DNA of 64,000 bases from Bolinopsis microptera. Lineage: Eukaryota; Ctenophora; Tentaculata; Lobata; Bolinopsidae. Shown piece by piece: positions 1 through 64,000 of the stretch (position 1 is its first letter; each line of letters starts with the position of its first letter). The notes beneath the pieces are model-generated. The model made no database searches, was not told where the DNA came from, and worked only from the letters and a program-made list of their open reading frames with translations. The position numbers and the translations under genes were made by a program. Location of the stretch: contig NC_087078.1 in NCBI RefSeq assembly GCF_026151205.1, positions 7,270,675-7,334,674 on the forward strand, read 5' to 3'.

Positions 1-91
1 TTGAATGTTACTTTTCTTTAGGTTTGGGAACTGTTTAGAAATTCACATGATCGAGTAATTCACGCTGTTTTTCACAATATACTGGTTCTTG

Positions 92-3000
92 ATGACTATA
101 TATTCCAATGATTTTAAAATACTTCAGTGTCTTAACAAGCCCGCCGTCTTTACATCTATATTTGCTGTGGGTAACTTCTTTATGGTCATGTCTTACGGTA
201 TTCTCAGTATGATTATACCAACTTTGGAGTCAGTATTTAATCTGAACTCCAAGCAAACAGGTAAATTTACAAAAAGAAAACATTGCTGTATGTTATAATG
301 ATATAAAATGTATTCTCAAATATTATTAAACTCTTAAGCTGACAATTTTGACATATAGCAGTTTACGAACTTAGATATTTTATTTTCTTCGACCCTCAGG
401 CGTGATCTTAATGGCAAACGATATCAGTGGAACTGTAGCAGCATTATTTATAGCTAACTACTGTAGCGCAAGAAAAACAAGGTGGATCGGTATAGGTATG
501 ATTGTGGTGGTGATCGCAACAATTCTACCAGCTTCAGTTACCCTATTTGCAGAGGTTTACATTTGTATTAGCAGTTGAATTAGGTTAACAGTTAATTAAT
601 AGGTCATCACGGCTACTTTATTGGTCCAAATTTTAACGGACCAAACTGTTAACTGCATGAGCGGCCGTAATTTATTAATTATCAGCAGAAAAGAACATAC
701 TGCATTCATAAGCGACGTCCAAAAAATACTGATAAGGTAGTTTCATTGAAGCTTTGTCGATAAAAAACATTTAGTGTTATATAACAGTATAACCCTTAGT
801 GCTCAAAAAGTTTGAAAAAGACTACAGTCTACAATGTGATTGGAGCTGCATATTCTCTGAAATTTTAAGATTGTAAACTTTTTGTAAACTTTTGTAAACC
901 TTTTCAGTACCCTCTCCCCAGAAACCGCACTGAAGTAAGCTTCAACCAAACAATCAGAAGCGATGTTGAAAGTTACGGAGTATGTAATGAATCCAGATCA
1001 GAGTACGGTATAGACGAGTCAGAAGGTTACGCTATTCGAAACCACCAATATTACTGGATCTTTGTCTTTGGGTAAGTTTTGTAGTAATTTATATTGCTCC
1101 TCATTTCTTTTGGCATCCACCATCATTAAATGAATATGCAATGTGCTATTAAAAGTGAGACATGGTACAAAAACCTACTGTCTTCCATTGATGATTAAGC
1201 GATAAAAATTAAAAGTATTGGTTAGATTCTACCCAAAATGCGGTTTTTTAAAAACTACGCAGTAATTTCTGCATTTTATTAAAATGCAGAAATTACTGCG
1301 TAGTTTTTAAAAAACCGCATTTATTTTTAATTGTACGGTTAAGAAACAGTGTTATTGCAGTATTAATACCCCGATTCACCGCGGAGTTTTGGTGAAATAA
1401 AAAAGCTGCGGTAAATCAGGGTTTGCGGAAAAATCGTGGTTTTTATTGTTTACACTATGTATGTGCCCTATTTGGGGGAAAGGAAATGGCCGCGGTAAAT
1501 CGGGGTTTCCGGTAAATCGGGGTTTCCGGTAAATCGGGGTTTCCGGTAAATTGAGAATTTAATGTAAGTGTACCAAACTTCACTAACTTTTCAGTGCACT
1601 ACTCCAAGGTTTTGGAGCAGCACCTCCAGGAATAGCCGGCTCCACTTACATGGACGAGATCTTTACCCAAAAGCAGTTTGGAGTAGCGATATCCCTTCTT
1701 TACGTAGTATCCTTTATAGGATACCCAATATCCATGTTAGCAGGTTCTGTGTTTCTCCAGTACTACGTTACTTTCGACCCTCCGGAGGGGGTTACCTTTG
1801 AAAGTAAGGAGTGGGTAGGAGCGTGGTGGATGGGCATGTTCTTCCCCGCTATCGCTGTATTTGTACTCAGCTTCTTTGTGTTGCTCTATCCGAGACAGAT
1901 GCCTGCAGCAAAGGTGAAAACTGAAATATTTGTTACTAGAAATTACTTTTCAGTTCCATTCAATGGTGAATTTATTCTAGGTCTTCTTCAGAATTTTGCG
2001 ATTTTGACAAACTGAATCGATTTCATCACCCTTTTTGAGGATTCTCCATTTTACCATTTTGTATGCCGCCATAGAAAGTTCTAAAAGACAAAGTAAGACG
2101 AGGTATCACGACAGTTTTAGAGAAAAAAGAAGAGCTTGGACGGTCACTGAAAGAGATAACATTGGACATGATTCCAGCATTCAAAAGAGTCTTTAAGAAC
2201 AAAGCTCTGAATTGCCTGATTATCGGAGATGTTTTCTTATTCCTGCAAATTGGAGCATACAGTTTTTATCCTAAGATATACGCTTTAATATTCAGGTATA
2301 CTATTCCTGAATCACTAACCATAACAAACCAGCCTTCAGTTGGGTCGTTCCTCTTTTTAGTTGGGCTGTTCTTTTTACATAGTGCATTATATGCTTACAA
2401 ATTAATGTAACTCAACTGTATACAAATTACAAAGTGATATGATTTTTTTCTTCACAGTTCATATACAGCCGAATGTTCATGGACTATTGAATGTCCATTT
2501 TGAATGGTTAGATAAATAAATTCTTTCGTAATGTAATTCATACATTCCTGAGAACAGTGTATTTCAGATTGGATAGTAAATCAGTTGGGAGTATATTAGG
2601 AATATCCAACATTATCGGGTTTGCAGTGGGACTTATAGCTGGGGGACTTCTAATGAGGTGGAGGGACTGGCACCGTAAGAGAATTCATGCAATTCATTTA
2701 TCTATTTTATTTTTTACCAAACCCCACAATTGGGTAAAGTGGACCGTCACATGTATCTCCTTTTTCCCAACAAAAGCAAATGATATCAATTTAAGTATTG
2801 CAATTTATTTATCTCTTTTATTTGATGAAAGTGCTTTTGAACGTGAGGATAAAACTTTAATAAAAATGCTGATGTAAGCAAAAAGTATATGCTGGTAGGC
2901 GCCCATAATAATAACCATTGAAATTTCAGCGAAAACGTTGCAGTTGTTATACTCGATATTGACGGCAGCTGCAGTACCTTTTTCATTGGGAATGTTGTTA

Positions 3001-4925
3001 TACTGCCCGGTCAACACATACGCTGGTGTAGATTTACCTTACTCTGAAATACTCAACTCTTCTCAGCTAAGGTAAGTTACAGTAATAAAACTCAATATAA
3101 AATTATACAATATAATGGAAAGAAGAGCAAGCAAAAGGAGTGTAATCCAGTGTTTTTGGCTGGAATAACTCGATTTAAAAATTGTACATGTACAATAGAT
3201 AACCTAACCACTAACCGTGGTTCCACAGCATAACTAAGTGAGGATTAGTGATGTTAACTAACCCTGGTATATTCCCACAGCCCTCCTTCTCTGACGGGGG
3301 AATGTAACGCTGACTGCGCCTGCACCACCGCTTTCTACCAGCCAGTGTGTGATGGAAATGTTACCTTCTTCTCTCCCTGTCATGCTGGTTGTATGGACGT
3401 GGAACTTGTGGACGGTCAGGTGGGTCAAGTCGTTTGATTGTCAGTGTGATGTTCATTACAAATCGTTTAATTTCCAGTGTGATGTCCATTTAAATCATCT
3501 CTCAAACCATTTCATGTATACCAGAAACCTTCTTAAATAGTAATCAATTCGATTTTCTAATGAAAAGCATTGCTTTGTGATTTAATCGTTAATTAGCTGA
3601 AGTCTTGCTGCTATACGATATTTGGAGGTTTGTGAGTTGGTTAGCTTTGATCGACTATAATTTTGATCATGAAACAATAGTACCATTATCATTGATTTAT
3701 TTTCTATTCGGCTGCTTAGATACCATTCAATAAACAACATCATAAAATGATTGCTACAGACAAACTTTTTTTAAACTTTCGTGAACTTTCCTAACATATG
3801 CTGAATTCATTGTGTGCGTACTGTATTCTGTTATTATTGTACCGTGACAAACTAAATGGCAAAAAGGATTCCTATTGATATTTGATAACATTTGTGTTTC
3901 TCATTAAATTCTCATTAACCTAGATTTCTTTTACTTTTCAATGTTTGCTTTTGCTTGATCATCATAATCATTAATCAATGATGTCGATGCATGTATATAT
4001 TGTAGATTGTGGTGCCATTTTGATGCTGAGATGATACCAAATACCAATCAAACGCTTATATTCATTCTTTATGTGTCGCATCAATTTGATGTTTTAATGT
4101 AGCTCGTGCATAGTTTCCGAATGAAACAAGTGGATGTGTAACCATTAAAGCTTGCAACTGCTGGAGAAACAGAAAAATCAGAACCAAGAAAATGAAAGGA
4201 ACAACGCCCCTGTCATGTATTTTAAAGAATATCCCCAGGTGACAGCCTACACAAACTGCACGTGCACGGGAACTGGGACGGCGCGCGCTGGCGACTGTGG
4301 TGGAACCTGTCCCTCCACCGTCTGGATCTCACTAGCCATTACTACAGTTGGAACAGCCATAACCTTCGTGGGGTTCGCTGCTCACTCGGTGGTCTACCAG
4401 AGGATAGTGTCGGAGAAAGACAGGACCACAGCTCAAGGGTTGAGACAGTGTCTAACCAGGGTTCTAGGGACACTACCCTCTCCTATAATATTCGGGTATA
4501 TCCTGGATAGTGCGTGTATTGTGTGGAGGAGAACTAAGGACGGGGAACTGGGGAACTGCTGGTTATATGACGTGGACAAGTAAGTTGGGGTATAACTAAA
4601 ATGATGCTTAAATAAAAGGATAAAAGCACTGCTGTGATATACTTCAACTCCCTGAATGACTACCATGTTACCATGACTACCATGCTACTTCAGGTTTATC
4701 CTCTGGTTTATGGTGGTGCAAATCGTTCTGCGTCTTTTCACGGTCGTTTTCTACTTCCTGAGTTGGTGGCTGTTCCCCGAGGGCTGCGTGGCTGAAGAGG
4801 AAAATAACGGGATGAAATTACGGGAACTTGTTAACGAAGAGGACTCCAAGAAAGACAGTGAAAACAATAATGACTATGCTGATAATAGCAGCGCTTCTAT
4901 TTCAATAAAAGCTGAAGAGATGTGA
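92..4925 (+). CDS. Organic anion transporter (SLCO/OATP family), ten exons
   Basis: Sodium-independent organic-anion transporter of the major facilitator fold, expected in the plasma membrane. Exons by splice signal and phase: 92-260, 400-554, 908-1071, 1595-1913, 2075-2295, 2568-2674, 2930-3071, 3281-3419, 4239-4579, 4694-4925; they sum to 1989 nt, 662 residues, the usual OATP size. The family signature is visible as KEWVGAWWMGM near residue 240. Exon 8 encodes the Kazal-like extracellular loop, with the pattern CNADCACTTAFYQPVC followed by SPCHAGC. Exon 9 continues with a Cys-rich stretch and the last transmembrane segments, and exon 10 gives an acidic cytosolic tail. The start is the first ATG after an in-frame stop at 56; an upstream coding exon cannot be excluded. 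The donors after exons 4 (GTGAAA) and 8 (GTGGGT) are weak. Substrate unknown. Confidence 0.9.
1236..1322. repeat. 87-bp near-perfect palindrome in OATP intron 3
   Basis: Arms of 43 bases on either side of a single central base (1279) are exactly complementary; pairing stops at 1235/1323. It could form a long hairpin in DNA or in the unspliced transcript. It may be a foldback MITE. Confidence 0.9.
1489..1556 (+). repeat. 17-bp tandem repeat in OATP intron 3
   Basis: About four copies of the unit GGTAAATCGGGGTTTCC. Degenerate single copies lie just upstream near 1410. Noncoding, within the intron ahead of exon 4. Confidence 0.85.
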
Positions 4926-5990
4926 TTATGAAATTATTAATTTCCATTTTAGGAATCAAAAAGTAAACAAGCCATGTAGGCAAGTACATTAAAATTATGT
5001 ATTTGTTTTCATGATAATTGGGATTTGAATCTGTAAAAACCTAAAGGTACCGTTAGGGTATCTGGGATGTACTCTTTGGCGTTAGGGTTCACAATTCACA
5101 TTTCTGAAATCGGTCTTGCTAATACTTATTCACAATTGACAAATAATAATAAGATTGGGTTACATGAACCGCGCAAGGCATGGGTTCATGACGTAGCTTC
5201 GATGCAGGGTATAGGACGCAGCGGCGGAAGTCACTGCGGCGGTGTACAGTCCGGCGGAGGACGGTACAGCGGAGGACGGTACGGCGGTAGTTTTCAAAAA
5301 GGTTGGACGGTACGGCGGATCACATGACACCCACTTTACTTTGGACAGTACGGCGGTACTACTTCTACTAGAAACTGTACCTATAAGATAGACCTAGCAC
5401 TGCTAATATAACAAAATCGATTAGCTCTAAAAAGTTCTATTTTCCTCTTTGTTACTTCGAAATTAATTTTAATTAAAATTAAATTGGATAAAGTTTAACA
5501 TATACATTGTGATTACTAAGAGCAGTTCTTGTTCCACTTTCTGGTTCGTATCATATCGCGTCCGGTCTGCACAACGGTGGTTAAGCGAGTGCATGATGAG
5601 CTTGTTACGGTGAGATCTCATATCACTGCGCCGAGATGCAATGGGTAATAACAAGGGCATGAGAACACGTCACGAGGGATCGCATCCAGGAATCTGATCA
5701 ACCGTAGCCAAGAAGAGAGGTTGCTCAGTGAAACGTAGATAATGATAGAGGCAAACAGTATATAAAGCGGATCAAACAGTATATAAAGCGGATCAAACCA
5801 CAGTGCCGACATGACTGCGAAATCCGAGAAGTCCTCTCCCAAGTCCACGATCTGGCTGCGACTACGATTACTCAGAACCACAGAATCTACTGCTCCGTTA
5901 CTGGCTCGCTGTCCCAGACTGCTCGATTCCTCCTCCCCAGCGAACAAGCGGTGAAGAAGCAAGCTCAGAGACTTCATCACAGCACTTCAG

Positions 5991-6167
5991 ATGGAGCAGA
6001 GTTCAACAGATGGGAAGCACGCAGCCTACCTGGTCGGAGAGAACCCACCAAAGAGGAAGAAAGCTCACAGTGACAAGGACAGGAGGATTCACCGCATCGT
6101 GCAGAACTACCACTCTTACGAAGATGATGTCTTGACTTACCTGGATCTGCTCAGAAGTGTTATGTGA
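5991..6167 (+). CDS. Short hypothetical ORF (58 aa) inside foldback element
   Basis: An ATG-initiated frame of 58 codons, rich in Lys and Asp/Glu, containing PPKRKKAHSDKDRR and ending YLDLLRSVM. The composition is protein-like and the frame is open upstream to a stop at 5952. It could be the tail of a captured host or transposon gene. No family recognised. Confidence 0.25.
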   Translation: MEQSSTDGKHAAYLVGENPPKRKKAHSDKDRRIHRIVQNYHSYEDDVLTYLDLLRSVM

Positions 6168-6412
6168 ATTATTGATTGCTGTAACTTCTTGATGATGATT
6201 TGTGGGATTTAGATATTATTGCTATTGAGTGTGTCAAGTTATATTAACTTTTTGATTTTCAACAACTCAATATTCTCGATTTACATTGTCTGCAAAGCCC
6301 TGAATAAAAAAAATGAACAACTAAACTAACAAGAATTATACAAAATGATAAAGAGAAAAGAAAAAATAAAACTTATAATGCGAATCTAGAACAAAACTTA
6401 GAAACAAGTTGA

Positions 6413-7150
6413 ATGTGTAAGTTCTGTCTTAGGTACAGTCCCCTTTGTGGGCGTCAGCAGTGCAACCTAAAGCACATTCTAACGTGTTGCCCAGTGTCGC
6501 TTAAACAAGGAAGGTATAATTGGAGACATGATCAGGTGCTCAGGGTAATCGTGCAACCAATTGCAGAGAAGCTGAGGGAGATAAACAGTGCTACCCCAAA
6601 GACAGAAGTAAAGAGAGAGTGGAGGAAGTTCGTATCCGGAAAAGGAACCTACAGGAAACCCGAAGTACGGCTTACAGAAGAACCTCATCTTCTAGAGGAA
6701 GGTAACGACTGGAAACTAGTGTTTGATGAGGACGAAAGGACAAGACAATTCCCCCAACATATTGTCAACACAGCTCTCAGACCTGATGTGGTAATATACT
6801 CTAACACACTCAGGAAAGTCATCCTGATAGAGCTGACCTGTGGAAACGAGGAGAACTTTGAGGACCAGAGATCCCGGAAAGAGAAGAGATACGAAGAGCT
6901 AATGGTGGAGATCGAGACCGCAGGCTGGGAAGGATATCTCTTTACAGTAGAAGTTGGATGTCGTGGATTCTACCACCACACATTACCCCGAATTTTCAAC
7001 TTCCTTAACATCACCCGGGCAAAGAAGAAGAGGGCACTTAACACAACAGCGGTGGTGTCCCTGAAAGGTTCCTACACTATCTGGCTTAGTCGCTACAACA
7101 AGACCTGGAGTGACAACTGGCAGCTGGCTGAAAGACCCTGCCCAGTTTAA
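6413..7150 (+). CDS. Orphan restriction-like endonuclease domain (retrotransposon C-terminus)
   Basis: A 245-residue frame beginning with a Cys/His cluster (CKFC, then CNLKHILTCC) followed by GRYNWRHDQVL. Further on is a PD-(D/E)xK-type core, RPDVVIYS followed by VILIELTCGNEENF and a Lys/Arg-rich helix, then VEVGCRGFY. This order matches the zinc-finger plus restriction-like endonuclease tail of R2/NeSL-type non-LTR retrotransposons and related proteins (family knowledge). No reverse transcriptase precedes it: a TGA lies at 6410, directly before the ATG. The frame is intact over 245 codons, which is notable for a fragment. It lies inside the foldback element, so it may have been captured. The assignment to a specific element clade is uncertain. 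Confidence 0.6.
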   Translation: MCKFCLRYSPLCGRQQCNLKHILTCCPVSLKQGRYNWRHDQVLRVIVQPIAEKLREINSATPKTEVKREWRKFVSGKGTYRKPEVRLTEEPHLLEEGNDWKLVFDEDERTRQFPQHIVNTALRPDVVIYSNTLRKVILIELTCGNEENFEDQRSRKEKRYEELMVEIETAGWEGYLFTVEVGCRGFYHHTLPRIFNFLNITRAKKKRALNTTAVVSLKGSYTIWLSRYNKTWSDNWQLAERPCPV

Positions 7151-8098
7151 CCCTGATGAACAGCTGAACGTTGGGCCCTTAAAACGTCGTTGAAAGCTAC
7201 ATCTGGGGTCGTAAGTCCCAGACATCAGAAGAAGTCAGAGAGTGTAGAAGATTCTGCGTCTGAAAAGACTAGAGAATTGAGGTAAATATAGTTGGTTTGG
7301 TCTCTAGTAGTAGTAGTACCGCCGTACTGTCCAAAGTAAAGTGGGTGTCATGTGATCCGCCGTACCGTCCAACCTTTTTGAAAACTACCGCCGTACCGTC
7401 CTCCGCTGTACCGTCCTCCGCTGTACCGTCCACCGCCGCAGTGACTTCCGCCGCAGTGACCGGTTCCCTCGATGCAGGCAGATACAAAACTCCGAGCTAT
7501 ATCCGACTATAATGTCTTTGCCAAAATGATACAAACATTTTTGGCGATCCACTCTAATTAGAAACGACAGAACCGAAATTTTGATTGTTTCCCGATCGAT
7601 TCCATCATCCATGCCTTGACGGTGACCATCGTCTCAAGCTCAACCGTGACCGAGTTAGTGACGGATAGGCATGGTCAGCGAGTTTTAAGATTGTAACTCG
7701 TTTGAACTTTGAGATAATAGTTTTATTATTTGACATGGAAAACTAATAATATAAGTAGATCCGTTAAAAACTAAAACTAAAGTCACGGTTCCCGATGAGA
7801 ACGAGAAAATAAATCGATAATCGAATAACTTTTTGCCAATTCAACTGTCTGAGTGTCTGTATAAAGTTTGTTTTAAAATCTGATAGTTTAACTCGTTTAT
7901 ATTTTTATAGATTGCTCAATAAATATTTCAGAATACAGCAGCCATATCTGTCGATTTAGTTATTGTATTGACTGATGTCGATGATTCGCAGCAAAGTGCA
8001 CCTGGCGAGTCCATTAATAACGGACAAGTTATTGTACTGTTTTTTAAAGATCTATAAGTTATAACTGACCTGTAGTTTAACTGAAGAATCTATCCCAG

Positions 8099-8917
8099 GT
8101 AACATCCTACACAGACTGCATGTGCACCAAGTCTGGAAGAACACTCCCAGGAGAGTGTGGCAGCACGTGCACCACCACCATGTGGCTCTCCCTAACTCTC
8201 ACCACCGTGGGTACCATCATCGGGTTCTCCGGGTTCGCTGCTCATGCCTACATCTACCAGAGGATTGTTAATGAAGTGGACAGAACTTTTTGTCAGGGAA
8301 TTAGATCTAGTATAGTACGAGCACTTGGAACTATGCCAGCCCCTCTTCTTTTTGGTTGGGTTATTGATTCGTTCTGTGTTGTTTGGAGAGAGTCGGAGGA
8401 TGGGACTGTGGGGAACTGCTGGGTTTATGATGTGGACAGGTTGGTGAGGAGTGTAACCAGCTCCTGATTCATTCCTACTTCTCTATTTTTCTGTTTTATC
8501 CGATATGTATATACTTTCGTTACGGTTAACATGCATTAATTAACAATGACCATAAATACCAGTTTTGAAATTCAGGAGGTACGATTACTATTTCGCTGTT
8601 TCGCAGAAAGCCGCTGTAAATTCATACTTCTTGAACTAATAAATCTTAATTGAAGGTCTAAGCCTATCACTGAAACTTGTTTTCTTTTCAGACTGCTGCT
8701 GTGGTTCACGTTTCTGCAAATGGCGATGAGAACTGCAAGTTGTGCGTTTTACTTTGTTTGTTGGTACGTGTGGGTATATACTGATAGTGAGAAGACAACC
8801 AAGCCTGCCAAGCTAGTAGGAGAGGAGTTCCAGTACACAAAACACACAGATGAAAATGGAGAGGACCATTGTGATATTGCTAGTAAGGGACCTGTAAATG
8901 GCCAAGTCGAAAAATAA
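8099..8917 (+). CDS. Duplicated OATP terminal exon pair (possible alternative 3' end)
   Basis: Two exons, 8099-8439 and 8692-8917, encode a diverged second version of OATP exons 9 and 10. The first has exactly the same length (341 nt) as its counterpart at 4239-4579 and the same phases (0 in, 2 out). Conserved blocks include FAAHAYIYQRIV and GNCWVYDVD. Both frames are intact and end in a natural stop. No copy of the upstream exons is found between 4926 and 8098. The pair is therefore either a truncated duplicate or an alternative terminal cassette for the transporter at 92-4925; exon 8 (phase 0) could splice to it and give 660 residues. The internal donor is weak (GTTGGT). Confidence 0.75.
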
Positions 8918-11029
8918 AATCTTACCAATTATAACGAGGGTGTATAGTTATTACAAGAATTTTACGATTGAGTATAGTAACTGCAGACTTACGGTAAACA
9001 TATCCAGATACTTGTTTTGCCAGGAATTGGTAAATTGTATTTAATTATAATGTCGTTCAGATTGTTTTGTTGTTGAACTCAGCCTTTTATTTCTTAGATG
9101 CTACATTTTTCATTGAAGTACATGATGATATAACTTGAAAGCCATTGAAAACAGCCAGGTTTCGTAGATGAAGTGGTACAACTGCTATCCCATGGTGAAT
9201 TTAAAAATAATTCCACGTCTCATATCATATCTGATATCATCATCTGCAGCTATCAGCTTTCCAGTTCCTCAACCCAAATTTCACTATTTGACTGAATTTT
9301 GTTCACTATTCATCGCACAATATACTATCGGGGTATGAAAACTAAACTATTGAAGAAAGCTTTGATAAGATTTATTGACGAAATTGAAAGATGGTTCTAT
9401 AAACTATACTTATTGTAGAATTGTTTAGTTTTATTTTAAAAAGTGTGCAGTTAACTGCAATTATAACATGACGATGCAATGGTCCGTATCTAATTGAGGG
9501 CTTTTTAGAACTTAAATCTTCCATGTGTTCGTCGCTTCTGATCCTCCCCTCCCCGATTTCTTTGTTTACTGTTTCTTTCTTGTTTACCGATTCTCGCTTG
9601 GTTTTTTTTATCAACCTAATAATGGGAAACTCTTTAGTTTTACCCCCTTGTGGCTGGGTAAGAGTTGTGTTGGTGTTGTGTGGTGTAAGATCAACATTGG
9701 CGAACGTTCTAATTGTGAGGGACTATCTCTTGAAAACTCTGGTCCTGCTTCCTTAATGAGGAACTGGGATATCGTTTACGCGTACACGTACATTTTCCAG
9801 ATGATCTTCTTCTTCGGGGCAGGAAAAATCGTATGCACAGCTCTCCTTCAAGGAATTGACACTGCTTAAACTTTTTAATATATCCTGCGGTATAGAAGTC
9901 TAAAATTTCCGATATTGTTAATGTGAGATTGTTAGAATCAATTTTATGTAATATGGCAACATATTTTCATCAATTATCGATTATAGTATTATAAAAGTCG
10001 CTGCATTATCAACTTTCCATTCGATAATATGTAAGAATAATGAAATAGTTGGGAATATATCTGGGAATATGTGTTTTCCTGATTTCTAAAAGTGAGACTT
10101 TCTTTTTTCGATGTTTTTTAGGTAACGTCATGAAAAATGTTTGACCTTAACCATAGTTAAGTACATAAATCTGAAAGAAAAAAAATAACGGCCGATGGTC
10201 CGATAAAGTGCGGTATTAGGTCAATAGTGCGATTCTAATAACTTAGCTAGACAGTAAATATGCACCTTCAGATCAGATCGTCATTACGACCCTGCCTGTC
10301 AGATGAGATGAAGCGTCCCTAGCAAGTAGAAACCAATATGAAATACATTGAAGAATGGAAGATCAGATTTTCATAACGAGCCATGCAAGTCCATGCGGGG
10401 ACATCCAACATCCAACGAGTCCGGACCCTGTTGGTAGCATAGAGATCTGTAACTGGCTTGCTTGAGACTTATGCAAGTTATTGAATAAGATTGAATTAAA
10501 ACAACTCCGCGGCTCCGCCCTAGAGTTTTGTTTTTTTTTCACGTCTCGCGCCCTATAGTCCCCGACTCAGTTTGCAAACATCATGACGCTGCAACCCGTT
10601 TAATTCTATTAATCAAATACCATGATTTCTAAAATCCATAGCTCTTATTCAATATTCCATTTCAAAGCCTGAAGTACATAATCTTCAGAAGCTTCGTAAT
10701 CAGAACCATTAGTGGAAGTATAACTTCATCTGGTAATATGATAAAATGTGATAGAACACCTGAACACAGAGATCATTGCTTGTTTATTATTCGTTGACTG
10801 AACAATGTTGCTAGCTTTATGCCTACCAATCATATCAGTAAAACTTGCAGCTCCTCACGATTCAAACAAGACTGTGGCTCATGCAAATACATAGAGTATA
10901 CTACTACTACTACTAGCCCAGTAAAGTAATATAGCGTCTCTGGAACACGAACATGTTGTCTTCATTTCTTACTCCACTTTGTGTCCTATTATTATCAATC
11001 CGTGTTGCGTTTTATTTGTGTTGTTGATC
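8918..11029. other. Intergenic; one unassigned hydrophobic frame at 9525-9869
   Basis: No supported gene. On the + strand at 9525-9869 a 114-codon frame ends in a hydrophobic stretch (WDIVYAYTYIFQMIFFFGAG, then a stop). It resembles a membrane segment, but no start, splice partner or family could be established. Around 10260-10560 there is moderately GC-rich sequence of unknown nature; the rest is AT-rich. Confidence 0.4.
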
Positions 11030-12145
11030 ATGAGTTTGCCGGCTTTAAGAAAGTTTTGGCTGTACCAACGACCGTCGCAGGTTTCTGAAACCCACAAACT
11101 ATCGGTATCCTTCGACCTGCTGGGTGAGCAGTAAAATGTTATTTATTTAATCTTTAATAAAAACAATAACCCTATAATACTGATGTAACCCCACCATTAC
11201 TATTACTAAAGAGCTGAAGTAACCGGTATTCCCGCAGAGTTTCCTTACATAACAGGGGAGTCTGAGTTGAGTGAACGAAAGTTGGCTGAAGTTGTGAACG
11301 ATGAAGTTGGTGCCAGTCTCAAGAAATACCTCAACACCAAAAAAGGACTAAGCGACTTTAGCCATGTCCCTGAAGGAGAATCAACCTCGTCAGGCTCTAA
11401 AACAGTTCTGGTGAAGACTGTTAAACAAATGCAGAGGGAAGCAGACCGCAGCAACAAGGTCCGGTTTATTGGTTTCCACCGAACTGTAAAAGAAGCTGCT
11501 GCGGAGTGCAGAGCCCGAAAGTTTGGGGAGCGACTCAGGTTCCTGCAGGGCAGGAGGAAGGTGTTGGTGGAGAAGGAGAGGGCACGGAGAGCGGAGCTCG
11601 GGCTGTCGAGGATTAAACTGCCAAAAAGGAACATCGAGAGAAGGAGCATTGAGGAGAGGAACATTGAGAAAAGGAACACTGAGTACGACTACGAGATTGG
11701 GGAAATTTCAAGAGAAAATAATACAAAATTTATCAAGATCTGCCAGCCAATGCAGTATTCTACAAGACCAGACCCCAGTAACACTGCAATTCCAAAAGGA
11801 TCTTTTAGCTCCGCGATCAGAGTCAGCTCTTTTCAAGCTATAAATGAAAGATTGCGGAAGAAACACGGCCCTTTTCACAGAATGGGAACAAAATATCCCA
11901 ATGGAGTTGTATCATTACCAACCGCATGCGATAAAAAGCTGTCTTACTCCCGATTTTTATGTAAAGAATTAGGAGCAACTTCTGTGGGTTTAAAGAAAGC
12001 GATAGGAAATAATTCTCGGTACGTTCCTATACACTTGTATGACAAACCACCACATACGATTCCAAATTTTAGTAGCGGTAGCAGTAACTTTACCTATAAG
12101 CTAAGCCGTCGATTTTCTGGTTGGTGGAATAAAAGAATAAAGTAG
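11030..12145 (+). CDS. Unrecognised basic protein, two exons, 333 aa
   Basis: Exon 1 (11030-11123) starts at an ATG, encodes MSLPALRKFWLYQRPSQ and onward, and ends at a strong GTGAGC donor. Exon 2 (11238-12145) follows a CCCGCAG acceptor in matching phase. The total is 1002 nt, 333 residues. The middle is helical and very basic, with a run of short imperfect repeats (RNIERRSIEERNIEKRNTE). The C-terminal third is Ser/Thr/Tyr-rich and also basic. There is no signal peptide or membrane segment. Long uninterrupted coding with consistent phase supports a real gene, but I do not recognise the family; a nuclear, mitochondrial or cytoskeletal role cannot be distinguished. Confidence 0.7.
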
Positions 12146-15044
12146 AAAACTTAATAATTTATCTTCTATGAACTTTGTTATTTATATTTGATGGAATTTG
12201 TTTCTAATTCTATGTTGTTTATAATTATATTCCAGTGGATCTATTGACTATCACTAACTGATTAACATATCAATAAGAATAATTACTAAAAAGATGTTCA
12301 TTAAAAACGTCTTATGCTGCCCAAAACCGAAAAGATAACATCATGATCAAGAATCAAGATTGCCATATGTTGTACTAATAATTAAATTACGTTTAAAACT
12401 GAGCTGCGCGCGTTCTCAACTTTTGTCGTGGTTGAAAAGTTTGCAGAGGTAAAGGTCAGCGTATTATTTTGTGAAATTGTGAGCGTTAACTATTTTGTTT
12501 CGTATTGTGGTCCTTGAATCGAGCGGAGTCGCGAAATAAATAACATTCTAATACGGGCACCAACACAGTTAAGAGTTGAAACGAACTTCTTACACATACT
12601 ACCCAGATATGGCATATTTCCAAAACTCACATCAACAGTCTCACTGTACGTTTTGTTGTCTGATAAGTATAAAGTAAGCGAGTACTGGAAACTGGTGCGA
12701 TAGTTTACTTCCGACCAGACATACAGGCTGAGCTATCTAATTTTCAAGAGAATTTCTCACTAAATGCTGCACTGCTCCACGTGAGAAAGTAAATTTTTAG
12801 CTCCGTACTTTTATAAACTCCTGCACGTCTCTTTCTCCTGGTGTTACGAGTCATTTGCAGGCTGATTGGTGTAGTGATGCACTTAGTACAAATTCTGGAC
12901 GAATGATTCCACCCCTGAAAACTAAAAAAGGACGATTCTTTGACACTGTCAGCCTATCTGAGAGGGGAAAGCCCTCAAGCCCAGCAGGTCATGTACCTTC
13001 GGCAGAAGCCATGTTAGGCCACTAAACCAGCTTCCTTTTTACTTCAAGCAGCGCTGCTGCAGCTGGTATATGGAAACACTTGCCCACACTGCTTTACCTG
13101 CTCACTTGTGACAATACTCCTCATGAAAAATGTGGGTTTCTTGATTTTATATTTTATGCAGGAGTGAGCTTACTAATCAGTTGATACGAGACATAACACC
13201 CTCGCATAGTGACATATTTTCGTCGCAATATACTGTAAAAACCCCTGCAGAACATTCCGTGAATTTTGTAAAGATATCCTCAGGAATTATGGAGATAATC
13301 TAATATTTGCCAAAATGTGAATTTATCATTGTTCTGTCATGTACACCTTCTTCCTGTGCTGAGTTACATGGTATATATCGCTCCAACCTGTCTTGGAACG
13401 TTGCCAACATATTTGTACTGCGGTGTGACTGTGTGAGCGCCCTCCTAAACTAAGGGCGATGATATCAAGAGCTTAGTTTAGACTTTGATATCCTGTACTG
13501 TAACGCAAATCCCCCTGATATGAAGTAGGATCTTGATTGCTGGTGAGTTTAGGGTAACAGAGATGCTGGTAAATTACCAAACATGTTGGCTTGTTGCTCA
13601 CCTTCCTTTCTGTTTGTTTGATATTCTGTTAACTTTGATGTCTACTCCTGATTAAAGTGGAGCTGTCGGCACCACTGATCCTTATGTTGGGTTGTGGCTA
13701 ATGATCAGTGCTTTTCAGAATATTCACTTGATTCTGTTTGTAGTTGTGGTCACTTGTTTGGGCCGATATGGTCTTTGATCGATTTTACGATCACATCATT
13801 CATAATCTTTTTGCTATAAAACTTTTGTGATCCACCTAGGTAGGTTTGTGATCCACCTAAGTAGGTTTGCGATGTCATTTATAGTACTGCAAACATTAAC
13901 TGAGACATCATTTCTGTTCATAATGCTTTCGGTTTGCTCATTTTATTTTAGGGCCAATACATTAAACTTACTTGTATTTAAAATCTTTAAATTACTCAAT
14001 ATCCTGCCGGATTTCCCAAAAAATCATAGCTTTTGTTGACTTGGACCAACATTTGCTGTACATAAAGACCTTGATTTCCGATGTTTTGCCACTGGCCTTT
14101 TGATAAAATATCGGTTATCAACATCAGTTATTCGTGAAGGGATCCCTGCTCAGCAAGCTATTTCGGTTCTTTTCAGGCTACACATTATACCATAATGCCT
14201 TTATGCAGCATAAGTTATGCTTTCTAAATCCGCTCGTCAGCTTTACTACACCTTAAAAACATCATCAGCGAACTAATTTTACAGCACAACTTGTTCTCTG
14301 TAACTGTTTCATCGAAGTTGAATCGTTGTGACTGTGAATAGGAACCTTGCAGTAGGAGCCTTGCAGTTAGCCAGTAGGGACATAGCTAACGTGACCTTTA
14401 TTTATCCGGCATTCTGGTAGAATTTCTCATTGATTCAGTTCACGCTAGTTCACTAGTTTAAGTTATGTACGCACTAATCCACACATTGGATAAGATATAA
14501 TGTTGAATTTACGAATCGGAATAAATGCAATGCTTCTGTTTTGATCGACTCCAGCAGGCTTCAATTTGCTAAAAATAAATTAAGAATTGATAACTTGGAG
14601 TTTCATTTCCCAATATATGATATATTATATCGGAAGTTAATGGGTTATGTTTGAAACAAGATATTATGTTTGAAATGGTACCTAGCTCCCCGTGCCAACC
14701 TGTCACCCTATCAGCTTTGTTAAAACATGAAAAATGCAACAAATGAATACCTCTTATAGCAATGCCAATGAGATTAAGCTATTTGAAATATGCAGCGAAA
14801 CAATGTTCAGACTACCCGGACTTCATCAGCTGCATCTTCCAAAAAGCACTGTATTTAATATATACAAGCAGCAACAAGGCACCTAGCAGGGGATGTTTAA
14901 TTCTGTATGATACATTAATGGTAGCGTATAGCGTACTCAGAACACGCAGAGAAGCTGTAAAAGTTAAACCCCGGACACTAAAAAACAAGTACTTCATTAC
15001 ACATGCAGCATACCCCACCTTGATAATATATAAAACAAGTACAC
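12146..15044. other. Intergenic, possible relict coding segments
   Basis: No complete gene. At 12599-12703 and 12861-13025 (+) there are protein-like open frames, the second preceded by TTTGCAG and encoding PPLKTKKGRFFDTVSLSERG and more before TAA. They may be exons or transposon relics; no family recognised. A 23-bp direct duplication, TGTGATCCACCTA followed by GTAGGTT, occurs at 13828-13868. The remainder looks featureless. Confidence 0.35.
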
Positions 15045-15316
15045 TTTCCTAATCCCCCTTGCTGGAGTTGTTGAAAGACAGGTTTGCAGTTCTTCAATGC
15101 AGCTCCGTTATAGTCGCATGACGCACATTGCTTTATACGGTCAAGGGGAGGCGTATTAGTGTCATAGTTTGAGATGCTTGCGGAGGAGTCAGCAGCTTTT
15201 GCTCCTGTCATTCTAACTAAATACTGACTTATTGCACTCAGTGTCTTTAATGTCGCGAGCTCTTGCTCTGCAGATTTGACAAGATTGATGAGTGAGGTGG
15301 GGGTGTGGTGGACATT
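15045..15316 (-). CDS. Possible single exon, unassigned (minus strand)
   Basis: Reading the minus strand from an acceptor-like CATCTGACAG, a 90-codon frame is open to a GTGTAC donor-like site at 15044. It encodes helical, Ala/Leu-rich sequence (SLINLVKSAEQELATLKTLS) followed by IKQCASCDYNGAALKNC. The composition looks coding. No partner exons were found and no family is recognised, so it could equally be a relict. Confidence 0.3.
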
Positions 15317-16020
15317 CTGTCAGATGGAGCTGTGGTGACCTGGTCCAATATGTTAAAGGGTGTTTTAAACTCCCCGCACGGCGGTGTTAGCTTCATTAGT
15401 TATCAGTTTATTACGTAAAGTCAGGGTTTGGTTTGTTAGCTCTTATAGTTGCTCGCTATAATTTGACACTGCGAAGCTGGTCAGATCAGCTACAATTTAG
15501 TCCATCTGTCGCTGTTCCTCGCTGCCTAATTTATAGATATAAATAACAATCTCCATCTACTTGTGCATGAGAGCTACCCTGTTTGGTTAATATATGCAGC
15601 TGCAGCACTTAGCCGCACAATATGCGCACAATATCCTACTTTAACAAGACAGACGCTACACGTTATAATTATTGTAAACGCCGTTCTGCGTCATGAGAGG
15701 AGAGGGATTTGCAAATGTACTCGGGCTTCTTAACACCTGCATAGTATGAAGAAGTAGTCAGTAGTTTGACGTGTGCCAGTACACTTCATTTTTACTGTTT
15801 TTATACTTGGGCGTTACCTGTCAGTTGGTACTGACTCTTCGCTGGTGAGGATTGTGATTTTCGCTCTCGTGTTTTGCTTTAAGTTAATAGATTCTGGTGT
15901 GATTTTTTGAGCTTTGTTACTTCTTTATTTGAGTTTGTTTAGTTGTGAAACCACTTATATACCTTGCTGGTTAATGGCAGGGTGGGTTAAATTATGATTG
16001 TTAAAAATATTGACCGTTAA

Positions 16021-18325
16021 CCCTTATCATACTGGGGTGCTTGGAGCTCATTCATTACTGGGGGTGGGTTGAAAGGACCCATCCCTAATAACTTTGGTTC
16101 TAGACGGTATTCAGCCACCACAAAAAGTGGAATGCTCTAGTTATACTTAGTTCTACAAGACTCATTATGTTCTAAAGGGCCAGATAGTGCACAAGTGCAC
16201 AAGATAGTCTCCTGCGTTAATTGAGAAATCACGTGGGATATCACAAGTTTATCACATGATACAGGCCTCAAAGTGATCCATGATCTCCATATAAGGAGCG
16301 GTTGTTGATCTAATTAATCCTCAGGTTACTGGGGTTGGGTTGAATCAACCCATCCCTAAGAAACGATTGTTGATTCGATTTACTCCTAGAATACTGGGGT
16401 GGGTTGAATCAACCCATCCCTAAGAAACGACTGTTTATCCGATTTACTCCTAGAATACTGGGGATGGGTTGAATCAACCCATCCCAAATCAGCCCGTATA
16501 AGGAGTGCTTGTTTTATAAATTGAGTTAAATTTTGCAGAACGCTGCAGGGATTGGTCAATCGCAAACATGAGTGTATGTGTGTGAATTTGAAAGTTGTGA
16601 ACTATGCGACTCTACTCCAAATTTCATTATCAAGGTAAATAAATTTTAGGAAAGACTCAAACAAACGAAATTTAAAAATAAGGTCAAGTTTTCGATCATA
16701 ATCAGTGTACAAAATATATAACATTTGGATATGAGTATTCGTACGAAAGAATCAATGGTTCATTTACACGAGTCACATTATGAAATAAGATGAACCTTCG
16801 TGCACATTCTAAGTCCACAACTTTGACACTGACTTTTGACCTTCGACAAACCGCAGACCTTCTTCTTGTAACCAGGTCCTGATGCGTCCTTTACACACTG
16901 AACACACCGACTAGGCAGACCTGGACTCACCAAGGGAAGCAATGGTGTGTTTGGGTCACGACTTGTATCATGATCCGTACTCCTCAGAAACTTAGGGTAT
17001 TCGGTCTCTAAGTAGCAGTTGGTAAGGGTCCAGGTGCTAAGGCCGTGCAAGGACCTGTTCCTAATAGCAGGAATGAAGAGGGCACGGGCAAGGTCTAATG
17101 GGCTTGATAGGTGTACGTGTATATCACCGAGTTGAGTGCTTTGAAGAGAATACCATACTTTGCTGGTTTGCTCTTCATGTACTGGAGAAAACTGATGCGC
17201 TTTCTAGTCGGATACAGGCATTCATCAACTGTGAGGTATTGTTCAGGTATATTAGTGCCGTGGCGAAATTAGCTTGGCACTTTTCGTAAAACTCGCGAAT
17301 TGCCGTGAACCAGTCTTTTTTCCAATGCTCTGCTCTATCGTGTCGCAACTCTTTAGTTTCAAATGTTATTTTCGTCGACAGAAAGAAGAATCTGTTCCTA
17401 GACATCACCGCAGGAAATGCTGGAAAGTCCGTCAGAAAGTGAGTAGGTAAATAGTCCGCAGATCGTCAAGGGCAGCTCCTCTCCCCGAAAGTAGATAAGG
17501 CCAATGAAAGCACACATCTCAACCTTGTCAGTTATGCTAATTATAATGTAGGTGTACTTGTTATTCATAAGAAGTTCAGGATAAGTTTTTCCATGAATTC
17601 AACGATTCGAGCGTTGGTCATGGTGTCCTTGACGTTTCAGGTTAATCTGTACATTGATGTTATTGTTGTTGTAACCCGTTCAAATAATTTACAACACCAC
17701 TTGCAGTTGAAGTTAAACATTCAGACGAATTGGAGATATTTTTACTGGCTAACAATAAAACCTTTCAATAGAGGGTCGAAAAGATACATAAACTTTAGGT
17801 TGCCATTGGTTCTTCTACTAATTAACATTATTTTAACAATTTCTTGAAACATTTATTCAAATTTTCAGATTTGTCATATTGTTTCTCGTAAACTATAGGT
17901 GTTCAAGCGGTCGGCTCAAGTGTGTTGAGTTGAGTGTAAGCTTGATTGGATTAGCCATTGACGTGCATGAAAGGGTGAAGTGCTAGACCCACTATGCCGT
18001 TCACTAGGAACCTCAATTTGGTCCCAGAGCTCCTGTATCACGTGATGTGACGCAGTATACCACGTGTTCAGCTCTAATATAGGAAGCAAAATCACTAATA
18101 GGCTAGAGAGCAAAAATTGCACTAAAATGAAGCAATTTCGGCATAATTATGCTAATAGCTCTCCGGCCGATTGAAACTTGTTGATAAAAATAATATGGCT
18201 GATAGAGGAGATGATGCTGATAAAAGTCATATAAGTCAATATAAAATTGAAATTTATTAAGTAACATTTATTTGTTACTGAACGGGAGGGATGGACGAAT
18301 CAACCCACCCCCAGTATGATAAGGG
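16021..18325. mobile_element. piggyBac-type DNA transposon (relict), TTAA-flanked
   Basis: The two ends carry inverted repeats, CCCTTATCATACTGGGG at 16021-16037 and its complement at 18309-18325. They are flanked on both sides by TTAA (16017-16020 and 18326-18329). TTAA target sites with CCC...GGG ends are diagnostic of piggyBac (family knowledge), and the interior holds a decayed piggyBac transposase on the minus strand. The left end has expanded subterminal copies of the terminal motif near 16058, 16327, 16392 and 16456, each with a GGGTTGAATCAACCC palindrome; the right end has one. Confidence 0.88.
16778..17560 (-). pseudogene. piggyBac transposase relic, frameshifted
   Basis: Blocks typical of the piggyBac transposase appear in order on the minus strand, but in different frames. 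First come NKYTYIIISITDKVEMCAFI and IYFRGEELP. Next is FPAVMSRNRFFFLST with WFTAIREFYEKCQANF. Then comes the catalytic-region block EQYLTVDECLYPTRKRISF with YMKSKPAKYGI (VDE at 17221-17229). Finally, at 16778-17050, there is the C-terminal Cys-rich zinc finger (CVQC ... CQSCGLRMC). At least two frameshifts and a stop after VIYTYTYQAH separate the blocks, and the part between the middle of the catalytic domain and the zinc finger is largely missing. Not functional. Confidence 0.85.
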
Positions 18326-18329
18326 TTAA

Positions 18330-21315
18330 AATATGGCGGGATGCACGAAAAACCGGTAAATTATAACGGTCATGATTTCACTGGAAATCTTCAATTACCA
18401 CAAGAAAATTGCTGATTTTTTTCGAATCTTTTAGATTTTTGGCACCATTCTTGGTTCAATTTCATGAATGAACAGCGTATAACAACAGAGTAAAAATCAT
18501 CAATTAATACTATTGTCATGAAGCAAAGTGATTTGAACTTGAAGGAGGAAAATGTTATCGTTTATCTTATAGGACCAGCCTGTATTATTATAAATATAAC
18601 TACTTGCATATATTTGTCTTTACGTTAGGAAGCAACTTTGAGCATATTAGGACCACACAGCTACGGGAACATCAAAAATGGACTCGGCGGTTAATATTAT
18701 GACCGTTAAAAATACCGACCGTTAAAAATATGGCGGAAAGGCCCAATTACAACTGCCTATTTTTTACCGCCATAATATTAGCGGGTAAGGTATGTTCAAT
18801 TAAACATCACAAAAATAGCAATAATTTTTGTTGAATTAGTTTAAAATATGCTTGGGAATTACATTATACAGGAATTTAACTGTCAACAACAGTACTACTA
18901 CTAGTAAGGATATTGGCACTTTTTGTTAATTTTCACCCTTCTGGAAGACAAGAAAACGATTTCATCGATTTAATCGTTATACTAACAATGAAACTTTGAA
19001 AGCTGAATTTATTTAAAGAAATAATATGCCTGATAGTAAATACAAAGCTTCCGCTTCACTTCGCTTCACCTTTTTAGCAGTAGTATTATATATTAGTAGC
19101 ATTGAATTGCAATTGTTTAGCTATGTTTAAGTTCTTCAGCCTTCAACAGTGTTTGCAACATACCTCTACAACAGTGGACACACTCAAAGGTTCCATTTTA
19201 CCGTTGGTGTTATGTTCATTGAACTGCAATTTTTCTGCTATATTCAGTAGTAAATATATTGAAATTGGTGCTGAACTAATTAAGCTGAAATCCCTCCATC
19301 CGGTTTTAACTATTAGTCTCAACAAATACTGCACAAATCAGAGATCTATATCCAGTACTGGCAGCACCAGTATTTATTTTTAATTTTATGAGCTGCTGCC
19401 AGCGAGGCTGATTAAATCTCGTAATTCTAATACTCAGTTAATTGGAAGATAATTGCCCATTAACAAGTGACCGAATAGCGGCTTCAGAAAGTCAGAACAG
19501 GTAGAATTATTAAGACGCTGCGTGTAGGAATGTGTGTTCTAATTAGTTTCTGTTACTGTTGTCCTATCATTGGTGTTCCAGTGTCACCGTGTACTGTGAG
19601 ATAATGTTACCAGAATTAGGGTGTTCAGAGCATTTACCTCGTCACGCTGTTTTCAATGTTTATTCTAATTTTTATTAGGTAGATTGAGTTTCTCGTCTGT
19701 CTTTTCTCTACATTCCTTCTTAAATAGATTTGTACATTGTACAGCGCATTGGCTTGATCTTGATCCAGGTTAGTCGTAATTGATCAAATTGAGATTGTTT
19801 GTTGTTATTGAAAGTCGTTTCGTTCGTTAAAGCTTGTTTTTAGCTTGTTTCAGTTATGAAACGTAGTCGTCATAAAGCAGGCGGTATAAATAGAACATAT
19901 GCAATTGATAACATATATTATCAAATTATCTAAGATATTATGCTAGCTACTGCTAGTAGCTACTTGCGAACCAATAGCGCGCAATGTGTCGACTCTGAAA
20001 CCCATGAAAATTGTCGGCTTATTTGGAGATGTTTACGAGAACGTTAAACTAATTAGCAAGTAATTAGGCGCTAATTACTCTAGTTTTCGAGATCTTCTTC
20101 CTGTGGGAACCGTTTGTGAGCTTCTTACGATATATCACGTAGTTTGTAATGAATTGTATTCTAACAAGTGTGGAACAGTGTCATGTGATTAGTGTATGGG
20201 TTCCTTCTAAACACGACAAGTTTTTAGTTTTTAAGTTTTTAGCCTATGGTATACTTTTTACGATACCTGCGATATATCATACCATGTTTTTCTGTTACGT
20301 AACTTACAATTAATCTCGCTACCTTTCTTATGTGTTGAAAAGTCTTGAGCTATTGCAGTTGACACGCCCAGAAATAGTCGACTTTAGTCCTAACTCTAAT
20401 CACGACTGGTAGAAGTCTTTACTACATTTGTGACAGAAACAAAACGAACCTTCTGTTGATTTAATCACGGACAGCTTGTTATTTCGTTACGTGTTTGTTA
20501 CTGTGTACGAGATATTGAATTTGATATTTGATCTCCCTCAATACAACAACGTCTCCTTGACATCTTCATTTGTTTAACTTTACGGCCCCCGTACCTTATA
20601 TTATATATAATATAGGATATTATATAGGGTGTACACTTTACTGATCTGTCAATCACCATTCTCTCGCTGCTTCTCTTTAAACCTACACTTTATTCGTTAT
20701 TGTTTGCCTAATTTTATTTAATTTTATCTATTCAGCTGCATTTATAACAGTACTTAATAACAATTATAATAAAAATTATAATAATAATTATAATAGTTAA
20801 ATGAGCTCTATCTCTACTATTGTTTAACAAAACTCGTCCGTTAGATTATATGTGAAACTGTTGTATACTCTAACCAGGAGTATGATTACTACATTGTATA
20901 CGTGTTGTTATTAATAAAATATCATTAATTTAAATAGTACAATGTCATAACACATGATCCTCACCTTGACAGCACACATCATGTGCCAGCTTTCATTAGT
21001 TTTATTACTTTCCACCAATAATTCACACTTATAACCTACCAGAATAACATGTTATTATGTTAGCTGTGAGCGGCATTATGCGGTAATGTGCGCCATTACA
21101 TCACACATGAACGTATTATAGCAACACATTATAACATTACATAGCACAACAATTATTATTAATGTTAAACAAGTTTCCAACCTTCAGGTAAACACTATGG
21201 ATACCACGTGACCAACACAGAACAATGAAACTAGTGTAAAAGAACTCTTAGAGTCTACTGTAGTGCTAACAATACGCACTTTCTGCTTAGTAGCTCTAGT
21301 TTGTTACCAGTAACT
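18330..21315. other. Intergenic, AT-rich; one short dispersed repeat
   Basis: No supported gene. At 18692-18785 there is a small repeat with inverted TAATATTATG ends and two GACCGTTAAAAAT units. It resembles the sequence flanking the piggyBac insertion. The rest is AT-rich and includes the Ser-rich gene's upstream region from about 20.6 kb; no promoter motif can be named with confidence. Confidence 0.5.
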
Positions 21316-24069
21316 ATGCTTAATGGCAATGTTCGTCCAGTACCTTCGCAGGACGCAGGATCATTTGTACCTAACAAGAATCGTCCTTACAGCTGGACCT
21401 CCAGTACCTCCACCATCTCATCCAACTCTATCTTCAACAAGTCTGAGCCTGTGTTCCGTTTAAACGATGATCTCTCAACCCCCGTTTTCACGAGTAACAG
21501 CTCCCTCCAACTGTCGTGGAGGAACCCTCGTAATGAGATGTCAGTTACCTCCCCGGTAGAGTACAGATCCAGTTCTAGCACTATGTCCGACCACGAGACG
21601 TGGGATGAGGAGGAATCTACTGATGGGTCCCGTATCTACCCAGTTAGATCTGGTGACATGGCTACTACTTCTTTCGGGACACGTGACCCCTACTCTGTGT
21701 CCTCTGAAGAGCTAATGGACACCGTGTTCGATAGCAGGTCACCAAGGACTCTCTCTAAAACTAAGACCGGGTCAGCTGATACTTCCTGGTTAGAAGACAA
21801 ATTAGCGAAGGATTTAAGCAGCATCATGCCCACTTTTGAGTTCTCCAAAACCTCGTTTAAACGTTTATCAGATCGCCCCATGTTCTCCTCTAGTTCTGAT
21901 TCCGCCTCTGAGGCTAGCAGTGACGAGTCCCAGTCCATGACTTATTGTGCCTCTCCAGAGTTGGAGCCGCGTGTTCCTCGCCACTCCTGGGCCAGTAACC
22001 TCGATATCATAGACTCCGACCATGAGACCTTAGAACGGTTCAAGGGTAACGCTAACTCAAAACGACCGAAACGTGACAGATCAAGGAGCAGGAGGAACAG
22101 TTATGATAACTCATTTCGGTACAGGAAGCCGTCGTCTGAGAGAGGAACCCTGAAGAGGAACCAGAACCAAAACGAAATGCAGGACAATAAACTGACGTAC
22201 CTTCGGTTTGAGAGCCAGACTAAGTTCAATTATAATGAGCGGGGTATTCCGGCTCTGAAGCGACTTATCAAGAGCAAGAGCAACTCTTCTGAGCTCATCA
22301 TCGAGTAAGTTAATTTCAATTTACTTTTTAAGTGTAGGTTGCTCATGTTTTTAGCCGATATTGGATATTTCGTTTGTGGTTTCACCTTGGCAGCTATGAG
22401 CTATGTCTTGTAACTGGAATTTAACTGAATTAATTAATTATTTAATTTAAGCTTATCCTTCACATTTACACCTTGGCTGTAATTAAGCTGACGTATCATT
22501 AATTACTAATTCTGCTAATTAGCTGTACGTGCCTGGTCACTCCAAGCCTGACATGTGCTTTTAAGTTTCAAGTTCCTCTAACACAACGTTTCTTTATATC
22601 CACACTCCTCTTGGAAGCACTGCAATATCTTGTAATATTGACAGGGCTGAACTGCATACATGTAGTGAAGCGATGTGACAGCTCAGCTGGAACTGCTAGG
22701 ATTTGTGTCACAGAAACAGTTCTACTGCTCTATATAATAGGGGGCGTCTGTTCAATGCAACATTTGTAGGATTTCAGCGTTGTAAGTCTACTGAGTAGTC
22801 TCGAACCCACTCTTAGGGTGGAACAGAATAACAGATCACGTGATACACGTCAAGTCGGCCATCCTTGACACATACAAACGCTAAATGTGTCAACGATTCA
22901 GTAACTCTCAATCTGTTGCTGCATTGCTGGCTTCACAGATCTAGCACAGACTTGAAGCTTTAAAATATTCAGCTGTTTTCGGAATAAATCAGCGATATTA
23001 TCTTTATTTATCTAATAAATCTCCACCAGGGGTGATCGGCTGGTGGTGAAGTTCAAAAGACGTAAAGATCTGCTCTGTTCATCTGTTAAAACCCGGAAAA
23101 GGAAGGTTGTTCTCCACCTGTTGGATGTGGTAAATGTTCTGGTGTTCACTGGTAGCAACACACTTATTATTCAGGTGACAGCTCTATTACTACTTGTTTA
23201 GTGTTTTATTTCCACAGTGGTAGTGGTACTACCATTACCTTTCTTGTTATCGTGTTCCGTAAAAGCTTAATATAAACAGACTAACATCGCTCAAAGACAT
23301 ATAAATAAGACATTTGTTCATCACAATATGGTATCGTAGTAATTGTTACGTGAGCTCATTGAAGAAGCCACTCCTTACGATTTCAATATAAACTCTTTAG
23401 TGATTTCATTATTCTATTTATAGTTCAAAGAGAGCACCAAGACGAAGCTCCTAAAAGAGAAATCTACGCTGGACAAGCTTTCAGACACGATCAGGAGCTC
23501 CAAGTCGAACTCTCTTAGTCGGTCTATGAGATCAGCGTATTCGGATGGTAAGTACTGGTGAACTTCCTTTTCATTTTATTATATGTCGAGAGTTACGGAT
23601 CGTACATACACGAGGTTCTCCCAATTTTATTCCTTATCAATCCCAGGGTTATTTTACAATTAAAAAAGTGCTATACGTGGAATAATGGAGGGTTAGCTTC
23701 GCCTCATATCATTTCTTAATAGAACATTTTACATAATTTTGTCGGGCTTGTACTTGTAGTCCAGTCAGTTAGTACCCTGGAATTCATGCCATCTCTACTA
23801 TCTGACAGAGCGAGAGACTTCTCTTAATTCTAATTCATTTTACAGGCGACTCTGAGATCTCAGAACTGGAGGTTGGTAGGTTTCACAATAGCAAAGAACT
23901 CGCGGACCTTATTTTGAAGCAGAGACAATCGCTGGTTCCTAAAGGTATTCTCAAGCGAGGCGGCAGTCTAGCTGCCCGACCAGTAGAGCCTATCATGATA
24001 AAACCAGCCAAGATGGGTATATCACCCTCTCCTGCCGAGGAAATCATGGAATGTCTTACATATGTTTAG
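21316..24069 (+). CDS. Ser-rich protein of unknown function, four exons, 493 aa
   Basis: Exons 21316-22304, 23030-23174, 23424-23547 and 23846-24069 join in consistent phase (1482 nt). Exon 1 encodes a low-complexity, Ser/Thr/Pro/Asp-rich segment with a basic cluster (KRPKRDRSRSRRNSYD) near residue 260. Exon 2 is basic then hydrophobic (KTRKRKVVLHLLDVVNVLVF). Exon 4 contains KELADLILKQRQ and VPKGILKRGG. The GILK motif resembles the (S/G)IL(K/R) docking motif for protein phosphatase 1, which is only a hint. There is no signal peptide and no recognised domain. Likely an intracellular, phospho-regulated scaffold. The ATG at 21316 is chosen because upstream sequence in frame lacks another ATG; 5' untranslated exons are likely. 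Confidence 0.72.
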
Positions 24070-25611
24070 TTATTGATTTGCAAGCGTTGGATCTCCAAGT
24101 TTCCGTATCTTGAGCTCATCAGTGCAATAGGGAGCTGTATGTTTTGGGGAGGCGTCTAGCTTACTATAGATACAAGATAATGATGCTTTCACCCAATTTC
24201 CAGTAGCCACAGTTTGCTGTGTCATTGAAGTAACATTTTTATTCGATTGTTAATTTACATTGACTACTAGACTCATAGAATTGTTTAAACATTAAATCTG
24301 TTGTTATTCATATTTTGTTTGATGCATTTTTGAAGTTTTTAGCTAATATTTACGATTTCTTTATAAATGATTTATATTAGGTAATGATAGTGATCTGTTT
24401 ATATGTAGATGGCGGCGATTATGATGCATACGGGCAACATTAATCGTATATTGCAATTTTTAGATATGGACTTTTAGCAATACAAAAGACACAATATCTT
24501 TAGCTTCTGCTGATTTGAGTTTGAGGATTGATTGTTAAATTTTATCTGAGATCGATTGATCTCTTTAGTGATTTATTTGGTTTTTGGTTTTACAAAAGTA
24601 AATGTTGGTCGTAAAATAAATCATTTAAAAATTCCATTCGTCACTAATTTATGGCGGAAAGTACTAAACAATTTTGTAAAATGTAATTCTTTTTGCAAAA
24701 TGACCAATGTGTTACTAATAGTGATAATATTGAAGATAGGACTACTTTCTTATCAAATTTGTTTGAATCTTCTCTTAGCCAGATTCCATATCATTATCAC
24801 ATGTATAAAATTGTACGTTCACGTAGTTTTCGAGATAGGTGTTTTGAGAGTTAAGGACCCCATTGAAATTTCAAAACTTCGAGTACCCACCGATTTCTCA
24901 ACAAATTGCCGTATATATTAATGCTTTTCAAACAAAGTTACAACGAATTCTTTATATAGTGCATCCTGGGTTTGGACAGGATATGCCCGTTTAAAATATT
25001 TCCATCACGTTAGTCGTTACATTACATAATTCTCAATAAATGTAATAGATTTGTAGTGTTGTAATTAGTTTAAAACACTTATACATACTCTTTAGTCTTT
25101 ATCTATGACTATATAGGCCTACTCCCAAAATTCACCAAACCGTGAGCTTATGCGTACTTGGTACTACTGCTTGCTGCTGCCAATAATGATATTGGATGAT
25201 AATTAAACACTGCTGTCTTTGGGCCGCTTTTGTATATAGGATATAGGAACAACTCCAGTTATTGTCCGGTAACATTAATATAAGTGCCTGTGGGAATACT
25301 CCCTCTTCTAGCGACTATGAAAAGGTTCCAGTCATTAAAAAATGTAATATCTTCAGCTGCTAGTTTGAGTGCACAGGCTTAAGTATCTTTGGTACGTTTG
25401 TTTTTCAACTTTTTGACAATGTCGTAAATTTCCGAGTAAGCTTGTAGGTTTATAACCTTCCACATACCAAAACGCGCGCCGAGTTGGACTCGTCGACGGT
25501 CTAGTATTTTGGAACAAATATTTTAAGAGTATCACCCGTTAAAAGTAAGCTAGCTGGTCTAATGAAAATAAAAAAGGGGAATAGGGGTCGTTTAGTGTTT
25601 AGAACAAGGAG

Positions 25612-26487
25612 GGCCTCGCAGCCCTTACTGGGCGGTGCTCAGCACCTGTCATTCCTTCGAGTCTCTATTCTAATTCTATATTATATGTTTATGAACATGA
25701 TAGCCTGGGGTCCCCAGGTAACGCGACGTAGATTCTGTCAACATCTTTAATTTCGATTTTCACCTTAAGAATAAGATCACTCGTGATGTTAAAAAAGTGG
25801 TCGTTGAATTTCTTTGTTATTTCAGAAAAGCTCGAAACTATGCATTATGTTGCGGTTTTGATCTACGAGTTTATTTTTGGCTCTGTATGCAGTACGGAAC
25901 GCTGTTGATCATTTACCACTGCTAGCGAGAGTTATTGCTGTGCTCATCGAAATACTTGTTACCTGAGCTGGGGACCCCATGCTATTATATTTATGTTCAT
26001 ACTCATACGAATAGAGATAAGGCGGAATGACAGGCTGAGCGCGGCCCAGTAATTGCTCTATCCAGAGCCCTTGCGCTTGCAGTAGCGCGCGCCCGCCTCA
26101 CGAAACAAGCGCGCCCGAAGTGGCGCGAAAGCACATGGTTAGGTGAAGCCCAGTAAGGCAGTGGCAAAATATTTATTCCAAGACCGTCGACGAGTCCAAA
26201 CTCCAAATCGGCGAGCGTTTTGGTAGGTATATGTATTAACAATTCACCTAGCCATGAGTCTACGCGTATTGCGTGACGCGTTTGTTTCACGGTCGCGCGC
26301 TACTGCAAGCGAGAGGGCTCTGGATAGAGCAATATTGTATTAGGGGGTGCACGATAAAAATAAACTTGCTCGGATTTTCAAAACTTTTGTACCATTGTTT
26401 TCTTACCTGGGGACCCCAGGCTATTATGTTCATAAACATAATAGAGATTAGGCGGAATGACAGGCTGAGCGCGGCCCAGTAATTGTT
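25612..26487. repeat. Dispersed repeat family beginning CCTGGGGACCCCAGG
   Basis: Copies at 25612-25711(-), 25963-26055(+) and 26402-26487(+); further copies at 44345-44435(-) and 48628-48662(+). They share CTGGGGACCCCAGGCTATTA, TGTTCATAAACATAATAG and, except in the short 48-kb copy, GGCGGAATGACAGGCTGAGC followed by GGCCCAGTAA. The first part is itself palindromic. The ends look like those of a MITE. Confidence 0.75.
26052..26333. repeat. 282-bp foldback (38-bp arms)
   Basis: ATTGCTCTATCCAGAGCCC followed by a GCGCGC-rich stretch at 26052-26090 is repeated in inverted orientation at 26295-26333. A related GC-rich block, containing TGTGCTTTCGCGCCACT, occurs near 47846. It directly follows one copy of the CCTGGGG repeat family, so the two may form one composite element. 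Confidence 0.65.
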
Positions 26488-29400
26488 TTCTAGAGACTGT
26501 GAGAATTTTCACAGTACCAAATTTGTCATACCTTTTTGGAATTATCAGTGACTTTTGTCTAAGTGTCATATTTGATGGTGCGCGGCTTTTGGAGCAAAAT
26601 TAGGTGCACAAGTTAATGGGTGGTACTCTTGACCATTGTTAATGGTCTGGCCCGGCGCGCGCTACTTCGTAGCATTTGCCGAGAAGAAAGCGGCGCGCGC
26701 TACTTCGAAGAAATTTAGACGAGTAACATCCGTCAAGTGATACTCGTAAAATATTTGTTCCAACTCGGCGCGCGTTCTAATAGGTTGTAAACCTACAAAT
26801 GTAAAAGTCGCGTAATTTGACGAAATTCGTTGATTTTTGTTGTATTATTCTGTCATATCTTCGGTTCCTTGAATGAGATCATTTTGAAAATTTGTGACGA
26901 CCTTCCAAGCATATTTAACTACCAAACCTATTAATAATTAGTTAGGAGAGATTGGCCTTGATATCATATAAAGAGGTCTAAAAATGACAAAATAGGTATA
27001 AATTCGCTAATAACTCAAATTCTGACCATCGAAATTGTTCAAACTAATTTAGGTTCAATTGTCAGTAAAACATAAGTGTTATAACGTAAGCTGACCAAAT
27101 TTCAACAAAACTTTTATATGGGAAGTATTATAACTTTTTGACTGTTTCCGAAATAATGTGCTGACCGAAATACGAGCTAAAAACCCATTAAATGGTCAGC
27201 GCGCGCGTTTTACGGTCGATGGCGCACAGCCTAATTGTATCACGTCGTGACCCCACGGTCGTTTCACTATGGAGTTTATACGATACAGTGGGAGCCGTGC
27301 ACTCGTGCGCGGCGGGTCATACAACGTATAACAAGTAACTTCGCGGCGCGTCAATTGTCGAAGCTGAAGTGGCGAAGTCCTCTTAAGTAAATAAACCTTT
27401 AAAAATGTGTTCATAAATCTTACTGTCACCAAAATTTAACTAGGTCGAACGGAGAAATTATGTCTCACGAAGGAATTAGGTCTCCCCAGGAAACCTTACT
27501 GGTAGGGCTCTAACTTTGAAAATAAAAGAGATAGAAACGTTTGGTTTTCAATAAAATGTTCGCTTTGTAAAAATTACGTTTCCTCCTCAGGAGGAAAATT
27601 TAAAACAACGTAGATTTTGAGTTATTGCGAAAAGTCTTATTTTGTGTTTTGGGCCTTATAAAAGTGCGCAGCTTTAACTTTGCGGATATTTGTTCTCTGA
27701 TTGGCTGAATCGTATCACATGGTACGCGTGTGCAATTGCATCTTTGGAATGTATGACGCGTGCAAATGCAATGCACTAACGAGCGCGCGCGGGGCTCAAC
27801 AAGCTGTGAAGACGCAATCACCTGAAGTAATATTGCGTGTAAGTTTACAACCTACCAGGACGCGCGCCGAGTTGGACTCGTCGACGGTCCTGGAACAAAT
27901 ATTTTACGAGTATCACCCGTTAAAATATTGCCAGCAAGTAAGGTCTGCTGGGTCACGCAGGCGCGTGATATATATATATAAATACTTTAAAAGCCGCGCC
28001 TGCTTGAGACCTAATTTCTGCGTGAGACCTAATTTTTCCGTTTTACCTAGTTAAATTTTGGTGACAGATATTGTAGGTTTACAACCTACCAGGACGCGCG
28101 CCGTCGTCGACGGTCCTGGAACAAATATTTTACGAGTAATACCCGTTAATGGCAGATACAGAAAGAATTATAAATTTAAACTTATTTTATTGAGTTTATA
28201 TGGCAACAAATTACTTTTAAATAAAATTGAAACTATAAAATGTTAACTATGCCGCGCATATTTTCGCCAATTGACACTGTAGTCTGAAAATCGAGCGCTC
28301 AAGCAAATACTATTAAATTTTCACGAGAGTTAAGTAAGTACAGTTGGAGTACTTCAGTGTTATTGAATTTCAGAACCCCTTTGCATATATTTAATTATTG
28401 TTTCGATGTATAATTATTTGATTATCAGCTATGTTTTCATGTTATACATGTCCTCATCCACCAGTTCCCAATATTTTTTAAGATCACCAAATACTTTATT
28501 CCTCATAAGTCGACTCTATGTGTGATATATACATTGTACGTGACATAATTCATATCCTCACCATGCTTTATCGTGACTGGTTGAGACTGAATATGGAATA
28601 GGTTTCATGGTTCCTGCAGTATTCCATTAGTAGAGGCTTTTACGGGCATTGTCTGCTCGATACGCTAGGGACCCCAGATATACATTACTAGACGTATTTT
28701 TGACCGTAGAATCAATTAAAAGTGGTTTCGAGATGATTGGACTGAGTTTACGCGGGTAAAATCGCAAAAAACCGATTTTTTTGGCCAAAAATAGACCAAA
28801 AAACCATGTTTTTTGATATTTTGAGCAAGTTTATTTTGTTGGCATGTCGGCAAAATTTGCATGGCAATAGCTAAAACATAGCCGCACAAGATGATATAAA
28901 AATAAAACAAATCGCTCTGTTTTTACGCAGGTAAAAATCCAAAAAATTGGTAAAAATGTGCCCTTTTTTGCTTGAAGTTTGAATGATTTTTTGCAGTTGT
29001 ATTATAAATCAACCCAACAATAGTCATATCGTGTTTGACTAAAATTTTCCTTTCCGAGAAGTACCCACTTCATATACTTTATAGAAGTTTGAATATTGTC
29101 ACTCCGCAAGCGTTTTTGCCTAATTTTCGACGCGCACTACGCGCAAAAGCATTTAGTTGTTATCGATGGGCACCCGCGCGTTCATCATAAATTTCAAACA
29201 GCCATAACTCAGCGAGATTATGTCCGTTCTAGCTCATATTTTTACACCAAATAGAAAACAATGTGATCGTATTGCTGACATAACATGAAGGAAAGAAAAA
29301 TTTTTAAGGAAAGAAAAATTTTTATTTACCACAAAACAATCAATACATAATGTTATATTAATAAATAAATTCAAATTTCAATTTCAAACACATATATAGT

Positions 29401-31761
29401 ACGCCGCGCACACAGCCACAATTTTCAATTGTTCAGAAATTCGTAGGTCAGCTGTAGGCGCCGCGCACAGGATCTATTTAATTGTTATCTTACAATTACA
29501 TGTCGCATTTCTTAATTACTAGAGCCAAAATTTCAGAAGCAAAATAATTTAAAACATATTTCTGTCGTTCACGCAGTACAGGCCGTGAGCACTGCGATCT
29601 AATTAATAGATCGAATAATAATAATGGAGAAATTCCAAAAACCGCGCGCTCGTTATTTGTGATTAAATTGAGTGCGCGCCTCTGTGAACAGCAGTACCGC
29701 TCAAGCATGAAGTACTAAGCGGTACGCAGTTCTGCGTGAGGCGTAGACATTTGTAGCACACGTTTCATTCAACTAATCAATTATGTGACATGTAATTATA
29801 TTAAAGCAAAAAGAATATTAATTTTAGTAATAATTGACGTAAACATATGTGTTTAAATAACATTTATAATCTAGCTAGTTACCAATAATATAATACTATT
29901 TGTTTGTATTATTGATTATATATGTTTACACTAGCCTATATTATGATGAAGATATACATTATATAATTGTTCCAATATTCAACACTGCTAAACAACAAAT
30001 ACCTACTCGCCCATCGATGAAGCAGTCGCCAAAACAAAGCTCAAAGTTAATATACCTTCGTACTTCGTTTTGGAAACTGTAGAATGCCAGTAAATAATTA
30101 GTGTTTCAATCGTGTATTCGATGGGCAAGCACTCGCCACTCGAGGCCGAGACAAACGGCACCGGCTCCGCCCTGCAACCATGAAGTAATGTAAGCAGTAA
30201 GGCGGGGCGGTGGTGTGCGCCGTTTATACGGCCCACAGCACGAGACATTTTGAGCTCCAAGACTTATATTAAGACTATAAAAGTCCCGAGTTAAACGTAG
30301 CGACTTACCATCGTCAGCCGTCAAAAATTTAGAATTTGTATGTTATAAACTCTACATCTGATATCAGTATAACATGTAATTTAGTTTGTTATTGGCTAAA
30401 TTTTTTTTTGAATATAATTACTTTATAGGCCTAAGAGTTATAGACTGTCAAAGTTTAAAACGCGCATTGGAATAGCACGTGACTTATAAGGCTATATTTA
30501 TATTTCTTAACATATTCTCGATCCTTACACATCATACTATTGTGTCCAATTAATAGTTAGGTCTCTAAACTCATAGCAGAAAACACGTCTTTTTGCCCGT
30601 AAGAGCCTCTACTACATTGTTGCAGATGTAAGATTTGATGGAATTGGATTAACATAATTATTGAATGAATCTTCGGCCATTTCGAATTATTTGAGTTTCT
30701 ATTTTAAATCTTTTCGAAGTTGTTCTATGCTGATTGCACCATTTTCAATTTTGATCATTCAATATAATCATTTAGCTTTTCTTTTAATTTGATCGGGGAC
30801 TTCAATATGATCCATGGAGGTACAGGCCTTGACTGAATCTCGAGACTAATTTGGGAACCTGAACTGAAGTCCCCTATAGTTACAGTAGGGGATGTAATAC
30901 TGTAATATAATAGTAGTCACGTAGCAATATTTAAAGATTTAAAGGGGAAATATTTATGTAATAATAACGAACAAGGAGCATCCATCTTGCTGTCCACACC
31001 CCCCCCCCCCCCTCAAAGCATGTCAAACAAGAATTCTCGCCGCCCTCTCACTCTCCTTATTAATCTTAGATAAACTTAAAAGATTCGGCGATCTATAAGT
31101 TGTCTTCTCCTTTCGGATCTTTTGAATGGGTTACTTTTATAGGTTGGAGAGTTTTTACCCAATGACCATGTAGCAGTCATATATTAGGCAATTTATGCCA
31201 CTTCTAATTCTCTTGAAAGATGTTGATAAGACATCAACAACTGTAGACCATCAAATTCGATGCTCCAAAATTCATAAACCAAAGAAGTCTTGCTGCTGTT
31301 TTAATTGTAGCATTTGCTTACCTGTTGAGAATAAAATGCACAACTTGTTGAAGTATTTGAAATTAATATGCATTGTCAGCTTGACTGCACAATGTTTTTC
31401 TTATTATTCTAGAGCATTTTCCTGCTCAAAAGGTATATAAAGTACACTTTATCCATAAAATCCAAGAAAATTCATGTCCAGTTAAAAAACGCATTAGATT
31501 GGTTTAAATTAAAATAATCAGTGCAAGTGTGCAAATGGCATTAGGGCTTTCTAAATTGCACTATTGTATCCAATGGTTGTAATTATGACCTGCTGTTTGA
31601 GACTGATTTGCCTTATGGAACGCGAACTCTTAACAATTCACTACAGGCCAAGCTGCATATTATTGAATTAAGAAAAACAAAATTTTTATTAAACTATTCA
31701 GCATGTCAAATTGTATATTGAATCAGTTCTGATCCGACTGTTACTGCCCAGGTTTTTCACG

Positions 31762-34650
31762 ATGGTTCAGCCAAAGAAGCTTGACAGCCGAATACACAAA
31801 GTCATTCAGGAGTCAGTTAAAAATGGCCACAGAGGTTTGGTTGTTCTTGTGGGAGAAAGATCACGTGACCAAGTTGTTATCCTTCACCACTTGTTGAGTA
31901 AAGCTAATGTGTCTGCACGGCCATCTGTTTTGTGGTGCTACAAACATGATTTAGGCTTCACAACTCACAAGAAAAAGCGCCTAAAGATGATAAAGAAAAA
32001 GATCAGAGCAGGCACACTTGATCCAAACACGGATGACACTTTTGAAATGTTTATTTCTGCTACTGAGATAAGGTACATGTACTATAGTGAGAGTCACAAC
32101 GTACTTGGGAACACTTATGGGATGTGCATACTTCAAGACTTTGAGGCCATCACTCCTAATGTTCTTGCAAGAACAATCGAAACTGTTCAAGGTGGTGGAC
32201 TGATAGTTATTGTTCTCAACTCCGTTAGTGATATCAAGCAGTTGTATGACTTGCAAATGGACTGCCACAACAGATTTGTCACTAATGCTTACCAGACAGT
32301 TGTTCCAAGATTCAATAAAAGGTTTTTACTTTCCCTTACTGAATGTTCCAGCGGTATCGTCCTTTCAGATGCACTTGAAGTTCTACCTTTCACAGCTAAG
32401 AGTGCAACAAACCATGTGGCTAAAAACAACACTGCAGAAGAGCTCGCAAATCTTAAAACATCGCTGTCTGAAAGTCAACCCATTGGTTCTGTCATAAACA
32501 TTTGTAAAAGTTTGGATCAAGCAAATGCCCTTGTTAAATTTGTTGATGTCATATCTGAGAAAAGTTTAAAGTCAGTCATCACCTTAACTGCATCCAGAGG
32601 AAGAGGAAAAAGCGCTGCTTTGGGGCTGGCAATTGCCACAAGTATTGCATTTGGTTACTCAAATATATTTGTGACATCACCGTCTCCTGATAACCTAAAA
32701 ACATTGTTTGAGTTTGTGCTGAAAGGTTTCGATATCCTTGGCTTCACAGAACATACAGATTATGAAATTATTCAAAACACTAATGACAACATCAAATCAG
32801 TTGTAAGAATAAACATCTACAGGGATCACAGGCAAACTATTCAATACATTAAACCAGATGAGGGCGGAAAACTTCTTCAAGCTGAACTTCTTGTTATTGA
32901 CGAAGCAGGAGCAATACCTTTACATCTGGTGAAACAGATGTTAGGCCCTTATTTGGTGTTACTGTCATCAACAGTTCACGGATATGAAGGAACAGGAAGA
33001 TCATTATCACTGAAACTATTTGAGGAACTGAGAATTCAGTCTACTAGGGTCGGAGGAACTAGCTTAACACAGCTAAAGCTAGAGGAGCCCATTCGTTACA
33101 AGGAAGGAGATCCCGTCGAATCTTGGCTTAATAAACTCTTATGTTTGGATGCTAGCCCTCGGATTATATCTGGATGTCCAACTCCAAAAGAATGCTCCCT
33201 ATATTTTGTTGACAAAGACATTTTGTTTAGTTACCATAAGGCATCTGAGTCATTCCTTCAAAGAATAATGACTCTTTATGTGTCCAGCCATTATAAGAAC
33301 TCTCCAAATGATCTGCAGCTGCTGTCAGATGCCCCTGCACATCAACTGCTGGTTCTCTTAGGACCTATTGATAGCAACTCCTCACAGCTTCCAGAAGTTT
33401 TGTGTGTACTGCAAATCTGTTTTGAAGGCCAAATAAACCGACAAATTGTAATTTCACAGCTAGAGCAAGGTCACAGGTCAGCTGGTGATCTTATACCTTG
33501 GACCATTTGCCAGCAGTTCCAAGATGCCAACTTTGGGGAGCTCTCTGGAATTAGAATTGTGCGGATAGCAACACACCCTGACTTTCAAAGTATGGGTTAT
33601 GGAAAACATGCTATGAACTTACTTTCTCGGTATTACAAAGGTGAGATAGCTACCAGTGAAAAGAAAGAGGGTTCAACCCTACTGATTGGGCTAAATGAAC
33701 GAACACCTGAAGCAATGGATTACATTGGAGTGAGTTATGGAATGACACCACCTCTCCTCAAATTCTGGAAAAGGTTGGGTTTCAGAGGTTTATATCTGAG
33801 ACAGACACCTAACGATATCACTGGTGAACACACGTGTATCATGGTACAGGATTGGGAGCAAAGCTGGCTGAAAGAGTATCACAAAGATTTCACATTCCGT
33901 CTCTTAAATCTACTTGGTTATCAGTTCAGAAAGCTACCCCCTCAGACAGTGCTTAATATGATAAACACTGCTGAGGTGCTGAACACTGTTGATGCTACCT
34001 CCAGTACTGCTTTTTCTGCAATCAGTAAATACGATTTCAGAAGACTTAAGAGCTACTCGGACAATCTCACTGATTACCACATTATTCTAGATTTGGTTCC
34101 TACCATTACCAAACTTTACTTCCAGGGGAAAATGAACCTCAACTTGTCGCCTTTACAAGCAACTATTCTCATATCTCTTGGACTTCAGTACAAAACTATT
34201 GATGAAACCAGTATTATCTTTCCTGATTTAGAAACAAACCAAATCCTCGGCATCTTCAAGAAGATAATTAAGAAAACTGTTGGGTATATGGAGGGGATCA
34301 TGAAGGCAGAGATTGACTCTGAAATCAAAGACGCTCCATCCAAGGTAGTTCTGAATGGTATTGAGGGCTCTATGCGGGATGAACTAAACAAAGTGGAAAG
34401 TGAATTCAAAGAGAAACAGAAAGAGAATGCTGAGAAAGTGAAGGATTTGATTAAGGCAGATGATGCAGAGTTCTCTATCAAATCTAATGATTTTGGTGAT
34501 GATGTCAAACTTACTGGCAACACGATTGTTTCCATTAAAAGAACTATTGTGGCAGAAACTCCTTCAATTGAGAAATCAGGTAAGAAGAAGAAGAGGAAAA
34601 GTGAGGGTCCCGAGAAGACGAAAAAGAAGAAAAAGCAACCGATAAGCTGA
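31762..34650 (+). CDS. NAT10: RNA cytidine acetyltransferase NAT10/Kre33
   Basis: Nucleolar enzyme that makes N4-acetylcytidine on 18S rRNA and some tRNAs, using acetyl-CoA and ATP, and is needed for small-subunit biogenesis (family knowledge). A single uninterrupted frame of 962 residues. In order: the N-terminal TmcA-like domain (RSRDQVVILHHLLSKANVSA, ARPSVLWCYKHDLGF); the helicase/ATPase domain with Walker A SRGRGKSAALG (Lys near 283) and DEAGAIP near 380, where most relatives have DEAAAIP; GYEGTGRSLSLKL; the tract HYKNSPNDLQLLSDAPAH; the GNAT acetyl-CoA fold with VRIATHPDFQSMGYGKHAM near 600-618; and a Lys-rich tail fitting nucleolar localisation. ATG 31762 matches the family N-terminus. 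It is somewhat shorter than the usual ~1020 residues, partly because the linker after the ATPase domain is short. It is the only intronless gene in the window. Confidence 0.97.
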   Translation: MVQPKKLDSRIHKVIQESVKNGHRGLVVLVGERSRDQVVILHHLLSKANVSARPSVLWCYKHDLGFTTHKKKRLKMIKKKIRAGTLDPNTDDTFEMFISATEIRYMYYSESHNVLGNTYGMCILQDFEAITPNVLARTIETVQGGGLIVIVLNSVSDIKQLYDLQMDCHNRFVTNAYQTVVPRFNKRFLLSLTECSSGIVLSDALEVLPFTAKSATNHVAKNNTAEELANLKTSLSESQPIGSVINICKSLDQANALVKFVDVISEKSLKSVITLTASRGRGKSAALGLAIATSIAFGYSNIFVTSPSPDNLKTLFEFVLKGFDILGFTEHTDYEIIQNTNDNIKSVVRINIYRDHRQTIQYIKPDEGGKLLQAELLVIDEAGAIPLHLVKQMLGPYLVLLSSTVHGYEGTGRSLSLKLFEELRIQSTRVGGTSLTQLKLEEPIRYKEGDPVESWLNKLLCLDASPRIISGCPTPKECSLYFVDKDILFSYHKASESFLQRIMTLYVSSHYKNSPNDLQLLSDAPAHQLLVLLGPIDSNSSQLPEVLCVLQICFEGQINRQIVISQLEQGHRSAGDLIPWTICQQFQDANFGELSGIRIVRIATHPDFQSMGYGKHAMNLLSRYYKGEIATSEKKEGSTLLIGLNERTPEAMDYIGVSYGMTPPLLKFWKRLGFRGLYLRQTPNDITGEHTCIMVQDWEQSWLKEYHKDFTFRLLNLLGYQFRKLPPQTVLNMINTAEVLNTVDATSSTAFSAISKYDFRRLKSYSDNLTDYHIILDLVPTITKLYFQGKMNLNLSPLQATILISLGLQYKTIDETSIIFPDLETNQILGIFKKIIKKTVGYMEGIMKAEIDSEIKDAPSKVVLNGIEGSMRDELNKVESEFKEKQKENAEKVKDLIKADDAEFSIKSNDFGDDVKLTGNTIVSIKRTIVAETPSIEKSGKKKKRKSEGPEKTKKKKKQPIS

Positions 34651-35021
34651 TCTTTTTCACAGCATTATTGTTTTTAAACATTTTGTAGCTTATTATACTT
34701 TTACTGCAGATTGCTTCAATTTTTAGTTTTGACAGGGAGATTATTTTAACTAACTTATTCATCTTTTTACCGAATCAGTATTTAACTTATTCAACCTTTA
34801 CTCATGACGTTTTATTACCTACTTAGTGGCTTCAAAAAACTAACAATAAATCAGTAATTCAAAATCACCATAAACTATTCGATAATTCAAGCTGGAAATC
34901 AATTTTAAATTTTTATAATTACTCTTTTTTAATCCTATCGTTAATTAAGTTATTATTGTCAGCTACTATGATGGCAAAGAGGCTGGTAGCAATGATATGA
35001 AATTCCTTCTGTGCTCTCCAG

Positions 35022-38000
35022 ATGTCCTCGCTCTCCTCCTCTGGCACTAACCATGAAATATTCATTGTGAGTTCAATTGTTAGTATGTTTGCATATTTTG
35101 CATATGTTTGCCTGTCCTTCTATACAATTCGAATAAAAACATGATAACAAGATGAGGTGACAGTGAATTGCAAGTAGGATGCCCATTGTCCACCTGAAGT
35201 TAATATTAACATCTACAGTACGACAATGCAGAAGAAGAGGCAGTGAATGGTTTTGTAGCAGGACTAGCTGGCTCAGCTCTACATGATGAGAGTGATGTGA
35301 ACTTGTCTGGTATTACCAGCAAGAAGAGAACTATTCGCCTCAGTGCCAACTCTGGGTCCTACGAGGTGTGTTTTAGCTACTGTGTATCTGTAATTTGTCT
35401 TCACTTGTGTAGATAATGGTAAATTTCGTCCTGTCCCAGAATGGCCTGCCCCAGGATAGCGTGCCCCAGATTGTTGTAATCCGAACCTCGTGCCCTAGTT
35501 AGATAAGGATCACCACATTTAAAGCAATTTGTTTACTGAAAAATCTTTTATCTTACAGGAGTCAGACTACAGGATATCACAGCATCCCTCAATAACAGAA
35601 GAGGTAACAAGTGACTCGGATATAAGACTTGATGATCAGGACTCGGAACTATTCGAGATGAGAGTCAGTAATGATTCTCATTATCCCGAGAGATTCTCAC
35701 TTCTGAATCTCAGTGGTATGAACTTTAGTTATATTTTTATTTGTTTTTGTTAGGGTTTCTTGTTTCTTGTTTCTGTCAAGGTAATTGAAATTTCAGGCAG
35801 ATTCGGTTTTTTGGACAAAATATAACTTAAACTTTACATTTTCAGAGGTATCGAAGGAAGACCCGGAAGCTACCCTGGAAGATACTAACTGCTCCACACT
35901 TGATGCTTCATTAGATCACAACACGTTAGAGGTCGTTATAGACCAGGATAGGGAGAGGGAAGAAGAGAGCATGGACTCAGTTTTCTCTCCTGTACATAGG
36001 TAACTACTAACTAACTAACTTACTAATACTAAGTAACTAAGTAGATCATAGGTACAAATACTAACTAAGTAAATCATCTGAACATTAGCTCTCAATTCTC
36101 CCTAAAGACAAGATTATTCATACTTAATTATCGAGGATTGAGAAATTAATTCTGCGTACATAATATCTTGAAAGAGTCTAGTTGACACTTGACCCTTACA
36201 TAAAATTCTATTTGTAGACATTTTACCCAGTGTATCATTTTCAGCAGCAGTTTTGGTGACTTTCAAAAGAAAAAGGAAAGCAGATGTGGTTCAGATTCCA
36301 GGTACACACTTTATACTTTTAGGCCCTTAGGCCTTATTTGAGCAATGTTCACTCTTCTACTTATAATTTGAGCCGCTCTCAGATGCACACTTCCCACACT
36401 TTTATCAGTTTATTGCTAGCATCTGTTGATGAGTTGATGATTCATGATGGTGTAATAACTACGTAAAATCGTTATCCTAATTTATGTTGAAGGTTCCGTA
36501 CAGACTCAACTCTGCACCCGTGTCAATATGTTCATTATATGCAAGCCTCTTGATTTATAACCTATAATCATGGACCATGGTAATAACCATCTCCTTAGTA
36601 TCGATAGTTTTGGAGATTTCGACGACTCGGGACCATGGGTAGCCCAACCTGCTGAAACAAACACTGAAGTGTCGTCATCAGAGGATATGACTTCATTCGT
36701 GACGTCATCATTCGTGACGTCATCAGAAGACTTGCCACGTGACCTGATAGCCCCCGTTACTGAGCAGTGTTACGAGCCCCTCTCCCCGACTAGTCTTATA
36801 CTACACTCTAGTCCTAAGAAATTACTGGACAGCAACTTTGTCTGGTCTCAGGTTAGAATATACTTCTAGGAGGAGTCGGTTAAGTTTCCTGATGTTTGAT
36901 TCCGAAAACATATTATGAAGGTTTTTTTTTTGCAAGATTCAGTTCCATTTTGATCATGTGATGTGTTACATTGTGTTATATGGTTATATTGTTATATTGC
37001 TATATTGTTACAGGCACGGAGCAACGTGACTAAACCTTCCTACACGTGGGACAAACTAAAGCTTCACTCGTATCTTCTAGGAGCCTTATCTGTGAGACAG
37101 CCTATCAGTTTGAACAGACTCAAACCTGCCGGTACTTATTAGAAACCCTCTCTTTTGGCTTTTCAACATTCCAAATTAAAATCGACATTATATAATATTT
37201 TCCCCATCTCTTATGCTCGGTTATGTGGACCCCCTCCCCAGGCTCAGTGACGACCCCAAAGAAGATGAGCTCTAAATCAGGAAGTGTCTCTGTAACAAGC
37301 TCCTCATCTCACTCCTCCAACAGTACCCTAGACAGTCCTGCCTCCTCAGTGTCTCCTAGTGAGGTGTCCTCTGTGTCTCCTAGTGAGGTGTCCTCTGTGT
37401 CTCCTAGTGAGGTGGAGCTGGGGGAACTGCCTGGTGCAGAAGATGTTAGTATTATATTGAGCCCGTGATAAATCAAACTATCATGAATGCATCGCCCTAT
37501 CTAATAATTTTCTAAGAAACAGCACAAAGGAGTACAACGTGATATTGATATATTGTAAATTTAGATTTAAATATGATTGTATGAGTTTCAGAGTCTGTCA
37601 GAAGTAGAGGGTTGGAATAGTGATGTCTCAAGTCCTGACATTCCGAGCATGTCTATTGAACATAACAGTCGCCCTTCTTTTACCAGTCGTATACAACAGA
37701 AGTGAGTGATCTTAATAATACAGGGTGGCCCAAAAGTAACTGCCCACACGCAACCCTTTAATAACTGTAGTCGATAATATTCCTCGTTAGTTTATTAATC
37801 ATATTCTCTTGTTTAGTTTGAACTTAGATATAAAAGTAGAAATCTTTCTCCGGTCAGCAATTTAGATCACATAGCTTGTACAGTGTACACCTCATATTCC
37901 AAACAGTTTGATTCCAGGAAGTGTAAGATTTAATAACCCTTCTAAATATCACAAATTAGCTCCATAAATTAGAGCGGTTCTAACATAATTCCTCGAACAG

Positions 38001-40621
38001 GAAATTCAAATATTAGTATAATTCAGGGTGCCGATTATAATGATCGCACTAATCCCCCCACCCATTAAACCACCCCCTCTCCCGGCTCCCACCACCACGT
38101 ACAACGTGTAATTACCAGTGTAACACGTGTGTAATTGCCCTGATAACTGTACTACACAGATATTGTACATTGTGCAAACCTCAACTGTTGAGGTTACTGT
38201 TAAATGTATTCATCCATTGTGCAATTTACCTAGAGATACGATACTCTATGATTATAAACAGTAACCGCACGCGCACTGTATTGCGACATTTATCTCTTGT
38301 ACATCTCCTAAGCTATAATAATACCCCTCTTTTTTACAAATAATACCTCTGTTTGATACAGTTTGATAGAAGTATCCATGAAGTGTCTATAATACTCCTT
38401 ATTTCAGGTTGACAAGTCACAGAAGAACACATTCCTTGCCGATGCCCGTAGTGCAACCTGTCTCTCCTGGTACCAGGTCTCTAACCAGTAAGTCTCGCAA
38501 CTTTGGTACTCGTTCCTTAGTTCGACACTCTAGAGCTTAAACCTTAAGTTGTTGTAAGTTGTCGAACTATAGTACGTGACTCACATCTTCCTTGCTTTTA
38601 ACAAACTAATGGAACTTGTTACTTATTTACTTTGTTACTTATCCGATAGTGACGATCCCCAGGTGTTCCCATGAGTGTTGTAATTGTAAAGTCTTAAGAA
38701 AAGTGAGCCAACTCAGCAAAAAGCATTACCATCCACCAGCTCTTCTATATAAGCGCATTTAGCAGCACACAACACACAGAGCACTTATATGAGATAACAA
38801 GTGCAGTATAATACACTGTAGGTCACTATCTCTATTACTGGTGTAACAGCTGTGCGGGTTATTGCTGTAATAACTGTACTATTGTACACGCCATATGTCA
38901 GGGGAGAGGGGGCGTGGTGTGTGGTGCACCGTTTATTGGGTGTAACCACGCCGTTATATATCGATTAAGTAATAACCTGGGGTCTGTCTGTTGTACATAT
39001 TTTACATTCTGCAGCTTATCATATTTGAATACCTTTACTCATATTTGAATACCTTTACTCATGGAACTACAGTGCCCGTGTATCACTTTTAGATGTAGTA
39101 CTAAATAATTACAAACTGGGGATCTGGTTTCGTCATAGTGAAATAAGGGTTATTTTGTACCCCTTTTTGCCATGCAAACAATACAAGTCATGAGTGTCTT
39201 CGTTGCAAAAACGTAATTAGTGTTTGTTCACATATTATTACGTAATCAGCCGAGGGGGGGGGGGGGGGGGGTGGTTTCCAAATGATTACGCTAGTGTAAT
39301 TTTGACAAAATAGCTATGTAGGGGGGGGGGGTTAAAAATTGGCCAAAAAATGATTACGTAATATGTGAACGACCCCTTATTAATATAAACGTGACTCATA
39401 GTTCATCATAAATAACAAATAACATAAAACACCCCCAGATAGTCCCAGTACAGCGATAAGAACAATAACGAAGAGTAACAGTTTAGAATCCCCGCTCTCC
39501 CCCTCCTCATTTGATGAGACTCACGCGGGTCGCGGACTATCATTACTGCAACTACCTGATATACAGACTATGAGACACGAGATGAAGGTTGGTAGTGTGT
39601 AATATTGTGAAATATAAAGAGTCTCACTTGAAAAGTTAATTAATCTTTGCTAGTCTTGTCTCCTGTAGTCTGTTTGTATCTATCTATTCCATGTTGACAC
39701 GGTATCCAGAGTTAACACTGCTACTAGAGTTAACAGAGTATATAATTACAGAGCAGAGTGTCGGAATTATCAGCAACATTGATAAAGGAGTTCCAGTATA
39801 GAGGAGATGCGGATCATAGCAAGGAGGTTAAAAAGGCTTTTGTTAGCGCTTTCCTTGCAGCGGAAGAAAAGGTGTGTGTAAATTTATGCTTTATTTCGTG
39901 ATGAAATATTAGTTTTATAGGACCTTCCAATTTCAGACTGTTATTCTTCAATTTCAATGGATCGAGTATTTAATTTAGTAGTTCGTCAACTTGTAGTTGT
40001 TAAATTCACAAATATTTTCAGAAATCAAAAGGCCAGCTGTCGAGCAGACAGAAAAATTTGATTCCAATATTTTGTAACGAAGAAATCCCACCTACTGAAA
40101 TACTAGTCCTTCTCACCCAGTGTTGGTTAACATATGTATCTTGTTTTAATCTTTCAATGTGTTAATCGGGCTGACGTCACATACCTCAAATTATATGTTA
40201 CATATTTGTGTTGAAACTAGTAATAGGTGCAAGATATAAGGAGCTTTATGTTGCGATTAGATATTTCCGAATACTATTACTAATCACTATTTCTATTTTC
40301 AAGCAACAGCAACCAGATAATAATTTTAGGGCGTCCACGGACGCCTGGACGCCCTCAATAGCCGCCTCTGATAAAGCTTTATTCATGTGTAGCTAGCTCC
40401 CTCTAGTTTCGTTTTAGTTCTCATATCTACAATTTACATTCCACTATTTCAGTGTTGAATGGATTTCTGAACGACTCGCCACATACAGCAGAACTACTAA
40501 AGCACTACATGTACATGCTTTGTCGACCTTGCCTCGACAATTAACAGGTATAGTAGGATCTGATGACTCCACAGTTAGAAATAAGATCGGAAATCCGAAA
40601 TGGGTGAAAGGTGGGGTTTAG
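35022..40621 (+). CDS. Ser-rich protein with FEZ/UNC-76-like C-terminus, fourteen exons
   Basis: Exons: 35022-35066, 35219-35365, 35559-35715, 35846-35999, 36245-36301, 36599-36851, 37014-37131, 37242-37444, 37592-37701, 38408-38487, 39439-39587, 39752-39871, 40022-40125, 40453-40621; 1866 nt, 621 residues, phases consistent throughout. The N-terminal two-thirds is acidic and Ser-rich, with three tandem copies of SSVSPSEV in exon 8. Exons 11-12 encode LSLLQLPDIQTMRHEMKSRV then KEVKKAFVSAFLAAEEK, and exons 13-14 LIPIFCNEEIPPTEILVLLT. This order resembles the coiled-coil and the conserved C-terminus of FEZ/UNC-76, kinesin-1 adaptors in axonal transport (family knowledge). The protein is much longer than FEZ (~390). 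The resemblance is from memory of the family and is moderate. The last intron uses a weak donor (GTTAAC); without it the protein would stop at 40162. Confidence 0.6.
37719..37766 (+). repeat. Solo mariner-like terminal sequence
   Basis: TACAGGGTGGCCCAAAAGTA in an intron of the FEZ-like gene matches the typical terminal inverted repeat of Tc1/mariner-type elements (CAGGGTGnCCCAAAA). No matching inverted end was seen nearby, so it is a one-ended relic. Confidence 0.45.
39220..39376. mobile_element. PIF/Harbinger-like MITE, copy 1 (157 bp)
   Basis: The ends are inverted copies of a GGGGTCGTTCACATATTACG motif (the left end mutated to GTGTTTGTTC). It is flanked on both sides by TTA (39217-39219, 39377-39379). 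The interior has long G-runs. Lies in an intron of the FEZ-like gene. Confidence 0.8.
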
Positions 40622-42100
40622 CTGTACTATTTACGTACGGCGCGAAGACATTTTGATGTGTAAATGATAATTTGTGTAAGCGCGAACACGCGCGTTCATT
40701 GCGAAAATATAATGTGGTGGAAATAAAACAGCCGCTACTAGAAATATGCCAATTATTTATGCGTGTTCTCTTTTGTAGAACTTAGAAGCCTAACAGTTTA
40801 AAAGCTAATCACCGCGGGAAAACTGAGCCTGTTTGCTTTTCACGATTAACCCTTATTCTGTTACCATTATATTTAAAGACAATCCTTTTAAGTTGTTTGA
40901 TAACCCGAACCTATCAATTCCAGGATAACTGCTGGTGGGTCAACTAACATGCCACACTTCCGCGGTCCTATGAATCTTAATTCTCGTTATTTAACAAATA
41001 AGACTGGGCGAGCTGATTGATTCATATTGGATTGCCGAAGAAACTGTATCAGAACTTTCCTGTCAAAAATTTAATTTAATTTGATGGTTTATAGATATGT
41101 TGTGATTTTTAGATAATAGTGAATGCAGGACATCACTGAGATGAAAATGAATCAGTAAAAGATCACCAGCTGAAGCTTTGGTTACTTTTTAAGTTAAATA
41201 ACGATACTTCGCCAGTCTACTACCATGTAATAATTTAGGGCTCGTTATGTCAGCATAGGGTGATGGGGGTTTGTGAATTTGCAGGAACGCTGTTTTTTTT
41301 CTTCATTGCACATGATTATGTTAAATTTGCTGATAGATGAGGAAGAGAGGGTCGATATGTAGTATGCTGACGTAATATGTAAGCGATCCATTTTGAAATT
41401 TTTAAGGATTTCAATTTTATGCGTGAAAATTTCCTTAATTTGATTTAAACCTATAAATTTGAAAACTAAGATGGTTTTTAAGGAAATTCGTGAACATTTT
41501 AATCGATTCCGATGGATCAAGATTGATGTTTAAGTTGTTATTAGGTTTTAAATTATACGTCATACTTTCCCTGATTGATTTGTGTGTAAATTTTGCATTA
41601 AACCTTGATACATGTTTCTTGTTGTACGTTCATTTGTGTTTGATCCTATAAATGTAGATATTAAATGTTAATGTTTTTATTTTCGTATGAAATGGTTGCT
41701 AAATAAAATTACTGACGTTTACTTTATCTCAATTAAAAACGATGAAATTTTAGATCGGTAGAACCTCTATGGGAGCGATCACATAATATGACGTCAGCAC
41801 TCAGCAGCCGAGGGGAGAGGGGGGTTTTGAAATGCTGACGGAGCCTTGCTGACGTCAGCAAATATACGTGAAAATTGTTGTTTCTAATCAATTTTATAAA
41901 CAATAAAACTTCGCTAATTTCCCTATATATTTATATTAGGGGAACTCAGTTTGTCAACTCTGTTGACAAACTGTTCAAATTAGTCACACTAATTTTCCCT
42001 GCATACACACACACCCCCCCCCCCCCCCCTCCCTTGTCTAGTACATTTTAGACTCTTTCTCCAAAAATCTGACTAAACTGGCACCTCGTATCTTCTATAT
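40622..42100. other. Intergenic, AT-rich
   Basis: No supported gene. Contains a C-run at about 42011-42028. Downstream sequence of the FEZ-like gene is probably included; AATAAA-type signals are present (for example near 41702), but which one is used cannot be decided. Confidence 0.5.
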
Positions 42101-43720
42101 AGATGGCGTATGACATGACTGAGGTGCTGGAAGTTTGATTTCTGTCGGAGGAAGCTCACTGCAGAAATAAGAAAGCTTAACAAAACGAAAATTCATATTT
42201 TCCAAATTCTGTCGCATTTTCAAATATGAAAATTTCTGAACACAAATTTGACAGATTGGATGGACTTTTTGACCAGAGACCTGGAAGTCAAAATCCCGAA
42301 TGAAATCGAAAAATCACATTCTCCCATTTCTAGTTTTTGAAGATGAAATTTTCAGGACCGAAATTTTACAGTTTTGACTGAATTTATCACCCGCAATCAA
42401 TTTGTCAGTCAACTATAGATCAAGATGGGGGGGTGTCACGTCCGTCTATGTCCGCTTGTCTCATAGAATCCAAAAAGGACAGGACATAGGCGGACATAGG
42501 CGGACATAGGCGGACATAGACGGACATAGGCGGACATAGGCGGACATAGGCGGACATAGGCGGACATTAATGGAAATAACATTTAGATGCTTCCTCCTCC
42601 TACTCTTCCTCCTCCTCTCCCTGGGTCTTCCTGATCTTCCTCAGTCCTCTTGCTCCTCCCCTCCTCTGTCCTCCTCCTACTCCTCCTCCTCGTCCTCAGT
42701 CCTCCTCATCAGTCCTCAACAGTCCTTCTCCTCCCCAGTCCTCCTCCTCCTCCTGAGTACTCCTCCAGGGTCCTCCTCTTCATCCTCCTCCTCTTCCTCC
42801 TCAGTCCTCCTCCTCATCCTTCTCCTCAGTCCTCCATCCTCCTCCTCAGTCTTCCCCCAGTCCCCCTCCTCCTCCTCCTATTTAGTCCTCCTCCTCCTCC
42901 TTCTCAGTCCTCCTCCTCCTGAGTCCTCCTCCTCCTCCTCCTCTTCCCTCTCAGTCATCCTCCTCAGCCATCCTCCTCAGTCCTCCTCAGTCCTCCTCCT
43001 GATCCTCAGTCCTCCTCCTCCTGGGTCCTCCTCCTCCTCTTCATCCTCCTCCTCTTCCTCCTCGGTCCTCAGTCCTCCTCCTCCTGGGTCCTCCTCCTCA
43101 TCCTTCTCATCAGTCCTCCTCCTCCCCAGTCCTCTCCCAGTCCCCCTCCTTCTCCTCCTCCTATTCAGTCCTCCTCCTCAGTTCTCCTCAGTCCTCCTTC
43201 TCATTTCTCCTAAGTCCTCCTCCTGAGTCCTCCTCTTGCGTCCTCCTCCTCTTCCTTCTGAGTCCTCCTCCTCCTCCCTCTCAGTCATCCTCCTCAGTCA
43301 TCCTCCTCAGTCATCCTCCTCAGCCATCCTCCTCAGCCATCCTTCTCAGCCATCCTCCTCAGTACTCTTCAGTACTCTTCAGTACTCTTCAGTCCTCAAA
43401 ATGTTTGTCCGCTAATGTCCACCAATGTCCGCTAATGTCCATCAATGTCCATCCAAGTCCGCCAATGTCCGTCCGGGTCCGCCAATGTCCGTCCGAGTCC
43501 GCCAATGTCCGTCCGAGTCCGCCAATGTCCGTCCGAGTCCGCCAATGTCCGTCCGTGTCCGCCAATGTCCGTCCGAGTCCGCCAATGTCCGTCCGAGTCC
43601 GCCAATGTCCGTCCGAGTCCGCCAATGTCCGTCCGTGTCCGCCTATGTCCCAAAAAACACGTCCGTTGTCTCATAGAATCCAAAAAGGACAGGACATAGG
43701 CGGACATAGACGGACATGAC

Positions 43721-43751
<31 letters not shown>

Positions 43752-44150
43752 AGATGGCATATGACACAATTGAGGTGCTGGAAGTTTGATTTCGGTCGGA
43801 GGGAGCTCACCGGCTCACGGCAGAAAGCTTAACAAAACGAAAATTCATATTTTCCAAATTCTGTCCAATTTTCAAATATGAAAATTTCTGAACACAAATT
43901 TGACAGATTAGATGGAATTTTGCCCAGAGACCAATTAGTCAGTTAATTGATGATGGCATGAAACCAAATTGAGGTACTGGAAGTCAAAATCCCGAATAAA
44001 ATCGAAAAATCACATTCTCCCATTTCCAGACCCGAAATTTTACAGATTTGACTGAATTTGTCATCCACAACCAATTTTGTTATTAGTCAGTCAACTATTA
44101 TAGATGGCATATGACACGATTTCATTGCAGCTGGAAATTTGATTGAGGTC
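42101..44150. repeat. ~330-bp satellite units flanking CT-rich and 10/20-bp tandem repeats
   Basis: A unit starting AGATGGCGTATGACA and running about 330 bases (42102-42430) recurs at 43753-44100, and a third partial start lies at 44103. Between the first two are: 10-bp units CGGACATAGG at 42490-42566; an 800-bp strand-biased CTC/TCC-rich tract at 42583-43385; 20-bp units GTCCGCCAATGTCCGTCCGA at about 43450-43640; and a 30-bp C-run near 43722-43751. The block TGTCTCATAGAATCCAAAAA is present on both sides (42457 and 43666). The frames running through the tract (Ser/Pro/Leu-rich) are by-products of the repeats. Confidence 0.85.
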
Positions 44151-44634
44151 TAAAGAAGTTCACTGCCAAAAGAGAAAAAGTATTCTCTGTTGATATCTGG
44201 GTTAAGGGCCGGGGATCTAGCACGTTGTATACCTCTCTCGTGCGCGATCAAAAGGGGTTGCAGCGTGTGTCCACTAACGCCCGGTTAATTGCTAAATTTT
44301 GTATTTCGACCGAGAATCGCCCAAGGTAAAGTAAGTACATACAATGCTGTTACTGGGCGACGCTCTTCCTGTCATTTCGCCAATCGCCATATCGTTATGT
44401 GTTTATGAAAACTAAGCCCGGTGGTTCCCAGGTAAACAATGCTAACACTCACCAAACGGTTTTGTTTCACAGAATATCTTCGTTTGTGAATTATCAAGCT
44501 TCTTGTTGCCTTTATTTCGAAAGCTTTTAGCTCTCAACCACTGGTTTGTTTTCACTAACACCTGAAATATACAGTGACTATTAGTATTAGGTATAATGAA
44601 CTGATTTTGTTAAGTTTATTATGGTTTATAATAG

Positions 44635-45892
44635 CTATTGAAATTTCATGTAAAACGGATTTGGGATTAGGAAAATGAGATTATATTTTATACCCACTTG
44701 TTGCATTATCCATCCGTCACTCCCAACCATCCTAAGTTGTACACATTTCACCTCAGCGTCTTGAACTTCACTGCCGATGAAGACTGTTTCCTTTCCGCCC
44801 GTGTTAAAAGCCATCTTGAGATAAATTTCAGAAGTGACCTGTGTATCGCCTGCTCCAAGAAGAGTAAGGTAGATTTTACTAGAAGTTCCAGCGTGATAGT
44901 AGACTTCTTTAGGAGCGGTGTGGATAGTCACTGTGTAAACTGAAATGAACACCAGATGTTGGGGGCGTTCACATATTACGTAATCACTTTTTGGACAATT
45001 TTTACCCCCGCCCCCTCCCCCCTCCGTAATCAGTTTTACACATATAGCTGTTGTATCAAAATTACACTAGCGTAATCATTTCGAAACCCCCCTCCCCCTT
45101 CGGCTGATTACGTAATATGTGAACGACCCCTTGCTACTCTTTTAAAATTGAAGTATTGGGATTCAGACTATAGTGACCTTCTAGAATTTTAAAATCTGTA
45201 CAATTCAAATTTACATTCTGATCAGTTTGGAGGTTGCGTACTGAGAACACCTCTGTAACATTTTGTTTAAAACTGGGATCAATTTCTTGAGTGTCGTACT
45301 ATACTACTTACCGACCAAGTCTTGAATACTGTAGTCCACACAAGAACCACAACCACAGAACTCAGGTCCCTCTCCACATAAACCCTGTTCGTTGCAGCAC
45401 CCACGCACAGCACCCTGGGTGTGTTGTGAGGGAAATTCAGTAACCTAGTAACCAACAAGTAACATAGTGACCTTTATACAGTTACCAACAGAGAACTTAG
45501 TAACCTAGTAACCAGTTGGTAAAGTTAGCAACCTAGTAACCAGCAAGCAGAACTGAAAGTGAAACATAATGTGCTAATATTATGATAACAATATGTTTGC
45601 TTACATCAGTGAGACGAGGATAAGGGTCGCACTGTCCTGCTACGTTATTTATTGGAAATGTTTCTCCACATCTCCCATCGTCTCTCCATTTGTTTTCCAA
45701 TTCCATCCCTTCTTGCAGTGCTGAAGTATGTACAAATATTTGGATTCTGCGCTTATTTCACTGTTTTGGGTACTTGAAAACTATAGCTCATGCATGGAAA
45801 AATACTAGAAATAAGATTTAAAGCTTACCAAAGATTACAAGATGTTGAAGCAGAAGAGGTCCAAGTATGGCGGATTGTATTAACCAAGCCAT
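44635..45892 (-). CDS. Secreted protein: chitin-binding-like module plus PLAT domain, four exons
   Basis: Minus-strand exons 45892-45829, 45720-45605, 45414-45312 and 44939-44635 join to 588 nt, 195 residues. Exon 1 is a signal peptide (MAWLIQSAILGPLLLQHLVI). Exons 2 and 3 give a Cys-rich module, WRDDGRCGETFP then QCDPYP and RGCCNEQGLCGEGPEFCG with CGSCVDY, which resembles hevein-type chitin-binding modules. Exon 4 is a PLAT/LH2-like beta-sandwich: YTVTIHTAPKEVYYHAGTSS, IYLTLLGAG, then a Trp-containing strand DGWIMQQVGIKY. A secreted lectin-like or matrix protein is likely. The donors (GTAAGC, GTAAGC, GTAAGT) and acceptors are good. A MITE occupies part of intron 3. The family assignment of the first module is less sure than that of PLAT. 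Confidence 0.75.
44962..45130. mobile_element. PIF/Harbinger-like MITE, copy 2 (169 bp)
   Basis: Inverted ends of the GGGG(T/G)CGTTCACATATTACG type, flanked by TTG on both sides (44959-44961, 45131-45133). Lies in intron 3 of the PLAT gene, 22 bases upstream of the exon 4 acceptor. Confidence 0.85.
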
Positions 45893-46025
45893 TTATACAT
45901 CTACTGTGTAATGTCTAATGTGTAATTTCAATTAATTAAGATATATTTAGAGACGCAAGCAGGAAGGTAGATATAACATATAGCCTATGTAGAATGTTAA
46001 ATTAACATGTAATGTCTATATATTA

Positions 46026-46352
46026 TTTGACCAAAACCCATAATCATGGGTAGAGTGTACCGCTGCCAGTGTCTCTCTTTTCCAAACAAAAGGAAATGAT
46101 ATTAATTTGAGGAACCGTCCGCTAATGCAAATTGATACCGAGAATGAAATCGGTCGCTCGCTTTTTCAAATCAATAAGCTTTATCACAATTCGTAAGCCG
46201 TGATCGAATGGAAAAAGCGAGCGACCGATTTCATTCTCGGTATCAATTTGCATTAGCGGACGGTTCCTCAAATTAATATCATTTCCTTTTGTTTGGAAAA
46301 GAGAGACACTGGCAGCGGTACACTCTACCCATGATTATGGGTTTTGGTCAAA
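46026..46352. mobile_element. 327-bp palindromic MITE with TA target duplication
   Basis: Perfect inverted arms of 142 bases (46026-46167 and 46211-46352) enclose 43 bases. TA flanks both ends and extends the match to 46024-46354. The ends read TTTGACCAAAACCCATAATC. TA duplications point to the Tc1/mariner group. The perfect arms suggest recent origin or gene conversion. Confidence 0.88.
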
Positions 46353-48667
46353 TATCATCTCTTTTTGATTATAATGTCAGGATAATTTACACAATCGAAA
46401 CTTCATTAACAAGGAGGTAATTCCGACGATTTCGAAATTCTGCCTTTGAAAACGTTTCCTTGTGTTTAGTTAGGTATATCTGTCGATAACCGACTGAATA
46501 TGGCACTTTTTACTCATTCAAGTTGGCATTAAATTCATATATAATGCCATTTAAATATCGTGGAAAGCAGAATATATTCGAAATCACGAATGAGCAAAAT
46601 TCTCACCTTTCGCACGTGCAAACTTTGAGCGGACGTTGCGTGCGCATACAATATTGAATCACCGTAAATTTTTGCATAGTGGTATTTAATATATAGTTTG
46701 ATAAGCATGCAAAGTTTCAGAAGATTTCAAAAAGAACTTGGATCACAACGGGACTCCAAAGTTGGTAAAAATCGTGAAAATAACAATTTTTAGTGATTTT
46801 AGCTATTTTAAATCAATTTGGGCGTGTCCCCACGTGTGCAACTTTTCGATTTTTAACTTTAAAACTAGCCTATAACACAATTTACACCTTTAAGAAGCAA
46901 AATTGAGCTCCACAACCCAAGGGATGACCCAACACCAGAGAATACTAATTCACAACTTTTGTGTTTTTATAAAATTATTCTTCAAAAAAGCACTAACTTC
47001 AATAGCAAATATCTTTATGAAGGAGCAAGGTAGGAAACTATTCCGGTAGATTTTCGGAATGCTTGAACAATTATCTAAGATGAAAATGTCCTCAGATTTT
47101 GAATAAAATTACTCCTTAATAGCGTAAAATCGATTTGAAAAGTTGTTACTTTGTCAAAAATCAAGTTTTTAAAACACTTAATTTGATGACGTCATCAAGT
47201 GATGATGATGACGTTAAATTATTTTTCAATACAATGTAAACTAAAGCTTAAACGATTATCTTTAAAACCTGTGGTTCGAGATGACTGTATCGTTTATACT
47301 TTCGAATCTACGGACACTTAAATGTAGGCTACAATTGACTGCAAAAAGCGTCTATATTATATAATATATATATATCTTCACGACAATCTGTTGTAAAACA
47401 GGGGTTCCAGAAAACCCACTTCACGATACTCCTGAAACATGAAATTTTTTTTACAGTCGATTTGGACAAGGTCTAGACGCCCTGCAAAGTTTCAGATCTC
47501 TAACTCAATTTTAACATGGTTTTTAAGGCACCTGAATATGGCGATTTTGGGTTTTTTACCTAATTTCGTATAACATGCTGGCGCGTATTTTGCGCAAATT
47601 TCTTAAAAACCTCCATATAACTATTTCTTATTCCTGTCATCTTTAACATTGAATTAGAATGTTTTGAACTTAAATGTACCTGCTGATCTACTTTCGATGA
47701 GTCTTAATGCCTGGAAATCAATAAAGGGGATATAATAGTATAGGGGGTAAATAGTATTGTGAATATAAGGGCGACGGTAATGCTTGCCAGCATTGTGATC
47801 TAAAACGTGGCTGCGAATTTACTGGTTACTGGTTCACCCAATCCATGTGCTTTCGCGCCACTGCGGGCGCGCTTGTTTCACAAGGCGGACATTACCTGTT
47901 TGCACGTGCGTTTAATGACCTTGCAAATGGATTTAATGACATTGCACGTGGGTTTAATGATGCATTGCACCTGCGTTTAATGCAAAACGACTCCATATAC
48001 AAAGTCAATTTCAAACAAAATGTGTAAAGATTGGAGCTCTTAGCTAATAGTAATAAGAACACAGAAATAGCGAAACAAAGAAAAATCCGAAATAGTGACA
48101 TGTACTTGTTTAACGGGTGATAGTCGTAAAATATTTGTTCCAAATATATAAATCCAAGACCGTCGACGAGTCCAACTCGGTGCGCGTCTTGGTAGGTACT
48201 ATTACTAGTACTAGGTTATAAACCTACAACTACAAGTACTTGTCCATTGTCAAGTAGTTGTCCATTTGGGCTTTAAGAGACCTCATAACCATATTTTTAA
48301 TGGGAAGCAACCCCTATTAGACTGGCTTTGTCTTCGTAACAAGCAAGCTAGGATGTTTTTTAGGATAATGTCACATTAGCCTGACAATAGAAGAATAGAG
48401 TACCCTAAGGCTAAAGAGAATACTTAGTTGAATTACAATACCAAAGAAGAAGATGAGACTTATTCAAAGTATGCTGTCTTGCATGGTGAACATGTAACAT
48501 CCTAGATAGATACCAAGACGGGATATCTTTGACACCCCTTTTGATCGGCCACAAAAGGCTCTCTCTCGCCGGCCGGCCGGCCGGAGTGCACGAGAGAGGT
48601 ATACAACGTGTAGCAGGGATATCTCACCTGGGGACCCCAGGCTATTATGTTCATAAACATAACAAAA
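46353..48667. other. Intergenic, no gene seen
   Basis: AT-rich sequence with no supported frame. Contains a TGATGACGTCATCA-type palindrome near 47187, a TA-rich tract near 47360, one copy of the GTCGACGAGTCC repeat family (48110-48230), and, at 48530-48662, a repeat with CCGGCCGGCCGGCCGG followed by the CCTGGGG family. Confidence 0.5.
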
Positions 48668-49140
48668 GGGGTCGTTCACATATTACGTAATCAGCCGAGG
48701 GGGAGGGGGTTCCCAATTGATTACAGTTGATTCTGCGGGGGGGGGGGTTGGCTGTTGATTACGTAATCAACATTTTATTTTTTACCCTCTAGAATAATAA
48801 CAGTTTGACAATATTTTAATTCAAATTCCACGCAATTTCATTCTGATAGTGATAAAATTTAGGAATCGATCAGGTATCCAGCTGCTAAAGCTTAAGTAGT
48901 TGGGACTTGGGAAGGTGCTTGGCCGGATATCATAACAATGATTTCGGCTCATAATGATCAGGGTAGCATAAAACGTAGAGAAAAGTGTTTTCCAGGGAAA
49001 AAATTCAAAAAGGGGGGTCAGGACACCGAAATGATTACGTAATTTTGCTGTCAGGAGGGGGGGTGGGGTCTTGATTACAGTTGATTACGGGGGAGGGGGA
49101 AATCTCTAAGATATTGATTACGTAATATGTGAACGACCTT
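48668..49140. mobile_element. PIF/Harbinger-like MITE, copy 3 (473 bp)
   Basis: Ends GGGGTCGTTCACATATTACG and the complementary right end, flanked by AAA on each side. It is longer than the other copies; internal G-rich segments repeat the subterminal GATTACAGTTGATT motif. Confidence 0.75.
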
Positions 49141-49265
49141 AAAAACACGTGAATAGCAGGCCATGAATAATTATTAGTTAATTTTCTGATATAATTGAGC
49201 CTAATCGAGGCAGGATATAGTCATAGATTTAATACCAAAGCCGTGCCGAGTTTTATTTTAAAAAT

Positions 49266-49560
49266 TAATCTCCGAAATGGACTCAATTATGGTAAATTGC
49301 AGATGGCAAATACACACGTGGGGGCATATAAATTATAGAAAGTTGGCAGGAAAATTGGACTAAAGATAATGTCTATTATATAATATGCTATAGAAACGTA
49401 ATTACTACGAGTGGCTATGTTTTAATACTTTAATATACATCTGAAAATATTATTCTGAAATGGTCTAAATTATAGTAAATTGCAGGTGGCAAATAGCACG
49501 TGGGGACATATAAAAGCTGGTAGGAACATTGGACTAAAGATAATATCTGTAGAAAAGTAG
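49266..49560 (+). repeat. Tandem duplication of a ~175-bp unit
   Basis: Two diverged copies (about 49266-49385 and 49448-49560) share GGTAAATTGCAGATGGCAAA, CACGTGGGG, CATATAAA and ATTGGACTAAAGATAAT. Noncoding. Confidence 0.65.
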
Positions 49561-50032
49561 TTACTAAGATAATTATTAGAGGCCAAATTGATGGACTTTT
49601 TGGCCTAACTGAGAATGGTATGAGTTCAAATTGAAGTACTAGTGGAAGTCAAAATCTGGGACGAAGTTTTGATTTAGGGAACCCCCGAACCCAGGTCGAT
49701 TATATTTTTAAATGGGACAGAAATATCTCAGTTTGATGATTGTCCAGATGCTTCCTTCGGTAATTCAGCTTTCATGAATAGCTCAGGGTGTCCCAGCTCA
49801 ATTGTGTCAATGTGTCTTGTGTCATCTACAGTGAACTCACTAACACGGGTTTAAGGATGATGAAGTAAAGAATGAAGAGGAAGACTTTGAAGAACGTGTA
49901 ACCCAATCATGAAAACCAGACGATTTCTGTTGCAACACAAGTTTCCAATGTTCTGAGCTTGAACTTGTTCGTATTTTGCGCATGTTTTGATTTGGCTGAT
50001 GAGCTCTGTATTACTATTAAGAAACTACACTA

Positions 50033-50538
50033 CCTTACAAGACATATTTATAACGTACGAAATGTGGCGGTTTTCCGAAAATTTCGCCATATTTTCGGAC
50101 CGCCAAAATTTCGGTCGTCGTAATAGAATCCGTCGCATTATCTTTTAGCTTATTTCAATGACTGTGCCTTCACTGCTTTATTTTGTTTCTAAAAAGTAAT
50201 ATCAAGTAAAATAAATAAATAAATTCTGGCATCTTGGGACAAATTATCACCACACCAATGACGAATTGAATGTCAAGCAATACAGTTTAAATTTGCATTA
50301 AAATACATGTATGTGCTAACATGAAAGTCTTACAGTCTTAATACAGACTAAGTTTGAACATGATTTTACCGAATATCAGAAATTTCCTTACTGCTTACTG
50401 TCACAAAAAATGATGAAAAATACCCTTATTTTCTGTGACGTCCGAAATTTGACGGTTTTTGTTCAATTTCGCCATATTTTCGGACCGCCAAAATTTCGGT
50501 CGTCGCAAATTAGGCCGCCATAAATATGTCTTGTAAGG
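50033..50538. mobile_element. 506-bp MITE with TA target duplication and 40-bp internal direct repeat
   Basis: Terminal inverted repeats CCTTACAAGACATATTTAT (50033-50051 and complement to 50538) with TA on both flanks. Inside, a 40-base segment beginning ATTTCGCCATATTTTCGGAC occurs twice, identical, in the same orientation (50081-50120 and 50466-50505). No coding capacity. Confidence 0.85.
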
Positions 50539-50723
50539 TATAACAAGTAATATTTCTTCTTATTCTGACCAAAAGCTGATTGAATTAAATTTATAGCGAT
50601 TGGGTCATGAGAACGCATTTTCTAATTTTTCTAATAAGTATTAAGTATAACCGAATATATTAATGTTACCGAATAATATAATAACAAAGCAAATTTAACA
50701 CTTGAAGAATCAGTTGACCGATA

Positions 50724-53700
50724 ATGAACGTGTATGAGACGACATCTCTGGATCGATACGGGAGAAGCTCCCTCGCCCCAATCAGAGAAGATAAAGAATT
50801 GGAGGGACTCAAAAAGAAGGTCAGATATTATGGGCATGCTCTTTTTGAGGCAAACATATATTTGCATTATTTATTAGTTTGACAACTGTTTAACTAATAA
50901 TTGAAGTGTCATTGTTACAAGTTGACCTATTTTTGTAAATTCACGTTCAATCAAGTTTTACTTTTAGTTATCGACTAAGTCTAACAGTTACAAACAAGCT
51001 CATCGTTTTAGGTTGAGTTCGAAGAAAAACTTGCAGAATTGGAAGACAACCTATCTTGGAGAAAGCTGGCAAAGTGTTTGAGATACAGCTCAGTGCTCGT
51101 TAACTTTTTGTTTATTGTGAGTGTTTTCAGTTTCAGTCTCTTGCTACCAGAGAGCTGGCAAGCGTGCCTGGCGAGTTTATATCACAACACTGACCTAACA
51201 AATAACAAATTACAATTATATTATTTGTATACAAATAGATATTGTTATAATTTGCATTAGTGACCGTTTTCTTTCACTGCAGGTACTAGCATTGGCAGTG
51301 ATGGTGTCCTCTTTGCTAATAATTAGTGAGATTCGTGTCTTCATACCCACCTTAGAGGTAAAGTGTAACACAAATGTAACATTTTAGAGGTAAAGTGTAA
51401 CACAAATGTAACATTTTAGAGGTAAAGTGTAACAAAAATGTAACATTTTAGAGGTAAAGTGTAACACAAATGTAACATTTTAGAGGTAAAGTGTAACACA
51501 AATGTAACATTTTAGAGGTAAAGTGTAACACAAATGTAACATTTTAGAGGTATAGTGTAACACAAACACATCGTTTAACTGAAAAAAAGCTTTTAATACA
51601 GATCTACCATGGTAAGAATGGGTGTGTTATACATGTACATTAGAAAACTAAAGACGTTTTAAATAATTGTGATAAAAATTAGAAATATTGCAGGATTATG
51701 TGCTACTGGCGGTGGGGGCGGTGTTCACAATTGGAGCTGTGATACTGTGCGTCAGCTCTCTTGGTCTCTACGGAGCTATGAAACCTAACGTTTGCGTGCT
51801 CACTCTAGTGAGTTGCTCCTAGTTAGGTCCTAGTTAGTTTCAAGTTACTGTGTGTTCCTTGTGAGTTCATTCCTAGTTAGTTCACTCTAGAACTGTTTGT
51901 TTGTAGTTGGAGATTCAAAGTTATATCACAGTCTTTAATGTATGTCTTTATTTGAATATGCATAGCCCATAGGTAATTATTGTAAGACAAAAAGCTACGG
52001 CAATCCATGTAAATGTCAATCTAAACAATATCCTAACTATTCAGTACCTAGTAGCAGTTATTCCTGCATTGGTCGGCGAACTGGCGTTCTGTTCCATTGC
52101 TTGGTTCCGGCAAGGTATCCATTACAATTTTATAACTTTCTCTTAAGTTACATCCGGCCATTTTACTGATACCACGACATTATAAACGTTAACACGACTT
52201 TCTGCGAAACCGTAAAAGGTATACTGTTAGACGGTTACTTCTAGTAAATATAACGACCATGTTGATTTGATATCTAACCTGCCCCAGCGACACTGAAGAA
52301 GTTACTAGATGACCTTATGAAGACACTGTTCGCCCACTACGGAGATAGGGCAGAAAGTCTGGGACTAACAGCTACTCTGATACTGGACGCAGTACAGATC
52401 TGGGGAGGTTGCTGTGGGAACAGTACCGTCTCAGACTGGGGTGATTTGGAGGTGGCTACTTTCTGGGCTAATTCTACTAATGTAAGGAAGTTCATTTTTA
52501 TTGAGATTTAGAGTACGAATAGGACCCGATCGGTCTGGGCTTTTGGCTTCCGGACCGGAAAAAGCCAGATCATATCAATCTATTTTCCGGTTTGCAGTAT
52601 TTTGCCGGGCAGCAGTCACTGGTTGATATGTTGATCTGATGTATGAGCAGCAAGCAGAACTAGAAACGAGCTGGAATAAAATCAAAACGTATGCTTTAAG
52701 AATTCACGACGCCTTGCCTAGCACACATTTGATTAGAGATTGTCCTAGAAATAAAACCAAAGACCCAGCTCTCACAAGTTTGTGGCGTCGATAAGACTAA
52801 GCATAATGCCCATAGTTTTTCTAATGACATAATGGCCTGTGTTTTAATCCTTGGTATAAGGGGAGTTAGCAACGGGTTTGCTTACCACAATAAAGGAGGA
52901 AGCCTCTGCTTGCAATGCTCATGAATAAATCATTGTTTTGTCATTGGTCTTGGTACCTGCTCCGACTCATTTCTAAACAAGGGTCTTTATTAAAGTTCTA
53001 ACTTAAAGACCTGTTTAAAGACACTTTACATTTGCGGACAGATTACAAGCTACCATGAATTCAGCCGGATATCCATTATCCCGTTGGTTCCTAAGTTCGA
53101 CCTTTTTGGAACTGTTAACTACTGTAGTATGTTCTAGTAGAACTTCTACATGTACAGGGTGTTTCAAACGTCTTGCTAAGATGTACTTTTTGAATAACTT
53201 TTTATCCATTTGTCTAAACTTCATTCTTTAAAAGGTTATTGGTAGTTCAAAGGTTTAATGGTGACTTCTAAATGTTTTACGTTACCATGGACACGGAATA
53301 CGGATGTGTGAGTAATGATGGGTGGTTACCTAGTCTAAGCTCCTACTATTGGACCCTAGGATCCGAATCAAAGGACCCAGCATGTAACCTGACATCAGAT
53401 CTAGAGACCTGCTACTGGGCCCTGAGATCCGATCCAAAAGACCTGGCATGTAGATTGTGGAATGTGGGTGACATGTTACTTGATTTATAATTATCCGAGA
53501 CCGGGGTTAGAACAACTGAGAATGAGCATTAACCGTAAGCCAGTGAGTAACGGGCAGTGCAACCCATCGTTATGTGCCTCTTAGATACACGATCATCCAG
53601 GGACAGGGGAGACAGACTCAAAAGGATTTTACTTTTAATGTTTAATTGATTAACCAGAGGGAATTGAGATGAGCAATTTGAGGCGTCAATGACATGATAT

Positions 53701-55193
53701 GTATTTTAAGTGGTCGGATTTTTTGACACAAATTGTCTTACAGTGTGAGAGGTTGCCCATCCGCATCGTCCACTTCAATTATTCAAAATATCTATCCAAC
53801 CAAACCCCATCACTGAGTCACGTGACTTGACTCCATGTCTGTTATTGGCCCTTATTAGATAGGAGGCTGAGTACTATGCTCCATATTCATGACAACCAGG
53901 TTTTGTTCGAGACATGATTTTCTCCGGTAACATGGCACTGCATCTATTGATTGGTTTAATAAAAAAGTCATCTTTGAGCACTTGTCTTCTGGGCATTGAA
54001 ATGAATTCAATTCAATTGTTTAACTTGCTAATTTATCAACAAGAATTTCGCCGCGGTTAAACCACTGACCACGCACGATCAATTTTCCCTATCATGTACT
54101 TGTACCATTATTATTAATTCTTTTGAGTGAAAAGTGTGACTGGAAAAAAGTGCACCATATTTACAATTACATACTACGTTTTTTATAAATGAGTGGGATT
54201 CGTGCATTGTAAAAATTGACGATTTATTTGACCAATGCAGCGCCGCGCATCAACAATAAATGAATCCAGAAAATTGCGGAAAATAACTTTGCGAAGGAGG
54301 AATTTCACTGTAAGTAATTAACACATGGCTAGCGTCGCGCGCAGCATAACAGACGCTTCCTATACGTACATCAACATGCACTTAATTATACTTATAGGGG
54401 AGTGGTCTATATTGCGAAGGAGCAGACTTTTGTCGTCACCGCAGGTCCATCGGGCCACCTCATATATCCAAACCCGATTACTTATTCCGTCCCTACGATA
54501 TTTTTGCCTTCGGCAAGAGTAAGGAAAAAATTTCACTGGTTAATTAACTAGTATGTTAACTGTTAACGAATTCCTCCAGAAACCATCAGAGTACCCGGAC
54601 AGTTGTTGTAACAAGACGACAATAACCGACAGTACTGTAGACACCACACTTCCCATACTGGACAGCTACTTCCACAACTGTTCACAGAACACTGTTGCGA
54701 ACTTCTTACCTGACTACTTCAACAACAAGGTCATTAAACTATCTGAGAATTAGACTATCTGAAAAAATAAGTAGAATCTTAGAAGTTTAATTTTCAGACT
54801 CAGTGAACTTTAGAATAGTTGCGGTAGAAAGTCAGGTCATGATACAGAGATAATAATTGGTTAAAGTTTCCGTGTTTGGGGGTAGGGAGGCTTTGCACTA
54901 ATAACGATTAAAATATTAATTAATATTAATTAGTTATAGTATATATATTAATAATAATATATAACCATCTCCAGGGTTGCCACGAAGAAATAACCGGAAC
55001 ATTAAAGATATACACTAACTTGGTTACCATCGTACTCTTCGTTCTAGCGATCGCTCAAATTATCGTTATATTTGTAAACACAGTCCTCTTCTTCCGAAAG
55101 CACCCTAAAGCTAAGATGAGGATGAAGATGAAGGTTAAACGACTGAAAAGTAAGACAGTTCACAGGCAAATTAATGCCAAGGATTTTTTATGA
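50724..55193 (+). CDS. Tetraspanin, eight exons
   Basis: Four-pass membrane organiser of the tetraspanin family. Exons: 50724-50819, 51012-51116, 51283-51357, 51694-51807, 52045-52114, 52288-52481, 54580-54729, 54975-55193; 1023 nt, 340 residues. After an N-terminal cytosolic extension of about 50 residues, TM1 starts at KCLRYSSVLVNFLFI; TM2 and TM3 lie in exons 4 and 5. The large extracellular loop carries the hallmark GGCCGNST (CCG near residue 195), PDSCC (near 226) and a GC pair at the start of exon 8 (near 269). TM4 is NLVTIVLFVLAIAQIIVIFV, followed by a very basic tail. Exon 7 begins at the CCTCCAG acceptor (54579) rather than at the upstream in-frame ATG; its donor GTCATT is weak. The long basic tail and N-terminal extension are unusual. 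Ligand and partners unknown. Confidence 0.93.
51353..51560 (+). repeat. 32-bp minisatellite starting at the tetraspanin exon 3 donor
   Basis: About six copies of GAGGTAAAGTGTAACACAAA followed by TGTAACATTTTA. The first copy starts in the last codons of exon 3 (TTAGAG, then GTAAAG), so each repeat carries a near-copy of the exon 3 splice donor. Confidence 0.9.
53340..53460 (+). repeat. ~62-bp tandem duplication in tetraspanin intron 6
   Basis: Two diverged copies around TACTATTGGACCCTAGGATC and TACTGGGCCCTGAGATCC, each followed by AAAGGACC or AAAAGACC and GCATGTA. Noncoding. Confidence 0.6.
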
Positions 55194-56323
55194 TCAGATG
55201 ACATTATGGCAGACTTCAAATCAGTTTTAATAAATGTTTGAAAAATAATTTTAATGCTGATGTTGATAATCATGAATACGGAAGAATAGATATTTTACTA
55301 AATATATCTTTATATGATGCATCTTAGACGAGATTGTGTCAGGTTGATCGTTGGTTGATCAGGATTGAATTTTTAAATTTTTAATTTGTATAATATGTAT
55401 AAACATATTGAAAATTGAAACTCGAGTATTTTCAAGGTGAATGTTGAAAACCCAGGTAAAAATATAAAATTGCAACTAAATTGACATTTTATCTATCAAA
55501 TAAAAGCTACAGGTGTTAATAAATCATAAGTTTTTTTCTGTTTATGCTGCTAACAAGTTACAAAATTAGTCAAAACATCCAAATGCAAAAATGAGTCACG
55601 GAAACCAATAATGTTCATGCAACTTTATTCGAAATTGAGGATCAGGTCTTTTTAAATGTTCAAATGACCTGATCAAATTTTGAACGGTAACACTAACTAT
55701 CTATGTTCTCATGCACAAATTTCTCGATTATTAGTACCTACTACCTAGCATGCGCAAATGTGACAAAATCTAAAATGAGGCCTTATAGACCAATTTAACC
55801 TAACAATTAATGATTCAAGTTTAAATGTTTGATTAAACAGTTGGAGAAATTAATCTGTCCAACTTATCGCTAACTAACGTCTTAACGAACAATTTGATAC
55901 TCTTATTAATAATAACATTTTGAAATCGATAGGACATTTCTGCTTGGTCAACAAAAAGCACTTTAACAATGTTTAAGCAATTAAATTACGTTACTCTAAA
56001 AGTTACAGAGTTTTGTGCAACGACCGCAGAAATGTCCTGTATCGTATATTTGAAACGGGATGACAGCATTACACGACGCTTCGTTAGTTTTATCATAAAA
56101 TAAACTTACTACTCTACTAGTGAACATTGAAATAGAGACCTGAGGCGTCCAATTGAATAAAAACTCGTTTATCGAAAATATTCTTAAAATCTGAAGGAAC
56201 AACCATTTGGCTTTCTACTACTGTTTTTGGTAGAGACCGGGGGAAATTGTTGGAACCAAGCTGATTATAATTTATAGGTGGTTTGTGTTCTAGGTCTCTA
56301 TTTCAAATGCAACAACTATATAA
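55194..56323. other. Intergenic, AT-rich, nothing recognised
   Basis: Downstream flank of the tetraspanin gene. No supported frame or repeat before the MITE at 56324. Confidence 0.5.
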
Positions 56324-56504
56324 GGAGTCGTTCACATATTTCGTAATCACTGAGGGGGAGGGAGGGGGTTTCTAATTGATTGATTATTGTCATTGATTAT
56401 GCTAGTGTAATATTTTTAGCACAATAGCTATCTCTAAAACTGATTACGGAGGGGAGAAGTTAAAAATTGTCCAAAACGTGATTACGTAATATGTGAACAA
56501 CCCC
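56324..56504. mobile_element. PIF/Harbinger-like MITE, copy 4 (181 bp)
   Basis: Ends GGAGTCGTTCACATATTTCG and complementary GAACAACCCC, with TAA on both flanks (56321-56323 and 56505-56507). Confidence 0.85.
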
Positions 56505-56657
56505 TAATTACCTATCAAACTGGGTGGATAGGAAACAGAATCAGATACTGATTCATATCAATAATATGTTTCCAGAATCTGCCTACTGAATAAGAGTCTG
56601 TTCCAGTCTCTAAAATAAGCAATGATCTCAAATATACAACAGCTAGAAGTTAGTCAC

Positions 56658-57720
56658 TGTTCTAGACATTAGTACTACTACTATAATAATTGTTCTAGTA
56701 GCGCTGTAGTTAGTACTACTACTATAATAATTGTTCTAGTAGCGCTGTAGTTAGTACTACTACTATAATAATTGTTCTAGTAGCGCTGTAGTTAGTACCA
56801 CTACTATAATAATTGTTCTAGTAGCGCTGTAGTTAGTTCTACTACTATAATAATTGTTCTAGTAGCGCTGTAGTTAGTACTACTACTATAATAACAGTTC
56901 TAGTAGCGCTGTAGTTAGTACTACTACAATAATAATTGTTATAATAGCGCTGTAGTTAGTACTACTACTATAATAATTGTTCTAGTAGCGATGTAGTTAG
57001 TACTACTACTATAATAATTGTTCTAGTAGCACTGTAGTTAGTACTACTACTATAATAATTGTTCTATTAGCGCTGTAGTTAGTACTACTACTATAATAAT
57101 TGTTATAATAGCGCTGTAGTTAGTACTACTACTATAATAATTGTTCTAGTAGCGCTGTAGTTAGTACTACTACTATAATAATTGTTCTAGTAGCGCTGTA
57201 GTTAGTACTACTACTATAATAATTGTTCTAGTAGCGATGTAGTTAGTACTACTACTATAATAATTGTTCTAGTAGCACTGTAGTTAGTACTACTACTATA
57301 ATAATTGTTCTAGTAGCACTGTAGTTCTAGTACTACTACTATGATAACAGTTCTAGTAGCGATGTAGTTAGTACAACTACTATAATAATTGTTATAATAG
57401 CGCTGTAGTTAGTACTACTACTATAATAATTGTTCTAGTAGCGCTGTAGTTAGTACTACTACTATAATAATTGTTCTAGTAGCGCTGTAGTTAGTACCAC
57501 TACTATAATAATTGTTCTAGTAGCGCTGTAGTTAGTACTACTACTATAATAATTGTTATAATAGCGCTGTAGTTAGTACTACTACTATAATAATTGTTCT
57601 AGTAGCGCTGTAGTTAGTACTACTACTATAATAATTGTTCTAGTAGCGCTGTAGTTAGTACTACTACTATAATAATTGTTATAATAGCGCTGTAGTTAGT
57701 ACTACTACTATAATAATTGT
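56658..57720 (+). repeat. 41-bp minisatellite, ~26 copies
   Basis: Unit GTTAGTACTACTACTATAAT followed by AATTGTTCTAGTAGCGCTGTA. Copies differ at a few positions; CTAGTAG alternates with ATAATAG, and some copies have GCGATG or GCACTG in place of GCGCTG. The higher-order order of variants (blocks around 56990-57290 and 57360-57700) suggests that multi-unit segments were duplicated. Confidence 0.95.
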
Positions 57721-57832
57721 CGACTGACTCTACCCTCTCTACTCCCTCTAGTCTCTACATTGTCTCTCGTGTTGAGGTGACCAGTTTGCTCACTACTTTA
57801 TTATCATGGGGTAATCCTGCTAAAAGGGATGT

Positions 57833-60800
57833 TCAGGAGTAGAATCCGGGGGAATCAGGGCATTCTCCAAAGTTCAGAAGCTGGTGCCTTTTTCTGATCT
57901 GCAAAATAACAAAATAAGACCATGTATTGCCCATTGGAAAGACGTAAGTCACGACGAAGGAAAGGGAAACGGACATGGAAACTGATGGGAGACGGTCAAG
58001 GCTACTTGTTTCTGTACTCACCACTTGCCAAGGCTTGATGAAACCGTGTGTAGGAATGTGGAGAATCTGGGGCATATCATCGTAGGCGTGTCCCAGCACC
58101 ATCCCTATCATAAGGTACCTGGAGGAACGAGCTAGTTTAAGAAGTTGACAACAACTATAGATTAGCACTTAATAACCCGCCAGTAAAAAGGCGTGGTATA
58201 CTCTCGTATGAAGAAAATTCTTGTTAGACCAGCGACCACTGAGTATATCATGCCTTTTCTAATCTTATTTAATGAAAAGTTAAAGCAGATAAGAACGCAC
58301 TGACCTCTCTCCTAAAGAAAGGCTGGGGAGGCAGGAGCAAGAGCGGTCCCGTCTTACAAGCAGAGTAGCGTTTCCCAGGGCGGTTTGCGGAGGGTTCCCT
58401 CTCACTATATACTCAACAGTGCTGCTGTACCAGTCACAGATACCTGGCGGATGTCAACTGTTAAATGTTTGGCACAATAAATGGAAAAAATAAGTAGCCA
58501 TATTCGTCATCTTGATGTCAATTTCACAGTGTAGACTGTAGAACGGTGCATTACAGTGCACTACAGTGCATTACAGCGTAGAACAGTGTATTTAAATGTA
58601 TTCTGGGTAAAATTATCTTTATCCCGGTTGTTGCGACAAGTAAAAATGCTCTTATTAGGGAAAGGAGATTACTCGACGTTTCAATGTAACTACATCGTAT
58701 TCATGATCTAAAAACAAGTGTTAAAAAATTCAAAACGTAAAAAACATATATCTGAGGCAAAATTTGTGTACATAAATTTATTTTTAATCAATCAACTTTA
58801 TCCAAAAATTCGATACAAAAAAGTCATAACAAAATTCATAACAAAATTAGTTTATACGACGACAAACTTTTATAGTAAATACTGTACACTCCTAAAACTA
58901 CTACTAAATATACTACACATGATACAAAAGCATGGAGTGCTACAACGGTGAACAGGTGCATGATGTGAAGTGTGTAGGTATGTATCTAGTGTGGAGTGAA
59001 AATGGCGGGAATCCTACTGACCAATGAGAAGTGTGAAACGTGGGAGCCTAATATGGTTTGATTGATGTTATAAGGGTTAGTGTGTTGAATAGGAGGCGGA
59101 AGTGTGCGTGTGTGAGATGTGGTCCCTGTACTCAGAAAGTAAACAAAACCTATAAATATCACTAAATATCACTACATATGTGTAGACAATCCCCTGTCTG
59201 TAAAGTATAAAATATGTTACACCCTGTTTATTATGTACTTGTTACTAAAAAACGTTTGATAGTTTCTAACTCATCTCTCTTGTTAATGTTAGGTTTGAAC
59301 TTCAAAATAAGCATTGCTTCTGCAATCTTTCTTCTAGCTGTGTTGCTTTCTGTTTTTAAAATCTCAAATTCTAAATTGGGTTCTGACCCCCTATGTAAAC
59401 TGTTATAATGAATAGCAAAAGCTTGACTTGTGTTAGAAGGAGTTAAAGGAAATTTAGCATATCTTAGGTGCTCTCCGAGCCTATCATGTGCCCTCCTGCA
59501 CGTCTCACCAATATAAATATTATTACAGATTTTACAGGTAATCTTATACACAACGTTCTTCACCTCACAATCTTTATCTAAATAGGGAGGATAACAGAAC
59601 AGTGCTTAAGTTAGATTTTATCTCAGACAGTATCAGTAACAGAATTAGGAATCATTTTAAACAGAACAATTTACCTATTAAAGTTATATTTTCCCCAGCT
59701 AGAAAACTAAGAAATATTGTGTGCAATAACAGACCGTATGATAAGAGAACCTGTATTATTAACTCCTGTAAAATTTGTCCTTTATTAATAACTGAAAATA
59801 AAGATTGTGAGGTGAAGAACGTTGTGTATAAGATTACCTGTAAAATCGGTAATAATATTTATATTGGTGAGACGTGCAGGAGGGCACATGATAGGCTCGG
59901 AGAGCACCTAAGATAAGCTAAATTTCCTTTAACTCCTTCTAACACAAGTCAAGCTTTTGCTATTCATTATAACAGTTTACATAGGGGGTCAGAACCCAAT
60001 TTAGAATTTGAGATTTTAAAAACAGAAAGCAACACAGCTAGAAGAAAGATTGCAGAAGCAATGCTTATTTTGAAGTTCAAACCTAACATTAACAAGAGAG
60101 ATGAGTTAGAAACTATCAAACGTTTTTTAGTAACAAGTACATAATAAACAGGGTGTAACATATTTTATACTTTACAGACAGGGGATTGTCTACACATATG
60201 TAGTGATATTTAGTGATATTTATAGGTTTTGTTTACTTTCTGAGTACAGGGACCACATCTCACACACGCACACTTCCGCCTCCTATTCAACACACTAACC
60301 CTTATAACATCAATCAAACCATATTAGGCTCCCACGTTTCACACTTCTCATTGGTCAGTAGGATTCCCGCCATTTTCACTCCACACTAGATACATACCTA
60401 CACACTTCACATCATGCACCTGTTCACCGTTGTAGCACTCCATGCTTCTGTATCATGTGTAGTATATTTAGTAGTAGTTTTAGGAGTGTACAGTATTTAC
60501 TATAAAAGTTTGTCGTCGTATAAACTAATTTTGTTATGAATTTTGTTATGACTTTTTTGTATCGAATTTTTGGATAAAGTTGATTGATTAAAAATAAATT
60601 TATGTACACAAATTTTGCCTCAGATATATGTTTTTTACGTTTTGAATTTTTTAACACTTGTTTTTAGATCATGAATACGATGTAGTTACATTGAAACGTC
60701 GAGTAATCTCCTTTCCCTAATAAGAGCATTTTTACTTGTCGCAACAACCGGGATAAAGATAATTTTACCCAGAATACATTACAACAATGCGACTCATAAA

Positions 60801-63800
60801 TAATACTCCAATCCGGATTTTACAGTGTATTTAAACTCACCTAACGACTTGTAAAACCGTTTGCTCCATATCAGCTCCTTTACCTTTACTCTGGCCGCTG
60901 AAATAAATAATATTTTAATCATTGAACTGAATAAGCCTGTAGAAGGGATTAGGGAAATAATAGCTTCAGTGTTCCTCAATCTACTTAAATTAAAAATTTT
61001 CAGTAACTCACGCAAATTTAACCCTAATAAAATGGCTGCCAAAACGTATATTATTGCTCAGTTGTAAGGGACACAATTAAACTGTACTATATTTCACTTA
61101 CATAGTGTGATTGCATATTACTCAACTATAAACACCTATTAATCAAGACACACTGATCGAAGTTTGCCACGATATCAGTATTATTAGTATGTGTTTATTG
61201 TCGGTAGTTTTTCAGTTTTTGGCAATTAAATGTAAGCCGAATACAACCTCGTAAAAATCACAGCCTTCAAACGATTAATGAAACCTCGACAAAGTAGCTC
61301 CATTCAATACAGCTCATCACAAAAGAAAACAACTAAACATGAAAATACGAGGTCCAGTTAATTTTGGAGTGGAGAAGGTGGACTCAACAATACACCGTAA
61401 TATGGCTCTTAAACTACAGGGAGGGCAACTGATTGGGGCTAACTCAGTGATACTCGCTTACAACAGTCCTGTACTTGATGACGTCATCACGGGCCAACAG
61501 AGAAATATTGTTGAAATGAGTAGGTTAGTAAGAGGTTGTTGAAGTGAACAGTTATCTGAATTGCAGTTGCTTATTTTGGCCGTAATTACTCATGATCTCA
61601 TCCTTGTGATTGTGATATTTAAAACTTATGACGTCATAATTCAAAGTCAGAAAACTCACCAACAATGATTTCCATATTGTATACTTAATAACTGAGAATG
61701 AAAGTGTCACCCTCAGTTTAACTGACTACCCACTGAGTTACGAATCAGTCTATCAGTTCAGAAGGGTTCTGTATGGCGGAGAGGTTGAAATGGACGACAC
61801 GAACTTTAGAGAATTGCACCTTCTAGCTACCATTCTACAGGTAGGAGTCAATAATAACCGCTTGTAATTGAACTATTGAAGATTTAAAGTGTTCATAAAA
61901 CTGCACTTTATCCTATTACAAAACTTATTTCTGAATGTTGTAATGTTATGGGCTATAGGTGGAATGGTTACGAGAAAACTGCAAGGAATACTTCAAAGAC
62001 GTGGTGAGAAATGCTGAAAATTTCGGTTCGCTTAGCAAAGTGGTGGACGAAGCGTTATTTGCGAGCGAGGTCTCAGAAAACTCAGAACTAGTGGAGATAA
62101 TATCAGATAAACTAAGAGATATGAACCCAGATCAAGTACACGACTTCCTGAGAAGTTTCATGGCAGATTGGAGTAGCCTCTCCACAGAGCAGCTGAAATT
62201 TGCGATAAAGGTGTCAGAGGAGGGGGAGATATCGAACTTATTGAGGATCCTGAAGTATAACATCGAAGTAACCGGGGTATTTGATGAGACCTCCAGATTC
62301 ATATTACAGAATATTGATGTGTCTAAGTGTTTGAGAGAGAATGCTAAACTTTATAATGAGATATTTGGGATGTTAGTAGATGCTGGGCTTGACTCGACCA
62401 TATGTTACAAGGGGCAAACTAGCAAGGTTCAGGAGATATTCGATTACATTTTCCGACCTTGCACTAAATTCTGATCATTAAATATATGCTTGCTGATTAG
62501 ACAGTATAGTTGGCCCCTAGACTTGATTAATTATTTAGCGATGTTCATCGGAACTATGTCATGTTAAGTGAAAATACCACACAAATATAAACTGATATTG
62601 ACTTACCAAAATTGTTTTTGCAGTATGATTCCTGTATAGCCAATCTTGGACAGTGTGGACAACCTGTAATATTGATTAATGTGATTACTATAATCGCTAA
62701 TGACAACCAACGCCCGAACGCCGTATATTGATAATTGATTCATCACTCAAAAACTTTGGTTATATAACAAAATTGATTAGATTACGAGAAATATTAGCGA
62801 GAAATTGTGCATAACCGCATGGAACTAGCTACATAATCGAGGGCGCGCGCGCGCGTGTTGAGTCAAGTGGTGCGCGCGTATCGTCCCACTGCAATCATTG
62901 TATAGGAACCCGCGCGTTACTGAATTTACATATCGAGTGGTACAAAAGAATCGTTTTCAGAGGCTGACAGCCAAAATCTAGAAAGCTTCAAATGGGGTGA
63001 GATCCAAGATTAAACGTTCCTGAACTAACCAGCTCGTCGTCCAGATATTTTCACGAAGCTGGAAACCAGCTCACAGCTGAAAGTGTACGGACATTTGTCT
63101 CTCCGACAATTAGATCGACGTCGTACACAAATCTTGGGATGTCTTCCTTGAGGGCAGGTAACCAACTAGAGGTAATTAAGAGTAATTAAGAGTAATTGGG
63201 GGTAACTAGAGGTAATTTAATTGAGTTGGAGATATCACCAGAATGATTTTTCAGTTATTTTTACACTCGGTCGCTTGTCAAGGCATGTACAGGAGAATTT
63301 TCTTTGTAATGAAATTATGTACCACTTTGTGCAACAATTTGAAAGTTGATCGACAAACAAGATCAATTTTAATTGGATCACAATTAATTATTTAAAGGCG
63401 ACTTTTAAAATTCTGTACTCACCGGGCAGGGGTTGAACTCGTCATCTGAAATACAGGAGTTATTGACGGTGACGTAATAAAGGCCTCCTCAGTCCTCGTG
63501 GACCCCTCAATGCGTTGTGTCACAGGGGGGGGGGGGTGGATTATGCCGTGTTTAAGCCCTTTTAACGAAAAATCATCCAAATTTATTTAATTAACAGATA
63601 AATTTATGCGTTTCTCAAAGTTGAAGCGAAAAATTCTTTAGGGGTAGAAAAAGCTGCCACAATATATACAGTACGACTTATCAAAAATAGAAAAATCTGA
63701 TTTTTTTTTAATTTGTTAAAGCCTCAATTGTCAATATCAAGTCTCAATGACCGAGTTTTACCAACTTTTAAAACCAACCAAATTCTTTGCTGGGTCCGAT

Positions 63801-64000
63801 TTACTGTTTTTATATACGTTTATTTTACGTTTTCATATTGCGCTGAATTGCCAACAGGGCCATTTCCCGTTAACTCAATTACAACTTTGATTTGACAAGT
63901 TGTGTTTAATACTTGCTTGCCCATACTCAACAATTATACCCACGGGACTAAATCTAGCTAGACTTGTACTTACAGTTGCAGTTTCTGGTTTCAGTGCTCA
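57833..64000 (-). CDS. Secreted TSP1-NTR protein (3' part), at least nine exons
   Basis: Minus-strand exons: 64000-63974 (continues beyond the window), 63445-63423, 63165-63075, 62663-62607, 60897-60841, 58443-58305, 58118-58022, 57898-57833. All phases agree and most donors are GTAAGT or GTGAGT. The first two join to TRNCNYDEFNPCP, the end of a thrombospondin type 1 repeat. A Cys-rich linker follows (CPQGRHPKICVRRRSNC, CPHCPRL). Then comes a netrin-like (NTR) module: ESYCKNNF, ARVKVKELIW, YIVRGNPPQ, the core CSCLPSLSLGERYLMIG, and HGFIKPWQV with a final Cys (FGECP). NTR modules occur in netrins, TIMPs and complement and bind or inhibit proteases and ligands; the role here is unknown. A BTB gene and a Penelope element lie within its introns. 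The 63165 exon and the 23-nt exon are the least certain. Confidence 0.78.
59231..59563 (-). CDS. Penelope-like GIY-YIG endonuclease C-terminus (left copy)
   Basis: A 110-residue frame with the GIY-YIG nuclease core, NVVYKITCKICNNIYIGETC then RRAHDRLGEHLR, and a conserved downstream part ending IKRFLVTST. In Penelope-like elements this domain follows the reverse transcriptase and nicks target DNA. Here the RT part is missing through 5' truncation at 59577, so the frame is only a fragment. It is otherwise intact. Confidence 0.85.
   Translation of the reverse strand: MKNVVYKITCKICNNIYIGETCRRAHDRLGEHLRYAKFPLTPSNTSQAFAIHYNSLHRGSEPNLEFEILKTESNTARRKIAEAMLILKFKPNINKRDELETIKRFLVTST
59578..60144 (+). 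pseudogene. Penelope-like RT-EN linker and GIY-YIG domain, right copy, interrupted
   Basis: The frame enters at 59578 and encodes the linker between RT and endonuclease (NRTVLKLDFISDSI, IFSPARKLRNIVCNN) with the Cys motif CIINSCKICPLL, then the GIY-YIG core. A TAT to TAA change relative to the left copy stops translation at 59914-59916, right after GEHLR. The same frame continues to the normal end at 60144. There is also a Cys to Gly change in the KIC motif (KIGNNIYIG). Non-functional fragment. Confidence 0.85.
61339..62474 (+). CDS. BTB/POZ domain protein, three exons, nested in intron of opposite-strand gene
   Basis: Exons 61339-61523, 61651-61840 and 61959-62474 sum to 891 nt, 296 residues, consistent phases. 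Exons 1-2 encode a BTB/POZ fold: VNFGVEKVDSTIHRNMALKL, ILAYNSPVLDDVI, then YQFRRVLYGGEVEMDDTNF and ELHLLATILQVEWLRENC. The last exon is helical and resembles a BACK-like extension. BTB domains mediate dimerisation and often recruit Cullin-3 ligases; no kelch repeats or zinc fingers follow, so the partner is unknown. The whole gene lies between exons 62663-62607 and 60897-60841 of the minus-strand TSP1-NTR gene. Confidence 0.85.

Follow-up and report, generated by a model that had tools for sequence, protein, structure and literature searches.

A single OATP (SLCO-type) transporter gene of Bolinopsis microptera quite probably carries two ancient, alternative pairs of 3′ terminal exons, and it probably makes two transporters that differ in their final membrane segments. 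Exons 1–9 would be spliced either to the first pair (cas1), with the transcript terminating at that pair's own stop codon and poly(A) site, or beyond it onto the second (cas2). The resulting isoforms would have TM1–TM9 and a Kazal-like loop in common and would differ in TM10–TM12 and the cytoplasmic tail, with the choice presumably made by competition of splice sites and of poly(A) sites. On the sequence evidence, both joins are likely to be in use at present. An intronless relative, R2, carries a cas2-type tail and is a record of one past isoform, rather than of both today.

Gene structure

The window analysed here is a stretch of 64,000 nt (NC_087078.1, 7,270,675–7,334,674, forward strand), and positions without a prefix count from its start. 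The gene has 11 coding exons, cas1 being counted as the last pair, and exon 1 lies outside the window (Table 1). An initial annotation had placed the start of the gene at 92; exon 2, however, begins at 128, and coding exon 1 lies before the start of the window. Similarly, the shared donor at 3419 closes coding exon 9 and not exon 8 as first assigned, and the isoforms, previously given as 662 and 660 residues, are corrected to 687 (cas1) and 685 (cas2).

Table 1. Coding exons of the transporter gene and features of the region separating and following its two terminal cassettes
Feature	Position	Strand	Content or basis
Coding exon 1	C7:7270493-7270603 (L001:6494-6604), upstream of window		37 codons, MPEGADYKKL...RPRFLE
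Coding exon 2	128-260	+	Splice sites, phases, co-linearity with R2
Coding exon 3	400-554	+	Splice sites, phases, co-linearity with R2
Coding exon 4	908-1071	+	Splice sites, phases, co-linearity with R2
Coding exon 5	1595-1913	+	Splice sites, phases, co-linearity with R2
Coding exon 6	2075-2295	+	Splice sites, phases, co-linearity with R2
Coding exon 7	2568-2674	+	Splice sites, phases, co-linearity with R2
Coding exon 8	2930-3071	+	Splice sites, phases, co-linearity with R2
Coding exon 9	3281-3419	+	Kazal-like cysteine-rich loop; shared donor CAG|GTGGGT, phase 0
cas1 exon 10	4239-4579	+	341 nt; end of extracellular loop, TM10, TM11
cas1 exon 11	4694-4925	+	TM12, cytoplasmic tail, stop
ATTAAA	4988		Possible poly(A) signal after cas1
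Direct repeat TCGATGCA	5199-5206 and 7469-7476		Flanks the DNA transposon
DNA transposon	5207-7468		Between the cassettes; inverted ends 5206-5395 / 7280-7469
cas2 exon 10′	8099-8439	+	341 nt; end of extracellular loop, TM10, TM11; donor CAG|GTTGGT
cas2 exon 11′	8692-8917	+	TM12, tail unlike that of cas1, stop
AATAAA	8913-8918		Overlaps the cas2 stop

Assignment to the OATP/SLCO family is based on the Kazal-like loop together with Pfam PF03137, against which both cassettes score well above the cut-off of 25.8 (cas2, 88.9 bits; cas1, 98.8 bits). The near-full-length match and the loop are likenesses to known members of the family (PDB OATP1B1, OATP2A1), and organic-anion transport is predicted for the product from this membership. 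An arginine aligned with R580 of OATP1B1 is kept in both cassettes (in cas2 by alignment, in cas1 by eye).

The two terminal cassettes

The features of the cassettes first reported from the letters alone are borne out: the first exons are of identical length, both begin in phase 0 and finish in phase 2, and both frames are open throughout (190 codons in cas1, 188 in cas2). AG acceptors and GT donors are present in both exon pairs. Divergence between the cassettes is as clear as was claimed, with 74/141 residues identical through the end of TM12 (52%) and almost none in the tail (2/51, ungapped); a chance likeness is excluded on these sequences. Third positions are saturated between cas1 and cas2 with both frames still open, and the split between the cassettes is, by sequence divergence, of great age. 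The extent of the swap had been described as part of the extracellular loop, the last TM region, and the tail; the loop part, which closes the last large extracellular loop, and the tail stand, but the membrane portion was drawn too small, as it takes in TM10, TM11, and TM12. A further in-frame join is offered by 4579 to 8692, where the phases match. Within cas2, exon 10′ ends at a weak donor, GTTGGT, and a GTGAGG that is out of frame follows 4 nt later.

Upstream-exon copies between the two exon pairs had been reported as lacking, and none emerged when exons 1–9 were compared by tblastn with 4926–64000 on both strands (best E 0.8), a type of search in which heavily decayed exons could go undetected. 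Genome-wide searches yielded no further OATP match in the window among the matches listed. The genome does contain copies of just the tail of a further OATP gene, which are presumably inert.

An intronless relative with a cas2-type tail

R2 is an intronless OATP gene on C2, consisting of one open frame of 726 codons that is colinear with the window gene from the N-terminal tail through TM12. It has no introns where its relatives carry ancestral ones, as expected of a processed retrogene: all ten introns of the window gene are matched at the aligned place in L006, another multi-exon OATP gene (by eye, with phases partly checked). No obvious poly(A) tract is visible by eye in the 400 nt after the R2 stop, as expected for an old copy. 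Identity to R2 is 67% for exons 1–9 (334/497) and 68% for cas2 (96/141) but 52% for cas1 (75/144). The proposed junction from 3419 to 8099 thereby gains independent genomic support, since the R2 tail is of cas2 type and the exon 1–9 part and tail of R2 are equally close to the gene and to cas2, respectively.

Distances scaled by three outgroups give the same picture (exons 1–9, 0.555; cas2, 0.562; cas1, 1.00). Exons 1–9 reached the cas1 distance in 0/2000 scaled bootstraps and in a fraction of 0.0005 of unscaled ones. With the tree of six rows kept fixed, an edge-linked model uniting exons 1–9 with cas2 was accepted (p = 0.45; 0.59 without R5), whereas one uniting them with cas1 was rejected (p = 0.0008; 0.0005 without R5), a rejection given by LRT and AIC alone, with BIC favouring linkage there too. 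The cassette that shares the history of exons 1–9 is, on these comparisons, the downstream one, cas2. The suggestion that the downstream pair was added by copying the tail the gene already had is therefore unsupported, as it is the divergence of cas1 that mismatches exons 1–9. Because exons 1–9 fit one history with cas2 and not with cas1, R2 appears to be a retrocopy whose source transcript was spliced from exon 9 to cas2. The single history of its exon 1–9 part and its tail makes it most likely that the germ line contained such a transcript at the time of copying. On the reading preferred here, cas1 would by then already have been in the locus.

Trees of the cassettes agree with this arrangement at the level of the whole cassette, where the AU test rejects both cas1 with R2 (p = 0.007) and cas1 with cas2 to the exclusion of R2 (p = 0.013). 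Exon by exon the test is weaker: exon 10 alone keeps cas1 with cas2 (p = 0.067), and exon 11 alone keeps cas1 with R2 (p = 0.15). Cas2 and R2 have 11 shared derived residues, against 2 in each of the remaining pairings. The rate of cas1 is not above that of cas2. A fast-evolving, younger copy of cas2 was considered as the origin of cas1 and set aside, being opposed by the shared derived residues and by Tajima tests with three outgroups (p = 0.73–0.87); with R5, the test gives p = 0.017, cas2 having more unique changes. In the cassette tree, the cas2 branch (0.345) is longer than that of R2 (0.288), whereas in the exon 1–9 tree, the branch of the window gene (0.164) is shorter than that of R2 (0.323); the contrast may hint at mild relaxation. 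A dN/dS comparison, proposed initially as a check, provided dN (NG86: cas2–R2, 0.244, versus exons 1–9–R2, 0.215), but its dS clock was saturated, with NG86 giving no dS in 6/7 comparisons and YN00 behaving likewise.

Origin of the cassettes and alternative explanations

With regard to the branching position of cas1, 5/7 trees survive the AU test, and thus cas1 could have arrived after R2. A tentative reading, which we consider unlikely, takes cas1 as a captured tail—TM10–TM12 of a different, now lost OATP gene, lodged in the intron that separated exon 9 from the native tail—with the older cas2 isoform fixed separately by retroposition as R2. If true, one locus would hold two unlike C-terminal membrane bundles, and splice choice and gene duplication would cover one functional split.

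Less probable again is a tail replacement: at the copying of R2 the gene would have had cas2 as its sole tail, cas1 would have come in afterwards from a different OATP gene, and one cassette would at present be dropping out of use as a relic. Cas1 is equally far from cas2, from R2, and from the L006 and R4 tails, and the several trees left standing for its position, as well as the weak cas2 donor, fit such a course. Both cassettes are, however, open and bounded by GT/AG splice sites, and simulation under neutrality puts the chance of no stop at about 0.02 for K = 0.2 and about 0.002 or less for K = 0.5, leaving room for a cassette whose function was lost only very recently (K below about 0.1). 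No gene close to cas1 in sequence is present among the matches listed. In addition, both cassettes are without an intron that the four other multi-exon OATP genes checked (L006–L009) carry within 2 nt of that place, which suggests one common origin.

It is very improbable that cas2 is the 3′ remnant of a full tandem duplicate whose exons 1–9 were deleted, with R2 as a retrocopy of the lost gene. Only 3′ exons remain, and tail-only segmental copies are found elsewhere (C10: L010, L011), but this course predicts that R2 and exons 1–9 stand at 52%, the cas1–cas2 value, whereas they stand at the 67% of cas2; gene conversion across all nine upstream exons would be required. Marginally harder still to credit is a separate transcription unit for cas2, with its own promoter or a trans-spliced leader and a short three-TM product: its exons are open and contain an ATG at 8120, yet its first codons complete the Kazal-like loop and depend on exon 9, its acceptor has the same phase as that of cas1, and R2 has a cas2-type tail joined to exons 1–9. 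An artefact of assembly, whether by collapse of haplotypes or by misjoining of contigs, has nothing specific in its favour and can hardly be entertained, as cassettes 52% identical in protein are far too diverged for haplotypes and R2 carries a cas2-like tail independently.

Relation to known systems

By analogy, the two ancient exon pairs proposed here are of a kind already known, as in GNAO. In PMC5896119, this G-alpha-o gene has mutually exclusive final exon pairs, 7.1–8.1 and 7.2–8.2: exactly the last two coding exons are locally duplicated behind one shared upstream exon, and the two proteins differ at the C-terminal end only. In the OATP gene, too, adjacent homologous groups of 3′ exons lie behind one common upstream exon, with equal junction phases and intact frames. 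GNAO, however, encodes a G protein, and the choice between its exon pairs is described there as conserved across every major vertebrate clade, whereas the present case concerns a transporter in which TM10–TM12 are swapped at 52% protein identity with saturated third positions, and its support comes from a retrogene. Cephalochordate preGNAS, as presented in the same paper, likewise has its final two exons duplicated with a small length change, but at 80–81% protein identity.

Human C-terminal tandem duplicated exon substitutions also exchange homologous C-terminal regions; PMC9741552 counts 77 C-terminal events, calls them ancient, and places ion transporters among the convergent cases. These are human genes, and the examples noted from that paper include no OATP case. 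Among the papers listed, no human OATP splice variant (OATP1B3, OATP3A1) has a duplicated TM10–TM12 exon pair, and none describes an OATP gene whose terminal exons are duplicated.

Exchange of TM10–TM12 alters membrane segments of the transporter, and therefore one gene could cover two substrate ranges or sites. The intron-free copy, moreover, is usable as a preserved cDNA for testing a predicted splice isoform from the genome alone, and the system allows a direct experimental test of whether a splice isoform has become a gene of its own.

Sequence between and around the cassettes

In the 40 nt before the cassette acceptors, the best local match scores 19 (p = 0.016 by shuffling), and 150 nt give p = 0.06. 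A conserved intronic element at this site was dropped as a candidate, given that an unrelated acceptor pair of the gene, among 66 pairs, also reaches 19. Comparison of the inner introns and of the 3′ flanks of the cassettes showed no similarity (p = 0.50 and 0.90, respectively). The DNA transposon fills about 2.26 kb of the 3.17 kb separating the cassettes, has inverted ends of 190 nt, and is represented by many near-identical copies in the genome.

Structure of the gene and its two 3′ cassettes

The window starts within an OATP transporter gene that carries two terminal exon pairs, cassette 1 upstream and cassette 2 downstream. One further coding exon, MPEGADYKKLGAHESWDDTDRKITQMGYMGWRPRFLE, is located some 70 bases before the first position of the window (L001:6494–6604, equal to C7:7270493–7270603) and splices to exon 2 at 128. 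The exon set visible in the window, which the initial annotation had taken as the full protein, is accordingly incomplete, and the predicted isoforms are now 687 (497 + 190, cassette 1) and 685 (497 + 188, cassette 2) residues rather than 662 and 660. Its other observations held: the cassettes have identical junction phases and open frames, and upstream exons are not repeated past cassette 1 (tblastn of exons 1–9 against 4926–64000, best E = 0.8). Each cassette matches PF03137 on its own. Whole-genome searches gave 17 matches for cassette 2 and 62 for the initial protein model, which within the window fall on the exons of this gene and on both cassettes, and nowhere else. A near-perfect palindrome, seen by eye at about 1240–1321 in the exon 4–5 intron, is perhaps a small inverted-repeat element.

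Coordinates of the OATP cassettes, the intervening transposon, and the partial copies on contig C10
Feature	Coordinates	Position or content	Detail
Exon 9 end	3419	donor CAG/GTGGGT	phase 0
Cassette 1	4239–4579, 4694–4925	3′ of exon 9	open frame
Cassette 2	8099–8439, 8692–8917	3′ of cassette 1	open frame
DNA transposon	5207–7468	190-nt inverted ends	flanking direct repeat 8–10 nt
L010	C10:7081–7090k	3′ exons of L012 only (within the 9.9 kb fetched)	adjoins array of ~64-nt repeat
L011	C10:1874–1883k	3′ exons of L012 only (within the 9.9 kb fetched)	adjoins array of ~47-nt repeat

About 2262 of the 3173 nt between the cassettes belong to the transposon, without which the spacing would be about 0.9 kb. 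Its left end has 40 further genome matches (40 of 100 candidate places scored; one element's two ends may each match), and because some are at 99%–100%, the insertion is probably recent. The ORF inside it (6413–7150) had no Pfam match; a 358-codon ORF upstream of the OATP gene (L001:2–1075) shares with it, by eye, the stretch CPV.L.QGRY.WRHD.VL, and the two may encode related mobile-element proteins.

A probable retrogene as likely record of a past transcript

The genome's best full-length match to the OATP gene is R2 (region L002, contig C2), an intronless open frame that aligns with it from the N-terminal tail through TM12. Since the multi-exon paralogue L006 has counterparts (by eye) at aligned places for all ten introns of the window gene, these introns are old; their absence from R2 most likely goes back to a single event. 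Identity to R2 is 67% (334/497) for exons 1–9 and, in the tail, 68% (96/141) for cassette 2 and 52% (75/144) for cassette 1; the cassettes share 52% (74/141). Scaled by three outgroups (L006, R3, and R4), distances to R2 are 0.555 (95% 0.477–0.641) for exons 1–9, 0.562 (0.411–0.746) for cassette 2, and 1.00 (0.795–1.22) for cassette 1; the exon 1–9 distance reached that of cassette 1 in 0 of 2000 scaled bootstraps (fraction 0.0005 unscaled). Because R2's distances to exons 1–9 and cassette 2 agree and that to cassette 1 does not, C2 most likely once received a copy of a transcript in which exon 9 was joined to cassette 2; the junction first proposed from the window would thus have existed in the past, with R2 as its fossil cDNA.

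In a partitioned likelihood analysis on one fixed tree, relative branch lengths common to exons 1–9 and cassette 2 fit (LRT 7.83, 8 df, p = 0.45), whereas those common to exons 1–9 and cassette 1 were rejected (26.56, 8 df, p = 0.0008); without the distant R5, p was 0.59 and 0.0005, respectively. BIC favours the linked model for both joins, and AIC the unlinked model for the cassette 1 join only. AU tests on the whole cassette rejected R2 + cassette 1 (0.007) and cassette 1 + cassette 2 excluding R2 (0.013), the other five trees tried all surviving; the same two trees gave 0.009 and 0.067 for exon 10 alone and 0.15 and 0.036 for exon 11 alone. Cassette 2 and R2 share 11 derived sites, against 2 for each other pairing, and site by site R2 sides with cassette 2 in both exons (25 versus 10 and 11 versus 4). 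Cassette 1 evolves no faster than cassette 2. These tests are limited to alignments with seven rows for the cassettes and six for exons 1–9; the R4 row was joined up from three frame fragments of a disrupted copy, and the L006 row was compiled by eye.

At least four intronless OATP copies occur in the genome (L002, L003, L004, and L005, the L004 match being split over frames), and retroposition in this family seems frequent. Elsewhere in the window, a long single open frame on the plus strand (31711–34650) matches NAT10/TmcA RNA cytidine acetyltransferase, with four Pfam domains over cut-off; apparently intronless, it is possibly another retrogene.

Long-term constraint on the cassettes

Third positions are near saturation, agreeing at 29%–46% across five comparisons of a cassette with R2, with R3, or with the other cassette. 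NG86 dN to R2 is 0.215 for exons 1–9, 0.244 for cassette 2, and 0.417 for cassette 1, and 0.395 between cassettes. In a simple neutral simulation, the chance of no stop fell from about 0.12–0.13 at K = 0.1 to 0.02 at K = 0.2 and to ≤0.002 at K = 0.5. Long-term constraint on both cassettes is clear; a very recent loss of use may have occurred.

Origin of cassette 1

The downstream pair had been pictured as the added copy. The data point the other way: cassette 2 shares the history of exons 1–9, and cassette 1 is the older-diverged. Over a longer alignment, cassette 1 is 49% identical to cassette 2, 52% to L006, and 53% to R4. Both cassettes are without the intron that the multi-exon genes L006–L009 carry after TM10, within 2 nt of a Q–R junction (L006, phase 0; L007, L008, and L009, phase 2), a comparison covering these four genes; further multi-exon copies lie on C5, C10, C11, and C48. 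This shared absence favours duplication inside the window gene, a clue that the 2-nt offset makes no more than suggestive; cassette 1 may instead have been captured from a now-lost paralogue. That cassette 2 is what remains of a tandem duplicate, since lost, from which R2 derived is disfavoured, as R2 would then be as distant from exons 1–9 as cassette 1 is from cassette 2, but it is nearer (67% versus 52% identity).

The OATP gene L012 (C10:7058–7063k) has two copies of its 3′ exons on C10, L010 and L011, with 96%–99% DNA identity in the main blocks, introns included. Both are recent partial duplications, so partial 3′ duplication is ordinary in this genome; the window cassettes stand apart by age, intact frames, and the retrogene R2.

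Predicted consequences of a cassette swap

The cassettes span the last Kazal-like loop cysteines, TM10, TM11, a short last loop, TM12, and the tail. With membrane-segment limits estimated, identity between them is highest in TM10 (15/23) and lowest in TM12 (8/24) among membrane segments, and the ungapped tails agree at 2 of 51 positions. An arginine lining up with R580 of OATP1B1, a residue important for transport, is present in both. Putative poly(A) signals lie at 4988 for cassette 1 (ATTAAA) and at 8913–8918 for cassette 2 (AATAAA), with no second signal of this type in 8917–9600. Isoform choice may be a competition between splicing to cassette 1 with use of its poly(A) site and skipping to cassette 2.

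Duplicated final exons of the same kind are already known: published work describes mutually exclusive final exon pairs 7–8 in vertebrate GNAO and duplication of the final two exons in cephalochordate preGNAS (PMC5896119), and, by one count, 77 C-terminal tandem-exon swaps in human genes (PMC9741552). The OATP cassettes belong with these cases by structure, and their present-day alternative use is predicted.

Other features

The 218-codon ORF at 42570–43226, of low complexity with much Ser, Leu, and Pro, is probably a simple-repeat tract rather than a gene. A glutamate receptor had as its best PDB match ML032222a, from the ctenophore Mnemiopsis, a hint that the DNA comes from a ctenophore; a second receptor best matched kainate receptors.
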